NCBI GenBank assembly: GCA_024650045.1
Contig: JANKMU010000014.1
Coordinates: forward strand, 1 to 53,483
Length of the DNA: 53,483 nt
Direction: 5' to 3'
Source of the DNA: Mycoplasmatota bacterium
Lineage (GTDB): Bacteria > Bacillota_I > Bacilli_A > Acholeplasmatales > Acholeplasmataceae
The stretch's first letter is position 1. Every line of letters starts with the position of its first letter. Below, piece after piece: positions 1-53,483 of the stretch. The notes under the pieces were generated by a model. That model was not told the origin of the DNA. It saw only the letters and a list, made by a program, of their open reading frames with translations, and did no database searches. Position numbers and translations under genes: made by a program.

Positions 1-994
1 CCAGACAATGCTCTTCCAAGTTAAATAATATGCTGAATAATTCTTGTTTTATAAATTTAAACTCAATATATGCAGCATTGCGAGACATTGCTCGATATAA
101 CCCTAAATTTTTTATTGCTGCAATTTCTATTTCATTCATTTCATTTATGTTTATTGCTCGCAGGTGTCTTTTTTGATAGTTAGATATACCCGGTACGGTT
201 AAAACTAATGGCTTATAATTGATATTTTGTCTATCATTTATTTCTTTCTTATAAATCTCTTTATTTTGTTTTTTAGATTTATTGAATTTACCGATGCTCG
301 CTTCCATTGCTTTTATTCTTAAATTGTAGTCATCCAAAACTCTTATAGTATATTCAAACTTATTCTTTGCTCGTCTTAAATTTTTCTCGAATGAATCAAA
401 ATCATCATTTTGCATCGTATAATAAAAACCTGGTAAACCATTAAGATCACTGCCCTTTAAAAAATTATCAAATGACGGTATTAAAATTTGCTCTCGATTT
501 TGATAATCAAAATGATCACGTACTAATTTCCAAATCTCTCTTGGCTTACATTTTTTAAACTCGTCATATGAAACTGAACCTAGAATTGGATCTAAATAAT
601 TCTTCAATTTATTCGCTTCTTCAAATGTTCTTGGATCATAGATAACAATACCAGCTGTTGAAATGTCTCTATAGTAAAATTGAAATGACGCGATTATTGA
701 GTCAACCATATATTGAGGTATATGAATGATATTATGTGAGTGATTTGTTATTTTAAACAAATCATCATAGGATACTTTTATAAAATCAAATGCATTTCGT
801 GGCAATTGTAACAGATTAGAGAAAATTTCAATTGTGTCAAACATCTCTTTTGTTAGTAAATGATGAGTTAATGCATCTTTTTTTGCCTCTGCTTTGGTTC
901 CTGTTATAATTGGCTTTGCATTTTCTAATATATCTTTCGAATAATAAACAATGTAATATATGATTTGATATTTATTAATATTTGTACTACTCAT
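1..994 (-). CDS. Hypothetical protein, 3' end beyond left window edge
   Basis: An open frame starts at an ATG (994-992) and stays open to the window edge, giving at least 331 residues. The first residues are MSSTNINKYQIIYYIVYY. I do not recognise the family. The protein is soluble-looking and rich in Lys, Asn, Ile and Tyr, with no signal peptide or obvious membrane segment; a lysine-rich stretch around residues 225-255 looks helical. The start overlaps the stop of the gene before it (987-1397) by 8 nt, so the two are probably translationally coupled and work together. Its real length and C-terminus cannot be seen. Confidence 0.75.
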   Translation of the reverse strand, partial: MSSTNINKYQIIYYIVYYSKDILENAKPIITGTKAEAKKDALTHHLLTKEMFDTIEIFSNLLQLPRNAFDFIKVSYDDLFKITNHSHNIIHIPQYMVDSIIASFQFYYRDISTAGIVIYDPRTFEEANKLKNYLDPILGSVSYDEFKKCKPREIWKLVRDHFDYQNREQILIPSFDNFLKGSDLNGLPGFYYTMQNDDFDSFEKNLRRAKNKFEYTIRVLDDYNLRIKAMEASIGKFNKSKKQNKEIYKKEINDRQNINYKPLVLTVPGISNYQKRHLRAININEMNEIEIAAIKNLGLYRAMSRNAAYIEFKFIKQELFSILFNLEEHCL

Positions 995-1397
995 TGTTTC
1001 CCTCTAAAAAAGCAAATGCTTTGGCAATACTGTGCTCTATTATCTCATCTTGTATTGCCAATTTCTTATAACCAAATATCTTTAAAATTTGAGGAATTTC
1101 ATCTATTGGTATTCTAGAATCAATGAAAAAAAGAGGTTCTTTGGTGTACGTATAACCACCCGTTCTATTATCTAACAATAAATATCCTTTTCGAGTATTA
1201 TATATGACAAACCACTCTTCATCAACTTTTCTTTTTATATATTTATACTCTTCATCAAGTAGAAGTTTTAGCGTTTCAGGATCTTTGAGCATGAGCTTTT
1301 TCCACTCTTCATAAAATGGCATAATGAATCTATAAAATGATTTCTCTCCCAATCTAATAGTTCTACCTTTGCATTCTTTCCCAAACCAAGTTAACAT
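987..1397 (-). CDS. Hypothetical protein, first gene of a two-gene unit
   Basis: A 136-residue protein that I do not recognise. The start ATG is preceded by a good AGGAGAG ribosome binding site. It is soluble, with mixed charged and aromatic residues and a tryptophan/tyrosine-rich middle (EEWFVIYNTRKGYLLL), and has no signal peptide or membrane segment. Its stop overlaps the start of the large downstream gene that leaves the window, which suggests a functional pair. Upstream lie nearly 900 nt without a supported gene. The position in an accessory block beside a restriction-modification operon makes a mobile or defence role possible, but nothing in the sequence proves it. Confidence 0.7.
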   Translation of the reverse strand: MLTWFGKECKGRTIRLGEKSFYRFIMPFYEEWKKLMLKDPETLKLLLDEEYKYIKRKVDEEWFVIYNTRKGYLLLDNRTGGYTYTKEPLFFIDSRIPIDEIPQILKIFGYKKLAIQDEIIEHSIAKAFAFLEGNNE

Positions 1398-2000
1398 TTT
1401 ATCTCTCCTATACTATGTGAGTTAAAAATTTATATATATTTAATTACTTCCTATCTGTATAATTCTTATAAGTAAACTATGTAATAACAAAATAAATCAT
1501 TTTTAAATTGATTAAGTGCATGCACATCTAATCTTATCACACTAAACACTCTTCTTTTTAAAATAGCCTCTACAGAAACTTGATAGATTTCTTCCTATGG
1601 TTTCTTGGACATCTGTCAATAAAGTGGGCAAAATAAGTGAGAAACTCTTGCTTATATTATTTGCTCAATAACTTTATTTTGCTTAATTCAACCTGTACTT
1701 CTTCTGGTTCTAGTGTATAATTCTTCACCATAATAATAAACAATAAAAAAAACATTTTCAGAATTGTCTTCATTAATTTTTTTTATACTGTTCTCTCAAA
1801 AAGCATACACTCCTTTTCTAGTTTAAGTATTGTCAGTTAATAAATCTAGTATACAACACGAGTTTCACTTTATCAATATCTGTCTCAAATATATTGAATT
1901 AGATAAAATGGACTACATTAATATTAAAATCCATTTAATGGACTAATTGATTCCTCATATCAAAAAGTTAGTACGAAAACACAAAAAAATCCTTATTAAA

Positions 2001-2034
2001 GAAAAAGAAAGCCTGATACGATTGTATCAAGCCT
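2001..2034 (-). terminator. Rho-independent terminator
   Basis: An 11-bp stem (2009-2019 pairing with 2024-2034, two G-U pairs) with a 4-nt loop is followed on the minus strand by a T-rich run. It would end transcripts from the DUF4177-like gene after they pass through the repeat at 2051-2224. Confidence 0.7.
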
Positions 2035-2050
2035 ATGGTTCTTATATGGT

Positions 2051-2224
2051 GTCATAGGAGCACAAATAAACTCGCGTTTTTTGATGAAAACACTTAAAAG
2101 TGTTCTTTTGTCCATCAACATACCTTTTAGAGGACAACAAAGGAAAGTGTAGGACAATGAAAGAAAAGTGTTCTTTTGTCCACCAACATACCCTTTGGAG
2201 GACACAGTGGGAAACTTTGACCCA
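2051..2224 (+). repeat. Dispersed repeat, copies A and B in 68-bp tandem
   Basis: Copy A begins GTCATAGGAGCACAAATAAA and is nearly identical to the copy at 4573 over about 87 nt. Copy B repeats the 3' part: the core AACATACC occurs at 2117 and again at 2185. Both continue with YTTTRGAGGACA. A small hairpin AACACTT/AAGTGTT lies in copy A. Short spurious frames cross the repeat. It may be the end of a lost insertion sequence with multiple terminal binding sites, or a MITE-like element; neither is shown. Confidence 0.75.
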
Positions 2225-2285
2225 AAACCACTATTGTTTGTTCGTAAACTAAAAAAAATCTTTAAATTAATTAAGATGTGCAACG

Positions 2286-2621
2286 CTATAGAATTTTTAT
2301 TGTTCTTTCAAAAAGCAAGTCGTAGTTAAGACTTGATCCTAAAATAGTATTGTTTGAGAATGAAACTAATTTATAACCTTTCAAAGTGTAATCATTAATT
2401 TGTTCTACGATGTTACCTTGTTTAGTTACTATTTTGTATTCGACCGTAAAATCTGTGCTTTTTGAACTTTCTAAATCTCTTTCAAATATAATATCATACT
2501 TTAATGTAGAACCTAAAAAATTACTTGCAGAATAAGCAACTACTCTCCATCTATCTCTTGCAGCATCATTAATGTTATCAATTATATTTTTCCTTAAAGA
2601 CACATGTTTGTATTCTTTCAC
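2286..2621 (-). CDS. Small protein with two DUF4177-like repeats
   Basis: About 111 residues. The GTG at 2621 is chosen because AAAAGGGG lies 8 nt upstream; the GTG at 2630 overlaps that ribosome binding site. The protein is two tandem halves: each opens with a (K/V)EYK strand, has a helix ending in a W/YxVV/LxS turn (DRWRVVAYS; KGYKLVSFS), and ends LGSxLxYDxxFER. This layout matches the DUF4177 family of small alpha/beta proteins, here duplicated head to tail. The function of that family is not established. No signal peptide or membrane segment is seen. It lies in the accessory block between two repeat copies and downstream of the leucine-rich-repeat gene on the same strand. Confidence 0.7.
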   Translation of the reverse strand: MKEYKHVSLRKNIIDNINDAARDRWRVVAYSASNFLGSTLKYDIIFERDLESSKSTDFTVEYKIVTKQGNIVEQINDYTLKGYKLVSFSNNTILGSSLNYDLLFERTIKIL

Positions 2622-2815
2622 GATATACACCCCTTTTGATTAATTATATCACCCGAGCTAGAATATTCTCTATATTTATCATCAAATGCCCTAATAGATA
2701 TTGCCTTGTCGAAAATTACCATCCATCTTTTAAGAGATTATCAAAGTCCTTATATTTAGATATGGTTACTGCTGTTACTTTTCCAAATAAACCAATTTTC
2801 ATTCCAATTCGTATT

Positions 2816-4504
2816 TTAAGATTCAGAAAATTCGCTAAATCGTCCAATGAATTTTAATTGTCCAACTTTTTTATGGAAACTATATTCATAACTACCCATA
2901 TCCCAATATTTTTCTCCTACGACAAAACATGAAATCATATAAGGACTCCATCTTGGTTTTAACTCTTCTACAGCAAGATAAATCACATCACCAATAAAAG
3001 AATCTTCTTCTATGTAGTCTACTGATGGTGGAATGATAAGAACATTATTCGTTGGACCTAGTGCATATTTTTTAATTGATTTAATTGATTTTGGTATTAT
3101 AAAATCATTAATCATAATCGTATCATGTTGACGTGAATTAATATGTTTAAATGCTCCAGATGGTATGTCAGTGATGACGCAATTCTCGTCAAAAACTATC
3201 GACAAATAGAGATTATCAGAAAATTTTGTAGCAAATTCATGCGGTATCACTTTTACATTTTTGCCAAAGTATACATATAATTCATTACTTGTTCCATCAC
3301 CATCTATTCGTTTTATCACACTTTCTTCTAAACTTGCATTAATACAATTAAACTCAATAACAGTTAAATTAGGTTGTCTCGAAAAAGCATTTTGGTGAAT
3401 TATTTCAATATGTTCAGGTAGTACTAACTTTTCTATTGTATTATATTTGAAAGCATTGCTCATAATCTCTTTAACTGGTAAATCGTTATACTTATTTGGT
3501 ATATCAAGAACTGTGTGTGGGAAATCGATTGTTTTAATTATGTAAAATGAATTATCTTTTGATAATTCGAACATAAAACCTTTTTTCTTTCTGATTTCAA
3601 AATATATTTGTTTTTGAACTTCGCTATATTCACTCAAAAAGGATCCGAACAATTCTCTCATCTCGACTACATTATTGAAACCCAATAGTTTTTTTAGTTT
3701 CACACAACGATAAAATGGTGCTTCTCCAAGTTTAGTTAAAAAATTTCCTTTTTCTATTTCAACACTGGTTAAATTACTACAATATTGAAAGCAATGATCT
3801 GAAATAGTTGTTATTGTTTTTGGTAGTTTAATTTTTGATAATTTTTCACATTCAGAAAAAGCCCGATGACCTATATATTGTAATTTCGAATTTTTGGAGA
3901 AACTCACATTCTCTAAACTTAAACACTTTTCAAACGCTTGACCTCCAATTGATTCAAGATTATCATTTAGTTTAATCGTTTTCAATGAATAACAATCAGA
4001 AAACGCTCTTTTTATCTCCTTAACTTGATGCGGGATTTCTATTTCAAGTAACGAAGTGCAACCCGAAAAAACTCCCATATCATCTAAATAAAACTGGAGA
4101 TTGTTAATGTCAACTGTTAATGTATTGATTGATGACCACCTAAAGGCTTCATTCCCAATGAATTCGCAATTTCTTGAAATATGAAAAGGTTTATTGTATG
4201 CTTTTGCCATGAAAAATGCACTCTCACCAATATACATAATTGAATTTACATTAGAGAAAATAATCTCAAGCAAAAATTCACACATAGAAAAAGCACTTTT
4301 CTCTATAATTTTAATTTCATTTGGGATTGAAACTTTTTTTATTTTACTGTTCTTAAATGCACCTTCACCTATAATTGTTATTGGTAATCCATTAAAATGA
4401 CTAGGGATATCTACTGACTCATCTGTGCCATGATACTTTACAATCATATAACTCAAATTATCATTATTTAACTTAACACGCATTTTATTAATTAAATCCT
4501 GCAT
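2816..4504 (-). CDS. BspA-type leucine-rich-repeat protein, cytoplasmic
   Basis: 562 residues from ATG 4504, which sits 7 nt after a GAGGAG site; an upstream in-frame TTG at 4525 has no such site. The protein is built of LRR_5 (Treponema/BspA) repeats of the form 'L..I.LP..I..I...AF..C..L..I', in an N-terminal array of about eight units and a second array in the C-terminal half, joined by a lysine-rich insert (QKQIYFEIRKKKG). Both arrays start with a phrase of the type 'DIP..(F/Y)N(G/D)LP(I/V)..I', so the protein is probably an internal duplication. No signal peptide, anchor or sorting motif is visible, whereas most BspA relatives are surface proteins. A possible -10 (TATACT, 4531-4526) lies upstream. 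Role unknown; ligand binding is likely. Confidence 0.85.
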   Translation of the reverse strand: MQDLINKMRVKLNNDNLSYMIVKYHGTDESVDIPSHFNGLPITIIGEGAFKNSKIKKVSIPNEIKIIEKSAFSMCEFLLEIIFSNVNSIMYIGESAFFMAKAYNKPFHISRNCEFIGNEAFRWSSINTLTVDINNLQFYLDDMGVFSGCTSLLEIEIPHQVKEIKRAFSDCYSLKTIKLNDNLESIGGQAFEKCLSLENVSFSKNSKLQYIGHRAFSECEKLSKIKLPKTITTISDHCFQYCSNLTSVEIEKGNFLTKLGEAPFYRCVKLKKLLGFNNVVEMRELFGSFLSEYSEVQKQIYFEIRKKKGFMFELSKDNSFYIIKTIDFPHTVLDIPNKYNDLPVKEIMSNAFKYNTIEKLVLPEHIEIIHQNAFSRQPNLTVIEFNCINASLEESVIKRIDGDGTSNELYVYFGKNVKVIPHEFATKFSDNLYLSIVFDENCVITDIPSGAFKHINSRQHDTIMINDFIIPKSIKSIKKYALGPTNNVLIIPPSVDYIEEDSFIGDVIYLAVEELKPRWSPYMISCFVVGEKYWDMGSYEYSFHKKVGQLKFIGRFSEFSES

Positions 4505-4572
4505 AAGTTTGCTCCTCAAGTTCAAAGTATATTACTTCTATTAATATCTAAGTACATCAGTGATTATTTAGA

Positions 4573-4680
4573 TGTCATAGGAGCACAAATAAACTCGCGT
4601 TTTTTGATGAAAAACATTTAAAAGTGTTCTTTTGTCCATCAACATACCCTTTGGAGGACATGGCGGGAAATTGCAGCCCT
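4573..4680 (+). repeat. Dispersed repeat, copy C
   Basis: It matches copy A (2051) almost base for base from GTCATAGGAGCACAAATAAA through the core AACATACCCTTTGGAGGACA, with one indel and three substitutions over about 87 nt. It then continues with a weakly conserved G-rich tail similar to copy B. It lies between the LRR gene and the 3' end of the restriction operon, in the same orientation as all other copies. Confidence 0.8.
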
Positions 4681-4746
4681 AAATCATAAAAGATTACTAT
4701 ATTACAAAAAGTATTAGAAATTAAATTTTTACTTAAAAAAACCATT

Positions 4747-5151
4747 TCATTCAGTGGTATCTATTTGAACTCCAGCAGTATTGTATTTCGGATTTGACTC
4801 TTGAATTATCTGATATTCTAAATCTTTATGTTTTATAGCCTTTATTTTAAGCTTATGAATCTTTTCGACCGCATCCTGTTTTTGTTCATTACTTATATCG
4901 CTCACTTTTGAAACATTGAAATCTTTTTTACAAATAGCGTGCATCAATGAATTTCCAGTATCATAGGTCTTTTTATACTGACTAAGTCTTTGACTGATTG
5001 TTCTAACATATGCACTCCCTACATACACTACGTCATTCTTTTCATTTGGATCATAAATTATATATACTCCACAAAAATCGAAAGCATCTAAACTATGAAA
5101 ATCCCCATCTATTATTCCAAAATTCTTAATTAAATCATCAATATTTGCCAT
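4747..5151 (-). CDS. GIY-YIG domain protein
   Basis: 134 residues with a single GIY-YIG endonuclease fold. The two hallmark strands are GVYIIYD (about residue 28) and VVYVGSA (about residue 41); a following Arg (RTISQRL) occupies the catalytic helix position, and the family-typical NPKYNTAG closes the domain. GIY-YIG proteins cut DNA through a metal-dependent mechanism; stand-alone members also occur as restriction enzymes and repair factors. The catalytic Glu may be E122 in YQIIQESNP (inferred). It starts after AAGGAG, 15 nt behind the 259-residue gene, so it appears to be the last gene of the type I restriction operon. It could be an accessory nuclease of the system or a passenger. Confidence 0.8.
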   Translation of the reverse strand: MANIDDLIKNFGIIDGDFHSLDAFDFCGVYIIYDPNEKNDVVYVGSAYVRTISQRLSQYKKTYDTGNSLMHAICKKDFNVSKVSDISNEQKQDAVEKIHKLKIKAIKHKDLEYQIIQESNPKYNTAGVQIDTTE

Positions 5152-5166
5152 TACTTACTCCTTATT

Positions 5167-5946
5167 CTAAGATAGATTATTTATTCTATTTATTACTACA
5201 ATGCCAAAATTTATCATATATGTCTTTTGTTCTTCAGTTAATGAAGTCCTTTCAGATAGAGCTTCTAATTTACCATGTCTAAAGCAATGGAGTTTTCTTG
5301 AATATTCTCTCAAATTAGCCTCTGTAATATAACCCATAAATAATTCTTCATAATTTATACTGTCATATCCTCCTTGTAAACTTACAAGATGTTCATAAGC
5401 ATCTCTTATATTTTGCAGTTTCTCATCCATTGACATAGCTGTAAACTCTGCTCCACGCGTTGATATCACTTTTATAAGTGTTTCTATTTTACTTGTAACA
5501 TCAATTGCCATCACAGTTTTTTTGATTGTTAATGAGTCAATTAGAATCCTTCTATTTGACCATTTAACAGCACCTCGATCATCTCTACCAAACTTAAGTG
5601 CAGTTTCTTGATATAAAATATTATCGGTAAAGTTTGAAAGTCCTTTTGAATTTTCTAACTCTGTTGGAAATTCTGTAATCACATACTTCTCATTCATAAG
5701 AAAAAATGATAGAAAATAATACTTTGAATTTTTATAAATACCTTCAACAACTAATCTATCATTTGATGGGTACAATAAATTTCTCCATTCATTAATAATT
5801 TGCTTATCATCGTAACAAATTAGTTCTTTTTGAAGCATAATCCAATTCTTAGGATACTTTTCGATATCGTTAAAATATGCATAGTCATAACTCGAATTTG
5901 GATTTATTGGAAAATTCTCGAAATAGTACTCAATTACGTCAATCAT
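5167..5946 (-). CDS. Unknown protein inside the type I restriction operon
   Basis: 259 residues, not recognised. It starts 5 nt after the hsdR stop, and its AGAAGG ribosome binding site is formed by the last codons of hsdR, so it is certainly co-expressed. The N-terminal half is a mixed alpha/beta region rich in Tyr, Phe and Asn. The C-terminal half is predicted helical and contains REYSRKLHCFRHGKLEA, in which R217 and H224 have R-x6-H spacing resembling the HEPN ribonuclease motif. That match is weak and inferred. No signal peptide or membrane segment. Possible roles are a regulator, an anti-phage accessory or a toxin-like component of the locus. Confidence 0.75.
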   Translation of the reverse strand: MIDVIEYYFENFPINPNSSYDYAYFNDIEKYPKNWIMLQKELICYDDKQIINEWRNLLYPSNDRLVVEGIYKNSKYYFLSFFLMNEKYVITEFPTELENSKGLSNFTDNILYQETALKFGRDDRGAVKWSNRRILIDSLTIKKTVMAIDVTSKIETLIKVISTRGAEFTAMSMDEKLQNIRDAYEHLVSLQGGYDSINYEELFMGYITEANLREYSRKLHCFRHGKLEALSERTSLTEEQKTYMINFGIVVINRINNLS

Positions 5947-5951
5947 ATAGT

Positions 5952-8948
5952 TTACCTTCTTAATTTCTTGTATAGCTCTTTTGCCATTGCATCCATAACT
6001 TTGTCATAGAACGCTTTGTCCGTGAACAACTTTTCAAAGGATTCATGATTACTTTGGAATAGATTCATAGCAATCTCCCTAAACTTCTCAGGGAACAAGC
6101 TATTAACAAACATTTCAGGGTTATTCTCTTTTGCATATTGAGCATACTTTTTCACTTCGTTATCATTCATAAACATTTCAAAGATACCTTGAATAATAAC
6201 TTTATCGCTTTCAGTAAATTCACCAAAGTAAAGCTCGTTTACTTTATCTATAATGCTTTGAAGAGTATCTCTTGACTTTGGTTTCTTCTTAGCAAGAACC
6301 GATTGCTCTGGTTTTAGATCAGCTGAGGTTTTCTCAAGTTCTATACTACCTTTATAAGTTTCTTTAAGTTTCGCATATTCGAGAGTAATTTTGTCATCAA
6401 TATTTATTTTTTCTGAAGTGTCTTTTGGTAGTAATTTTACTAAATATGATGTGAACATGAACTCCTTAAACAATTCTTTATCATTAATACGAACGATTTG
6501 AGTAATGTAAGAATAAGCATGAGTAAACTTTCTTAATAAATCTCGATATTCATATTTTTCTTTTTCTGATAACTCAAGATATTGATCAATAACTGGCTTT
6601 ATTACACTAGTAACTCTACCTAATGCTCGGTCATCCTGATTCTTTCCTGCTTGAATCTTAATATTTGAAAATAAGTCAACATCGTTATCGTTGTATAGCA
6701 TATATGCATGTATCTTGATTCTTAAATCATAGACACGGTTATAATCAGTTGATCCATCAAGATAAGTAGTTTCATAAAAAGGTTGGAAAGATTTTTTAAT
6801 CTCTTCATGATAGTTGACAAAATCCATCACAAAAGTATCGACTTTACCTGAATAAGTTCGATTGAGTCTCGATAACGTTTGAACTGCATTTACACCATTT
6901 AGTTTCTTATCGACATACATGGAATGTAATAATGGTTCGTCAAATCCAGTTTGATACTTATTAGCAACAACTAAGATATTAAACTCATCACTTCTAAATG
7001 CTTTTCTAAGTTTTTTATCAGAATTAATGAAGTGTCCTCCATTATCTATATTCATCTCTGCTTCTCTATACGTTTTACCATCTAATTTCACTTCACCAGA
7101 AAAAGCAACCAAAACACCAATGTTTTGAGATTCTGTAGGATTACTCTTGATATATTCTTTGATTTCATGATAATAACGAACTGCATTGTGCCGCGAATCA
7201 GCTACCACCATTGCTTTTGCTTTTCCATCAATTCTAAACTGACCATTATTCATGAAGTTATCCATAATAAATCTGGTTTTTGCTTGAATTGTATGGCCAT
7301 GTTCTTTGTAGTATTGAATAAGCACTCTTTTTGCTTGTCCTTCAATAACTTCAGGATTATCTTTAGTAGTTCTAACTAGTTTGAACTGATCTTGAAGTGT
7401 TGTATAGTATTTTAAGACATCTAAAATAAACTCTTCTTCAATGGCTTGTCTCATCGAATAATTATGAAATGGTTCATGCTTATGAGTATTTAGGTTTAAT
7501 CTTCCGAAAAGCTCGATTGTCTTATTTTTGGGGGTTGCTGTAAAGGCGAAAAACGACTGATTCCTATGTTGCCCTTGTGCTAATACTTCTGCAACAAGTT
7601 CATCAGTATCATCTACATCTTCTTCATCGATACCTTCAACTTCTGCATATTCTTTAATAGCGATATCCTTGTCGACTAAAGCTCTTCTAAGCGTCTTAGC
7701 ATTAGCACCAGTTTGTCCTTGATGTGCTTCATCGACTATAATCGCAAACTTTCTACCGTCCATTTGATCAAAATCCTTATATGCAAATAAGAACTTTTGA
7801 ATGGTACATATTATAATACGTTTCTTATCGTTAATCGCTTCTGTAAGACCTTTAGAGCGTTTTTTATCATCAATTGCTTCTACCAGTCCTGCACGATGTT
7901 CAAAGCCATTAATTGTATCTTGCAGTTGTGAGTCTAGTACAACTCTATCGGTTACAATGATAATTGAATTAAAAATAGGTTTATCATTGTTATCATGAAC
8001 AGATGCTAATCTGTAAGCTATCCAAGCAATAGAATTTGATTTACCAGATCCTGCACTGTGTTCAATCAAATAGTTTTGACCCACTCCTTTCTCTTTAACA
8101 TCATCTAGTACTTTTTTAACTACATCATATTGATGATATCTTGGAAATATAATTTTATTAGATTCTTTTGATTTAGAGATAAATCGGTGAATAATATCGA
8201 TAAATGCTTCTCTGGACAAGACTTCTTCCCAGAGATAAGCTGTAGTATAACCATCTGGATTAGTTGGGTTTCCTGCACCACCACTAACTCCTGGACCATT
8301 TGAACCTTGATTGAATGGTAAAAAATACGTATCGTGTCCTTTGAGTTCTGTTGCCATCCATGACTCATATAAATCAACAGCAAAATAGACTAATATTCGA
8401 TGATTAAACCTAAAGATAAATTCTTTAGGATCTCTATTGTTCTTAAACTGATGAATAGCATTCTTATAGTCTTGTCCTTTAAGTTGATTCTTTAATTCCA
8501 AAGCTACAAGTGGAATACCGTTTAGACTAATCACCATATCAATAGTGTTATTGTTAAAAGGGGAATATGCAAATTGTCTCGTTACTCCTAAGATATTTTT
8601 GTCGTATTTTTCAACTAGAATCGGATTGAGTTCAGTTTCAGGTTTAAAAAAGCACACAAAAAGATCAATCCCCATATCCTTAATGCCATTTCTTAAAACG
8701 TGTAAAAGGCCATGGGTATTGATAGAATCTTCTAATCTTCTAAAAAGTTTATTTGGTGCATCTGTACCGTAATACTTTTCGTATCTAGTCCATTCTTTTA
8801 ATTGCGTATTTTTTATGAACTCAATCAAAATATCTATATAGATGCCTTTACTTGAATCGTATCCTGACATATTGAGTTTACGATACGATTCTTCGTTTAA
8901 TAGATATGATTCAATATCCTGTTCAAAACGTTTTTCATTATCTTGCAT
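5952..8948 (-). CDS. hsdR: Type I restriction enzyme, R (endonuclease/translocase) subunit
   Basis: 998 residues, full length for HsdR. The N-terminal nuclease domain shows the PD-(D/E)xK core with D137 (TIDMVISLNG) and E151-x-K153 (ALELKN). Next comes an SF2 motor: Walker A GSGKS (about 300-304), the DEAH box in VDEAHQGQTG, motif III FTATP, and motif VI LSRLNRT. A helical C-terminal part would contact the methylase. It translocates and cuts unmodified DNA when bound to HsdM2HsdS. It follows the small membrane-protein gene and precedes the unknown 259-residue gene on one transcript. All catalytic motifs look intact, so the enzyme is probably active. Confidence 0.96.
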   Translation of the reverse strand: MQDNEKRFEQDIESYLLNEESYRKLNMSGYDSSKGIYIDILIEFIKNTQLKEWTRYEKYYGTDAPNKLFRRLEDSINTHGLLHVLRNGIKDMGIDLFVCFFKPETELNPILVEKYDKNILGVTRQFAYSPFNNNTIDMVISLNGIPLVALELKNQLKGQDYKNAIHQFKNNRDPKEFIFRFNHRILVYFAVDLYESWMATELKGHDTYFLPFNQGSNGPGVSGGAGNPTNPDGYTTAYLWEEVLSREAFIDIIHRFISKSKESNKIIFPRYHQYDVVKKVLDDVKEKGVGQNYLIEHSAGSGKSNSIAWIAYRLASVHDNNDKPIFNSIIIVTDRVVLDSQLQDTINGFEHRAGLVEAIDDKKRSKGLTEAINDKKRIIICTIQKFLFAYKDFDQMDGRKFAIIVDEAHQGQTGANAKTLRRALVDKDIAIKEYAEVEGIDEEDVDDTDELVAEVLAQGQHRNQSFFAFTATPKNKTIELFGRLNLNTHKHEPFHNYSMRQAIEEEFILDVLKYYTTLQDQFKLVRTTKDNPEVIEGQAKRVLIQYYKEHGHTIQAKTRFIMDNFMNNGQFRIDGKAKAMVVADSRHNAVRYYHEIKEYIKSNPTESQNIGVLVAFSGEVKLDGKTYREAEMNIDNGGHFINSDKKLRKAFRSDEFNILVVANKYQTGFDEPLLHSMYVDKKLNGVNAVQTLSRLNRTYSGKVDTFVMDFVNYHEEIKKSFQPFYETTYLDGSTDYNRVYDLRIKIHAYMLYNDNDVDLFSNIKIQAGKNQDDRALGRVTSVIKPVIDQYLELSEKEKYEYRDLLRKFTHAYSYITQIVRINDKELFKEFMFTSYLVKLLPKDTSEKINIDDKITLEYAKLKETYKGSIELEKTSADLKPEQSVLAKKKPKSRDTLQSIIDKVNELYFGEFTESDKVIIQGIFEMFMNDNEVKKYAQYAKENNPEMFVNSLFPEKFREIAMNLFQSNHESFEKLFTDKAFYDKVMDAMAKELYKKLRR

Positions 8949-8962
8949 GTAAGATAACCCCC

Positions 8963-9406
8963 TTATACTTTTTGATTCTTCTTTGTTTTTAATTTAAATT
9001 TCCAATACACTCCAAATGATAGTAGAGTGATTATCAATATTGATATTAGCATCCAAAAGATGATTACAATGTTTTGTTCTAGAAACATGACTACAACACT
9101 GAGTCCAAAACCTAATAATGTTGATATTACTAAGTAAGCAATACCCATTGCCTTATCTTTTCCTTTAAATCCGTCATCAAAACTGAAAATAATTGCCACC
9201 AATCCATAAGAAAGAGCAAATGTAGCAATCTTAACAAATACTTCAGCTTCAAGTGATATTCCAAATTCAGTCATGCTTATTGTAAAAAGCCATAAAAAGA
9301 ATGCCATAATGTGTCCTAATACAGACATGATGAAAGCAAATGCTCCGGATGCTATTAGGATTAAGAAAACAATAGCACCTATTGGGTTATCATTATTTCG
9401 ACTCAT
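8963..9406 (-). CDS. Small four-helix membrane protein between hsdS and hsdR
   Basis: 147 residues from ATG 9406; AGGAAG inside the hsdS 3' end is 7 nt upstream, and a GTG at 9409 is a possible alternative. Four hydrophobic segments are visible at roughly residues 9-37, 54-74, 86-108 and 111-136. A short charged loop follows the second (FDDGFKGKDK), and the C-terminal tail is lysine-rich and probably cytoplasmic. Only one base separates the end of the hsdS stop from the shared start region, so expression is coupled to hsdS. I do not recognise the family. An integral membrane gene within hsdM-S-R is unusual and suggests an accessory of the restriction system. Confidence 0.75.
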   Translation of the reverse strand: MSRNNDNPIGAIVFLILIASGAFAFIMSVLGHIMAFFLWLFTISMTEFGISLEAEVFVKIATFALSYGLVAIIFSFDDGFKGKDKAMGIAYLVISTLLGFGLSVVVMFLEQNIVIIFWMLISILIITLLSFGVYWKFKLKTKKNQKV

Positions 9407-9408
9407 CA

Positions 9409-10689
9409 CTAAACTTCCTTTTTACCTGTAACATATTCATAAATAAGAGACTTTTTATACTCATTTAGCATTATAATCTTTTGATTTTTTTTTGCCACTA
9501 ATGAATCGATTTTTGAAACTCTTTCGTTTAAGTAACTTGAGATTTTCTTCTGTTCATTAAAATTTGGATATGTAAAAGCGAAATATGAAAATTGGTTTTG
9601 GTATAAATGTTTAATGGTTGAACTACCTGTTTGTGAAGAATTATACCAAACCCAAAACTCATTAGATTGCAAAACATAGTATAAAAATCGTTTATGAAAC
9701 TCAAATCCCTCAAGAACGCGAATCAACAATACTCCACTATTTAATGATGCTTTATCATTTAAGTCCTTAACAATAGCAACTTTACCAATTGTACCATCTT
9801 TAGTAATTAATAAATCTCCTTCCATTAAATGAATCTCTGGTGCTTCATAATATCGTTCATCTGATATATGTACACAAGTATTCCAGTTGATAATCCCATT
9901 GTAGAAATCGGTTCCAGTTACCAAATATGGGCCTTCATCTATATAGTCGCTTGTTGTAAGTCCTTGCCATCCTATGCGACCTTTTAATTTTGTAAAATCT
10001 TTAATTCTTATAGTTCTCCAACTTTTTGGATTTACTCCAATCCACTCGAAACGATTGTCTTTCATTTCTATATTTGGATTGAGCCCTCTAGTAACGATCT
10101 CACTAATTAATGATTGCTTGTATTCTTTCAGTTTATCAATTTGCTTAAGTTGATTTTCTATCAATTTTAATATTTCATGAACTTTCTTATCCAATAAATC
10201 CAAGTATGATTCTTCCAAATTTACAATATAATTACCAATTTGACTTCCCGAAATATTAGGTTGAGCACTTGATTGATTTACAAATTTCACATATTCTGTA
10301 AAAAGAGTAGTTTGTAAACTGTAAAAAATATTTCTAAAAAAGTAGCATCTAATTATTCCTACTCGTTGATTTATATATGCATTGTCATGCTCATGATCAT
10401 AAATAGCTGTTTTCCCAGCTGTTGCACCACTCATAGCAATTAAAATATCATTTTTTTCAATTCTAAACATGTTCGGAACATTCACATTTATCCTTGAACA
10501 ACTATCAATTTTCACTTTTTCACTTGCTATATCTCCAATCCTAATTACAAGATTTTTGCCATCATCCAAAAAATCATCACTACTAAAAGCATACCCATTG
10601 ATAAATTTTGATATATATTTGATTTTAATAAATTTTGATTCTTTCGGAAAGGCACTTTGCCAAAAATTACTATCAATATGATTATTCAT
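9409..10689 (-). CDS. hsdS: Type I restriction-modification specificity subunit
   Basis: About 426 residues with the classic two-halves plan. Target-recognition domain 1 spans roughly residues 20-170; a coiled-coil conserved spacer follows (IDKLKEYKQSLISEIVTRG). TRD2 spans about 210-375, and a second coil with the same pattern ends the protein (IIMLNEYKKSLIYEYVTGK). The TRDs choose the two half-sites of the recognition sequence and the coils set their spacing; the target cannot be predicted by eye. The start overlaps hsdM by 8 nt. AAGGAG within hsdM serves as ribosome binding site; GTG 10692 is an alternative start. No second hsdS or inverted TRD cassette is seen here. Confidence 0.94.
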   Translation of the reverse strand: MNNHIDSNFWQSAFPKESKFIKIKYISKFINGYAFSSDDFLDDGKNLVIRIGDIASEKVKIDSCSRINVNVPNMFRIEKNDILIAMSGATAGKTAIYDHEHDNAYINQRVGIIRCYFFRNIFYSLQTTLFTEYVKFVNQSSAQPNISGSQIGNYIVNLEESYLDLLDKKVHEILKLIENQLKQIDKLKEYKQSLISEIVTRGLNPNIEMKDNRFEWIGVNPKSWRTIRIKDFTKLKGRIGWQGLTTSDYIDEGPYLVTGTDFYNGIINWNTCVHISDERYYEAPEIHLMEGDLLITKDGTIGKVAIVKDLNDKASLNSGVLLIRVLEGFEFHKRFLYYVLQSNEFWVWYNSSQTGSSTIKHLYQNQFSYFAFTYPNFNEQKKISSYLNERVSKIDSLVAKKNQKIIMLNEYKKSLIYEYVTGKKEV

Positions 10690-12463
10690 CACCAAACAAC
10701 TCCTTCATAAGTTGTGCTTCTTCTTCTTCAAGTTGCTTGATTTCATCAAAGATTTCATGTGTAGTTTTTGGTGGAGTGAATTTATAAAATAATCGAGTAA
10801 ATGGTATTTCATATCCAACTTTATCTTTTGTTCTATCCATCCATGCAGTTGAATTATATGGTATAACATTCTCTATAAAAAACTTATCTATATCCTCTGT
10901 TAATTGGATTAACTCATAGTCACGTTTACTCGTGTCTTCTTGAGGTTTACCTTTTTTAATTATTGGTTTGCTATTTTCATCAAGCACAGGTGATTCAACT
11001 GTGATTTTTGTGTATCCAAAGAATTCATTATCAAAAATTTTGCTTTCTACTTTAAGTTCATAGTTTTTATATACGTTTTCTTTATTATCATTATAAACGT
11101 ATGTAATTAATGCAATTGACTCATCGTCTAGGTCAACACGTTTTTTACCTATACTTTTTCTTCTCTTAATGTAGCAATTAGATGCGTCAATCAGTTGAAC
11201 TTTTCCAACTCTGTCTTTGGATTTACCTTTGGATAACACCCATATATATGTTGAAATTCCAGTATTATAAAACAAATCTGTTGGTAGTTGTATAATTGCT
11301 TCAAGAAGGTCGTTTTCAATTATGTATTTTCTAATTTCACTTGGCCCGCTTCCTGCATCTCCATTAAATAATGCAGATCCATTCTGAATGATTGCCATTC
11401 TACCAGTGCCTTCTTTAAGCTTTTTAACTCCGTTTAGAAGAAATAGCATTTGACCATCACTAATTGCAGGTAATCCAGGTCCAAATCTTCCTTCATATCC
11501 TAATTTTGAATGTTCCTCCTTAACCTTCTTTTCCTCTAACTTCCAGTCAATACCAAAAGGCGGATTAGAAATAATATAGTCAAATTCATATCCTGTAAAC
11601 TTATCATCATTTAAGGTATCTCCAAATTTCATATTTTGAGCGTTCCCACCCTTTATTAACATATCTGCTTTTGCAATAGCATAAGTTTCGGGGTTAAACT
11701 CTTGCCCAAATAAAGATAGTTTGGAATCAGAGTTTATTTCTCTGATTTTTTCATCAAGACAACCGAGCATTTGTGATGTTCCCATGGTCATATCATATGC
11801 AGTTCTGACAATACCATTTTGTGAAATATGTTCTTTTTCGTTAGCAATCAATAGTTCAGTCATAAGATAGATTATATCTCTAGATGTAAAATGAGCTCCT
11901 GCTTGTTCGTCATAAGACTCAGAGAACTTTCTAATTAACTCTTCAAATATATAGCCCATATCAGTTGACGTGATTTTATCAGGGTGCATATCAGCTTTCT
12001 TAGAATTAAACTCTTGTACGACAATATATAAAACATTACCTTTATTCATCGTTTCAAGTGTTTGCTCAAACTTGAAATTAGATATAATATCTTTAACATT
12101 GTCTGAAAACCCTTTTAAATAACTGTCAAAATTAGAGATGATATTATCTGGATCAGCGAGTAAACTTTCATATGTGTATGGACTTATATTATAAAAATCA
12201 TATCCAGTCTTTTTGCACAAAAGTCCTTCTTTAATTGCATCAATAGTGTTAGATGCTTCAAGTTTCTTGTTTAATTCCAAAACTTGTTTCTTAGTTGACA
12301 ATAAAGCATCATCAAATCTCTTTAAAACGGTCATAGGAAGTATAACTTTTCCATACTCATGAGGTTTAAACAAACCAACTAGATGATTTGCTATGTTCCA
12401 AATTAGATTAGCCTTTTCTTGAATGTTTGTTGTCGTTACTTTTCCAAATTCATTTGCTGTCAT
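10682..12463 (-). CDS. hsdM: Type I restriction-modification DNA methyltransferase subunit
   Basis: 593 residues, an N6-adenine methyltransferase of the HsdM family. The N-terminal HsdM_N helical domain covers about 15-150. The (H)FTSRD motif at about 191 opens the catalytic domain. Motif I (S-adenosylmethionine loop) reads YDMTMGTSQML (223-233) and motif IV is NPPF (300-303). Motif I differs from the common DPxCGxGG form, keeping D, G and T/S, and probably marks a subfamily. The C-terminus is acidic and helical. The start is one base after the XRE stop and the last codons overlap hsdS, so all three are coupled. With HsdS it protects host DNA. Confidence 0.95.
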   Translation of the reverse strand: MTANEFGKVTTTNIQEKANLIWNIANHLVGLFKPHEYGKVILPMTVLKRFDDALLSTKKQVLELNKKLEASNTIDAIKEGLLCKKTGYDFYNISPYTYESLLADPDNIISNFDSYLKGFSDNVKDIISNFKFEQTLETMNKGNVLYIVVQEFNSKKADMHPDKITSTDMGYIFEELIRKFSESYDEQAGAHFTSRDIIYLMTELLIANEKEHISQNGIVRTAYDMTMGTSQMLGCLDEKIREINSDSKLSLFGQEFNPETYAIAKADMLIKGGNAQNMKFGDTLNDDKFTGYEFDYIISNPPFGIDWKLEEKKVKEEHSKLGYEGRFGPGLPAISDGQMLFLLNGVKKLKEGTGRMAIIQNGSALFNGDAGSGPSEIRKYIIENDLLEAIIQLPTDLFYNTGISTYIWVLSKGKSKDRVGKVQLIDASNCYIKRRKSIGKKRVDLDDESIALITYVYNDNKENVYKNYELKVESKIFDNEFFGYTKITVESPVLDENSKPIIKKGKPQEDTSKRDYELIQLTEDIDKFFIENVIPYNSTAWMDRTKDKVGYEIPFTRLFYKFTPPKTTHEIFDEIKQLEEEEAQLMKELFGDE

Positions 12464-12464
12464 T

Positions 12465-12665
12465 TTAATTTCCTTCTCTTTCTTCTATGATGTTATATTT
12501 CAAAAAAAGCTCATTCAATTTTCTCTTCATTTTTATAGTAGGTTCAAACTTATCTTTTTCCCATCTATTGACAGTAACTATAGACACATTTAGAATGTCT
12601 GAAAGTTCCCCCTGAGAAATGAGCATTGCATCTCTTAACTTTTTAATTTTTTTTGCATATGTCAT
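12465..12665 (-). CDS. XRE-family helix-turn-helix regulator of the restriction operon
   Basis: 66 residues, a bare HTH_3/Cro-C1 domain: AKKIKKLRDAMLISQGELSD then the recognition helix SIVTVNRWEKDKFEP. It is promoter-proximal, and its stop is one base before the hsdM start. Such small C-proteins or repressors control the timing of methylase and nuclease expression in many restriction systems (established for C.proteins; inferred here). Start ATG 12665 has AAAGGAG 8 nt upstream. The promoter contains three TAACAT repeats with an 11-bp period, the likely binding site for this protein. Confidence 0.88.
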   Translation of the reverse strand: MTYAKKIKKLRDAMLISQGELSDILNVSIVTVNRWEKDKFEPTIKMKRKLNELFLKYNIIEEREGN

Positions 12666-12679
12666 ATGAATTGCTCCTT

Positions 12680-12707
12680 TAACATATTATTAACATTATT
12701 GTAACAT
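12680..12707 (-). promoter_or_regulatory. Promoter with three 11-bp-phased operator repeats
   Basis: TAACAT occurs at 12680, 12691 and 12702 (plus-strand reading), exactly 11 bp apart and so on the same helix face. A candidate -10 TACAAT (12703-12698) lies within the array; TTACCA 19 bp upstream is a weak -35. The array sits between this -10 and the start of the XRE gene. It is the probable autoregulatory operator of the restriction operon. Confidence 0.55.
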
Positions 12708-12834
12708 ATTTTCTAAATTACTTGGTAACTTCTTAAATAAATTCGGTTCATTAATGATTTTTTATCAAGTTCAATAGCACACACCCCCATCTAAACTGTA
12801 CGCATTTGAAGTTCAAGTCCCACTACACTCGATA

Positions 12835-12868
12835 GAAAAAAGACCAATTCTTTTCAGAAAACTGGTCT
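12835..12868 (-). terminator. Rho-independent terminator downstream of tRNA-Leu
   Basis: The minus-strand stem AGACCAGTT/AATTGGTCT (one G-U pair) with a 10-nt loop is followed by TTTTTTC. It would end the tRNA-Leu transcript after it passes repeat copy D, just ahead of the restriction-operon promoter. Confidence 0.75.
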
Positions 12869-12910
12869 CATATCTCTTAATTTTGTGCCGATAACCATTC
12901 GTGAACGCCC

Positions 12911-12953
12911 ACGGCAACATACCCTTTAGAGGACAACAGAGGACACTGTAGCC
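12911..12953 (+). repeat. Dispersed repeat, copy D (core only)
   Basis: It contains the conserved core CAACATACCCTTTAGAGGAC followed by the family's tail pattern (AACAGAGGACACTGTAGCCC), in the same orientation as copies A-C. The long left arm of copies A and C is absent. It lies about 24 nt downstream of the 3' end of tRNA-Leu. Confidence 0.65.
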
Positions 12954-12976
12954 CATGAAGCAATCAAACATAAAGT

Positions 12977-13062
12977 TGGTGCGGTCGATGAGATTTGAAC
13001 TCACACGACTATTCAGCCACATGCCCCTCAAGCATGCGTGTCTACCATTCCACCACGACCGC
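12977..13062 (-). tRNA. tRNA-Leu (GAG)
   Basis: The acceptor stem GCGGTCG/CGACCGC is perfect, with discriminator A and an encoded CCA. The anticodon stem CATGC/GCATG encloses the loop TTGAGGG, giving anticodon GAG (13029-13027). The variable arm is long, as in class II tRNAs, and the T-loop is TTCAAAT. It lies 33 nt behind fakA with a hairpin between; a possible promoter (TTGATT, 18 bp, TATACT) lies in the fakA 3' end. It marks the border between core genes and the accessory block. Confidence 0.96.
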
Positions 13063-13065
13063 TAT

Positions 13066-13090
13066 TAAAAAAGGTGCAAGCACCTTTTTA
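13066..13090 (-). terminator. Hairpin terminator after fakA
   Basis: AAAAAGGTGC/GCACCTTTTT palindrome directly after the fakA stop and before tRNA-Leu. It has T-runs in both directions, so it could act bidirectionally. Some read-through may feed the tRNA. Confidence 0.75.
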
Positions 13091-13094
13091 ATTG

Positions 13095-14753
13095 TTATTC
13101 AACTGCGAATATATAAGTATATATATCCTGCTTACCCTCAATCAAATCAACTTCAATATCAGGATTTAACTTCTTCGCGTGTGCAACAATCATTTCGATT
13201 TCGTCTTCATCTGCATCATTGCCGTGGAAGATTGTTATGATTTCTTTATCCATATCGATCATATCATCAAGTAATACCTTAGCTGTTTCTAATCGATTGG
13301 GAGTTGAGACTTTAATTTCATTTTTTGTAATTCCGATAAAGTCACCAGTTTTAATCTTAACACCATTTAATTCAGTGTCTCTAACTGCATAAGTGATTTC
13401 ACCCGAACGCATATTCGTTACTATTTCCATCATCGCTTCAAAGTTATCATCTAACTCTCCTGTTGGATCAAATGCCATCAGTGATGAATACCCTTGAGCA
13501 ATACTCTTCGTCTTGAGGACTCTAATGGATTTGTCAGGACATAAGTCTAATGTTTGTTCTGCGGATAGAATAATGTTTTTATTATTTGGTAATATAATGA
13601 CATGATCACAATTCAAACTCTCTACAGCCTTAACGAATGCTTCTGTCGATGGATTCATTGTTTGACCACCGTCAATAATTAAATCCACACCTAATTCTTT
13701 AAATGCTTCATGAATACCTTCGCCTGATGCTACTGCGATAATACCAAATTTAGATTTCTTTTTAGGTTTTTCTTTAACTTCTTTATGAGGTACAATCTCA
13801 TCACCCATAATATTAGAGTGTTGAATTCTCATATTTTCAATCTTAATCGTTTGTAAGTCACCATATTTTTGAGCTAACGTTAATGCAACACCTGGTTGAT
13901 TCGTGTGCACATGAACCTTCAGTAAGTCATCATCTGTAACAACAACCAATGAATCACCCATTTGTGATAAAGGATCTTTCATAAAAGTTTCTTTAAACTT
14001 ATCAGGTTTATGTAACTTAACAATAAACTCAGTACAGAAACCAAATTTAATATCTACATTACCTAAATTTTCTGCACCATGATAATGTTCTTGCTGCGGT
14101 TCATATTGAACCTCAGCTTCATTAATCATTTGACCTTCAAGTGCCATGACCCATCCTTCAATAATTCTAATGAATCCTGCACCACCACTATCAACAACTC
14201 CAGCTTCTTTTAAAACTGGTAGTAAATCTGGTGTTCTTATTAATGTTTCTCTTGCTTGTTCTAAGTATAATTTTAAAACTTCATCTACACTCTTTAATTT
14301 GGATTGTTCACGGAGTACTTTTTCTGCAGACTCTCTACAAACAGTTAAAATCGTTCCTTCAACAGGATCCATAACTGCACGGTATGCCATTTGATATCCA
14401 CCAACTAATGCTTGGATAAATTCTTCAACAGTTGCTGATCCATTACCTATTTTCGCGATTTCACTATAAACACCACGGAAAAATTGGGAAAGTATAACTC
14501 CAGAGTTACCTCTTGCTCCCATAAGTAGTCCACGTGATAAAATTTTTGAAATATCTATAATAGATTGAGAATCTAAACTATATACTTCTTTAATACCGGC
14601 CATCATAGTCATTTGCATATTCGTTCCTGTATCCCCATCGGGTACTGGAAAGACATTTAAATGATCAATTTCTTTATAATTGTTTTTAAGATTTACTGCT
14701 CCGTTAGTTACCATTTTTTTAAATAGAGTTCCACTGACTGTTTGGTTCGCCAT
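13095..14753 (-). CDS. fakA: Fatty acid kinase A (YloV family, DhaL domain)
   Basis: 552 residues from ATG 14753, preceded by GGGAGG. The N-terminal DhaL-type ATP-binding domain shows NVFPVPDGDTGTNM (Asp residues that bind Mg-ATP) and MGARGNSGVILSQF; the middle and C-terminal domains match FakA/YloV, including a DegV-like tail. FakA phosphorylates fatty acids held by FakB, giving acyl-phosphate for phospholipid synthesis, and so lets cells use exogenous fatty acids. No FakB (DegV) gene is in the window, and the usual partner gene yloU (Asp23 family) is missing next to it. It is divergent from rpmB, with its own promoter at 14844-14872. Confidence 0.93.
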   Translation of the reverse strand: MANQTVSGTLFKKMVTNGAVNLKNNYKEIDHLNVFPVPDGDTGTNMQMTMMAGIKEVYSLDSQSIIDISKILSRGLLMGARGNSGVILSQFFRGVYSEIAKIGNGSATVEEFIQALVGGYQMAYRAVMDPVEGTILTVCRESAEKVLREQSKLKSVDEVLKLYLEQARETLIRTPDLLPVLKEAGVVDSGGAGFIRIIEGWVMALEGQMINEAEVQYEPQQEHYHGAENLGNVDIKFGFCTEFIVKLHKPDKFKETFMKDPLSQMGDSLVVVTDDDLLKVHVHTNQPGVALTLAQKYGDLQTIKIENMRIQHSNIMGDEIVPHKEVKEKPKKKSKFGIIAVASGEGIHEAFKELGVDLIIDGGQTMNPSTEAFVKAVESLNCDHVIILPNNKNIILSAEQTLDLCPDKSIRVLKTKSIAQGYSSLMAFDPTGELDDNFEAMMEIVTNMRSGEITYAVRDTELNGVKIKTGDFIGITKNEIKVSTPNRLETAKVLLDDMIDMDKEIITIFHGNDADEDEIEMIVAHAKKLNPDIEVDLIEGKQDIYTYIFAVE

Positions 14754-14843
14754 ATTTAATCCTCCCTGTATTTGGAAAAATGACACTATATATCATATAA
14801 GATTTAATTAACTTTTTAATTACTTCAAATTTCATACTTTTTT

Positions 14844-14872
14844 AGTATAGCACTATTGTTTTCAAAATGCAA
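14844..14872 (-). promoter_or_regulatory. Promoter of fakA
   Basis: Minus-strand -35 TTGCAT (14872-14867), 17-bp spacer, TGC-extended -10 TATACT (14849-14844). It lies about 90 nt upstream of the fakA start. Confidence 0.6.
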
Positions 14873-14991
14873 TCATTATTTAAACCGCTCAATAATACGA
14901 ATATATTATATCATAATTCTTTGAATTACATACTTTTCACATAACTTTCAGATATTTTCAGAAAATAAATTACATAATGTATCTTTTCTGG

Positions 14992-15020
14992 TTGCTTTTT
15001 CATCTTTATTGTGTTAAATT
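14992..15020 (+). promoter_or_regulatory. Promoter of rpmB
   Basis: -35 TTGCTT (14992-14997), 17-bp spacer, -10 TAAATT (15015-15020), about 27 nt before the rpmB start, leaving a very short leader. Confidence 0.6.
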
Positions 15021-15046
15021 AGATTGTGCAGTTAGGAGTGAGGAAT

Positions 15047-15235
15047 ATGGCTGAATGCTACGTAACAGGTAAAAAAACAATATTTGGAAATAAACGCAGT
15101 CACGCGTTAAACGCGACTCGTCGCACTTGGAAGAGTAATCTTCAAACCGTGCGCATTAAAGATGCAGATGGAAAAATTATCAAGGTAAAAGTTTCCGCTC
15201 GTGCGCTTAAGAAAAACAATTTAGAACGCGTTTAA
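15047..15235 (+). CDS. rpmB: 50S ribosomal protein L28
   Basis: 62 residues from ATG 15047 (AGGAGTGAGGAAT upstream); an earlier GTG frame start at 15026 is not supported. It matches bL28 from end to end: the N-terminal [12 protein letters not shown], the central [15 protein letters not shown] and the C-terminal basic tail. The usual L28 N-terminal zinc-binding Cys pairs are absent, with only one Cys left, so this is the zinc-independent form. In Bacillus-type genomes rpmB sits between thiN and yloU-yloV; here the same neighbours remain but rpmB is flipped to the opposite strand. Confidence 0.95.
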
Positions 15236-15241
15236 AAAATA

Positions 15242-15264
15242 AGAAAGGCGATTGCCTTTTTATT
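15242..15264 (+). terminator. Bidirectional terminator between rpmB and thiN
   Basis: AAAGGC/GCCTTT stem with a GATT loop, followed by TTTTATTTTT on the plus strand and a T-rich run on the minus strand. It separates the convergent rpmB and thiN genes. Confidence 0.8.
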
Positions 15265-15275
15265 TTTATCTTTTT

Positions 15276-15884
15276 TTAAGATTTATTTGAAATCACAACT
15301 AAAACTTTACCTTCAACAACATCAACAAATCCCTTATGTTCACTTAACTCATTACTAATACATAATGGATCATATGTCGTTAAAAAATATTCTGTTAAAT
15401 CATATTTAAAACCTGTAAGTGTTATTTTAGCTTTCGGATATGCAAATATCGATACATAATGATTGTTATTAGAGATTTCATGAACACCTTTATCTAAAAG
15501 ATAAATGGTTGAATGATCATCTTTAATAATCATTTCAGGAAATTCATTAAAAAACATCGTATGAACCATAAAATGTTCAATTCTTTCTCCACCGATACCG
15601 CCGATTAAATAAAGTTCATCAGCATTTAACTTAGATGCTTCTACTAAAGCTTGATGCGTATCTGTAACATCTTTAACAGGGTTTAATCTTACAACATTTA
15701 AATTGGTTAAGATGCCGTGATTTTGAAGTGAATCAAAATCACCAACTGCTAAATCAATTTTAATGCGTTGTTTATATAAACTTAATACAGCTTGATCAAC
15801 AGCAATAATATAATCATTATCTTTCAATGGAAAGATTTTTTTTATATCTTTTGGTGTTGGATGTGTAACGATAATTGCTCTCAT
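15276..15884 (-). CDS. thiN: Thiamine pyrophosphokinase
   Basis: 202 residues, the family's normal length. The N-terminal catalytic domain contains AVDQAV and the signature VGDFDSL, followed by a Lys/Asp-rich segment (NPVKDVTDTHQAL) that binds ATP and thiamine; the C-terminal beta-rich domain closes the thiamine pocket. It transfers pyrophosphate from ATP to thiamine, making the cofactor TPP. The start overlaps the rpe stop (ATGA), so it is the last gene of rlmN-rsgA-rpe-thiN. This order is conserved in Firmicutes. Confidence 0.93.
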   Translation of the reverse strand: MRAIIVTHPTPKDIKKIFPLKDNDYIIAVDQAVLSLYKQRIKIDLAVGDFDSLQNHGILTNLNVVRLNPVKDVTDTHQALVEASKLNADELYLIGGIGGERIEHFMVHTMFFNEFPEMIIKDDHSTIYLLDKGVHEISNNNHYVSIFAYPKAKITLTGFKYDLTEYFLTTYDPLCISNELSEHKGFVDVVEGKVLVVISNKS

Positions 15885-16510
15885 TTTAGACTCTCAATTC
15901 CTTCTTTGCGATTTTTCATATTAAAGATGTAGCTGCCCGCAACAACAATATCTACACCAGCTTCTCTACAAGCATCAATGGTTTCATCATTGATGCCACC
16001 ATCAACTTCAATCACAAAATCTAACTTGTTCTTTTCTCTATATTTAACTAACGCTTTAACTTTATCCAATTGATCTTCCATAAAAGACTGTCCACCAAAG
16101 CCTGGTTCAACGGTCATAATCAAGATTAAATCAGCATCTTTGATATAAGGATATAAATCCTTTAAAGATGTTTTTGGTTTAATCGATAAACCCACACCGA
16201 TTTCAAGCTCTTTGATCGCTTCTATCGCTTCTTCAACCTCATCCGACTCAATATGTATGGTGATATACTTGGTGCGCTTAAAAGCGAATTTAGATACCCA
16301 AAACAAGGGTTGCCACACCATGAGGTGAACATCTAAATCTAGATTTGTATTTTCACTAATTTTTTTAGATATTGCAGGACCAAATGAGATATTAGGAACA
16401 AAGTGTCCATCCATAATATCTAAATGAATATAGTCTGCTGTTTTAATGCTTTCTAATTCATCTTTTAAATTCGTAAAATCTGCAGTTAATATTGAAGGAG
16501 CTACTTTCAT
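15881..16510 (-). CDS. rpe: Ribulose-phosphate 3-epimerase
   Basis: 209 residues, a complete (beta/alpha)8 barrel. Visible signatures are KVAPSILTADF, HLDIMDGHFVPN (metal-binding His and catalytic Asp), VHLMV, MTVEPGFGGQSF and EVDGGI with the second catalytic Asp. It interconverts ribulose-5-phosphate and xylulose-5-phosphate in the pentose phosphate pathway. It starts 11 nt after rsgA with a TAGGAGG site formed around the rsgA stop, and overlaps thiN by 4 nt. Confidence 0.96.
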   Translation of the reverse strand: MKVAPSILTADFTNLKDELESIKTADYIHLDIMDGHFVPNISFGPAISKKISENTNLDLDVHLMVWQPLFWVSKFAFKRTKYITIHIESDEVEEAIEAIKELEIGVGLSIKPKTSLKDLYPYIKDADLILIMTVEPGFGGQSFMEDQLDKVKALVKYREKNKLDFVIEVDGGINDETIDACREAGVDIVVAGSYIFNMKNRKEGIESLK

Positions 16511-16521
16511 TTTGATGCCTC

Positions 16522-17478
16522 CTAGTATTTCTCTTTTTGATTTTTGATCTCTTCACAAAATTGAACATAGTTTTCATATCTTGAAGCTATAATCTCTTTT
16601 TTTACAACAGCTTCTATAATAGCACAACCTGGTTCATTTAAATGTAAACATTTTGTATTAAACTTACAATCCATCGATAAGTCTACAAAGTCTGGATAAA
16701 AGTGTCTTAATTCATCCATATGATAGATTGTAAACTCTATTTTAGAAAACCCTGGGGTATCAACGATATAACCTTCGTTATATGTATATAACTCAGTATG
16801 TCTTGTTGTATGCTTACCACGACCTAAAGCTTTTGATATTTCTTGAGTCTTTAAGCCTAGTTCTGGCATTAAAGCGTTTAGTAAAGTTGATTTACCGACA
16901 CCGGTTTGACCCGCTAAAACAGTTATTTTATCTTTAAATATATTTGCTAGTACATCAATACCAATACGTTCTTTACTGTTGACATAATAGATCTTATAAT
17001 CCATTTTTTTATAATAGTCTAAATCTTTTTTTAACGCATTTAATTGTTCTTCAGGAATCAAGTCGATTTTAGAGATAATAATAACTGGGTCTAAATGCTC
17101 TTGATTCATAATAATTAAGAACTTATCTAATAAGTGAAAACTGAAATCAGGATTAACAGCAGAAAAAACGAGTAAAACTTGGTCAATATTACATACATCT
17201 GGACGATCTAGGTCGTTTTTTCTAGGTAGGATTTCTCTGATGATGATCTGATCTTCAGCATCATCAAACAAAACATAATCTCCTACTTTAGGACTTACGG
17301 TTGTTATTTTTTGTTCTTTTTTGGTTTTCTTACTTGTTTTTTTATAAAAAGAACTGTCTTCATCAAGTTTCATGTATCTAAATTTTCCGCTTGCTTGAGC
17401 AATCACTTCTTGATTGTTTTCTAAATCAATTAAAGTATAGTGATTACTAATCATTTTTTTAATAAAACCTTTTTTCAA
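16522..17478 (-). CDS. rsgA: Ribosome small-subunit-dependent GTPase A
   Basis: 318 residues, with the start taken as TTG 17478 because AGGAGG lies 5 nt upstream. The next Met is residue 9, leaving no room for that site. An N-terminal OB fold is followed by a circularly permuted GTPase: G4 SKID first, then G1 GQTGVGKST, switch G2 (RGKHTTRH), and G3 DTPGFS. A C-terminal zinc knuckle follows (CKFNTKCLHLNEPGC). It checks late 30S maturation. In Bacillus the prpC-prkC pair lies between rlmN and rsgA; here rlmN is only 9 nt upstream and that pair is gone. Confidence 0.95.
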   Translation of the reverse strand: MKKGFIKKMISNHYTLIDLENNQEVIAQASGKFRYMKLDEDSSFYKKTSKKTKKEQKITTVSPKVGDYVLFDDAEDQIIIREILPRKNDLDRPDVCNIDQVLLVFSAVNPDFSFHLLDKFLIIMNQEHLDPVIIISKIDLIPEEQLNALKKDLDYYKKMDYKIYYVNSKERIGIDVLANIFKDKITVLAGQTGVGKSTLLNALMPELGLKTQEISKALGRGKHTTRHTELYTYNEGYIVDTPGFSKIEFTIYHMDELRHFYPDFVDLSMDCKFNTKCLHLNEPGCAIIEAVVKKEIIASRYENYVQFCEEIKNQKEKY

Positions 17479-17487
17479 ATGTTCCTC

Positions 17488-18504
17488 CTAAATGTGTTGA
17501 CTTCTTAATTGTCCACATGCAGCATTAATATCATGACCTTGTTCTTTTCTTAAGGTTGCTTGAATGTTATGCTTCATGAGTGTATCGTAAAAATGATTCA
17601 TATTTTCTGGTTTTGAGCGTTGATAAGGCGCTTCTAGAACTTCATTATAAGGAATTAAATTCACATAGACATTTAAGCCTCTTAAGACTTTAACAAGTTC
17701 TAATGCGACTTCTTCAGTATCATTTAGACCATCGATTAAAATATATTCGATGGTGACACGACGATTCGTGACACCTAAATAATATTTAATCGCTCCAATG
17801 ACTTCTTCAACTGGATATCTTTGATTAATCTTCATGAGTTGTGTTCTAATCTTATTATTTGGAGCATGTAAACTAATTGCTAAGTTGACTTGCAGTCCCA
17901 TATGAGCATATTCTTTAATCTTAGGAACAATACCACTTGTTGATACGGTAATATGTCTTGCTCCAATTTCTAATCCTTTTGGATCATTAACTGTCTTTAA
18001 GAAATGCATTAATTCATCATAATTATCGAATGGTTCACCAATACCCATCACAACAACATAACTAATGCGTTCACCTAATAAAATCTCAGTTTGAATAATT
18101 TGAGCAAGAATTTCTCCAGCTGTTAAGTCTCTTTTTTTCTTTAATTGACCAGATGCACAAAAAGAGCATCCGATATTGCACCCAACTTGAGTTGTTACAC
18201 AAACGCTATTCCCATAATGATGTTTCATTAATACTGTTTCAATCAAATGACCGTCATGAAGGCTATATAAGCACTTTAACGTCCCATCTTGACTCACATG
18301 CTTTAAAACAAGCTCTAGGGCTTGAACTTTAAAGTTTTCTTCTAACAATTCAACTAAATCATTAGGTATATTTAACATCTCTTTAAAACTTTGAACTTTT
18401 TGTTTATATAAGTACTGCCATATTTGGTTTGCACGGTATTTTTTATGGTTGTTACTTAATAAGAATTCTACTAACTCTTCGTGAGTTAGGTCATAAATTA
18501 GCAT
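17488..18504 (-). CDS. rlmN: 23S rRNA/tRNA A2503/A37 C2-methyltransferase
   Basis: 338 residues, a dual-specificity radical-SAM methylase. The iron-sulfur motif CNIGCSFCASG is intact (CxxxCxxC), and the resolving Cys near the C-terminus (NAACGQLR) is present, as is GEPFDNY in the SAM-binding region. It methylates A2503 of 23S rRNA and A37 of some tRNAs, supporting decoding accuracy. It is the first gene of the rlmN-rsgA-rpe-thiN operon. An extended -10 (TGTATAATAT, around 18520-18529) lies about 20 nt upstream. Confidence 0.95.
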   Translation of the reverse strand: MLIYDLTHEELVEFLLSNNHKKYRANQIWQYLYKQKVQSFKEMLNIPNDLVELLEENFKVQALELVLKHVSQDGTLKCLYSLHDGHLIETVLMKHHYGNSVCVTTQVGCNIGCSFCASGQLKKKRDLTAGEILAQIIQTEILLGERISYVVVMGIGEPFDNYDELMHFLKTVNDPKGLEIGARHITVSTSGIVPKIKEYAHMGLQVNLAISLHAPNNKIRTQLMKINQRYPVEEVIGAIKYYLGVTNRRVTIEYILIDGLNDTEEVALELVKVLRGLNVYVNLIPYNEVLEAPYQRSKPENMNHFYDTLMKHNIQATLRKEQGHDINAACGQLRSQHI

Positions 18505-18548
18505 ATCATCACCTACACCATATTATACATGAAAATTGAAATTTTTCA

Positions 18549-18579
18549 TAAAATAAACCTGAAAGCTCAGGTTTATTTT
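18549..18579 (-). terminator. Terminator of the pheST operon
   Basis: A perfect 12-bp stem AAATAAACCTGA/TCAGGTTTATTT with a 4-nt loop overlaps the pheT stop codon and is followed by TTTATG, a modest T-tail. Confidence 0.8.
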
Positions 18580-20930
18580 CTTATTGTTGCTTGATATGAA
18601 AATGCAAGCCTATTGGTTATTTTTTTCATCAATTGATCGACTTCATCGCTACCTAATGTTTTATCTGTATCATTGAACACTAAGTTAAATGCAATCGACT
18701 TTTTACCTTTTTCAATATTAGAACCTTGATAAATATCAAAGACATCTAAACTCGTTAAATTTTTCCTTGCTGTTTGCTTAATCATATCGATTAATTCAAT
18801 TGCTTGAATGTTTTCATCAACGACGATTGCCATATCTCTTGTGATGCTTGGATATTTACTGACGACTTGATAATCAACTTGTGTGGTTTCTTCAAGTAAT
18901 GTAGTGATATTCATTTCTAAACAATATGTTTTATCGATATCTAATCGCTTCGCTTCATTTGGATGAAGTTCTGCGATATGTCCAATCACTTTTTTGTTGT
19001 ATAAGATATTGGCTTGACGGTATGGATGAAAAACATCGATTTGACTTGTATTTTCATAAGTGAATTCAATACCTAATGGATTAAACACAGATGCTAAAAT
19101 ACCTTTTAATAAATAGAAATCAGGTGTTATTTTTTCTTTCTTCCATGGGTTTTTATGCCATGGTCCTGATAAAGCAATCCCTAAATGTGTTGGTTCAATT
19201 CCTTTAGCAAAACAATGTCCGATTTCAAAGACTGCAACACTTTCCTGCTGTCTGGATTGATTGTATCTTATCGTTTCCAGTAAGCCATGAACTAAACTTT
19301 GTCTTAAGGTCTTTTTATCTTCTGATAAAGGCATTAAGATCGATACTGCGTCACCAATTCTATTGTATCTATAGACTTCATCTGTTGGTAATAAACTATA
19401 AGTAATGACTTCAGTTAAACCAAGATTTGCGAGTTGATGACGAATCGCTCTTAATCTTTTTTGTTTACTTGTTAATCTGCCTGTTAAAGGTGCTTGAATG
19501 GTTTGCATTGGGATTTTATCCAATCCATACATTCTAGCAACTTCTTCAACTAAATCTGCGGGTATTAAGATATCTTTACGATAACTTGGTGCTGTTATTT
19601 CAAAAGTGTTATCTAATACTTTATATGTATAGTTATAAGCTTCAAAATAAGAGATGAGTTCTTTTTCAGGAATGGTTACACCTAATCTTTGATTGAAATA
19701 ATCTTTAGCAACGGTTATTTTAGGATTTTTAACTTGATAGCGGATACTTTTGCTAACACCTTTAGACACCTTAGCATCACATAGTTCAACCAATAATTCT
19801 GTTGCTCTTTCTAAACCTAAATAAACACGTTCATCATCAATACCTCTTTCAAAACGATAAGATGAATCACTCTTTAAATCTAATCTTTTACTTGTTTTAT
19901 AAATATGCTTAGGATCAAAATAAGCTGCTTCTAAGACAACACTTGATGAGTCATCATCAATCATGGAATCAAGTAGACCCATAACACCACCGATTGCAAT
20001 CACTTTTTTACCATTAGTTATGACAACATCGCTTGCTTCTAGTGTTCTTTTTTCTTCATCTAAAGTAACAACCTTTTCACCTTTTTTAGCATTTCTAACT
20101 AAGATGGTATCAGATCCTAACTTCTTATAATCAAACATATGAAGTGGTGTTCCGTATTCGAGCATCACATAATTACTAATGTCAACGACATTATTTATTG
20201 GTTTAATATCTTGAGCTAGAAGAGCACTTTTTAACCACCAAGGTGATGGTTTAACTTTAACGTTTTCAAAGTGCCTTGCATAATATCTGCCGCAACCATC
20301 GGTATCGATTTCGACTTTTATCGGATTTTTCTTTGTTTCTTCTTTGATTTTGAATTCTTTAAGTTTTACTTTTTGATTCGTCATTGATGCTAAATCATAA
20401 GCAAACCCTAAAACCGATAATAAATCAGCGCGATTAGGCGTTAGTCCTAATTCCATCACCCATCCATCTAAAGATAGATGCTTTAATGCTGGGCTTCCGA
20501 TTTCTCTTGGTCCATCAAAATAATAGATACCATCTTTAAACGTTTCAGGTATATATTTTTCATCAATAGCTAATTCATTTAAAGAACAAATCATGCCATT
20601 TGAATCAATACCACGAATTCTTGTGCTCTTGATTTGAAAATCTCCAGGAAGTATTGTACCAACTTGAGCAACAATGACATATTGTCCTTTAGCAACATTC
20701 GCTGCACCACAGACAATTTGCTCAACACGATCGCCTAAATCAACTGTTGTAACTTGAAGCGTATCCGCATTAGGATGTTTTTCACAAGTTAAAACATGAC
20801 CAATTATTAAGTCAGTCGATGGATTAAGCATTTCAAACGCATCAACTTCTATAATCTTTTGATTGGTAATCTCTAAAACGTTATTCGGGATATTTACCCA
20901 TTGATTTAACATATTTTCGATAATTTTCAT
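18573..20930 (-). CDS. pheT: Phenylalanyl-tRNA synthetase beta subunit
   Basis: 785 residues, normal for the bacterial long beta chain. An N-terminal EMAP/OB tRNA-binding domain (about 40-150, VGHVLTCEKHPNADTL) is followed by the B3/B4 editing domain, the B5 region, the catalytic-like core and a C-terminal ferredoxin-fold anticodon-binding domain (KYPSITRDMAIVVD). It forms an alpha2beta2 enzyme with PheS and edits mischarged Tyr-tRNA-Phe. The start overlaps pheS by 4 nt (ATGA). Expression is set by the T-box upstream of pheS. Confidence 0.97.
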   Translation of the reverse strand: MKIIENMLNQWVNIPNNVLEITNQKIIEVDAFEMLNPSTDLIIGHVLTCEKHPNADTLQVTTVDLGDRVEQIVCGAANVAKGQYVIVAQVGTILPGDFQIKSTRIRGIDSNGMICSLNELAIDEKYIPETFKDGIYYFDGPREIGSPALKHLSLDGWVMELGLTPNRADLLSVLGFAYDLASMTNQKVKLKEFKIKEETKKNPIKVEIDTDGCGRYYARHFENVKVKPSPWWLKSALLAQDIKPINNVVDISNYVMLEYGTPLHMFDYKKLGSDTILVRNAKKGEKVVTLDEEKRTLEASDVVITNGKKVIAIGGVMGLLDSMIDDDSSSVVLEAAYFDPKHIYKTSKRLDLKSDSSYRFERGIDDERVYLGLERATELLVELCDAKVSKGVSKSIRYQVKNPKITVAKDYFNQRLGVTIPEKELISYFEAYNYTYKVLDNTFEITAPSYRKDILIPADLVEEVARMYGLDKIPMQTIQAPLTGRLTSKQKRLRAIRHQLANLGLTEVITYSLLPTDEVYRYNRIGDAVSILMPLSEDKKTLRQSLVHGLLETIRYNQSRQQESVAVFEIGHCFAKGIEPTHLGIALSGPWHKNPWKKEKITPDFYLLKGILASVFNPLGIEFTYENTSQIDVFHPYRQANILYNKKVIGHIAELHPNEAKRLDIDKTYCLEMNITTLLEETTQVDYQVVSKYPSITRDMAIVVDENIQAIELIDMIKQTARKNLTSLDVFDIYQGSNIEKGKKSIAFNLVFNDTDKTLGSDEVDQLMKKITNRLAFSYQATIRK

Positions 20931-21943
20931 CGGTTTACCCCCTTAAATTGTTTCAAGAACCTTAAATCATTGGTATAAAAATGACGGATGTCATCGATAT
21001 TATATTTCAATATAGCAATACGTTCTACACCAATACCAAACGCGAAGCCTTGGAATTCTTCAGGATTATATCCACCCATACGAAGAACTTCTGGATGAAC
21101 AACACCAGCACCAAGTAATTCAATATAACCGATTGTTCCATCTTTTTTCATATACGAAACATCAACTTCTACGCTAGGTTCTGTAAATGGAAAATATGAT
21201 GGTCTTAAACGAATAATACGTTCAGGTCCTAATAAATGTCTAACCATCTTTAATAAAGCATCTTTTAAATTAGTAAATGAAATATTTCTATCAACGACTA
21301 AGCCTTCAATTTGCATAAATTGATGGCTATGGGTAGGGTCATCATCATCTCTACGGTAAACTTTACCTGGACAAATGATTCTTAAGGGTTTACCTTCTTT
21401 ATCTAACATCGTTCTAGCTTGTACAGGTGAAGTATGTGTTCTAAGTAATATCGTATCATCAGTATAAAAAGAATCTTGCATATCTCTTGCTGGATGATCT
21501 TGTCCGAAATTCATCATTTCAAAGTTATAATGATCATTTTCTAATTCAGGTCCTTCAGCAACCTCATAACCCATACCAACAAACAAGTCTTCTAAATCTT
21601 CGATGACTTGGTTTAATGGATGTACTGAACCTTCATAAAATTGATAACCCGGTAGGGTAACATCAATTTTTTCTGTCTCTAGTGTTTTTAATAGTTCTTG
21701 ATTTTCTAGTTGTTGTTTCTTTTCATAAAGTGCTACTTCAATACTTTCTTTCGTTTTATTGACTTCTTGGCCAAATGCAGGTCTTTCTTCTTGAGGTAAA
21801 TCTCTTAATTTACCCATCATTAAAGACACATGACCTTTTTTACTAAGATAGTTATTCTTAATTTCGTTAAGTGCACTTAAACTATCTGCAGTTTTAATTT
21901 CTTCTAATGCTTGTTTTTGTAGGTCTTTAAGTTGTTCAACCAT
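20927..21943 (-). CDS. pheS: Phenylalanyl-tRNA synthetase alpha subunit
   Basis: 338 residues: an N-terminal coiled-coil arm (about 1-90), then the class II catalytic core with motif 2 (KVYRRDDDDPTHSHQF) and motif 3 (GFAFGIGVERIAILKY). It activates Phe and, with PheT, charges tRNA-Phe. The start has GAAGGAG and is placed directly behind the T-box antiterminator/terminator. Confidence 0.97.
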   Translation of the reverse strand: MVEQLKDLQKQALEEIKTADSLSALNEIKNNYLSKKGHVSLMMGKLRDLPQEERPAFGQEVNKTKESIEVALYEKKQQLENQELLKTLETEKIDVTLPGYQFYEGSVHPLNQVIEDLEDLFVGMGYEVAEGPELENDHYNFEMMNFGQDHPARDMQDSFYTDDTILLRTHTSPVQARTMLDKEGKPLRIICPGKVYRRDDDDPTHSHQFMQIEGLVVDRNISFTNLKDALLKMVRHLLGPERIIRLRPSYFPFTEPSVEVDVSYMKKDGTIGYIELLGAGVVHPEVLRMGGYNPEEFQGFAFGIGVERIAILKYNIDDIRHFYTNDLRFLKQFKGVNR

Positions 21944-21961
21944 AATTATTTCTCCTTCTTT

Positions 21962-22176
21962 GCAAAAAATAAAAGTCCCTAGATTAATATCTAAGGACGT
22001 AATTTATACGCGGTACCACCTTAGTTCTAGAATCAAATTCTAGCCCTTAAAACCTTTAACGCAGGTATACGGGTGTGATTAGCACCTCTCAAAGATGAAT
22101 TCATTAAACTGATTTGGCATAGCTTCCACCATCCTATGCTCTCTAAACAAATCATCATTTAACTACTACTTCTTAT
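21962..22176 (-). promoter_or_regulatory. T-box riboswitch (Phe) of the pheST operon
   Basis: The T-box sequence AAGGTGGTACCGCG lies at about 22009-22022. Stem I (AGAGAGCATAGG.. near 22143) contains GAATTCATC with a TTC phenylalanine specifier (22099-22097). An intrinsic terminator stem GTCCTTAGAT/ATCTAGGGAC plus T-run follows at 21965-21999. Uncharged tRNA-Phe would stabilise the antiterminator and permit pheST transcription. A -10 TATAAT lies at 22187-22182. Confidence 0.93.
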
Positions 22177-22189
22177 CAATGATTATAAA

Positions 22190-22903
22190 TTAATTTCTTC
22201 TCGATGATAGTATAGCAAGAAATCTTAATAATTCAAAGTAAATCCAAACGATTGTTACCATTAGACCTACAGAAACCATCCATTCATATGATTTATCTGC
22301 GCCACTTTCAACAATCATTTCAGCACGATCAAAATCTAATGTCAACATTAACGCACCAAATACAATTAAGACACCACTAATCAGTAATGCATATTGCGAA
22401 GTGAAAAATATTGATGTTAAACCAAAGATTAAACTTAATACGAAGAATAGCATAATACTTAATAGTACGCTATACATGATTTTTCTAAATCGTGGGGTAA
22501 CTCTAATGGTTCTACTTGAATATAAGAATAACATCACAGTAAAGATTGATCCTGTACCGATTAATGCAGCAAATGCAACACCTGGTACCATCATTTCAAA
22601 TATTAAAGTGACAACCCCTAAAATAAAGCCTTCTGAAATCGCATAGATTAATGAAAAAGGCATAGCTAGTCTAGGACTTCTGGTTGCTACTAAAACGGAG
22701 ATTAATGCAATAATAAAAGCTGCAATTAATGCTGGATAAAACATTTCAGCTGGGATTAACATCAGTGAAAGATATCCACTAATCACTGCAGTAATTAATA
22801 GTAATGCTGTTTTACCGATAATGCCACGATATGTCGCCGCTTCGCTACCGACATAAGCTTCACTTCTTTCAAGTGATCTAAATACTGGATTAGAACTACG
22901 CAT
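22190..22903 (-). CDS. Bax inhibitor-1/YccA-family membrane protein
   Basis: 237 residues; ATG 22903 is preferred because AAAGGAG is 9 nt upstream (the in-frame TTG at 22912 overlaps it). A short polar N-terminus (SNPVFRSLERSEAYVGSEAA) precedes about seven transmembrane helices, the standard BI-1-like layout; conserved Asp residues near the end (TLDFDRAEMIVESGADKSYEW) match the pH-sensing region of this family. Members are proton-sensitive calcium leak channels or membrane-stress proteins; the bacterial role is poorly defined. It lies between polC and the pheST leader, with its own promoter. Confidence 0.9.
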   Translation of the reverse strand: MRSSNPVFRSLERSEAYVGSEAATYRGIIGKTALLLITAVISGYLSLMLIPAEMFYPALIAAFIIALISVLVATRSPRLAMPFSLIYAISEGFILGVVTLIFEMMVPGVAFAALIGTGSIFTVMLFLYSSRTIRVTPRFRKIMYSVLLSIMLFFVLSLIFGLTSIFFTSQYALLISGVLIVFGALMLTLDFDRAEMIVESGADKSYEWMVSVGLMVTIVWIYFELLRFLAILSSRRN

Positions 22904-22932
22904 ATGACTCAACTCCTTTGAATTCTAATATC

Positions 22933-22962
22933 ATTATATAATAATAAATTATTAAAGTGCAA
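22933..22962 (-). promoter_or_regulatory. Promoter of the BI-1-like gene
   Basis: Minus-strand -35 TTGCAC (22962-22957), 18-bp spacer, -10 TATAAT (22938-22933). The -35 lies inside the last codons of polC. Confidence 0.6.
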
Positions 22963-25900
22963 ATAAACCGGCATCTATCACATTATTTTCCGCTTTTAAA
23001 TCTTTAAATGCACCAAATTGTTCTAATTTTTCAAAAACTGTCTTATTAATCTTAGTTCTATCTTTAACATCATCTCTTGATGTAAAAGGTTTTTCTATTC
23101 GTTTTTCAATGATATCATGAGCAACAGACTCACCTAAACCATCGATTGCACTAAATGGCATTCTAAGACCCTTTTCTTCCATGGTGAAGGTTGTTGCTGA
23201 TGACTTATTAATATCGATTGGTAAAAACTCAAATCCTCTTTTTGTCATTTCTAGGGCAACACCAAGAGTCACGATTAAGTTCTCATCTTTTACTTTTCTA
23301 CTATATTGTTGAATATTGTTTAGTGAGATTAATTGATTGCGGATCGCATTCGATCCTGCAACCATATTTTCATAATCGAATTGAACCGCTCTTTTTGAGA
23401 AGAATCCACTATAGAAAAGTAAGGGTTGATAAATCTTAAACCAAGCAATACGCATTGCCATAATTACATAAGCTGTTGCATGTGCTTTCGGAAACATATA
23501 CTTAATTTGACTAGCTGACCATATGTACCATTCTGGCACATTATTTTTTCTCATTTCTTGTTCGTAATCTAACCAGGTTGCTTTATCTTTACTTGGTTTA
23601 CCTTTACGCACAAACTCCATAATATCAAATGCTTTTAAAGGCTGAAGACCACGTTCGGTTAATTGGACCATAATATCATCACGACAAGCGATAATATCAT
23701 CAAATGGAATTTTACCGTGTTCGGTATTTCCGGTGACTAGATTTTGAGCATTTTTAAGCCAAACATCCGTTCCATGAGATAAACCTGATATCTTAACTAA
23801 ACCTGCAAATGTATTCGGTTTAGTATCTTGTAACATTTGTCTTGTAAAAGGTGTACCAAACTCTGGAATCGCATAGGATGCAACTTCACTCATGATTTCA
23901 TGTTCTTTAACACCAATAATTGAAGTTCCTGAAAAGAGTTCATAAACTCTTGGGTCATCTAAAGGAATATCTTGAGCTTTATCAAATGGAAAATCATTAG
24001 GATGCTCAAAGACATAATCCATTAAGAATTTAATCATCGTTGGATCATCATGACCTAAGATATCTAATTTTAATAAGTTTGCTTCAAATGAGTGATAATC
24101 AAAATGCGTTGTCTTCCATTCTGATGATGTATCATCTGCAGGATACTGTATTGGCGTGACATCATAAATCGTTTTCGATTTAGGAACAACAACGATACCA
24201 CCAGGATGTTGACCTGTAGAACGTTTCACACCTTCTATTTTTTTAGCAAGTCTTTCTATTTGAGCACTTCTAACTTCTAGTTTTTTATCTTCTAAATAAC
24301 CCTTAACATAACCATATGCATTTCTTTCAGCAACCGTTTGTATGGTTCCTGCTCTAAACGTATGATCTGCACCAATTAAATCTCTAACATATGTATGAGC
24401 AATCGATTGATAATCTCCTGAAAAGTTTAGATCAATATCAGGGATTTTATCACCATCAAAACCTAAGAAAGTTTCAAATGGAATGTCATGACCATCTTTG
24501 ACTAATCTTTTTCCACAAATTGGACAATCTTTAGTTGGTAAGTCAAAGCCTGATTGAATACCTTTCATAAAGGGTTGAAATGCCTTCTGTTCTTCTGTAA
24601 TGCCGTATTTGTGTATTTCCTCATCTGTAAAGTGAAACACCGTAAAATCGCCATTAGGGCAGCGATAATGAGGTTTTAAAGGGTTAACTTCGGTAATATC
24701 AAGCAATGTAGCAATCAAAGATGACCCTACAGACCCTCTTGAACCTACTAAATAACCATCCTCTAGGGATTTCTTAACCAATAGATGTGAAATATAATAG
24801 TTCGGTGCGAACTCATTTTCAATAATGTTTTTTAATTCTCTGGTGACTCGATCTCTAACCATTTGGTGAGGATCGAGTCCATAGATGGCTTGCATCTTAT
24901 CATAGACTAATCTTCTAACTTCACTGGATATGCTATCAATTCCTAAAAGATCCTTAAAGGCATCATCTGGAAGTGAATAAAGTTGTTTAGGAAATGCTTG
25001 AATCTTTTCAATCATGTTATTTAACAATTGTGTATTTTTAACAACGATTTCATAAGCTAATTCTTTACCTAAAAATGCCATTGACTTCATCATTTCATCG
25101 GTGGTTAAAAAATACTGTTCTGGCATCGTATCATATCTTGATAAATCATGGATACCTCCTCCAACGAGTGGGGTTCTAATATAGATTTCTCGATATAATA
25201 CATCTTTTTTCTCTAAGTAGTGAACATCACCTGAAGCGATAATGATTTTATCGAGTTCTTTGGCGTATCTAACAATTTTAGTAATAACAGCTTCGATAAT
25301 CTCATCACCATAAGCCCCTAATTGATCTTTTAAATGTTTATAAGCTTGTGGAGGTTGAACTTCAATATAGTCATAAAATGAAATGGCCTCTTTTAAATCA
25401 TCATCACTACGATTGAATGCTGCTTCAAAAACATCACCTTTTGCACAACCACTACCAACTAAAATGCCTTCTCTATATTTTGTTAATATTGATTTTAATG
25501 TTCTTGGACCCCCATAAAAATGAGAGGTTAATGCATCACTTACGATTCTAAAGAGATTTTTATAACCTATTTGATTTTGTGTTAATACGTTAATATGATA
25601 AGGCATGATATGTTTCCATGCTTCTTTTTCATCGATATTTTCGTTAATTTCATGATACTGTTTTATATTTTTCTTTAATAAGTCATTGAGCATTGATAAC
25701 CAAATTTGTGCTGTTACATAAGCATCATCTTCTGCTCTATGGTGTTGTTCTTGTTTGACTTTAAATGATTTAGCAACTGCTTTTAAGTTAAATCGTTTAA
25801 GCGTATGATTATAAAAGTATCTTGATAGATTTAATGTATCGATAATTAAAGAGTCATCAAATTTAAGGTTTAAGGTTTTGGCATTTTCTTTAATGTGTCC

Positions 25901-27415
25901 CACATCAAATAATGCATTGTGCGCGACTAAAATGCCGCCTTCAATAAACTTTAAGAATTGGGGAAGTGCTTCATCTATGGTTGGTGCATTTTCTAACATT
26001 TCATCAGTGATATCGGTTAACTCAGTTGTAAAATTAGATAATGCTTCACCTGGATTAATAAATGTTTGATATCTTTCAGTAATTGAACCAGACTCTATTT
26101 TTACCGCTGCAATTTCAATAATCTTATCTCTTGTACTAGATAGACCGGTCGTTTCAATATCAAAAACAATATATTTAGCATCTTTAAGCATAATCTTTTG
26201 ATCAGTATCTGAAGTGATTTTGAACATGGTTTCGTCAACGAAATCAAGTTCAACTCCATAAATTGGTTTAATATCTTTACCTTTGGTTGCTTTAAAGATT
26301 TCAGGATATGCATATAGTCCATTGTGATCGGTAAAAGCGATTGCTTCATGCCCCCACTTAATCGCTTGATTTACATATTCAGTAGCATCCGTTACTGCAT
26401 CCATATTAGACATTTTCGTATGCACATGAAATTCAATTCTCTTATCTTTTGCTTTATCCAAACGCTCTTCTTTTTTGTCAATTTCAACATAGCTAATCGC
26501 GTTTGCATAAACCACAACATCTTTTTGGAAGGTATCAAAATTAGCAACACCTGAAACTTGAATAAAGTCTCCATCATTTAAGGATTGAGCGAGCATTCTA
26601 TCTTTTTCACTCTTAATAAAGCGTTTGACATAGATTGCATCATCTTCATCGCCTAAAACAAAAGTCATTAAAGTCGAATTGGTTAAATCTCTAACTTCTA
26701 GTTTAGAAATCGTTCCTTCAATTAAAAAGTAAGTGTCACCTTTTTCGTTTTTATATTGATCCAAACGATATTGGTCTAAAGGTATTTCTTTAATTGCTAT
26801 GGCTTGAGGGTTACTCTTTTTTGTAAATGTTTTTTTGTTTTGTTGTTTAATATTTTGTTTTGCATATTCTTGTTTTTGTTCAAGTACTTTTTCTTGTTCA
26901 TTAATTGATGTTTGAATTAACTTACTGGTTGGTGTTAAGGTATGAATGACTTCTAACTTAAGTTCAACTTTTAATCCAAAGCCTAAAAAGATATTTTTAA
27001 TTTCCTTAAAATATTCATTGATATAAGTACTATCTTGATCCACTGCTATCACATAAGCATTATCCTCAAAGCGTGTTTTATAGTTTTTCAAAACTAAAAA
27101 ACGTGCCTTTTCTTTAGACAATTCAATCACTGCATAATCGAAATAGCTCATCGCGTACTTCTCAAATGGTTCTAAAGACTTATAATTAAAGACGACATCA
27201 ACACCAGATATAATTTTAGAAATATGGAAATAGCTTTTTAATGTCTGGATAAATGGTAAAAGAACCTCTGGTCCAACAACTTCTAAAAGAGTTATGTGAA
27301 AGATCCATCTTTTCCTTGAAACATCAATCGATACATGTTCTAAAACTGCTTGTTTTAGCACAGGTGATGCAAATTTAGATTGTTCTAAAAATAACGTAAA
27401 TTTATCTTTGTTCAC
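22952..27415 (-). CDS. polC: DNA polymerase III alpha subunit, Gram-positive type
   Basis: 1487 residues. In order: N-terminal domain, OB domain (about 220-310), PHP domain (HVHTKMSNMD at about 330), an inserted DnaQ-type 3'-5' exonuclease (VFDIETTGLSS at about 420), the PHP remainder, then palm/fingers with the zinc-binding Cys groups (CPICGKRL) and catalytic Asp motif (PDIDLNFSGD). It is the main replicative polymerase with built-in proofreading. The start is GTG after AAAGGAG, overlapping the DUF1189 stop by 4 nt (GTGA). All expected domains are intact. Confidence 0.97.
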   Translation of the reverse strand: MNKDKFTLFLEQSKFASPVLKQAVLEHVSIDVSRKRWIFHITLLEVVGPEVLLPFIQTLKSYFHISKIISGVDVVFNYKSLEPFEKYAMSYFDYAVIELSKEKARFLVLKNYKTRFEDNAYVIAVDQDSTYINEYFKEIKNIFLGFGLKVELKLEVIHTLTPTSKLIQTSINEQEKVLEQKQEYAKQNIKQQNKKTFTKKSNPQAIAIKEIPLDQYRLDQYKNEKGDTYFLIEGTISKLEVRDLTNSTLMTFVLGDEDDAIYVKRFIKSEKDRMLAQSLNDGDFIQVSGVANFDTFQKDVVVYANAISYVEIDKKEERLDKAKDKRIEFHVHTKMSNMDAVTDATEYVNQAIKWGHEAIAFTDHNGLYAYPEIFKATKGKDIKPIYGVELDFVDETMFKITSDTDQKIMLKDAKYIVFDIETTGLSSTRDKIIEIAAVKIESGSITERYQTFINPGEALSNFTTELTDITDEMLENAPTIDEALPQFLKFIEGGILVAHNALFDVGHIKENAKTLNLKFDDSLIIDTLNLSRYFYNHTLKRFNLKAVAKSFKVKQEQHHRAEDDAYVTAQIWLSMLNDLLKKNIKQYHEINENIDEKEAWKHIMPYHINVLTQNQIGYKNLFRIVSDALTSHFYGGPRTLKSILTKYREGILVGSGCAKGDVFEAAFNRSDDDLKEAISFYDYIEVQPPQAYKHLKDQLGAYGDEIIEAVITKIVRYAKELDKIIIASGDVHYLEKKDVLYREIYIRTPLVGGGIHDLSRYDTMPEQYFLTTDEMMKSMAFLGKELAYEIVVKNTQLLNNMIEKIQAFPKQLYSLPDDAFKDLLGIDSISSEVRRLVYDKMQAIYGLDPHQMVRDRVTRELKNIIENEFAPNYYISHLLVKKSLEDGYLVGSRGSVGSSLIATLLDITEVNPLKPHYRCPNGDFTVFHFTDEEIHKYGITEEQKAFQPFMKGIQSGFDLPTKDCPICGKRLVKDGHDIPFETFLGFDGDKIPDIDLNFSGDYQSIAHTYVRDLIGADHTFRAGTIQTVAERNAYGYVKGYLEDKKLEVRSAQIERLAKKIEGVKRSTGQHPGGIVVVPKSKTIYDVTPIQYPADDTSSEWKTTHFDYHSFEANLLKLDILGHDDPTMIKFLMDYVFEHPNDFPFDKAQDIPLDDPRVYELFSGTSIIGVKEHEIMSEVASYAIPEFGTPFTRQMLQDTKPNTFAGLVKISGLSHGTDVWLKNAQNLVTGNTEHGKIPFDDIIACRDDIMVQLTERGLQPLKAFDIMEFVRKGKPSKDKATWLDYEQEMRKNNVPEWYIWSASQIKYMFPKAHATAYVIMAMRIAWFKIYQPLLFYSGFFSKRAVQFDYENMVAGSNAIRNQLISLNNIQQYSRKVKDENLIVTLGVALEMTKRGFEFLPIDINKSSATTFTMEEKGLRMPFSAIDGLGESVAHDIIEKRIEKPFTSRDDVKDRTKINKTVFEKLEQFGAFKDLKAENNVIDAGLFAL

Positions 27416-28191
27416 AGTATAACTCCTTTCGATATCATTTTCATGGATCTAAATGCCCATATATGATAAATATATAGGACAATAATACCCAATGAATTTA
27501 TTTCTTGGATTCCAAATAAAGATGTTACCAGTTGGAAAAAGATCCAAATGGTTGTTAAGTAAACAGATAACTTAAATCTAAACTTAAAGGGTAACTGTAT
27601 ACGAGGAATAAATAGTAACATCATAAATGCCATCAGTAATGCATAAAACAAATAATCAAATAAACCAAATAAATATGTAAGTAGAATATCAGTATATAAA
27701 ATCTCAGGTTGAGCTTCATAAAATAATTTAATACTTGATGCTAAGTTTCTTATATTAACAGGACTATCATCACTAAAATCGTGATTTTCAAGTTCTATCT
27801 GTTGATATGTCATTCGATTAAACTCAACATTGGACATATACATGACCAAATGTTGTTCTTCAAAAATAAAATTAATCGTTGCACGTTCTTGAACTTGTTC
27901 ACCTATATATAAGGTAAAATGTTCAAATCTTGTAGAAACAGGTTCTCCATATGAAAGTATGCCATCAACAATAAACGTATCATCAACAACAAAATTCTCT
28001 TCTATAGCTTTTACCATATGTTCGTAACGGCTTAACTTCATCGATGAATCTATCGATGCATAAAGGATTACGGGTAAAACAAGTAAAAGCGGAAGAAAAA
28101 AGAGGTAAAGTAATACTTTTCCCCATGAATCCTTCATAAAAAAAACCGCTTGTGGGGGTCTTGATAAACTAGTTGCTAATCTCTTGAACAT
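27412..28191 (-). CDS. DUF1189-type membrane protein upstream of polC
   Basis: 259 residues. An N-terminal hydrophobic helix (about 27-48) follows a PPQAVFFMKDSWGKVLLY segment typical of DUF1189; an extracytoplasmic central domain follows, then three or so C-terminal membrane helices (about 180-255). Some relatives are linked to maltodextrin or ABC transport operons, but the function is unknown. It starts after AAGGAG and is coupled to polC by a 4-nt overlap; the pair is driven by the promoter at 28213-28241. Confidence 0.8.
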   Translation of the reverse strand: MFKRLATSLSRPPQAVFFMKDSWGKVLLYLFFLPLLLVLPVILYASIDSSMKLSRYEHMVKAIEENFVVDDTFIVDGILSYGEPVSTRFEHFTLYIGEQVQERATINFIFEEQHLVMYMSNVEFNRMTYQQIELENHDFSDDSPVNIRNLASSIKLFYEAQPEILYTDILLTYLFGLFDYLFYALLMAFMMLLFIPRIQLPFKFRFKLSVYLTTIWIFFQLVTSLFGIQEINSLGIIVLYIYHIWAFRSMKMISKGVIL

Positions 28192-28212
28192 ACCTTCAAC
28201 TCCTTGTGTCTT

Positions 28213-28241
28213 ATTATATCATAATAATCTTTTTATGTTAA
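28213..28241 (-). promoter_or_regulatory. Promoter of the DUF1189-polC operon
   Basis: Minus-strand -35 TTAACA (28241-28236), 17-bp spacer, extended -10 TGATATAAT (TATAAT at 28218-28213). It is divergent from mnmL; an AAAAT-rich -10 for mnmL may lie at about 28236-28244. Confidence 0.65.
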
Positions 28242-28260
28242 AATGAATGTGGTGAAAAAT

Positions 28261-29229
28261 ATGAATTTAATGAATCACGAAAAGCACTATAATACCCTAA
28301 ATAATTACTATCTTCAAAAATTTAACAAAAAGGTGTTTAAAATATCGCTTAATGGTGGTTTTACATGCCCAAATATTGATGGAACAGTCGCAAGCGGTGG
28401 CTGTACTTTTTGTTCGTATATGGGTAGTGGTGATTTTGCTGGCAATAAATTAGAGCCTTTAAAAGTACAATTTGAAAAGATTAAGCAAATGATGCACCAA
28501 AAGTGGGAGGATGGCTACTATATAGCTTACTTCCAAGCCAATACCAATACTCATGCACCATTAGAAAGACTAAAAGCACTATATGAAGAAGCTATTACTT
28601 TAGATCCAAAAATCGTTATGCTCTCCATAGCAACCAGACCTGATGTCTTGCCTGATGATGTCATTGATTACTTAGCTGAATTAAATACTAGAATGCCAAC
28701 CCAAATTGAATTAGGTCTTCAGACCATTCATCAAGAAACTTCAGACTTAATCAATCGTGCACACGATTTAAAATGCTTTGATGAGGCTGTTAAAAAACTT
28801 AGAGCTAAAGGGTTAGAAGTTGTTGTCCATATTATTAATGGTCTACCTTATGAAACAAAAGAAATGATGATTGAGACCGTCAAACATCTCAATAAACTAG
28901 ATATTCAAGGGATAAAGATTCATATGCTACACTTAATGGAAAAAACCAAAATGGGTTATGAGTACAAAAAAAATCCATGGCAACTTATGGATTTAGCTAC
29001 TTATGTTGATGTTACTGTTGATCAAATCCTTTGGTTAAGAAAAGATATTATTATTCATAGGCTAACCGGGGATGCACCTAGCGAGATGTTAATAGCTCCA
29101 AATTGGACGAAAAAGAAATTTGTTGTGACCAATGAGATTGATAAAAAGTTAAGACGACTTGGATTATACCAAGGAGATTATTATGAAAAAGACCTTAATT
29201 CTAGAAACAGCACATCTGCTTCTAAGTAA
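28261..29229 (+). CDS. mnmL: Radical-SAM protein of the YtqA/TIGR01212 family (MnmL)
   Basis: 322 residues from ATG 28261, preceded by GTGGTG; the upstream ATG at 28243 lacks any site. It has the family's iron-sulfur motif in the spaced form CPNIDGTVASGGCTFC plus the N-terminal YNTLNNYYLQKFNKKVFKI. The YtqA group, renamed MnmL in Bacillus, acts on the wobble-uridine side chain of tRNA, upstream of the methylase MnmM. The adjacent overlapping mnmM supports that role. Older annotations of relatives as oxidoreductases are generic. Confidence 0.88.
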   Translation: MNLMNHEKHYNTLNNYYLQKFNKKVFKISLNGGFTCPNIDGTVASGGCTFCSYMGSGDFAGNKLEPLKVQFEKIKQMMHQKWEDGYYIAYFQANTNTHAPLERLKALYEEAITLDPKIVMLSIATRPDVLPDDVIDYLAELNTRMPTQIELGLQTIHQETSDLINRAHDLKCFDEAVKKLRAKGLEVVVHIINGLPYETKEMMIETVKHLNKLDIQGIKIHMLHLMEKTKMGYEYKKNPWQLMDLATYVDVTVDQILWLRKDIIIHRLTGDAPSEMLIAPNWTKKKFVVTNEIDKKLRRLGLYQGDYYEKDLNSRNSTSASK

Positions 29230-29740
29230 GCATATCACTAAAGATGATATCGTAGTTGATGCAACTATGGGCAATGGTTATGATACATTATATCTTGCAT
29301 CATTAGCCAAAAAAGTCTATGCATTTGATATTCAAAAACAAGCGCTTATTGAAACCAAAAAGAAGCTAGATGAGCAAAATATTAAACATGTAGAACTCAT
29401 CTTAGATACACATGAAAAAATCAATCAATATGTTTCAAACTACAAAGGTGTTGTCTTTAATCTGGGATACTTACCTAATGCAGATAAATCAATAACAACA
29501 ACCAAAGAATCAACACTAAATGCAATCAACCAAATACTTCCTAATCTTAAAACAAATGGTTTCATCCTTCTTGTCATCTATATCGGACACGAACAAGGGA
29601 AAATCGAATCCAAAGCTATTCAAGATTATATCAAAACACTTGATCCTACCCTTTATAAAATCGCAAAAATTGAATTACCCTATCAAAACAATCAACCACC
29701 TTATATCATCTTTATACAGAAAGAAAAAGACGAAGGCTAA
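29183..29740 (+). CDS. mnmM: tRNA wobble-uridine methyltransferase (YtqB family, MnmM)
   Basis: 185 residues from ATG 29183 (AAGGAG 6 nt upstream, inside mnmL). Class I SAM methyltransferase fold: motif I VVDATMGNGYDTLYLA, acidic motif II AFDIQ, and NLGYLP, the YtqB-type catalytic loop. In Bacillus it adds the last methyl of mnm5(s2)U34. It overlaps mnmL by 47 nt in another frame, an unusually long overlap showing tight coupling. A terminator hairpin covers its stop. Confidence 0.88.
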   Translation: MKKTLILETAHLLLSKHITKDDIVVDATMGNGYDTLYLASLAKKVYAFDIQKQALIETKKKLDEQNIKHVELILDTHEKINQYVSNYKGVVFNLGYLPNADKSITTTKESTLNAINQILPNLKTNGFILLVIYIGHEQGKIESKAIQDYIKTLDPTLYKIAKIELPYQNNQPPYIIFIQKEKDEG

Positions 29741-29760
29741 ATTGCCAATCGTCTTTTTTA
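29728..29760 (+). terminator. Terminator of mnmLM, possibly bidirectional
   Basis: Stem GACGA..GGC/GCC..TCGTC around the mnmM stop codon, followed by TTTTTTA; the minus strand also has TTTTTC. It also serves the convergent lipoprotein gene. Confidence 0.8.
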
Positions 29761-29782
29761 TCATTTTCCCATAACAGGGGAA

Positions 29783-30826
29783 TTATGGGCGATTACGTTG
29801 AAATTCTTCGATTCTTTCATGGAGTTCGTCACGTCTAGATTCCATTTCGTCTCTAAACTCTTGAACTCTTTCTTGATTAACATCTTTTAAATGTTGATGC
29901 ATTTGTCTAACTTGTTCTCTCATTGCTTGAGTTTCTTGTAGGAATTCATCACGAATTGCCATTAATTTTTCTTTAAACTCTTCTCTAAGAACTGCAAATG
30001 CTTCTTGAAGTTCTGCTAATTGTGCTTCTAGGTCAGCTAATTCTGCTTCAAGTGCTTCAACATCTTCTTCACCTAATTCAATTCGAGCTTCTAGATCTTC
30101 AATTTGTGCTTCTAGATCTTCAATTTCTGCTCCACTTTCTTGAATTTGTGGAAGATATTCATCAAATAATGCTTCTCTTGCTGTCATAAACTCATCTTTT
30201 AATGCCATAGCTACTTCTTTATGTTCTTCACGCGCTTCTCTAAGAATTGCTTGAAGTTCATCAATTTCCATTTCAACTGCTTCTTCAAGTGTTAATTCAT
30301 CACTTAGATATACAGCTTTTTGAGCTAAGAATAAGAAACCTGGGGTTACACCATAAGATTGTGCTTCTTCTAAGAATGCAGGTACATAACCATTTTCGCC
30401 TTTATCTTCGGCACGGCCTACCATTGCACGATTCTTAAATGCGTTATTGACATGTTCTTTAACTCTGTTTCTAATAGTATCGCCAATTTCGTTATTTTTT
30501 GATATTGCTGTTACGCTAACAATAGTTTCTTCTTCAGCGTCAACATCGATATAACCTAACTCAATTGATGTTTGTATAACAAGATCAATTGCATCATCTA
30601 AATCAAGTCCAACTAAATCAAGTTCAGCAAGTAATACTTCACCATCTTCATTTAATGGATTTGCATAAACCACTTTTTCGCTTGGTGTTACAATTAGTTC
30701 TACACTAGGATTAATATCTAGTGTTACATATGCGCTTTCTGCAGATACCGTATTCGCACAACCTGCGACAATCAGTAAACCTGCGAATAAGAATAGAAAA
30801 CTAAATACATATTTTATTTTTTTCAT
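29783..30826 (-). CDS. RsgI-like lipoprotein with long C-terminal coiled coil
   Basis: 347 residues. A lipoprotein signal peptide ends in a lipobox (LIVAGC, Cys23). Residues 31-110 match the extracellular domain next to the membrane in RsgI anti-sigma factors: YVTLDINPSVEL, a PLNEDGE turn, then LVGLDLDDAID..I. It includes the Asn39-Pro40 bond that is self-cleaved in studied RsgI proteins. The RsgI cytoplasmic anti-sigma domain and its helix are absent. Residues 232-343 are a charged heptad coiled coil rich in Glu, Leu and Arg. Its promoter copies that of the sigma operon upstream. It probably senses or transmits an envelope signal for that sigma system (inferred). Confidence 0.8.
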   Translation of the reverse strand: MKKIKYVFSFLFLFAGLLIVAGCANTVSAESAYVTLDINPSVELIVTPSEKVVYANPLNEDGEVLLAELDLVGLDLDDAIDLVIQTSIELGYIDVDAEEETIVSVTAISKNNEIGDTIRNRVKEHVNNAFKNRAMVGRAEDKGENGYVPAFLEEAQSYGVTPGFLFLAQKAVYLSDELTLEEAVEMEIDELQAILREAREEHKEVAMALKDEFMTAREALFDEYLPQIQESGAEIEDLEAQIEDLEARIELGEEDVEALEAELADLEAQLAELQEAFAVLREEFKEKLMAIRDEFLQETQAMREQVRQMHQHLKDVNQERVQEFRDEMESRRDELHERIEEFQRNRP

Positions 30827-30856
30827 ATTTTAAATCCTCCTTCTTTCTATGTTTCA

Positions 30857-30890
30857 CTTAATATACAATCGTAATGGTCATTTTATTGGT
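30857..30890 (-). promoter_or_regulatory. Predicted ECF-sigma promoter of the lipoprotein gene
   Basis: On the minus strand ACCAATAAAA is followed by TGTATATTAAG with a spacing identical to the promoter at 32536-32569; the two align without gaps over about 38 nt. The start codon is 30 nt further on, with AAGGAGG between. Confidence 0.7.
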
Positions 30891-30905
30891 AATATGTGAA
30901 TTTTT

Positions 30906-32012
30906 TTAAAAATCATATTGATTATCTGTTGATTCCGTGAGTCCAGGTCTTCCTGGAATGGTTCTATTTCTTTGAAGTATATAAGGAATACCTTGATCAG
31001 GTTTAACTAATATTGAGTAAACATTAGTACCTTGTAGTGAACTTATTCTAACCAATAGTTCTCCACTTTCATCAGTTTCGTCATCTTTTATTACATAACT
31101 AATCTTTAACATCTTTTGATTATCTTGACTTGTCATTGAAAACATATAAGTTCCGATAGACTCTCCAATATTAAAATGCATCTCTACATTTTTACCATCT
31201 TCAGTTTCTTCAATAATTAATGATACATCTTGTGTGATTTCACCTTGTTTCGTAATGATAATATCAAAATGGTATTTTTCATTAATTAACTGATATTCAA
31301 CATCAATATAATTTAAATCATCTTTACTCATTCTTAATGTTAATTCTTGATGATCATTTTCAATACCATTTCCGCTAAACTGATAGCTGACTTCACCGAT
31401 ATCGATTCTGCCATCAATAGAAAACTGATTTGTGTTTTGAATTCTATTTTGATTGTAATCCATTCTATATTGTATTTCTTGGTCTAATAAATCTCTTGCT
31501 TTAAAGCTCATACGTTTGCCATATTCAGATTGTGTTAAATCTTCTTTTTCTATATCAAAGTCAGAATGACTTGCAAGAAGTTTTTCCATAACTTCAAAAT
31601 ATTTAGCAACATCTGATATTTCTTCATTGATTTTTGGATCTGGTTGATTTGTAAATGGAGGTCCTGCCAATGTTTGATTTTCAGTTGTAGTAAGCTCATC
31701 TTCAGCAAGATCTATCAATGCTGATGTTGACATCGTTGAAAAAACTAAGACATTGTCCATACTTTCAAATTGAGGATCGGTAGGTATGATTGGTGTATTA
31801 GGTTGATAAAAGAGCATCAATAGAAATACAGTTGCTAATGCACCTAAAGCAAGCGTAAACATAGGCTTTAGACTCAAACGAGACTTATGCATGATAACTT
31901 GTTCTTGGCGTGGTAAATCTTTAACACGCTTTAGGATGTTATCAGAAAAATCTTTGATTTCTACTTCTTCAGCTTTAGATTTAATTAATTGTATTAAGTC
32001 TTTCTTTTTCAT
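30906..32012 (-). CDS. Single-pass membrane protein, probable anti-sigma factor
   Basis: 368 residues. A charged cytoplasmic stretch of about 49 residues (MKKKDLIQLIKSKAEEVEIK...) is followed by one transmembrane helix (about 50-69) and a roughly 300-residue extracytoplasmic region that looks beta-rich. This is the usual layout of an ECF anti-sigma factor, and the start overlaps the sigma stop by 4 nt (ATGA), as such pairs do. No known anti-sigma motif (for example the zinc HxxxCxxC) is visible, so the call rests on layout and context. The extracytoplasmic domain is not recognised. Confidence 0.7.
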   Translation of the reverse strand: MKKKDLIQLIKSKAEEVEIKDFSDNILKRVKDLPRQEQVIMHKSRLSLKPMFTLALGALATVFLLMLFYQPNTPIIPTDPQFESMDNVLVFSTMSTSALIDLAEDELTTTENQTLAGPPFTNQPDPKINEEISDVAKYFEVMEKLLASHSDFDIEKEDLTQSEYGKRMSFKARDLLDQEIQYRMDYNQNRIQNTNQFSIDGRIDIGEVSYQFSGNGIENDHQELTLRMSKDDLNYIDVEYQLINEKYHFDIIITKQGEITQDVSLIIEETEDGKNVEMHFNIGESIGTYMFSMTSQDNQKMLKISYVIKDDETDESGELLVRISSLQGTNVYSILVKPDQGIPYILQRNRTIPGRPGLTESTDNQYDF

Positions 32013-32521
32013 AGTATGTCACCTACCTTCGCTCTTAATTTTTTAATTGCTTTATTATAAATCCATAAGACAGTACCTAATGGCTTGTCCATGGTCTCTG
32101 CGATTTCTCTAAACTTTAAATCATTGATGATATGAAGTGTGACCACTTCTTTCTCATCTTGTTCTAATAGATCAAGAATTTTAAATATATCTTCTTGGTC
32201 TGTTTCTTCTTCAGGAGAAGGAATACTTTCGACAAGTTCTTGTGAATTAATAACCTTTTTCTCTCGATTGTACGTATTAATTGCTAAATTCCTAGCAATT
32301 GTCGATAAATATGCATAAGGATTTGATCCACTTTTATATTGTTCGATTTTCTCTAAGAACTTTACGTAGGTGTCTTGCATGATATCTTCTGCTAAGTCTT
32401 GGTCTTTTACAATATTAATGATGGCGTAAAAAACCTGATTCTTTGTCAAGTTGTAAAATGTATCAAATGACTGATAGTTCCTCTTTTTTAGTTCTTCAAT
32501 AATTGCATGTATCTGATCCAT
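32009..32521 (-). CDS. ECF-type sigma-70 family RNA polymerase sigma factor
   Basis: 170 residues: region 2 (QDLAEDIMQDTYVKFLEKI, about 38-58) and region 4 with a helix-turn-helix (KFREIAETMDKPLGTVLWIY), joined by an acidic linker; region 3 is absent, as in ECF factors. It would direct RNA polymerase to a special promoter set. It starts after AGGGGAATT. Its own upstream region carries the same long motif as the lipoprotein gene, so it is probably autoregulated. The three-gene unit forms a sigma/anti-sigma/lipoprotein envelope module. Confidence 0.9.
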   Translation of the reverse strand: MDQIHAIIEELKKRNYQSFDTFYNLTKNQVFYAIINIVKDQDLAEDIMQDTYVKFLEKIEQYKSGSNPYAYLSTIARNLAINTYNREKKVINSQELVESIPSPEEETDQEDIFKILDLLEQDEKEVVTLHIINDLKFREIAETMDKPLGTVLWIYNKAIKKLRAKVGDIL

Positions 32522-32535
32522 AATTCCCCTCTTCG

Positions 32536-32569
32536 CTTAATATACAAATGAATATGCCTTTTTATTGGT
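32536..32569 (-). promoter_or_regulatory. Predicted ECF-sigma promoter of the sigma operon
   Basis: The minus strand reads ACCAATAAAA and, 25 nt later, TGTATATTAAG followed by CGAA. It is the partner of the promoter at 30857-30890, with the same elements and spacing. The start codon of the sigma gene is 15 nt downstream of the motif. Confidence 0.7.
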
Positions 32570-32590
32570 TTAATTTTATTTTACCACTAT

Positions 32591-32623
32591 AAAAGAAAAA
32601 TACCCTACAAGGTGTAGAGTATT
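32591..32623 (-). terminator. Terminator of leuS
   Basis: The minus-strand stem AATACTCTACA/TGTAGGGTATT (one G-U) with a CCT loop is followed by TTTTTC, 14 nt after the leuS stop. It insulates the sigma operon. Confidence 0.85.
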
Positions 32624-32636
32624 CAATCTTAATTGC

Positions 32637-35045
32637 TTAGTTGGCAACGATATTAACTAACTTGTTGGGTATATGTACGACTTTTCTAATTGTTAAGCCC
32701 TCAACATGTTTACTAACATTTGGAATTTCTATTGCCATTTTTTTAACTTCTTCTGGATTCATATCTATTTTTGCTGTAAATCTAGCTCTTAATTTACCAT
32801 TGACTTGAACAACGATTTCAACTTCATCTTGAATTAAGTACTTTTCATTAAATGTTGGCCAATCTGAATAAATGAGTTCTTCATTTTGTTTTAAGATAGC
32901 TTGGTTAATCTCTTCAGTCATATGTGGGCATATTGGATTAAGTAGTTTTAACAACCCTCTTGCTTGTTCTTTTCCGATGGTTTGTAGCTTATAAACATCA
33001 TTAACAAAAATCATCATTTGACTGATTGCTGTATTAAATGCTAATTTTTCATAATCTTCAGTAACTTTCTTAACGGTTTGGTGGTAGCTTTGTCTTAACG
33101 CTTTAACTTCCTCATCTTCAATCGGAAAGTCAAACATTCTCCAAACACGTTCTAAAAATTTCTTAGATCCATTTAAGCCTTCTTCAGACCAAGGTTTATC
33201 AGCATCTAGTGGACCCATAAACATTTCATATAGGCGTAGTGCATCTGCTCCATGTGATTCAAAAATCTCATCAGGATTGACACCATTACCTTTAGACTTG
33301 CTCATCTTAGAATGATCACTACCTAAGATCATCCCTTGATTAAATAGTTTCTTAAATGGTTCAACGGTTGATAATAAACCAATGTCATGTAAGAATTTCG
33401 TCCAAAAGCGTGAATATAACAAGTGACCTACAGCATGTTCTGTGCCACCTACATATAAATCTACAGGTAACCATTTATCTAATAACTTCTTCGCTTCATC
33501 TGTATCTAGTGGAATCATCCCTAAATGATGTTTTAAGATATAACCGATAAAATACCAGGAACTACCAGCAAGTTGTGGCATGGTGTTCGTATCTCTTCTA
33601 CCTTTAATACCTTTATAATCAACATGTAGCCAATCATGAGCGTTTGCTAATGGGCTCTCTCCAGTACCACTAGGACGAATGTTTTTTAGTTTAGGAAGTT
33701 CTAGTGGTAATTCATCATCTTCTAGGATGTAGATGTTATCATCTTCATCATAGATAACAGGAAATGGTTCTCCCCAATATCTTTGTCTTGAAAAGACCCA
33801 ATCTCTTAATCTATACGTGTTATGTGCATAACCTTGTTTTGTTTTTTCTAAGTAATCAATAATTTTTGCTTTTGCTTCATTATTAAATAAACCATCAATA
33901 ATACCACTATTGAAATGCTTACCATCACCAGTAAATGCACCTTCTGCATCACTTTGGACAACTTCTACGATATCTAAGCCATGCACTTGTGCAAACTCAA
34001 AGTCTCTTTCATCATGTGCAGGAACAGCCATAACCGCACCTGTTCCATAATGTGGTAACACATAATCAGCAATCCAAATCGGTACTTTTTTATGATTTAA
34101 TGGATTAATCGCGTAAGATCCAGTAAAGACACCAGTCTTTGACTTATCCATTGCACGATCCATTTCATTTTTTTGTTTGGTTTGTTCGATATATTGCTTA
34201 ACTTCTTTTAACTCATCTTCAGTCGTTACTGTTAAGACCAAAGGATGTTCAGGAGCTAATACACAATAGGTTGCTCCATAGATGGTATCAGGTCTTGTAG
34301 TAAAGACTTCAAATGATTCATCTGAGTCATCTACTTTGAAGTTCATCATTGCGCCATTGGATTTGCCAATCCAATTTCTTTGCATTTCTTTTAAGTATTC
34401 TGGCCAATCAAGTTCCTCTAAGTCTTCAAGTAGACGATCTGCATATGCAGTGATGCGTAGCACCCATTGACGCATTGCTTTTTTAACGACAGGATAGTTT
34501 CCTCTCTCAGAAACCATTTTACCGTCTAAAAGCTCAATTTCATCGTTTGCAAGCACGGTACCTAAGCCTTCACACCAGTTAACTTCTACATCTTTTAAAA
34601 CGGCTAAACCATGTTCATACATTTTTTTGAAAATCCATTGTGTCCACTTGAAATAATTAGAATCAGCGGTTGCGAATTCTCTATCCCAATCAATACCTTT
34701 ACCAGACTCAATAATTTGTTTTTTAAAATGTATAATATTTTGATAGGTAAATTCTCTAGGGTCTTTACCTGTTGATAATGCATATTGTTCTGCAGGCAGA
34801 CCAAAAGCATCCCATCCCATTGGATGAAGCACATTATAGCCTTGCATTCTTTTAAATCTAGAAGTAATGTCTGTTGCAGTGTATCCTTCTAAATGTCCTA
34901 CGTGCAGCCCACTTGCTGATGGATAAGGAAACATATCTAAAACATAGAACTTTTCCTTTAATCGATCTTCTTGTGTTTTGAACAATTTTTGTTCATACCA
35001 GTAGCTTTGCCATTTCTTTTCAATTTCTTTAAAGTTATAAACCAT
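32637..35045 (-). CDS. leuS: Leucyl-tRNA synthetase
   Basis: 802 residues from ATG 35045 (GAAGG upstream); the longer frame start lacks a site. Class I synthetase: the HIGH region appears as [20 protein letters not shown], followed by an editing CP1 insertion ([20 protein letters not shown]), then KMSKSKGNG, an anticodon-binding helical domain and a small C-terminal domain. No leader riboswitch is seen; a promoter lies 28 nt upstream. The synthetase serves tRNA-Leu species including that at 12977. Confidence 0.97.
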
Positions 35046-35073
35046 ATAAGTACCTTCTTTCAGTGCTATATCT

Positions 35074-35101
35074 ATTATATAAAAAAAAAGCATTTTTTCA
35101 A
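35074..35101 (-). promoter_or_regulatory. Promoter of leuS
   Basis: Minus-strand -35 TTGAAA (35101-35096), 16-bp spacer with a run of T, -10 TATAAT (35079-35074). It follows directly on the acpP terminator. Confidence 0.65.
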
Positions 35102-35131
35102 ACAAAAAAAGGGAATTTCGGTTCCCCTTTT
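35102..35131 (-). terminator. Terminator of acpP
   Basis: The stem AAAGGGGAA/TTCCCTTT (one bulged base) is followed by TTTTTTTG on the minus strand, 5 nt beyond the acpP stop. Confidence 0.8.
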
Positions 35132-35135
35132 GCTT

Positions 35136-35363
35136 TTAGTTTAATGCTTCGATGTAATTTACTAAGTCTCCGACAGTTTTAATGTTTTGTGCTTCCTCGT
35201 CACTAACTTGTACTGAGAACTCATCTTCAATGTTCATAATAAGTTCAACAGCATCAATTGAATCAGCCCCAAGGTCTTCTGCCAATCTTGCTTGCATTGT
35301 AATCTTTTCTTCTGGAACGTTAAGTTCCTCCATAATCATTTCCTTAATGCGCTCAAATATCAT
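35136..35363 (-). CDS. acpP: Acyl carrier protein
   Basis: 75 residues, acidic, a typical four-helix ACP. The phosphopantetheine site is the Ser in LGADSIDAVELIM (Ile instead of the commoner Leu after Ser). It carries acyl chains for lipid synthesis; here it is a single gene with a strong promoter and terminator rather than part of a fab cluster. The start has AAGGAGG. With fakA it belongs to lipid supply, where ACP-dependent and acyl-phosphate routes meet. Confidence 0.96.
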   Translation of the reverse strand: MIFERIKEMIMEELNVPEEKITMQARLAEDLGADSIDAVELIMNIEDEFSVQVSDEEAQNIKTVGDLVNYIEALN

Positions 35364-35392
35364 GTCTACATCCTCCTTATTTCAGCAACGTT

Positions 35393-35421
35393 ATTATAAG
35401 TCATTTTTGGTAAAAAGTCAA
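35393..35421 (-). promoter_or_regulatory. Strong promoter of acpP
   Basis: Near-consensus: minus-strand -35 TTGACT (35421-35416), 17-bp spacer, -10 TATAAT (35398-35393). The region from here to 35544 holds only an A/T-rich hairpin and no gene. Confidence 0.8.
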
Positions 35422-35544
35422 TTCTTAAATAAAAGTTTTTTGAAGTTCAAAGTATTTTTATCGAAAATGCACTTGTTAAAGCTAATCCTTAAGTGTTTAG
35501 CACATTTTTTTACATTTTTTGTGAAAATGTAAAATCTCAATATT

Positions 35545-36552
35545 TTAGAATTTTGATGGAAATATTCCTTGATCAACAAGTTTTCTAAAATGCCATTGGT
35601 CATGCGTTTCATTATCTACTTTATAATTCCAAAAATAGTAACCGTATCCTTGCGTATATGCATATAGTTGTAAATATGCCATTAATCTTGTATATAAATC
35701 TTCATTAAAACTATTATCTTTTTGTAAGGTGTCAAATTTAAGACCTAATGACCACTCACCAACAATAACTGGAATGAATTTATTGATTTCTCTAATCATG
35801 GGTATACGATCATTAATGATTCTATCAATATGCATATCCATCGTCCCATGAATTAAACCATGATCAAATACATGATACAAATGAACATCAAAAATAACAT
35901 TTTTCATTTCATTTGATTTGAAAAATGGTTCCCAAGAAGAATCTGTTGGACGAAAGGCGTCGTGAAAAACAATAGGTTTATCTGTAATTGCTCTTATTTT
36001 GGTATAAGCATCCTTATAAAAATCTTGGATGATTTTCATATCAATGGTCTTAAAAGGTTCATTTAAGACTTGAATACCCCAAAACGATGGTTCATCTATG
36101 AATGTTTTAGTAATAAACTCTAGACGATCAACTGTTAAGTCAATGTTTTTTTGGTCTAGATGCCATTCCATCACATTTTGAATACCACCATTGTCAAAAC
36201 CATTTTGACAACCAGGTGCTGTATGTAAATCAATTAAGACATTTAATCCAACTTCTGTTGCCCATTTCATTGCACGCTTAATATAAGGTAGTGCACTAAA
36301 GTATGGTGGATTACCTTCTAGCCACCAAGGAACTGGTAATCTAACTGAATTAATACCAACATTTTTTAAAAAAACAAAATCATCTTTAGTAATAAAGGTT
36401 TCCCAATGTTTAATAAGTTCTTCTTTAGCATTTGGTTTTAATGTAGAAAACCCAGTTTCATCATTTGAATTGATATCTTTAAACAAACTTGGTTTCATCC
36501 ACTGCTCTAAAACAAACCAACCACCTAAATTTACACCTTTAATTTTATCCAT
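35545..36552 (-). CDS. GH5-type glucanase, exo-beta-1,3-glucanase-like
   Basis: 335 residues from ATG 36552 (GGAGA 5 nt upstream; further ATGs at 36576 and 36564 are possible). A cellulase-type (beta/alpha)8 barrel: KGVNLGGWFVLEQWM at the start is typical of exo-1,3-glucanases; IDLHTAPG follows; the acid/base Glu is in QVLNEPF and the nucleophile Glu in VIVGEWSLGL. There is no signal peptide, so it acts inside the cell, probably on imported short beta-glucosides. It is the third gene of the alpha-glucosidase-malQ operon, 35 nt after malQ, which is an odd place for a beta-glucan enzyme. Confidence 0.85.
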   Translation of the reverse strand: MDKIKGVNLGGWFVLEQWMKPSLFKDINSNDETGFSTLKPNAKEELIKHWETFITKDDFVFLKNVGINSVRLPVPWWLEGNPPYFSALPYIKRAMKWATEVGLNVLIDLHTAPGCQNGFDNGGIQNVMEWHLDQKNIDLTVDRLEFITKTFIDEPSFWGIQVLNEPFKTIDMKIIQDFYKDAYTKIRAITDKPIVFHDAFRPTDSSWEPFFKSNEMKNVIFDVHLYHVFDHGLIHGTMDMHIDRIINDRIPMIREINKFIPVIVGEWSLGLKFDTLQKDNSFNEDLYTRLMAYLQLYAYTQGYGYYFWNYKVDNETHDQWHFRKLVDQGIFPSKF

Positions 36553-36587
36553 AGTTGTCTCCATTTCATTGTTCAAAAAGGATAGAT

Positions 36588-38069
36588 TTAACTATCCTTT
36601 GTTTGATCTCTTCCATATAATATTGTAAATGATTTAATCTTATTTCTCAAATCTTTAGATAATTCTTCTTTTAATAATCGCCATTTCCAGTTATCACCAG
36701 TTGTTGATGGGATGTTCATTCTGCCTTCTTCGCCTAGGTGTAGATAATCTTGCATCGGAATAATAACTGTATCAGCAACACATGCCATCGTTGCCTTAAT
36801 GAGGCTATCAACTGGGCTACCATCACCTTGGTGATTAATATAGTTTAGACAATATTCTAAATCTTTTTTAGGTAAGTTTTTAAACCAAGTCTTTGTTGTT
36901 TCATTATCATGAGTTCCTGTATAGGCAATTAAATTTTTATGATATAGATGTGGAATATAATCACTTTCTTCTCTTGAATCAAATGCAAACTGCAAAAGTT
37001 TCATACCAGGAAATCCTGTTTTTTCAAGAAGTTTTCTAACCTCTGGTGTAACCACACCTAAGTCTTCAGCAATAATATTAACACAACCTAATTTTTCTTT
37101 AATGACTTCAAATATTTTGATACCAGGACCCTTTTTCCATTCTCCATTTTTAGCAGTTTTTTCACCATAAGGTACGCTATAAAAGTTTTGGAAGCCAATA
37201 AAATGATCAATTCTAATCCAATCAAAGAGTTCCATAGATGATTGAACACGGTCAACCCACCATTTGAAATCTTCTTTTTCTAATGTTTTCCAATCATATA
37301 ATGGATTTCCCCATAACTGACCATCTTTGGAGAAGTTGTCTGGTGGCACACCTGCAACATGAATTGGTAGTTTTTCTTCATCCAAATCAAAGTATTTAGG
37401 ATTTGCCCAAACATCACTACTGTCATAGGATACATAAATTGGCATATCACCAATAATCATAATGCCTTTATTGTTCGCATACGTTTTTAATTTAGACCAT
37501 TGTTCATAAGCTTTAAATTGTAAAAACTCATAGAACTCAATATCTTCTTTCAACATGGTGCGATATTTTTTCATGGTTTCAGGATCTCTTAATCTTAAAT
37601 CTTCTTCCCAATAAAGCCATGATGCACCAAGATGATGAACTTTGATTGCCATAAAAAGAGCGTAATCAACTAACCAATTTTGATTTTGCTTAACAAACTT
37701 TATGTAATCTGGACTTTTTAAATCGAAGCGATGAAATGCTTTTTTTAAGATGTTAAAACGTTCATCATACATTTCTTTATACTCAACATATCTTGGAGAG
37801 ATAAAGGTTGCTTGAATTTCATTTTTATGGAGTAATCCTTCTTTGATTAAAATATCTAAATCAATAAAGTATGGATTATTCGCAAATGCAGAAAATGTTT
37901 GATATGGAGAATCTCCATAAGATGTTGGACCTAATGGTAAAATTTGCCAAAATGATTGTTTACTTTCAAAAAGAAAGTCAACAAATTCATAAGCAGCTTT
38001 TCCAAAGGTTCCGATGCCATAGTTGCTTGGTAAGCTTGAAATATGTAATAATATACCGCTTTTTCTCAT
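36588..38069 (-). CDS. malQ: 4-alpha-glucanotransferase (amylomaltase)
   Basis: 493 residues, GH77. Signatures: LLHISSLPSNYGIG at the N-terminus, SFWQILPLGPTSYGDSPY, nucleophile Asp in WIRIDHFIGF, acid/base Glu in IIAEDLGVVTPEV and the third Asp in TGTHDNETTKTW. It transfers maltodextrin segments, releasing glucose and longer chains for the phosphorylase. No signal peptide: cytoplasmic. It starts inside the 3' end of the alpha-glucosidase gene (4-nt overlap). Confidence 0.96.
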   Translation of the reverse strand: MRKSGILLHISSLPSNYGIGTFGKAAYEFVDFLFESKQSFWQILPLGPTSYGDSPYQTFSAFANNPYFIDLDILIKEGLLHKNEIQATFISPRYVEYKEMYDERFNILKKAFHRFDLKSPDYIKFVKQNQNWLVDYALFMAIKVHHLGASWLYWEEDLRLRDPETMKKYRTMLKEDIEFYEFLQFKAYEQWSKLKTYANNKGIMIIGDMPIYVSYDSSDVWANPKYFDLDEEKLPIHVAGVPPDNFSKDGQLWGNPLYDWKTLEKEDFKWWVDRVQSSMELFDWIRIDHFIGFQNFYSVPYGEKTAKNGEWKKGPGIKIFEVIKEKLGCVNIIAEDLGVVTPEVRKLLEKTGFPGMKLLQFAFDSREESDYIPHLYHKNLIAYTGTHDNETTKTWFKNLPKKDLEYCLNYINHQGDGSPVDSLIKATMACVADTVIIPMQDYLHLGEEGRMNIPSTTGDNWKWRLLKEELSKDLRNKIKSFTILYGRDQTKDS

Positions 38070-39763
38070 AGTTTCTCCTTAACCTCAAACACGATAGATT
38101 CATAAGGTTTTAAATATATGGTTTGGTTTTTTATCGATTGTTTTTGATAATTACTTATCACTTTGTTAATCATCTCATATGATGATAAATCATATTTCAA
38201 TTTTTTTCTAGAAAATGAGTTGATGATTAATAAGGTTTGATCTTTCAATATTCGTTTATATGTATAAAGATTTTGGTCATCTGGATCGAGTAGTTGATAC
38301 TCGCCATAGATGATTACATCACGATACTTGCTGTTTTTTCTTAAATCAATCAATCTTTGATAATGATACCATAAAGAATCTTGATCTTTTAGATTTTTTT
38401 CAACATTAATTGTTTTATAATTAGGATTAACCATCATCCATGGTTTCTCAGTTGAAAATCCTGCGTAGATGTCATTAGACCATTGCATTGGGGTTCTAGG
38501 GTTATCCCTTGATCTTAATGCTGCTTTCTTTAATGCCTTGACAGGGTCATCAGGTTCTTTTTCTAGGTGATACCGGTAAGTACCGACACTTGAGATGTCA
38601 TTAAACTGACTAACATCTTCAAATGGAAAATTGGTCATTCCAATTTCTTCACCTTGATAAATAAAAGGTGTCCCTCTCATCATGTGTAATGCAGTAGCAA
38701 GCATCTTGCCTGATGCTTTTGGAAATTTATAATCCCCATATTGACTCATTAAACGTGGTTGATCATGATTAAGCCAGTTTAGAGGAAGCCATCCAATATC
38801 TTTAAAAGATTCTTGCCATTTGTTAAAAACAGATTTTAATAATACAACATTGGTTTTTAATTGTTTAGTACTTGTGACTTCGTGTAGGTTATTACACCAA
38901 TTATGGTCAAAATTAAAAACCATCGATAGTTCATCTCTATCAAATGAGGCATATTTAATACCTTGATCAATGGATGCTGCTCCACCGACTTCTCCTATTG
39001 TTAGACAGTCATATTTAGAAAAGACTTCTTGATTTAATTTTTTAAGATAATCATGAACCTTAGGAAGATTTGAAAACTTATGCCAATCTAACGGATAACG
39101 ATCTGTTGATCCTTTAACATCTTCATATTCAGCTCGATCAAGATGAGATACAGCATCAATTCTAAATCCATCAATACCTTTATCTAACCATTTTTTAGCA
39201 ATTTGAATCATTTCATCATGAACTTTTTCGTTCTTCCAATTTAGATCAGGCATTTTGTCTGAAAAAATCTTCATATAGTAACTATCTGTTGGTTCATCAT
39301 ATTTCCAACAACTGCCACCAAAAAAAGAACCCCAATTGGTTGGTTCAATCTTTTGCCCATCTTTTTGTCTACCTTCATGCCAAATATAATAATCACGATA
39401 TGGGTTATCAACTGACGATCTAGACTCAATAAACCAAGGATGTTCGTCAGATGTATGATTTAAGACAAAGTCCAAAATGACTTTAATCCCTAATTGATGA
39501 GCTTTCTCAATGAGCTTATTAACATCATCCATCGTTCCAAACTCTTTGGCAACATCAAAAAAGTTTCTGACATCATAGCCATTATCATCCATTGGTGAAT
39601 CGTAAAACGGACATATCCAGATTAAATTGACACCTAAATCTTTTAAGTATTCAAGTTTTTGATAGATGCCATTTAAATCACCTATACCATCATCATTACT
39701 ATCAAAAAAGCTTTTAGGATAGATTTGATATCCGATGCTTTCCATCCACCATTTTTTGTCCAT
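38066..39763 (-). CDS. malL: GH13 alpha-glucosidase (oligo-1,6-glucosidase family)
   Basis: 565 residues. GH13_31-like: NVLNHTSDEHPW (as VLNHTSDEHPW), MPDLNW, nucleophile region GFRIDAVSH, Glu in TIGEVGG and WLNHDQPR. The residue after the nucleophile Asp is Ala, whereas alpha-1,6-acting members usually have Val; this points to alpha-1,4-linked maltooligosaccharides (inferred from family knowledge). It is cytoplasmic and makes glucose from maltose and short dextrins. First gene of the malL-malQ-GH5 operon, with its promoter divergent from the neopullulanase gene. Confidence 0.92.
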   Translation of the reverse strand: MDKKWWMESIGYQIYPKSFFDSNDDGIGDLNGIYQKLEYLKDLGVNLIWICPFYDSPMDDNGYDVRNFFDVAKEFGTMDDVNKLIEKAHQLGIKVILDFVLNHTSDEHPWFIESRSSVDNPYRDYYIWHEGRQKDGQKIEPTNWGSFFGGSCWKYDEPTDSYYMKIFSDKMPDLNWKNEKVHDEMIQIAKKWLDKGIDGFRIDAVSHLDRAEYEDVKGSTDRYPLDWHKFSNLPKVHDYLKKLNQEVFSKYDCLTIGEVGGAASIDQGIKYASFDRDELSMVFNFDHNWCNNLHEVTSTKQLKTNVVLLKSVFNKWQESFKDIGWLPLNWLNHDQPRLMSQYGDYKFPKASGKMLATALHMMRGTPFIYQGEEIGMTNFPFEDVSQFNDISSVGTYRYHLEKEPDDPVKALKKAALRSRDNPRTPMQWSNDIYAGFSTEKPWMMVNPNYKTINVEKNLKDQDSLWYHYQRLIDLRKNSKYRDVIIYGEYQLLDPDDQNLYTYKRILKDQTLLIINSFSRKKLKYDLSSYEMINKVISNYQKQSIKNQTIYLKPYESIVFEVKEKL

Positions 39764-39790
39764 GTTATAAACTCCTTTGACTACAGTTTC

Positions 39791-39866
39791 ATTTTATCAT
39801 ATGTACTATATGTATAGAATAATGTTAGCGGTTTCATATTTTATATTTTTATCGGCGTGATATAAT
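39791..39866. promoter_or_regulatory. Divergent promoters around a cre/LacI-type operator
   Basis: The operator TGAAACCGCTAACA (39836-39823, minus strand) matches the cre consensus TGWAANCGNTNWCA at every position. To the right, the plus-strand extended -10 TGATATAAT (39858-39866) serves the neopullulanase gene. To the left, the minus-strand extended -10 TGATAAAAT (TAAAAT 39796-39791) serves malL. Neither has a good -35; the operator lies 24 and 26 nt from the two -10 boxes. Confidence 0.75.
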
Positions 39867-39882
39867 GATTTTGGTGATAATT

Positions 39883-41676
39883 ATGAATAAATTGGCTTTA
39901 TGGCATAATGCGAAATCAGAATACTCTTATGCCTATGATTCAAAAACGCTTCACATCATGCTTCGAACAGCTAAAAATGATATCGATAAAGTCCATATCA
40001 TTTATGGAGATCCTTTTTCTTGGATTAATAATCAAGCGGGAAAAACTGTCTGGAAAAATGAAAAAATAGAAATGAAAAAACGTTATCAAACCGATGACTT
40101 CGATTTTTATTTTATTGAAATAAGACCACCATACTTGAGAACTAAGTATGCTTTTTTACTTGAAAATAAAGATCAGTTTTTATTTGGATCGAAAAGAGTT
40201 AAAACCATTGAGTCAAAAGATGATTTATATGACCTTTTTGATTTAAGTGAATACTTTAATTTTCCTTACTTAAATCATGAAGATTTACACAATACACCAA
40301 GTTGGGTTAAAGATACTGTTTGGTATCAAATCTTTCCTGATCGTTTTAATAGCCAAAGTAAAAACAGCAAACTTATGTGGGGGAAACTTCCTGTAAATAA
40401 CCACGAATTTTATGGTGGTGATTTACTAGGTGTTATTGATAAACTGGATTACTTAAAAGATTTAGGTATAACTGGTATTTATTTTACACCAATTTTTAAA
40501 GCTCCTTCTGCTCATAAATACGATACAGAAGATTATTTCAAAATTGATCCACAATTTGGTACGAACGAAGATTTTGGATTATTAGTTGAAGAAGCTCATA
40601 AAAGAAATATTAAAGTCATGCTTGATGGCGTATTTAACCATAGTGGTTATTATCATCCGTTTTTTCAGGATGTTGTTAAAAACGGTGAACATAGTGAATA
40701 TAAAGACTGTTTTTTCATCGATAAACATCCTGTTATCAATTTTCCATTAGATAACAATGGAAAACCCATTAATTATTTTGGTATTGATTTAAACTTAAAA
40801 ACATTCGCATTTACACCACATATGCCTAAGTGGAATACATCGAATCCTATTGTAGAAAAACATTTGCTTGATTGTATTGCATATTGGATTGAAAAATATG
40901 ACATTGATGGCTGGAGACTAGATGTATCCAATGAGATTAGTCATGACTTTTTAAGACAAATCAAAAAAGTGAGTAGACGGACTAAGAAAGATACATTTAT
41001 CCTAGGCGAAAATTGGGACTCTTCAATCCCTTGGTTACACGGTGACCAATTAGATTCTGTTATGAATTATGACTTAAGCTATCCTATATGGAAATATATA
41101 GAACACAAAATAGATTTATCAACATTTAAGAATATGGTAACCATGTATTTAGCACAAACCCCTAAAAACGTGATGGAAAACATGTTTAACCTTGTTGGAA
41201 GTCATGATACCATTCGGATTAAAAGACGTCTAAAAGACGATGTTAGAAGGGTTAAACTCAGTTATTTACTCATGTTTCTATCAGCTGGTGCACCTAATAT
41301 CTATTATGGTGATGAAATTGGAATGACTGGAGAACATGATCCTGATAACCGCAGATGCATGTTATGGGATAAAAAAGATCAAGATCTAGACTTCTATAAC
41401 TTCACAAAACGTTTAATTGAATTAAGACAAATGCATCCTTCATTTATTGATTATGATTATCATTTCATTGATTTAGATATTTTAGCGTTTAGAAAAACAA
41501 CAAAAAATGATGAGATTCTTGTTTTAATCAATAATGGTGAAAAGACAAATGTTGAACTTCCTAAAGATCTTATTGGTACTTACTTAGACATGATTACAAA
41601 TGAAAAAGTTGAACTTCATGATAAAATAACACTAGAAGCATACCAATACCTACTTCTAGAAAAGGGGTCTATATGA
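39883..41676 (+). CDS. Neopullulanase/cyclomaltodextrinase-type GH13 enzyme
   Basis: 597 residues from ATG 39883 (GGTGAT upstream). An N-terminal CBM34-like beta domain (about 1-125) is followed by a GH13_20 catalytic barrel: WYQIFPDRF, LDGVFNHSG, nucleophile Asp in IDGWRLDVSNE, Glu in ILGENWDS, HD in LVGSHDTIRI. It hydrolyses cyclodextrins, pullulan and maltodextrins, usually as an N-domain-swapped dimer, inside the cell. It overlaps the LacI-type regulator gene by 4 nt (ATGA), so enzyme and regulator are made together. Confidence 0.9.
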   Translation: MNKLALWHNAKSEYSYAYDSKTLHIMLRTAKNDIDKVHIIYGDPFSWINNQAGKTVWKNEKIEMKKRYQTDDFDFYFIEIRPPYLRTKYAFLLENKDQFLFGSKRVKTIESKDDLYDLFDLSEYFNFPYLNHEDLHNTPSWVKDTVWYQIFPDRFNSQSKNSKLMWGKLPVNNHEFYGGDLLGVIDKLDYLKDLGITGIYFTPIFKAPSAHKYDTEDYFKIDPQFGTNEDFGLLVEEAHKRNIKVMLDGVFNHSGYYHPFFQDVVKNGEHSEYKDCFFIDKHPVINFPLDNNGKPINYFGIDLNLKTFAFTPHMPKWNTSNPIVEKHLLDCIAYWIEKYDIDGWRLDVSNEISHDFLRQIKKVSRRTKKDTFILGENWDSSIPWLHGDQLDSVMNYDLSYPIWKYIEHKIDLSTFKNMVTMYLAQTPKNVMENMFNLVGSHDTIRIKRRLKDDVRRVKLSYLLMFLSAGAPNIYYGDEIGMTGEHDPDNRRCMLWDKKDQDLDFYNFTKRLIELRQMHPSFIDYDYHFIDLDILAFRKTTKNDEILVLINNGEKTNVELPKDLIGTYLDMITNEKVELHDKITLEAYQYLLLEKGSI

Positions 41677-42653
41677 TGAAACCTACTATTCGTGACGTTG
41701 CTAAAAAAGCAAACGTTAGTGTTTCAACAGTCTCTCGCGTTATTAATCAAAAAGGTTATGTCCACGAAGAAACTAAAGTACTTGTCAATAAGATCATTAA
41801 AGACTTGGGATTTATTCCTAACCAATTAGCAAGAAGCTTAACCAGTCGAAGTTCTAAAATTATCGGTGTAATCGTTCCTCATATCGGTCCATCTTTTTAT
41901 GGTGAACTCTTAGAAGGTATCGAATCACAAGCCGCAGCATATGGCTATAAAATTATGTTTTGCCATACTCAAGATGATCCAGATCGTGAACTTGAGTACT
42001 TGCAGTTTTTTGAACAATATAACATTGAAGGCTTAATTATCGCATCCAACTTTTCGAATCGTGATAAATTAGCTGAATTAAATATACCTGTCGTTACAGT
42101 CGACCATATTTTAGATGAAAACATTCCATCAATTACTTCTGACAATGTCAAAGGTGGTGGACTTGCAGCAACTAAACTGATTGAAACTGGTGCAAGAAAC
42201 ATTATTTTATTTAGAGGACCTTCATTTCTTTTAACAACGATGGAACGTACCATTGGATTTTTAAATGAAAGTAAAAAACATGATTTATTTGTCGATATAT
42301 TTGATTTCGATTTACTCTTCCCTGATTTTAAATTGATTGAAGAAATTTTAAAAAACAATCCTCATGTTGATGGTATCTTCGCATTCTCAGATACGCTAGC
42401 TTTCGCAACCTTAAACATTTTGCAAAAACTAGGCAAAAAAGTACCTCAAGATGTTTCACTCATCGGTTATGACAATACACCTTACAGCAATTGGGTAACA
42501 CCATCAATAACAACGGTTCATCAGTCCGTTAACTTTATGGGTAAACAATCATTTATTAACTTAACTAGGTTAATCCGTGGTGTTGAACTAGATAGTTTAC
42601 ATGATATTATCGATGTTAAACTTGTCGAAAGAGAAACTACTAAATCTAAATAA
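41673..42653 (+). CDS. LacI-family transcriptional regulator of the maltodextrin locus
   Basis: 326 residues (ATG 41676 is an equally good start). N-terminal LacI helix-turn-helix: TIRDVAKKANVSVSTVSRVI, hinge NQLARSLTSRSSKIIGVIVP, then a periplasmic-binding-protein-like sensor domain. The sensor would bind a maltodextrin or sugar phosphate. Its position in the locus and the matching operators at 39823 and 50246 make it the probable local MalR-type regulator. The operators also fit the cre consensus, so CcpA control is an alternative, but no HPr-Ser46 interaction can be judged here. Confidence 0.9.
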   Translation: MMKPTIRDVAKKANVSVSTVSRVINQKGYVHEETKVLVNKIIKDLGFIPNQLARSLTSRSSKIIGVIVPHIGPSFYGELLEGIESQAAAYGYKIMFCHTQDDPDRELEYLQFFEQYNIEGLIIASNFSNRDKLAELNIPVVTVDHILDENIPSITSDNVKGGGLAATKLIETGARNIILFRGPSFLLTTMERTIGFLNESKKHDLFVDIFDFDLLFPDFKLIEEILKNNPHVDGIFAFSDTLAFATLNILQKLGKKVPQDVSLIGYDNTPYSNWVTPSITTVHQSVNFMGKQSFINLTRLIRGVELDSLHDIIDVKLVERETTKSK

Positions 42654-42660
42654 GCAAACA

Positions 42661-42691
42661 AAAAGCAGTTCGGCGAACTGCTTATTTTTTT
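42661..42691. terminator. Bidirectional terminator between the LacI gene and glgB
   Basis: Perfect 9-bp stem AAGCAGTTC/GAACTGCTT with a GGC loop. On the plus strand it is followed by ATTTTTTT; on the minus strand by TTTTTGTTTG. It overlaps the glgB stop. Confidence 0.85.
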
Positions 42692-44532
42692 ATATGTTTG
42701 AATATCATGGCTGATAATGGACCTAACTTCGGTTTAATAAAGTATTTAAACTGATTTTTTTCACCTTTAATTGCTTTAATAGGTTTTCCATTATACTGAT
42801 CACTTCCAAAATAAATTTCTTTATCACTATTGATTATTTCTTCATAGACTCCAGATAGTGGAACCCCAACTTCATAGAACTCATGAACATTTGGTGTCAT
42901 ATTTAGAATAACCACTAACGTTTCAACATCACTTCTTCTAATAAATGCAAATACACTTTGATCTTGATCTTCTACAATCGACCATTCAAAACCTTTGGGA
43001 TCATGATCATAAAAATAGAGTGCATCATGATGTAAATATACTTGAGCTAAATCTTTAAAGAATCGATTTGCCTTTTGATGTGCAGGGAAATCGAACAATT
43101 TCCAATCTAACTCTTTTTGGAATGCCCATTCACTAAATGAAGCAAACTCTTGACCCATAAATAATAATTTTTTACCAGGATGTGTAATCCATAAACTTAA
43201 TAATAATCGCCAATTCGCCATTTGTTGAAAATAGTCACCAGGCATTTTATTAACTAAACTACCTTTCATATGAACAACTTCATCATGAGAAAAAGGCAAG
43301 ATAAATTGTTCATTAAATGCGTATACTAAGCCAAACGTTATTTTATCATGATGGTATTTACGATGAATTGGATCTTCTTTGAAGTATCTTAAAACATCAT
43401 TCATAAATCCCATATTCCATTTATAATTAAATCCTATACCACCGTTATCAACTGGATGAGTAACCATAGGATAATCTGTTGAATCTTCTGCCATAAATAA
43501 AACTCGATCATCTTTTCCAAATAAATGGAAACTTAGTTGTCTCATAAAGTTTATCGCGTCTTGGTTCACACCTTTTTGTTGATTACCTAAATAATAAATC
43601 AAGTTTGATACAGCATCAATACGATAACCATCAATATGAAAATAATCCATCCAAAAGGTTAATGCTGAAAGCATAAAACTTCTGGTAATCCCTTTAGAAA
43701 AATCAAGATTATTCGTTCCCCAAGTAACATTTTCTCTTCGGTCTTTGTCATTAAACTCATATAAAGGGGTACCATCAAAAAATGATAGACCATGTGCATC
43801 TTTGCAGATATGTCCTAAAACCCAATCTAGAATAACTCCTATACCTGCTTGATGGAAACGATCAATCATATACATAAAGTCTTTAGGTACGCCATATCTT
43901 GACGTAGCTGCAAAATATCCTGTGCCTTGATATCCCCATGAATCATCAAGTGGATATTCATAGATAGGTAAAAATTCAACATGGGTAAACCCTTGGTTTT
44001 TCACATAATCAATCAGTTCATCAACGACTTCATTATATGGTTTAAATGCGCCAAATTTTCTACGCCAAGATCCTAAGTGAACCTCGTAAATTAAAAGTGG
44101 TTGTTGGTAACTTTTTTTCTTATGGTAAAACCATCCTTCATCATTCCATTTATAAAAATCAATATCATAGACTTTTGAAGCCGTTTGAGGTCTTACTTCT
44201 GCGAAAAACGCAAAAGGATCTGCTTTATAAATGGTACGATTAGAATTGGTATGTATTTCGTATTTATAAGTTGCCCACTCATAATTACCAGGAACTTCAA
44301 TTCTAAAAAATCCAGTGTGATGGATTTTTGTTAGTACATGTTTCCAACCTTCATAACCATTAAAATCAGAGACAAGTCTTACTTCTTTAGCATTAGGTGC
44401 ATAAACTGTAAATTCAGTTGAAACAATTTCACCTTGATTATTTCTAATCAGATGAGCACCTAAAAACTGGTGAGCATTAGCTGCTCGACCGAGTAAGAAC
44501 TCATTGATATCAAAATCTGAAATAAGTCTCAT
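42682..44532 (-). CDS. glgB: 1,4-alpha-glucan branching enzyme
   Basis: 616 residues. N-terminal CBM48 domain (FTVYAPNAKEVRLVSDFNGY) followed by a GH13_9 barrel: VEFLPIYEYPLDDSWGYQGTG region, nucleophile Asp in IDGYRIDAVSNL, Glu in FMAEDSTDYP, and PFSHDEVVHMKGS. It makes alpha-1,6 branches in glucan. It is last in the glgP-amylase-pullulanase-glgB run (9 nt after pullulanase). No glgA or glgC is in the window, so either glycogen is made elsewhere or branching acts on imported/rebuilt dextrins. Confidence 0.95.
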   Translation of the reverse strand: MRLISDFDINEFLLGRAANAHQFLGAHLIRNNQGEIVSTEFTVYAPNAKEVRLVSDFNGYEGWKHVLTKIHHTGFFRIEVPGNYEWATYKYEIHTNSNRTIYKADPFAFFAEVRPQTASKVYDIDFYKWNDEGWFYHKKKSYQQPLLIYEVHLGSWRRKFGAFKPYNEVVDELIDYVKNQGFTHVEFLPIYEYPLDDSWGYQGTGYFAATSRYGVPKDFMYMIDRFHQAGIGVILDWVLGHICKDAHGLSFFDGTPLYEFNDKDRRENVTWGTNNLDFSKGITRSFMLSALTFWMDYFHIDGYRIDAVSNLIYYLGNQQKGVNQDAINFMRQLSFHLFGKDDRVLFMAEDSTDYPMVTHPVDNGGIGFNYKWNMGFMNDVLRYFKEDPIHRKYHHDKITFGLVYAFNEQFILPFSHDEVVHMKGSLVNKMPGDYFQQMANWRLLLSLWITHPGKKLLFMGQEFASFSEWAFQKELDWKLFDFPAHQKANRFFKDLAQVYLHHDALYFYDHDPKGFEWSIVEDQDQSVFAFIRRSDVETLVVILNMTPNVHEFYEVGVPLSGVYEEIINSDKEIYFGSDQYNGKPIKAIKGEKNQFKYFIKPKLGPLSAMIFKHIKK

Positions 44533-44541
44533 AGTTATCTC

Positions 44542-46500
44542 CTATTTTTTTATATAGATGATATAAATTCCTGGTTGATCAATAATTAAACTCTTTTCCT
44601 TGGTTAATGCTTTTTGTGATGGGAAAATGAGTTTTCCTCCATGAATTGGACATCCTTCTAATTCAAAGTCATTTTTAATATAATGTAATAATATTTCTTG
44701 ATCATTTTCTAATTTGTAAATTAACAAATGTTTATCTTTACTAATTGTTACAAAATCTTCATAAGAAATTTGTCGGTATAAACGATATTTTTTTCTTAAT
44801 TTAAGAAGTTTCTTTAACTTCTTGACACTTTCTTCGTGAATATTCCATTCTATTTGATTAATCTCATCTGAACTGTTATAAGAGTTTTCAACGCCTTTTT
44901 TACTGCGATAAAACTCTTGTCCTGCATGATAAAATGGAACACCTTGCGATATTGCAATCAAATGATTTGCAAAGTCTTGATAGACCTTAAACTTTGAATC
45001 TTCATTCCCATAACTTAAAAGCATTTTATCATAATATGTCAAATTATCATGACATTCAACGTAATTAATTGATTGATTTGGTGATAAAAACATATGTGGG
45101 GAACCTAAGATAGCTTGCATAGCTTTGTTTGATAAATGATTATTACCCATGGTATAACCCAGTTTATCTCCATGTAATTCACCTTTCATCGTGTTACGAT
45201 AAAAGTCATTAAAATGAGCATAACTAGGAAATGAAGCTTGATTATGCATATTCGATCTTTGTTTTGAACTTACTTCTGTTTGCATATTCCATCCTTCACC
45301 ATATAACATGATATAAGGATTAATTGCCATCAATCTTTTTTCAATCTCATGCATTGTCTCAAGATCCATTAAGCCCATCAAATCAAATCTAAAACCATCG
45401 ATTTGATAGTTTTTCGCATAATGAGCTAGGCTATCAACGATGAGTCTTCTTACCATATAATTTCTTGTTTCAATATCATTTCCACAATACGAAGCATCCG
45501 TCATTTTGGATTGACGATCATGACGATAAAAATATCCAGGAACAATATCATCATAAGGAAATGTCTTATATTGATAAACATGGTTATATACAACATCCAT
45601 ATTAATTCCAAGTTTTAATTGATGTGCTTGATTAACTACCTTTTTAAAACTATTAATTCGATCATATGGATTATATGGATTTTTACTATACCATCCTTCA
45701 AGGGAAAAATATTGACTTGGGTTATATCCCCAGTTATATAATTCATCTTTATTAACATCATCAACATCTTCAAAATCAAATACAGGTAAGACTTGTAGAT
45801 GTGTCATACCAAGTTTTTTAATATATTCTAAAACAGATCCCTTTAATGTATGACTGTATTCTATAACGCCTTCATAAAGACCTTTAGAGTCTACATCTAG
45901 GTTAATTGACATATCTCTAATATGTCCCTCATAAATCACTGTATCGACATAGTTTTTGACTTTAATATTCGTTTTTTCTATTGGAGTCGTTTGGTCCCAA
46001 TCAATAATATGACTGCCCTCTATTGAGGCAGCAATCGTATAAGGGTCTCTAACTTCCTTAAAGTGATCAACCAATCTAATTTTATAAGTATATGTTTTAT
46101 TTTCCTGATTTCCATCAACCGTTGTTTTCCAAATTGGCTCTTCATAAGTCATTTTATACTCGTTATTCTCAATAACGACATAGACCTCTTTAGCAACCGG
46201 TGAAAATAAATAAAAATCTGTATGTTTAGCATTGTAAACATATCCTAAAGGACCATCATATCTAAATCTCTTCTCAAATTCAGGTGTTAATGTAACTAGT
46301 CCTAACTGCAATGGATATATTTGATCATTGATATGAATGATATCATTTTGATGTAAAGTTATAGGATGTTTACAGACAAAAAACTGATTAAAACCTTCGT
46401 TTTTTAACCAGTTTATTTCATTATTTTCTAATTCAATTTTATAAATATATTCGTGACTTTCAATTCTAATTAAATTGAAACCTTCTATAAAAACTTTCAT
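44542..46500 (-). CDS. pulA: Type I pullulanase (debranching enzyme)
   Basis: 652 residues. An N-terminal beta region with a CBM48-like part precedes a GH13_14 barrel with the type I pullulanase hallmark YNWGYNPSQYF; nucleophile Asp in FRFDLMG, Glu in LYGEGWNM, and ECHDNLTYYD. No signal peptide, so it is cytoplasmic and cleaves alpha-1,6 branches in glycogen or limit dextrins, complementing glgB and glgP. Its start overlaps the amylase stop (ATGA) with AAAGGA upstream. Confidence 0.93.
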   Translation of the reverse strand: MKVFIEGFNLIRIESHEYIYKIELENNEINWLKNEGFNQFFVCKHPITLHQNDIIHINDQIYPLQLGLVTLTPEFEKRFRYDGPLGYVYNAKHTDFYLFSPVAKEVYVVIENNEYKMTYEEPIWKTTVDGNQENKTYTYKIRLVDHFKEVRDPYTIAASIEGSHIIDWDQTTPIEKTNIKVKNYVDTVIYEGHIRDMSINLDVDSKGLYEGVIEYSHTLKGSVLEYIKKLGMTHLQVLPVFDFEDVDDVNKDELYNWGYNPSQYFSLEGWYSKNPYNPYDRINSFKKVVNQAHQLKLGINMDVVYNHVYQYKTFPYDDIVPGYFYRHDRQSKMTDASYCGNDIETRNYMVRRLIVDSLAHYAKNYQIDGFRFDLMGLMDLETMHEIEKRLMAINPYIMLYGEGWNMQTEVSSKQRSNMHNQASFPSYAHFNDFYRNTMKGELHGDKLGYTMGNNHLSNKAMQAILGSPHMFLSPNQSINYVECHDNLTYYDKMLLSYGNEDSKFKVYQDFANHLIAISQGVPFYHAGQEFYRSKKGVENSYNSSDEINQIEWNIHEESVKKLKKLLKLRKKYRLYRQISYEDFVTISKDKHLLIYKLENDQEILLHYIKNDFELEGCPIHGGKLIFPSQKALTKEKSLIIDQPGIYIIYIKK

Positions 46501-47789
46501 TTGATATGTTCCTTTAATGTATCAATTATAATTGGAGTCTCTCCAATATTAATTTTACCATCTTTTACTCTAATTTCTTCTTCATTAACGAAATTCGTAT
46601 AAGTCCCATCAATTAAAGGAACCTCAACAGTTGTTTGATCTTCAAGATTAAAGATACCTAATAAAAATTGACGTTGATACGTATATGACATGACAACAAC
46701 ATTTTGGCTATGATGAATATTAAAATTACCATAAATAAAAATGGGTTGTTTTTTTAGTGCTGCCATTCTTTTGATAAAAGGTTCAATAGAGTTGGTTTTA
46801 TTCCATGGTACTAAATCAACATCAAAAAGCGTTGGTTCATGCATCACGCTATGTTCTTGACCTGCATATAGAAATGCTGCTCCTCTTAAGAAAAACATTA
46901 AGGCATTCATTTGAATAAAATGGTGTTGATCCCTAACCTTGCTTCTTAATCTTGGTTGATCATGATTTTCAAAACTTCTTAATTTAATATAATTTTTTGG
47001 ATAAGTAACTTCTTGTCTTGCGATTTCTTCCATCCATCGAGGAAGCTTAGATGGATCTTTTAAATATTCATTCATGTACTCAAAAATATCATAGTCATAA
47101 CAAATATCAAATGCTTCATACATTTGTGAATCACTTGATATGTCATATCCCATATCTCTTAAGTACTTAATAAATCCAGGATGAACTGATTCGGTTAACC
47201 ATATCACATTTGGATTAACTTTTGCTACTTCTTGACGTGCTTCAATCCAAAAATCAATAGGTAATAATGGTGCGACATCACATCTAAATCCATCGACCAT
47301 CTTCGCCCAATAAACTAAGTTTTCTATTAAATAATCCCAAACTTCACGATGTTTAAAATCAAGATCGGTAATATCGCTCCAGTCACCGACACGATTTGCA
47401 AACTCACCTTTGTCATTTTTATAAAACCAATGTGGTTTTTCATTGACAAGTTTAGAATCTCTTGAGGTATGATTAAAGACGATGTCAATCATCACCTTTA
47501 ATCCTCTTTGATGTGCTTCATCAAGCAGTTTCTTAAAATCATCTAATGTGCCTAAATCAGGATGAATCGCATAATAATCTGTAATAGAATAAGGGCTTCC
47601 ACTTTCACCTTTTCTAGCCTTTTTTCCAATTGGATGAATTGGAAGTAAATATAAAACATCAACACCTAAACCCTTAATACGGTCTAGGTCATCAATAACG
47701 CCTTCAAAGTTTTGTTTTTGTGAATGTTGTCTAGGAAAGACTTGATAAAATGTATATGATCTAATTTGTAAATCAGTTTGTCTTGCCAT
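46497..47789 (-). CDS. GH13 alpha-amylase, cytoplasmic
   Basis: 430 residues, a compact alpha-amylase-family barrel with a small C-terminal domain. Motifs: DIVFNHTSRDS, nucleophile Asp in DGFRCDVAPLLP, Glu in WLTESVHPGF, and SFENHDQPRLRS. No signal peptide, so it acts on intracellular dextrins. It could also be a maltogenic or exo-acting enzyme; specificity cannot be told by eye. It lies between glgP (11 nt) and pullulanase (overlap) in the same operon. Confidence 0.88.
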   Translation of the reverse strand: MARQTDLQIRSYTFYQVFPRQHSQKQNFEGVIDDLDRIKGLGVDVLYLLPIHPIGKKARKGESGSPYSITDYYAIHPDLGTLDDFKKLLDEAHQRGLKVMIDIVFNHTSRDSKLVNEKPHWFYKNDKGEFANRVGDWSDITDLDFKHREVWDYLIENLVYWAKMVDGFRCDVAPLLPIDFWIEARQEVAKVNPNVIWLTESVHPGFIKYLRDMGYDISSDSQMYEAFDICYDYDIFEYMNEYLKDPSKLPRWMEEIARQEVTYPKNYIKLRSFENHDQPRLRSKVRDQHHFIQMNALMFFLRGAAFLYAGQEHSVMHEPTLFDVDLVPWNKTNSIEPFIKRMAALKKQPIFIYGNFNIHHSQNVVVMSYTYQRQFLLGIFNLEDQTTVEVPLIDGTYTNFVNEEEIRVKDGKINIGETPIIIDTLKEHIK

Positions 47790-47800
47790 AAGTTTATCTC

Positions 47801-50179
47801 CTAAAATTTAATTTTTTCAAGTTTCCATAAATCTTGATTATATTGTTCAATCGTACGATCTGATGTGAAGAATCCTGAATGTGCTATGTTTGCAATTGAC
47901 ATCTCTAACCATTTTGAACGATCTTTATAAGTTTCATTTGCAATTTGATGTGCTTTTGTATACGCATCAAAATCTTTTAAGACTAAGAAATAATCACTAT
48001 TTAATAAGTTATTTAAGATATAGTCAAAATGTTGTGGGTTCTCATGAATGCTTCTAACAAATGAGAAAACGTTCTGTAATCTTGGATCTGCATTAAAGAT
48101 TTCTCTTGGCTTGTAGCCATTATTTTCATATATTTCACTAACTTCATCAGCAGTTAATCCAAAAATAAAGTTATTTTCTTCTCCTGCATATTTAACGATT
48201 TCAACATTTGCTCCATCTAATGTTCCAATCGTTTGAGCTCCATTCATCATAAACTTCATATTACCTGTTCCGCTTGCTTCTTTGGTTGCTGTTGAAATTT
48301 GTTCTGATAAGTCAGCTGCTGGCATTAAATACTCAGCATATGTTACATTATAATTTTCAACAAAAACAACTTTTAATAGATGACGAGTATCAGGATCATT
48401 ATTAAGAATTTCAGATGTTCTACTAATTAACTCAATAATAGCTTTTGCCATATGATAGCTGGGGGCTGCTTTTGCTCCAAAGATAAATGAATGTGGATAA
48501 TAATTCTTCTTAAATACAGGGTCAGATTTTAATCTTTGATAAACATAGATAATATGTAATATGTTCATTAACTGACGTTTGTATTCATGAAGTCTTTTAA
48601 TTTGGATATCAAAAATACTATTGACATCTAACTCTACACCTTCATTTTTAAATATATAATCTGCTAAAGCTTGTTTTTTTGCAAGTTTCATTTGATCAAT
48701 TTTTTGTTTTGTATCTTCATCTTTTCTAAATGCATCTAATTTTTCTAGTTGCGTCAAATCTTGTCGCCATGTTGTTCCTATTTTTTCATCTAAGACTTGA
48801 ACAAGTTCATGATTGGTATGAATCAACCAACGACGATGTGTAATACCATTGGTTTTATTGTTGAATTTATTAGGATATAAAGTATAGAAATTTTTCATTT
48901 CAATATTTTTTAAAATATCTGTATGTAATTGTGCAACACCATTCACACTAAACGATCCATATATACAAATATGAGCCATACGGACATGATGATGTCCAAT
49001 TAATCCCATAAAATACATTTGTTCTCTATTAAATCTACCATCTTGTTCTAAAACACGCTTGAAGCGGCGATTCATTTCTTGAACGATTTCATAAATTCTA
49101 GGTAATAAGTTTCTAAAAATTTGAATATTCCATTTTTCTAATGCTTCGGATAAAATCGTATGATTCGTGAATGCACAAGTTTTCGTTGTGATTGCCCATG
49201 CTTCATCATATCCTAGGTATTCCTCATCCATTAATATTCTCATCATTTCAGGAATAACTAAAGTAGGATGCGTATCATTAATTTGGAACGTATAATATTC
49301 ATTAAACTTTCTAATGTCTCTACATAGCGTTTTATGCTCTAATATAGCTGCTTTAACACCAGCAGCACTAAAGACATAAGATTGCATCAATCTTAATGTT
49401 TTTCCGTTTTCTGTGGAATCATCTGGATAAAGTACTTCTGAAATATCTTTAGACATTTTAATATATTTCTTGTCTTGCATCATTTGTTTATCACTTGGTT
49501 CTGTTGACCATAATCGTAGAGTAGTGACAACACCGTTTTGATCACCTACGATTTTAACATCATAAGGAACTGCTTTAATCCAAACCGGATTAATCAGTTT
49601 CGTGTGTTCAACATAACCAAACAATGGGATATCTATAGCTTCATGATCTTTTCTAGTTTCCCAAATAAAGGGTTGATCTAACCATGGATCTAAATGTTCG
49701 ACTTGTTTATGGTTTTTAATTTCTTGCAAGAAAAACCCATGTTGATAACGTAAACTGTTACCAAATAGTGGCAATCCTAAAGATGCAGCAGAATCTAGAA
49801 AGCAAGCTGCTAATCTACCTAAGCCACCATTTCCTAATCCTGCATCTGTTTCTGCCTGTTCGACTTCATTTAAATCGATACCTAAATCGTGAAATGCTTG
49901 TTTAACCACATCATAATGACCACTGTTTTGAAGGTTATTGGTAATCAATCGGCCCATTAAAAACTCCATCGAAAAATAGATGGTTTTCTTTAAATTGTTT
50001 TCTCTAATATAGTCATTAGTTTTTTGATATGCTTCATCTAAATTTGCTTCAAGCAACTTAGCTAAAACTGTGTAACGTTGGTATATTGAAGAATCCTTTA
50101 AGTCAACGTTATAAGTATCCTTGACTTCTTGAGTAAATACTTTCTTAAAGGTTTCTTTGTCATTAAATATTGTTTGCAT
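47801..50179 (-). CDS. glgP: Glycogen/maltodextrin phosphorylase
   Basis: 792 residues, GT35. The PLP-binding region reads EASGTGNMKFMMNGA..TIGTLDGANVEI; the N-terminal part contains YFSMEFLMGRLITNNL and NGGLGRLAACFLDSAA. It releases glucose-1-phosphate from chain ends, saving ATP. AAGGAG lies 11 nt before the ATG. The preceding terminator and the operator/promoter at 50215-50259 make it the first gene of the glgP-amylase-pulA-glgB operon. Confidence 0.96.
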   Translation of the reverse strand: MQTIFNDKETFKKVFTQEVKDTYNVDLKDSSIYQRYTVLAKLLEANLDEAYQKTNDYIRENNLKKTIYFSMEFLMGRLITNNLQNSGHYDVVKQAFHDLGIDLNEVEQAETDAGLGNGGLGRLAACFLDSAASLGLPLFGNSLRYQHGFFLQEIKNHKQVEHLDPWLDQPFIWETRKDHEAIDIPLFGYVEHTKLINPVWIKAVPYDVKIVGDQNGVVTTLRLWSTEPSDKQMMQDKKYIKMSKDISEVLYPDDSTENGKTLRLMQSYVFSAAGVKAAILEHKTLCRDIRKFNEYYTFQINDTHPTLVIPEMMRILMDEEYLGYDEAWAITTKTCAFTNHTILSEALEKWNIQIFRNLLPRIYEIVQEMNRRFKRVLEQDGRFNREQMYFMGLIGHHHVRMAHICIYGSFSVNGVAQLHTDILKNIEMKNFYTLYPNKFNNKTNGITHRRWLIHTNHELVQVLDEKIGTTWRQDLTQLEKLDAFRKDEDTKQKIDQMKLAKKQALADYIFKNEGVELDVNSIFDIQIKRLHEYKRQLMNILHIIYVYQRLKSDPVFKKNYYPHSFIFGAKAAPSYHMAKAIIELISRTSEILNNDPDTRHLLKVVFVENYNVTYAEYLMPAADLSEQISTATKEASGTGNMKFMMNGAQTIGTLDGANVEIVKYAGEENNFIFGLTADEVSEIYENNGYKPREIFNADPRLQNVFSFVRSIHENPQHFDYILNNLLNSDYFLVLKDFDAYTKAHQIANETYKDRSKWLEMSIANIAHSGFFTSDRTIEQYNQDLWKLEKIKF

Positions 50180-50214
50180 AATTATTTGTGCTCCTTTTAT
50201 TGATGCCTATATAT

Positions 50215-50259
50215 ATTTTACCATGCTTTATAAAAAGCATGTTTATGTAACCGATTTCA
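50215..50259 (-). promoter_or_regulatory. glgP promoter with cre/LacI-type operator
   Basis: The operator TGAAATCGGTTACA (50259-50246) matches the cre consensus on the plus strand. An extended -10 TGGTAAAAT (TAAAAT 50220-50215) lies 25 nt further on. Between them, where a -35 would sit, is an 8-bp inverted repeat CATGCTTT/AAAGCATG (50222-50241) that may be a second operator or a hairpin. Confidence 0.7.
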
Positions 50260-50270
50260 TTTCTCGACGG

Positions 50271-50296
50271 AAAAAAGGATGATTTCTCACCCTTTT
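50271..50296 (-). terminator. Terminator after malG
   Basis: A 10-bp stem AAAAGGGTGA/TCATCCTTTT (one G-U pair) with a GAAA tetraloop overlaps the malG stop, followed by TTCCG. Probably partial or full termination before glgP. Confidence 0.7.
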
Positions 50297-51669
50297 GTAG
50301 CTCCTGCCATGATACCTTCGATAAGGTATTTTTGGAATGCCATATAAAGTGCAGTAATAGGTAAACCGACGAGTATAGCACCTGCGGCAAATGCTGAATA
50401 ATGTTGATAATTTAAGTCATTAATAAATCTAAATAAACCAACAGCAAGTGTCCATTGTCTTGAAATATCATAATCAGGTGGTGCACCAGCTGGTGCGAAC
50501 CTGAGTAGATATCCTGGTAACAAGTAATCCATCCATGGTCCCATAAACATTGAGACAGCAACGAATGTTAAGATTGGAACGGATAAAGGTAATATGATTT
50601 TAAAGAAAATTTGAAGTTTATTCGCTCCATCAATCATTGCTGATTCATCTAAGTCTTTAGGAATTTGTGATAAGAAACCTTTAATAAGCCATAAGTTACC
50701 TGGGATGCTACCACCGATATACAAAATACTTAAGTAAGTTGGTCGACCAAGAAGATTAAACTTCCAGAACAATACATACATTGCAATTAAACCCATAAAT
50801 GATGGGAATGCTTGTAATACCAAAATGGTTAGCAATCCTGCTTTTTTCCCTTTAAAGCTAAAGCGAGCAAAGACATAAGCTGCACCAGTAATTAATAACG
50901 TACCACCAAGCATATTGATTAACGCAATCGTCAATGTATTTGTATACCATCTAGTAAAGTTTGTTTCTTCAAAGAGATATGTAAATGCTCCAAAACTTGG
51001 GTTATCTGGCCAAATCTGATTCGGTACATCACTTCTAACATTAGCGAATGCCATACCAAAGATATAAACAACTGGAACGATTACGATAACTGCAATCAAT
51101 GTAATTTCCGCATAAATAAGCAATCTCGATAACATACTAGAAAATTTGAAAATATCTCTTATAGATTCTTTAGTTGCATTTCTTCGCTTAGGAAGTTTTT
51201 TGTAATAGTAGAATCCATAAACAGGCATTAACCCCATCAAACCTGGCTTAATGCCTTCATAACCTTTTTTACTTGCATATTCAACAACAGTTCCTTGATG
51301 CAGCAAGAAGGCTAGAATAATCACGAATACTGTAAATAGTGTTTGTAATAAATTATTAGAAAGTGATAAGTAAATCACAACAGATGCTGGAATGATAACT
51401 ATGAATGCTCCTAACAACAGCAATCCATACAACATAATTCTTTTTCCAAGAATTTCAGGACTGATTAAATATTTAAGTTCACGATCTGATACTTTAACGA
51501 GTGATTTATTTTTCTTGAAATATGTGAATCCGAAAAATGGAATGAGGGCAATCAAACGATATTTAATACCTTCATAACCTTTTTTCTTTGCATAATCATA
51601 TACAGTTCCTTGGTTGACCAATATGATTAAGATTCCAAAATATATAAGTAATATATGTAGAATTGTCAT
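50287..51669 (-). CDS. malG: Maltodextrin ABC transporter permease MalG, with duplicated N-terminal extension
   Basis: 460 residues, against about 280-300 for usual MalG. The C-terminal two thirds (about 185-460) are a normal binding-protein-dependent permease; the EAA loop is ESAMIDGANKLQIFFKIILPL in form (E-x3-DGA...I.LPL). The first 209 residues are two tandem copies with a period of about 105: hydrophobic helix, (N/H)QGTV..YA.KKGYEGIK, a PxxGF(T/Y)Y(F/Y) turn, linker, second helix. The start sits 3 nt after malF, with AGGAGG in the malF end. The extension is not part of the standard transporter fold and its role is unknown. Confidence 0.88.
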   Translation of the reverse strand: MTILHILLIYFGILIILVNQGTVYDYAKKKGYEGIKYRLIALIPFFGFTYFKKNKSLVKVSDRELKYLISPEILGKRIMLYGLLLLGAFIVIIPASVVIYLSLSNNLLQTLFTVFVIILAFLLHQGTVVEYASKKGYEGIKPGLMGLMPVYGFYYYKKLPKRRNATKESIRDIFKFSSMLSRLLIYAEITLIAVIVIVPVVYIFGMAFANVRSDVPNQIWPDNPSFGAFTYLFEETNFTRWYTNTLTIALINMLGGTLLITGAAYVFARFSFKGKKAGLLTILVLQAFPSFMGLIAMYVLFWKFNLLGRPTYLSILYIGGSIPGNLWLIKGFLSQIPKDLDESAMIDGANKLQIFFKIILPLSVPILTFVAVSMFMGPWMDYLLPGYLLRFAPAGAPPDYDISRQWTLAVGLFRFINDLNYQHYSAFAAGAILVGLPITALYMAFQKYLIEGIMAGATKG

Positions 51670-51672
51670 ATC

Positions 51673-53483
51673 TTAGTCCTCCTGGAATGCTCTTGTTTTT
51701 GATAGGTTCCATGCGGTTAATGAACCTACAAACAAGAAAATCAATACTGAGAATACAGATGCCATGTTATAGATAGAATATTCAACAGTTAACTTATACA
51801 TCCAAGAAATAAGAATATCTGTATCTCCAGCAAAACCTCGACTGGCTAGACCAGTATTCGGTCCACCACCCGTGATGAAATAAATAACCCCAAAGTTATT
51901 AAAATTACCTGAAAAAGTCATAATTAAAATCGGTGCTGTGGAATATAAAACCAAAGGCATCGTAATTTTAATAATTTTTTGGAACTTCGTCGCCCCATCG
52001 ATGTCGGCGGCTTCATATAAGGTTGCGTCTATGGCTGTCATAACACCTGTCATTAATGCCATAAAATATGGGAATCCTAACCAAATATTAACAACGACTA
52101 AAGTTGCTCTAACGAATGTAGGGTTGAATGGATTTGAAAACCATTGAATATTATCTTGTCCTAAATATAAATACCTTGCAAATCCTTCTAAGGTATTAAA
52201 ATTAACACCTAACATTCCTAAATTCTGTAAGATTGGATAAATTCCTATATCTTGTAAGAATTGATTAATAAAGCCAAACTCATTAAACATAACTGAGAAA
52301 ACCATTTGAGATAACAATGCTGGGATCGCCCATGGCAGAATTAAAACTGTTCTCCATAGTTTTCTAAAAACAACTTTTTCACTATTTAAAATAAGTGCTT
52401 GGAAGAAACCTCCAAAAAATACGGTAAATGTGGACAATACAGCCCAAATAACGGTCCATCCTAACACTCTCCAAAATGCTCGCCCAAACGATGCCCCTAA
52501 TCCGGATGTAAAATTAAATAATGCGAAGAAGTTTCTTAGTCCAACCCAATCAAATGTTTCTAACATTGATTCATTACCAGCAATATTGGTAAATGCAATA
52601 ACGAATCCAAATACGATTGGCATAATAGAAATAAACCCTAAAACGAATACTGCAGGTGATAAAACAATATATTCAAAGCTATTTTCATAAACATTAGCGA
52701 AATATTTACGATCACCTAAGACAGTTTCTCTTCTTCGTTTCTTCTCTGATGTTCTATATGCATCACTAATACCCCAAAACATTAAGATATAGAAGAAAAA
52801 TGAGAGAATAACTGCAATCAATCCTTCAAGTAATACCATCATAGAGACATGTCCAAAAATGGGTAGTTCTTCAAGTGGTCGAATGGTTGCTGCTAAAGAA
52901 TATGGTGATGTAGTAGTGCCAATTAAAGCATCATAAAGTGCGATGTGTCCTGTATAGTTGATTTTGACTGTTGTTCCTAATGTGATTACACCCCAATACC
53001 CTCTAACAAACATGCCTGCACGATCATAGAAGAAATCATTAAAATTATCTAGAAAATGATCTCTAATTGATGGGTTTAATTCAAAATAAACTTTTAACAT
53101 TAGACGTGTATAATCATTATCAGTAAATGCATTACCTGGTTGGGTATATGTATATAACATAGATTGTCTAAATGTATCTAAAAACGGTGTTGTTTTATAT
53201 TGTAAACGAACAGAATTATAAATTAATCCTGGTTCGATATATTCAAATATCATATTGTTAACTCGATAAAGTGGTCCAACCACTTGAACAACCGGTACAA
53301 TGATACCTGCCTGAATTGTTATCGTTTCTTCTGTTAGGAGATTAACATATTCAAAAGAACCATCATTGATAACTCTTAAATACAGAACTCCTTGATATCG
53401 GTATATTTCACCTGTCTTGCGATAAACGACAAGTCCGTCTCTATTGAATCGTATATTATCTTCATTCAATTCTCCAGTTAGTA
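51673..53483 (-). CDS. malF: Maltodextrin ABC transporter permease MalF (5' end beyond right window edge)
   Basis: At least 602 codons. The in-frame TTG at 53469 is not a convincing start, because the frame stays open to the window edge (codons L-T-G-E precede it). The C-terminal 330 residues are a standard permease with the EAA loop LYEAADIDGATKFQKIIKI.MPL. The first ~205 visible residues are soluble and beta-rich, followed by a membrane helix (GLIAVILSFFFYILMFWGI) and a basic linker (SEKKRRRE). The soluble part may be a P2-like extracytoplasmic loop if more helices lie to the right. It is co-transcribed with malG; a binding protein gene is expected further right. Confidence 0.9.
   Translation of the reverse strand, partial: LTGELNEDNIRFNRDGLVVYRKTGEIYRYQGVLYLRVINDGSFEYVNLLTEETITIQAGIIVPVVQVVGPLYRVNNMIFEYIEPGLIYNSVRLQYKTTPFLDTFRQSMLYTYTQPGNAFTDNDYTRLMLKVYFELNPSIRDHFLDNFNDFFYDRAGMFVRGYWGVITLGTTVKINYTGHIALYDALIGTTTSPYSLAATIRPLEELPIFGHVSMMVLLEGLIAVILSFFFYILMFWGISDAYRTSEKKRRRETVLGDRKYFANVYENSFEYIVLSPAVFVLGFISIMPIVFGFVIAFTNIAGNESMLETFDWVGLRNFFALFNFTSGLGASFGRAFWRVLGWTVIWAVLSTFTVFFGGFFQALILNSEKVVFRKLWRTVLILPWAIPALLSQMVFSVMFNEFGFINQFLQDIGIYPILQNLGMLGVNFNTLEGFARYLYLGQDNIQWFSNPFNPTFVRATLVVVNIWLGFPYFMALMTGVMTAIDATLYEAADIDGATKFQKIIKITMPLVLYSTAPILIMTFSGNFNNFGVIYFITGGGPNTGLASRGFAGDTDILISWMYKLTVEYSIYNMASVFSVLIFLFVGSLTAWNLSKTRAFQED

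Follow-up and report, generated by a model that had tools for sequence, protein, structure and literature searches.

Do two matched stretches of a mollicute genome, one ahead of an ECF sigma factor gene and one ahead of the gene for an RsgI_M lipoprotein, represent promoters of one alternative sigma factor, as was predicted from the sequence, and which further genes would that factor control? Both lie on the minus strand of the window, the 53,483-nt stretch of DNA from a Mycoplasmatota bacterium (family Acholeplasmataceae) that was analysed here as a whole. The two sites are very probably promoters of the sigma factor encoded at 32009-32521, which would direct a small, autoregulated envelope-stress regulon. 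Autoregulated ECF regulons are a kind already known; one new part is the unusual -35 element together with a variant of the recognition helix.

Predicted promoter pair and operon layout

Upstream of both genes, a -35 block ACCAATAAAA is followed by 13 nt and a -10 block TGTATATTAAG (Table 1). The site of the sigma gene reads ACCAATAAAAAGGCATATTCATTTGTATATTAAG and ends 14 nt before the ATG (32521); the site of the lipoprotein gene reads ACCAATAAAATGACCATTACGATTGTATATTAAG and ends 30 nt before the ATG (30826). The plus-strand coordinates originally given for the shared blocks (32536/32561 and 30857/30882) are correct on direct reading. The two sites are identical in the -35 block (10/10) and the -10 block (11/11), and agree at 5 of the 13 spacer positions. 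With up to three mismatches allowed, the two-block pattern occurs at these two places only within the window, and none of 100 shuffles of the sequence produced two sites (mean 0.01). A scan with the sigma-A consensus found no TTGACA/TATAAT-type pair that reads as either window site.

The sigma and anti-sigma genes overlap, and a terminator-like hairpin between the upstream gene (32637-35105) and the sigma operon would insulate the operon.

Table 1. Features of the locus and of related sites elsewhere in the genome.
Feature	Position	Strand	Description
ECF sigma factor, 170 aa	32009..32521	-	Regions 2 and 4; recognition helix PLGTVLWIYNKAIKKL
Anti-sigma factor, 368 aa	30906..32012	-	Assigned by position, topology and profile match to paralogous anti-sigma; overlaps sigma gene by 4 nt
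RsgI_M lipoprotein (P0003), 347 aa	29783..30826	-	Lipobox Cys23; RsgI_M 9.4e-25; long coiled coil
Predicted ECF promoter, sigma/anti-sigma operon (exact site 1)	32536..32569	-	-35 ACCAATAAAA 32569-32560, 13-nt spacer, -10 TGTATATTAAG 32546-32536
Predicted ECF promoter, RsgI_M lipoprotein gene (exact site 2)	30857..30890	-	-35 ACCAATAAAA 30890-30881, -10 TGTATATTAAG 30867-30857
Terminator-like hairpin behind upstream gene	32598..32624	-	dG -12.9 kcal/mol, z -3.07
Exact site 3	C4		Before gene of secreted S8 subtilase, 835 aa, surface repeats
Exact site 4	C11		Before 339-aa lipoprotein gene, followed by paralogous sigma/anti-sigma pair
Paralogous ECF factor	G000:C11:80483-80998

Sigma factor and anti-sigma factor

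Pfam identifies Sigma70_r2 (1.7e-12, residues 24–89) and Sigma70_r4 (6.7e-8, residues 116–164) in the sigma protein, which also matches TIGR02937 (2e-21, 76.3 bits against a cut-off of 42.9). The protein thus has the build of a group IV (ECF) factor, with regions 2 and 4 only in a chain within the ~170-200 aa range. The adjacent gene encodes a membrane anti-sigma factor with a predicted transmembrane helix, an arrangement shared by the relatives, and the operon has its own predicted promoter with the two-block element common to the targets. ECF factors usually combine an AAC-type -35 element with a recognition helix bearing S/R, although this combination does not define the whole group. Here the -35 contains CCAATAAAA and the helix is of another type: where solved ECF factors read like GTVMSRLHRGRRQL, this family reads GTVLWIYNKAIKKL, with W in place of the usual S in 83 of 86 aligned rows and Y in all 86. 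Such an atypical, conserved helix would explain the unusual -35, and we infer that its W and Y contact CCAAT. The three rows without W form one sister clade (L145, L146, L147) in which the promoter motif is also absent, an association that covers these three sister loci only.

The anti-sigma factor consists of a short cytoplasmic part, one predicted transmembrane helix (about residues 50–68) and an all-beta extracytoplasmic domain. A Pfam/NCBIfam search of this protein gave no family match. Foldseek found no confident match to the fold of the ectodomain (best E 0.057), and the best VIA-align Z of 8.3, to Osh4/ORP lipid-transfer domains, is at a level that the tool rates as common.

Candidate regulon in the genome

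The genome (1.89 Mb) is close to that of Peloplasma aerotolerans, the sigma proteins being 96% identical. The core motif ACCAATAAAA-N14-GTATA was searched genome-wide, as had been proposed for a check of enrichment, and gave four exact matches (0.04 expected from composition), none with one mismatch (1.5 expected) and 24 with two (26.7 expected). The two-mismatch matches are at background level and were excluded from regulon membership; the clean gap at one mismatch suggests a few true sites standing on background. A control pattern one base longer had no exact match. A start codon lies within about 40 nt of each of the four exact sites, which comprise the window pair and one site each on contigs C4 and C11 (Table 1). 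The subtilase behind the C4 site is the only S8 subtilase of the genome. Two matches with three mismatches were set aside: G000:C11:174859 seems to lie inside a coding sequence, and G000:C11:196816 has no gene start just downstream.

The motif therefore appears to mark a very small set of cell-surface genes, the regulator's own included, with three to four promoters. Genome enrichment, fixed spacing and surface-gene targets all support the proposal that the matched sites are promoters of one alternative sigma factor. The expectation that the motif would lead to the rest of a regulon held insofar as further sites were found; the regulon is tiny rather than large. Three of the four genomic sites fit a single factor, and the fourth probably belongs to a paralogous sigma sharing the -35.

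The paralogous locus (L178:5309-8129, G000:C11:79308-82128) encodes a lipoprotein that is 40% identical to the ectodomain of the neighbouring anti-sigma factor; both proteins end in very acidic C-terminal tails. In congeners, the lipoprotein gene comes first, followed by sigma and anti-sigma, and is preceded by CCAATAAA-N15/16-GTTTATATAGTG. The promoter has a distinct -10, CGTTTATATAGTG, in most congeners; in this genome it reads CGTATATATAG behind the -35 ACCAATAAAA. On their promoter sequences, the -35 appears to be common to the two paralogous factors and the -10 to be different, so the C11 site (CGTATATATAG) is more likely the paralogue's own, and the sigma-specific regulon may comprise three promoters.

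Conservation of the motif in relatives

In nearly all congeners, the orthologous sigma and lipoprotein genes retain the blocks upstream, while the spacers have diverged. When CCAATAAA..GTATA was counted in 20 congeneric genomes at spacings of 7 to 27, a spacing of 15 gave 56 matches, compared with about 3 at a typical other spacing (0–10 each); secondary peaks at 24 and 26 are partly due to variants of this element in which a later GTATA was counted. The reversed pattern had 3 matches in these genomes. Among ten genomes of the same order that encode no relative of this sigma factor, matches to the exact element were at control level (3 versus 2). Downstream genes at the extra congener sites recur: a subtilase (in several genomes), RsgI_M lipoproteins, a 170-aa membrane protein and a secreted DUF2202 protein.

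The 170-aa protein has two helices and stands behind the motif in five congeners (L195:1645, L188:1277, L228:2588, L230:2530, L231:2289). A recurring element, CCAATAAAA-N-TGTAAGTTTAGTATA or TGTGAGTTTAGTATA, has the identical -35 spacing and a different -10 (G003:C27:16750, G004:C10:7168, G008:C24:31734, G007:C123:31419, G010:C58:2871); it may mark a further target or belong to a conserved coding sequence.

Beyond the genus, 80 related loci from Mollicutes and Izemoplasma-like genomes were collected with the sigma protein as the only query. In 57 of them, CCAATAA-N16-GT[AT] (GTW) lies no more than 160 nt upstream of the sigma gene; these counts, like those over the 24 pairs below, are not independent because the loci are related by descent. 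Other spacings tested were found at 0–7 loci each, and random stretches of the same loci carry the motif in about 1%. At eight more loci the motif occurs in another place nearby, mostly ahead of the neighbouring lipoprotein gene; at 12 loci with the family-typical helix, no motif was found near the operon with the -10 definition used.

The -35 had been described as unlike TTGACA yet conserved, and this description holds: neither window site has a TTGACA-type partner, and the -35 is nearly constant across all lineages. The -10 drifts, reading TTGTATATTAAG in this genus, TTGTTTAAAG or TTGTTATAAAGG in rumen Acholeplasmatales, and TTGTATTA or TCGTATA in others. Information per column is 1.40/1.43 bits in the -35 block, 0.34/0.34 in the spacer and 0.85/0.89 in the -10 block. 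At 24 loci with both sites, the paired -10 elements are more alike than shuffled partners (identity 0.758 versus 0.632; 0 of 20,000 shuffles), whereas the paired spacers are not (0.407 versus 0.392), a statistic that ignores phylogeny, so that kinship inflates the counts and the spacer serves as an internal control only. Covariation of the -10 pairs between lineages, without that of the spacers, points to shared recognition rather than recent duplication, as expected if a single evolving sigma factor reads both sites.

RsgI_M lipoprotein

The lipoprotein encoded beside the operon is the only RsgI_M protein of the genome. Its family has an invariant DINPS (columns I38, N39, P40 and S41 are invariant), and self-cleavage is predicted between N39 and P40. 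Family-profile position 41 (the Pro of DINPS, P40 here) aligns to residue 1 of five solved RsgI chains, the new N-terminus that self-cleavage creates in those proteins. The model superposes on B. subtilis RsgI (8t9n) with a Z of 13.8 and an rmsd of 2.4 over 107 residues. The profile, the invariant columns and this structural match together identify the autocleavage domain of the SigI/RsgI systems. Two other marks of those systems are absent from the locus: Pfam finds region 4 in the sigma factor where SigI has its own C-terminal domain, and P0003 starts with a lipoprotein signal rather than being a membrane protein that binds sigma through a cytoplasmic domain.

The sigma gene of this family is followed, in Izemoplasma-type relatives, by one for a transmembrane anti-sigma factor that itself carries RsgI_M, a domain fusion that links the lipoprotein with this signalling route. 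In the Acholeplasma-type loci, the anti-sigma factor has an all-beta ectodomain in place of RsgI_M. At several of the Izemoplasma-type loci, a separate RsgI_M lipoprotein is also encoded immediately upstream, in most cases behind a CCAATAAAA promoter; the lipoprotein, the ECF sigma and the RsgI_M anti-sigma are consecutive at L104:4850-7333, L106:5011-7425, L130:5008-7394 and L135:1226-3549. To judge from these gene arrangements, RsgI_M is used by ECF factors and not by SigI alone, and the second new part is its occurrence as a detached lipoprotein instead of within the anti-sigma factor. A search of mainly open-access literature found a description neither of this promoter nor of an RsgI_M lipoprotein in ECF signalling. 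In one RsgI_M lipoprotein (L079:7681-8730), an insertion destroys DINPS, which reads VSPS; self-cleavage should be absent there, making this protein a natural test case.

Alternative readings of the two sites

The sites might instead be housekeeping sigma-A promoters, with TATATT as the -10 and CCAATAAAA as an upstream operator for another DNA-binding regulator. TATATT agrees with TATAAT at five of six positions, and an AT-rich genome eases such matches; however, a TTGACA-type partner is missing from both sites, and the letters that are invariant among relatives are the G and T of GT[AT], the rest varying (GTACA, GTATG, GTAGT, GTTTA, GTTAT). A single rigid spacing and the link of the motif to the sigma gene, in position as well as in occurrence, are also easier to reconcile with a sigma factor than with an operator, and we consider the sigma-A reading very improbable. 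That the sites are alike through recent duplication or gene conversion, with no functional meaning, is hardly credible: the genes do adjoin and the blocks are identical, but the window spacers share few positions, the spacer pairs of the 24 loci are no closer than shuffled partners, and the blocks persist in other families, in other orders and at unlinked genes.

Recognition by the paralogous ECF factor, besides or instead of the neighbouring one, deserves more weight but is still unlikely. The recognition helices of the two sigmas are alike, and the paralogue's own locus has the identical -35 and, in this genome, a similar -10. Against this, the distinct -10 of the paralogue's promoter in most congeners differs from the TTGTATATTAAG shared by the pair at the neighbouring locus, and motif and neighbouring sigma stand at one locus in many relatives. 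Control by the neighbouring sigma factor is thus the reading adopted here.

Proposed mechanism

Computation directly establishes the sites with their targets, their conservation at a fixed spacing and their covariation among lineages, and support for the promoter logic is good; sigma binding, autoregulation, the signal, the proteolysis and the feedback, with the roles of the lipoprotein and the subtilase, we infer as follows. RNA polymerase-bound sigma would recognise the -35 (A)CCAATAAAA and the -10 TGTATATTAAG at one fixed spacing and transcribe its own sigma/anti-sigma operon, a positive autoregulation in which the inhibitor would be co-made, as well as the adjacent RsgI_M lipoprotein gene and one surface subtilase gene elsewhere in the genome. 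Without a signal, sigma would be kept at the membrane by the single-pass anti-sigma factor. An envelope signal would act on the extracytoplasmic domain of the anti-sigma factor, and regulated proteolysis, a site-1 cut followed by RseP, would free sigma; an RseP-type M50 protease is encoded in the genome. The induced lipoprotein and subtilase would work on the outer side of the membrane, probably with feedback on sensing or repair.

A more speculative extension, which we hold to be doubtful, makes the RsgI_M lipoprotein a detached self-cleaving co-sensor: the signal would strip its membrane stub or coiled-coil body from the fold and thereby open the anti-sigma ectodomain, in trans, to attack by the subtilase that sigma induces or by a different site-1 protease. 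An anti-sigma factor with a free, lipid-anchored relative of an anti-sigma ectodomain under the same sigma would then be a general design of the clade.

Comparison with known systems

Mollicutes are generally regarded as having little regulation. The ECF family and its promoter can be traced through Acholeplasma, Anaeroplasma and Izemoplasma relatives, and thus provide a usable motif for predicting regulons where genetic tools are few. Since the unusual -35 is coupled to an unusual, conserved recognition helix, the ECF specificity code becomes testable here.

The system resembles E. coli sigma-E/RseA and B. subtilis SigW, SigV and SigM in its two-domain sigma factor, the overlapping gene of a single-pass anti-sigma factor, a two-block promoter with autoregulation (here predicted), envelope targets and an RseP-type protease in the genome. 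It differs from them in the -35 (CCAATAAAA here, AAC-type there), in the recognition helix (W..Y here, S/R there) and in a regulon of only 3–4 promoters. In the SigI/RsgI systems of Bacillus and Clostridium, RsgI_M is a self-cleaving periplasmic domain with DINPS, and SigI promoters have an A-tract and CGWA (PMC10575876, PMC12203970). The present locus likewise has RsgI_M with DINPS and an A-rich run within the -35 region; its sigma, however, is an ECF factor with region 4 instead of a SigI with a SigI-C domain, its RsgI_M is on a lipoprotein without a sigma-binding domain, and its anti-sigma factor has another ectodomain. The RsgI autoproteolytic domain is thereby placed in ECF signalling twice, inside an anti-sigma factor and as a separate lipoprotein. 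Mycoplasma genitalium, too, is a mollicute with an alternative sigma factor (cited in PMC5138195). Putative alternative sigma factors of Mollicutes have been described as primarily species-specific (PMC5138195); in contrast, the sigma family described here is conserved together with its promoter across orders.
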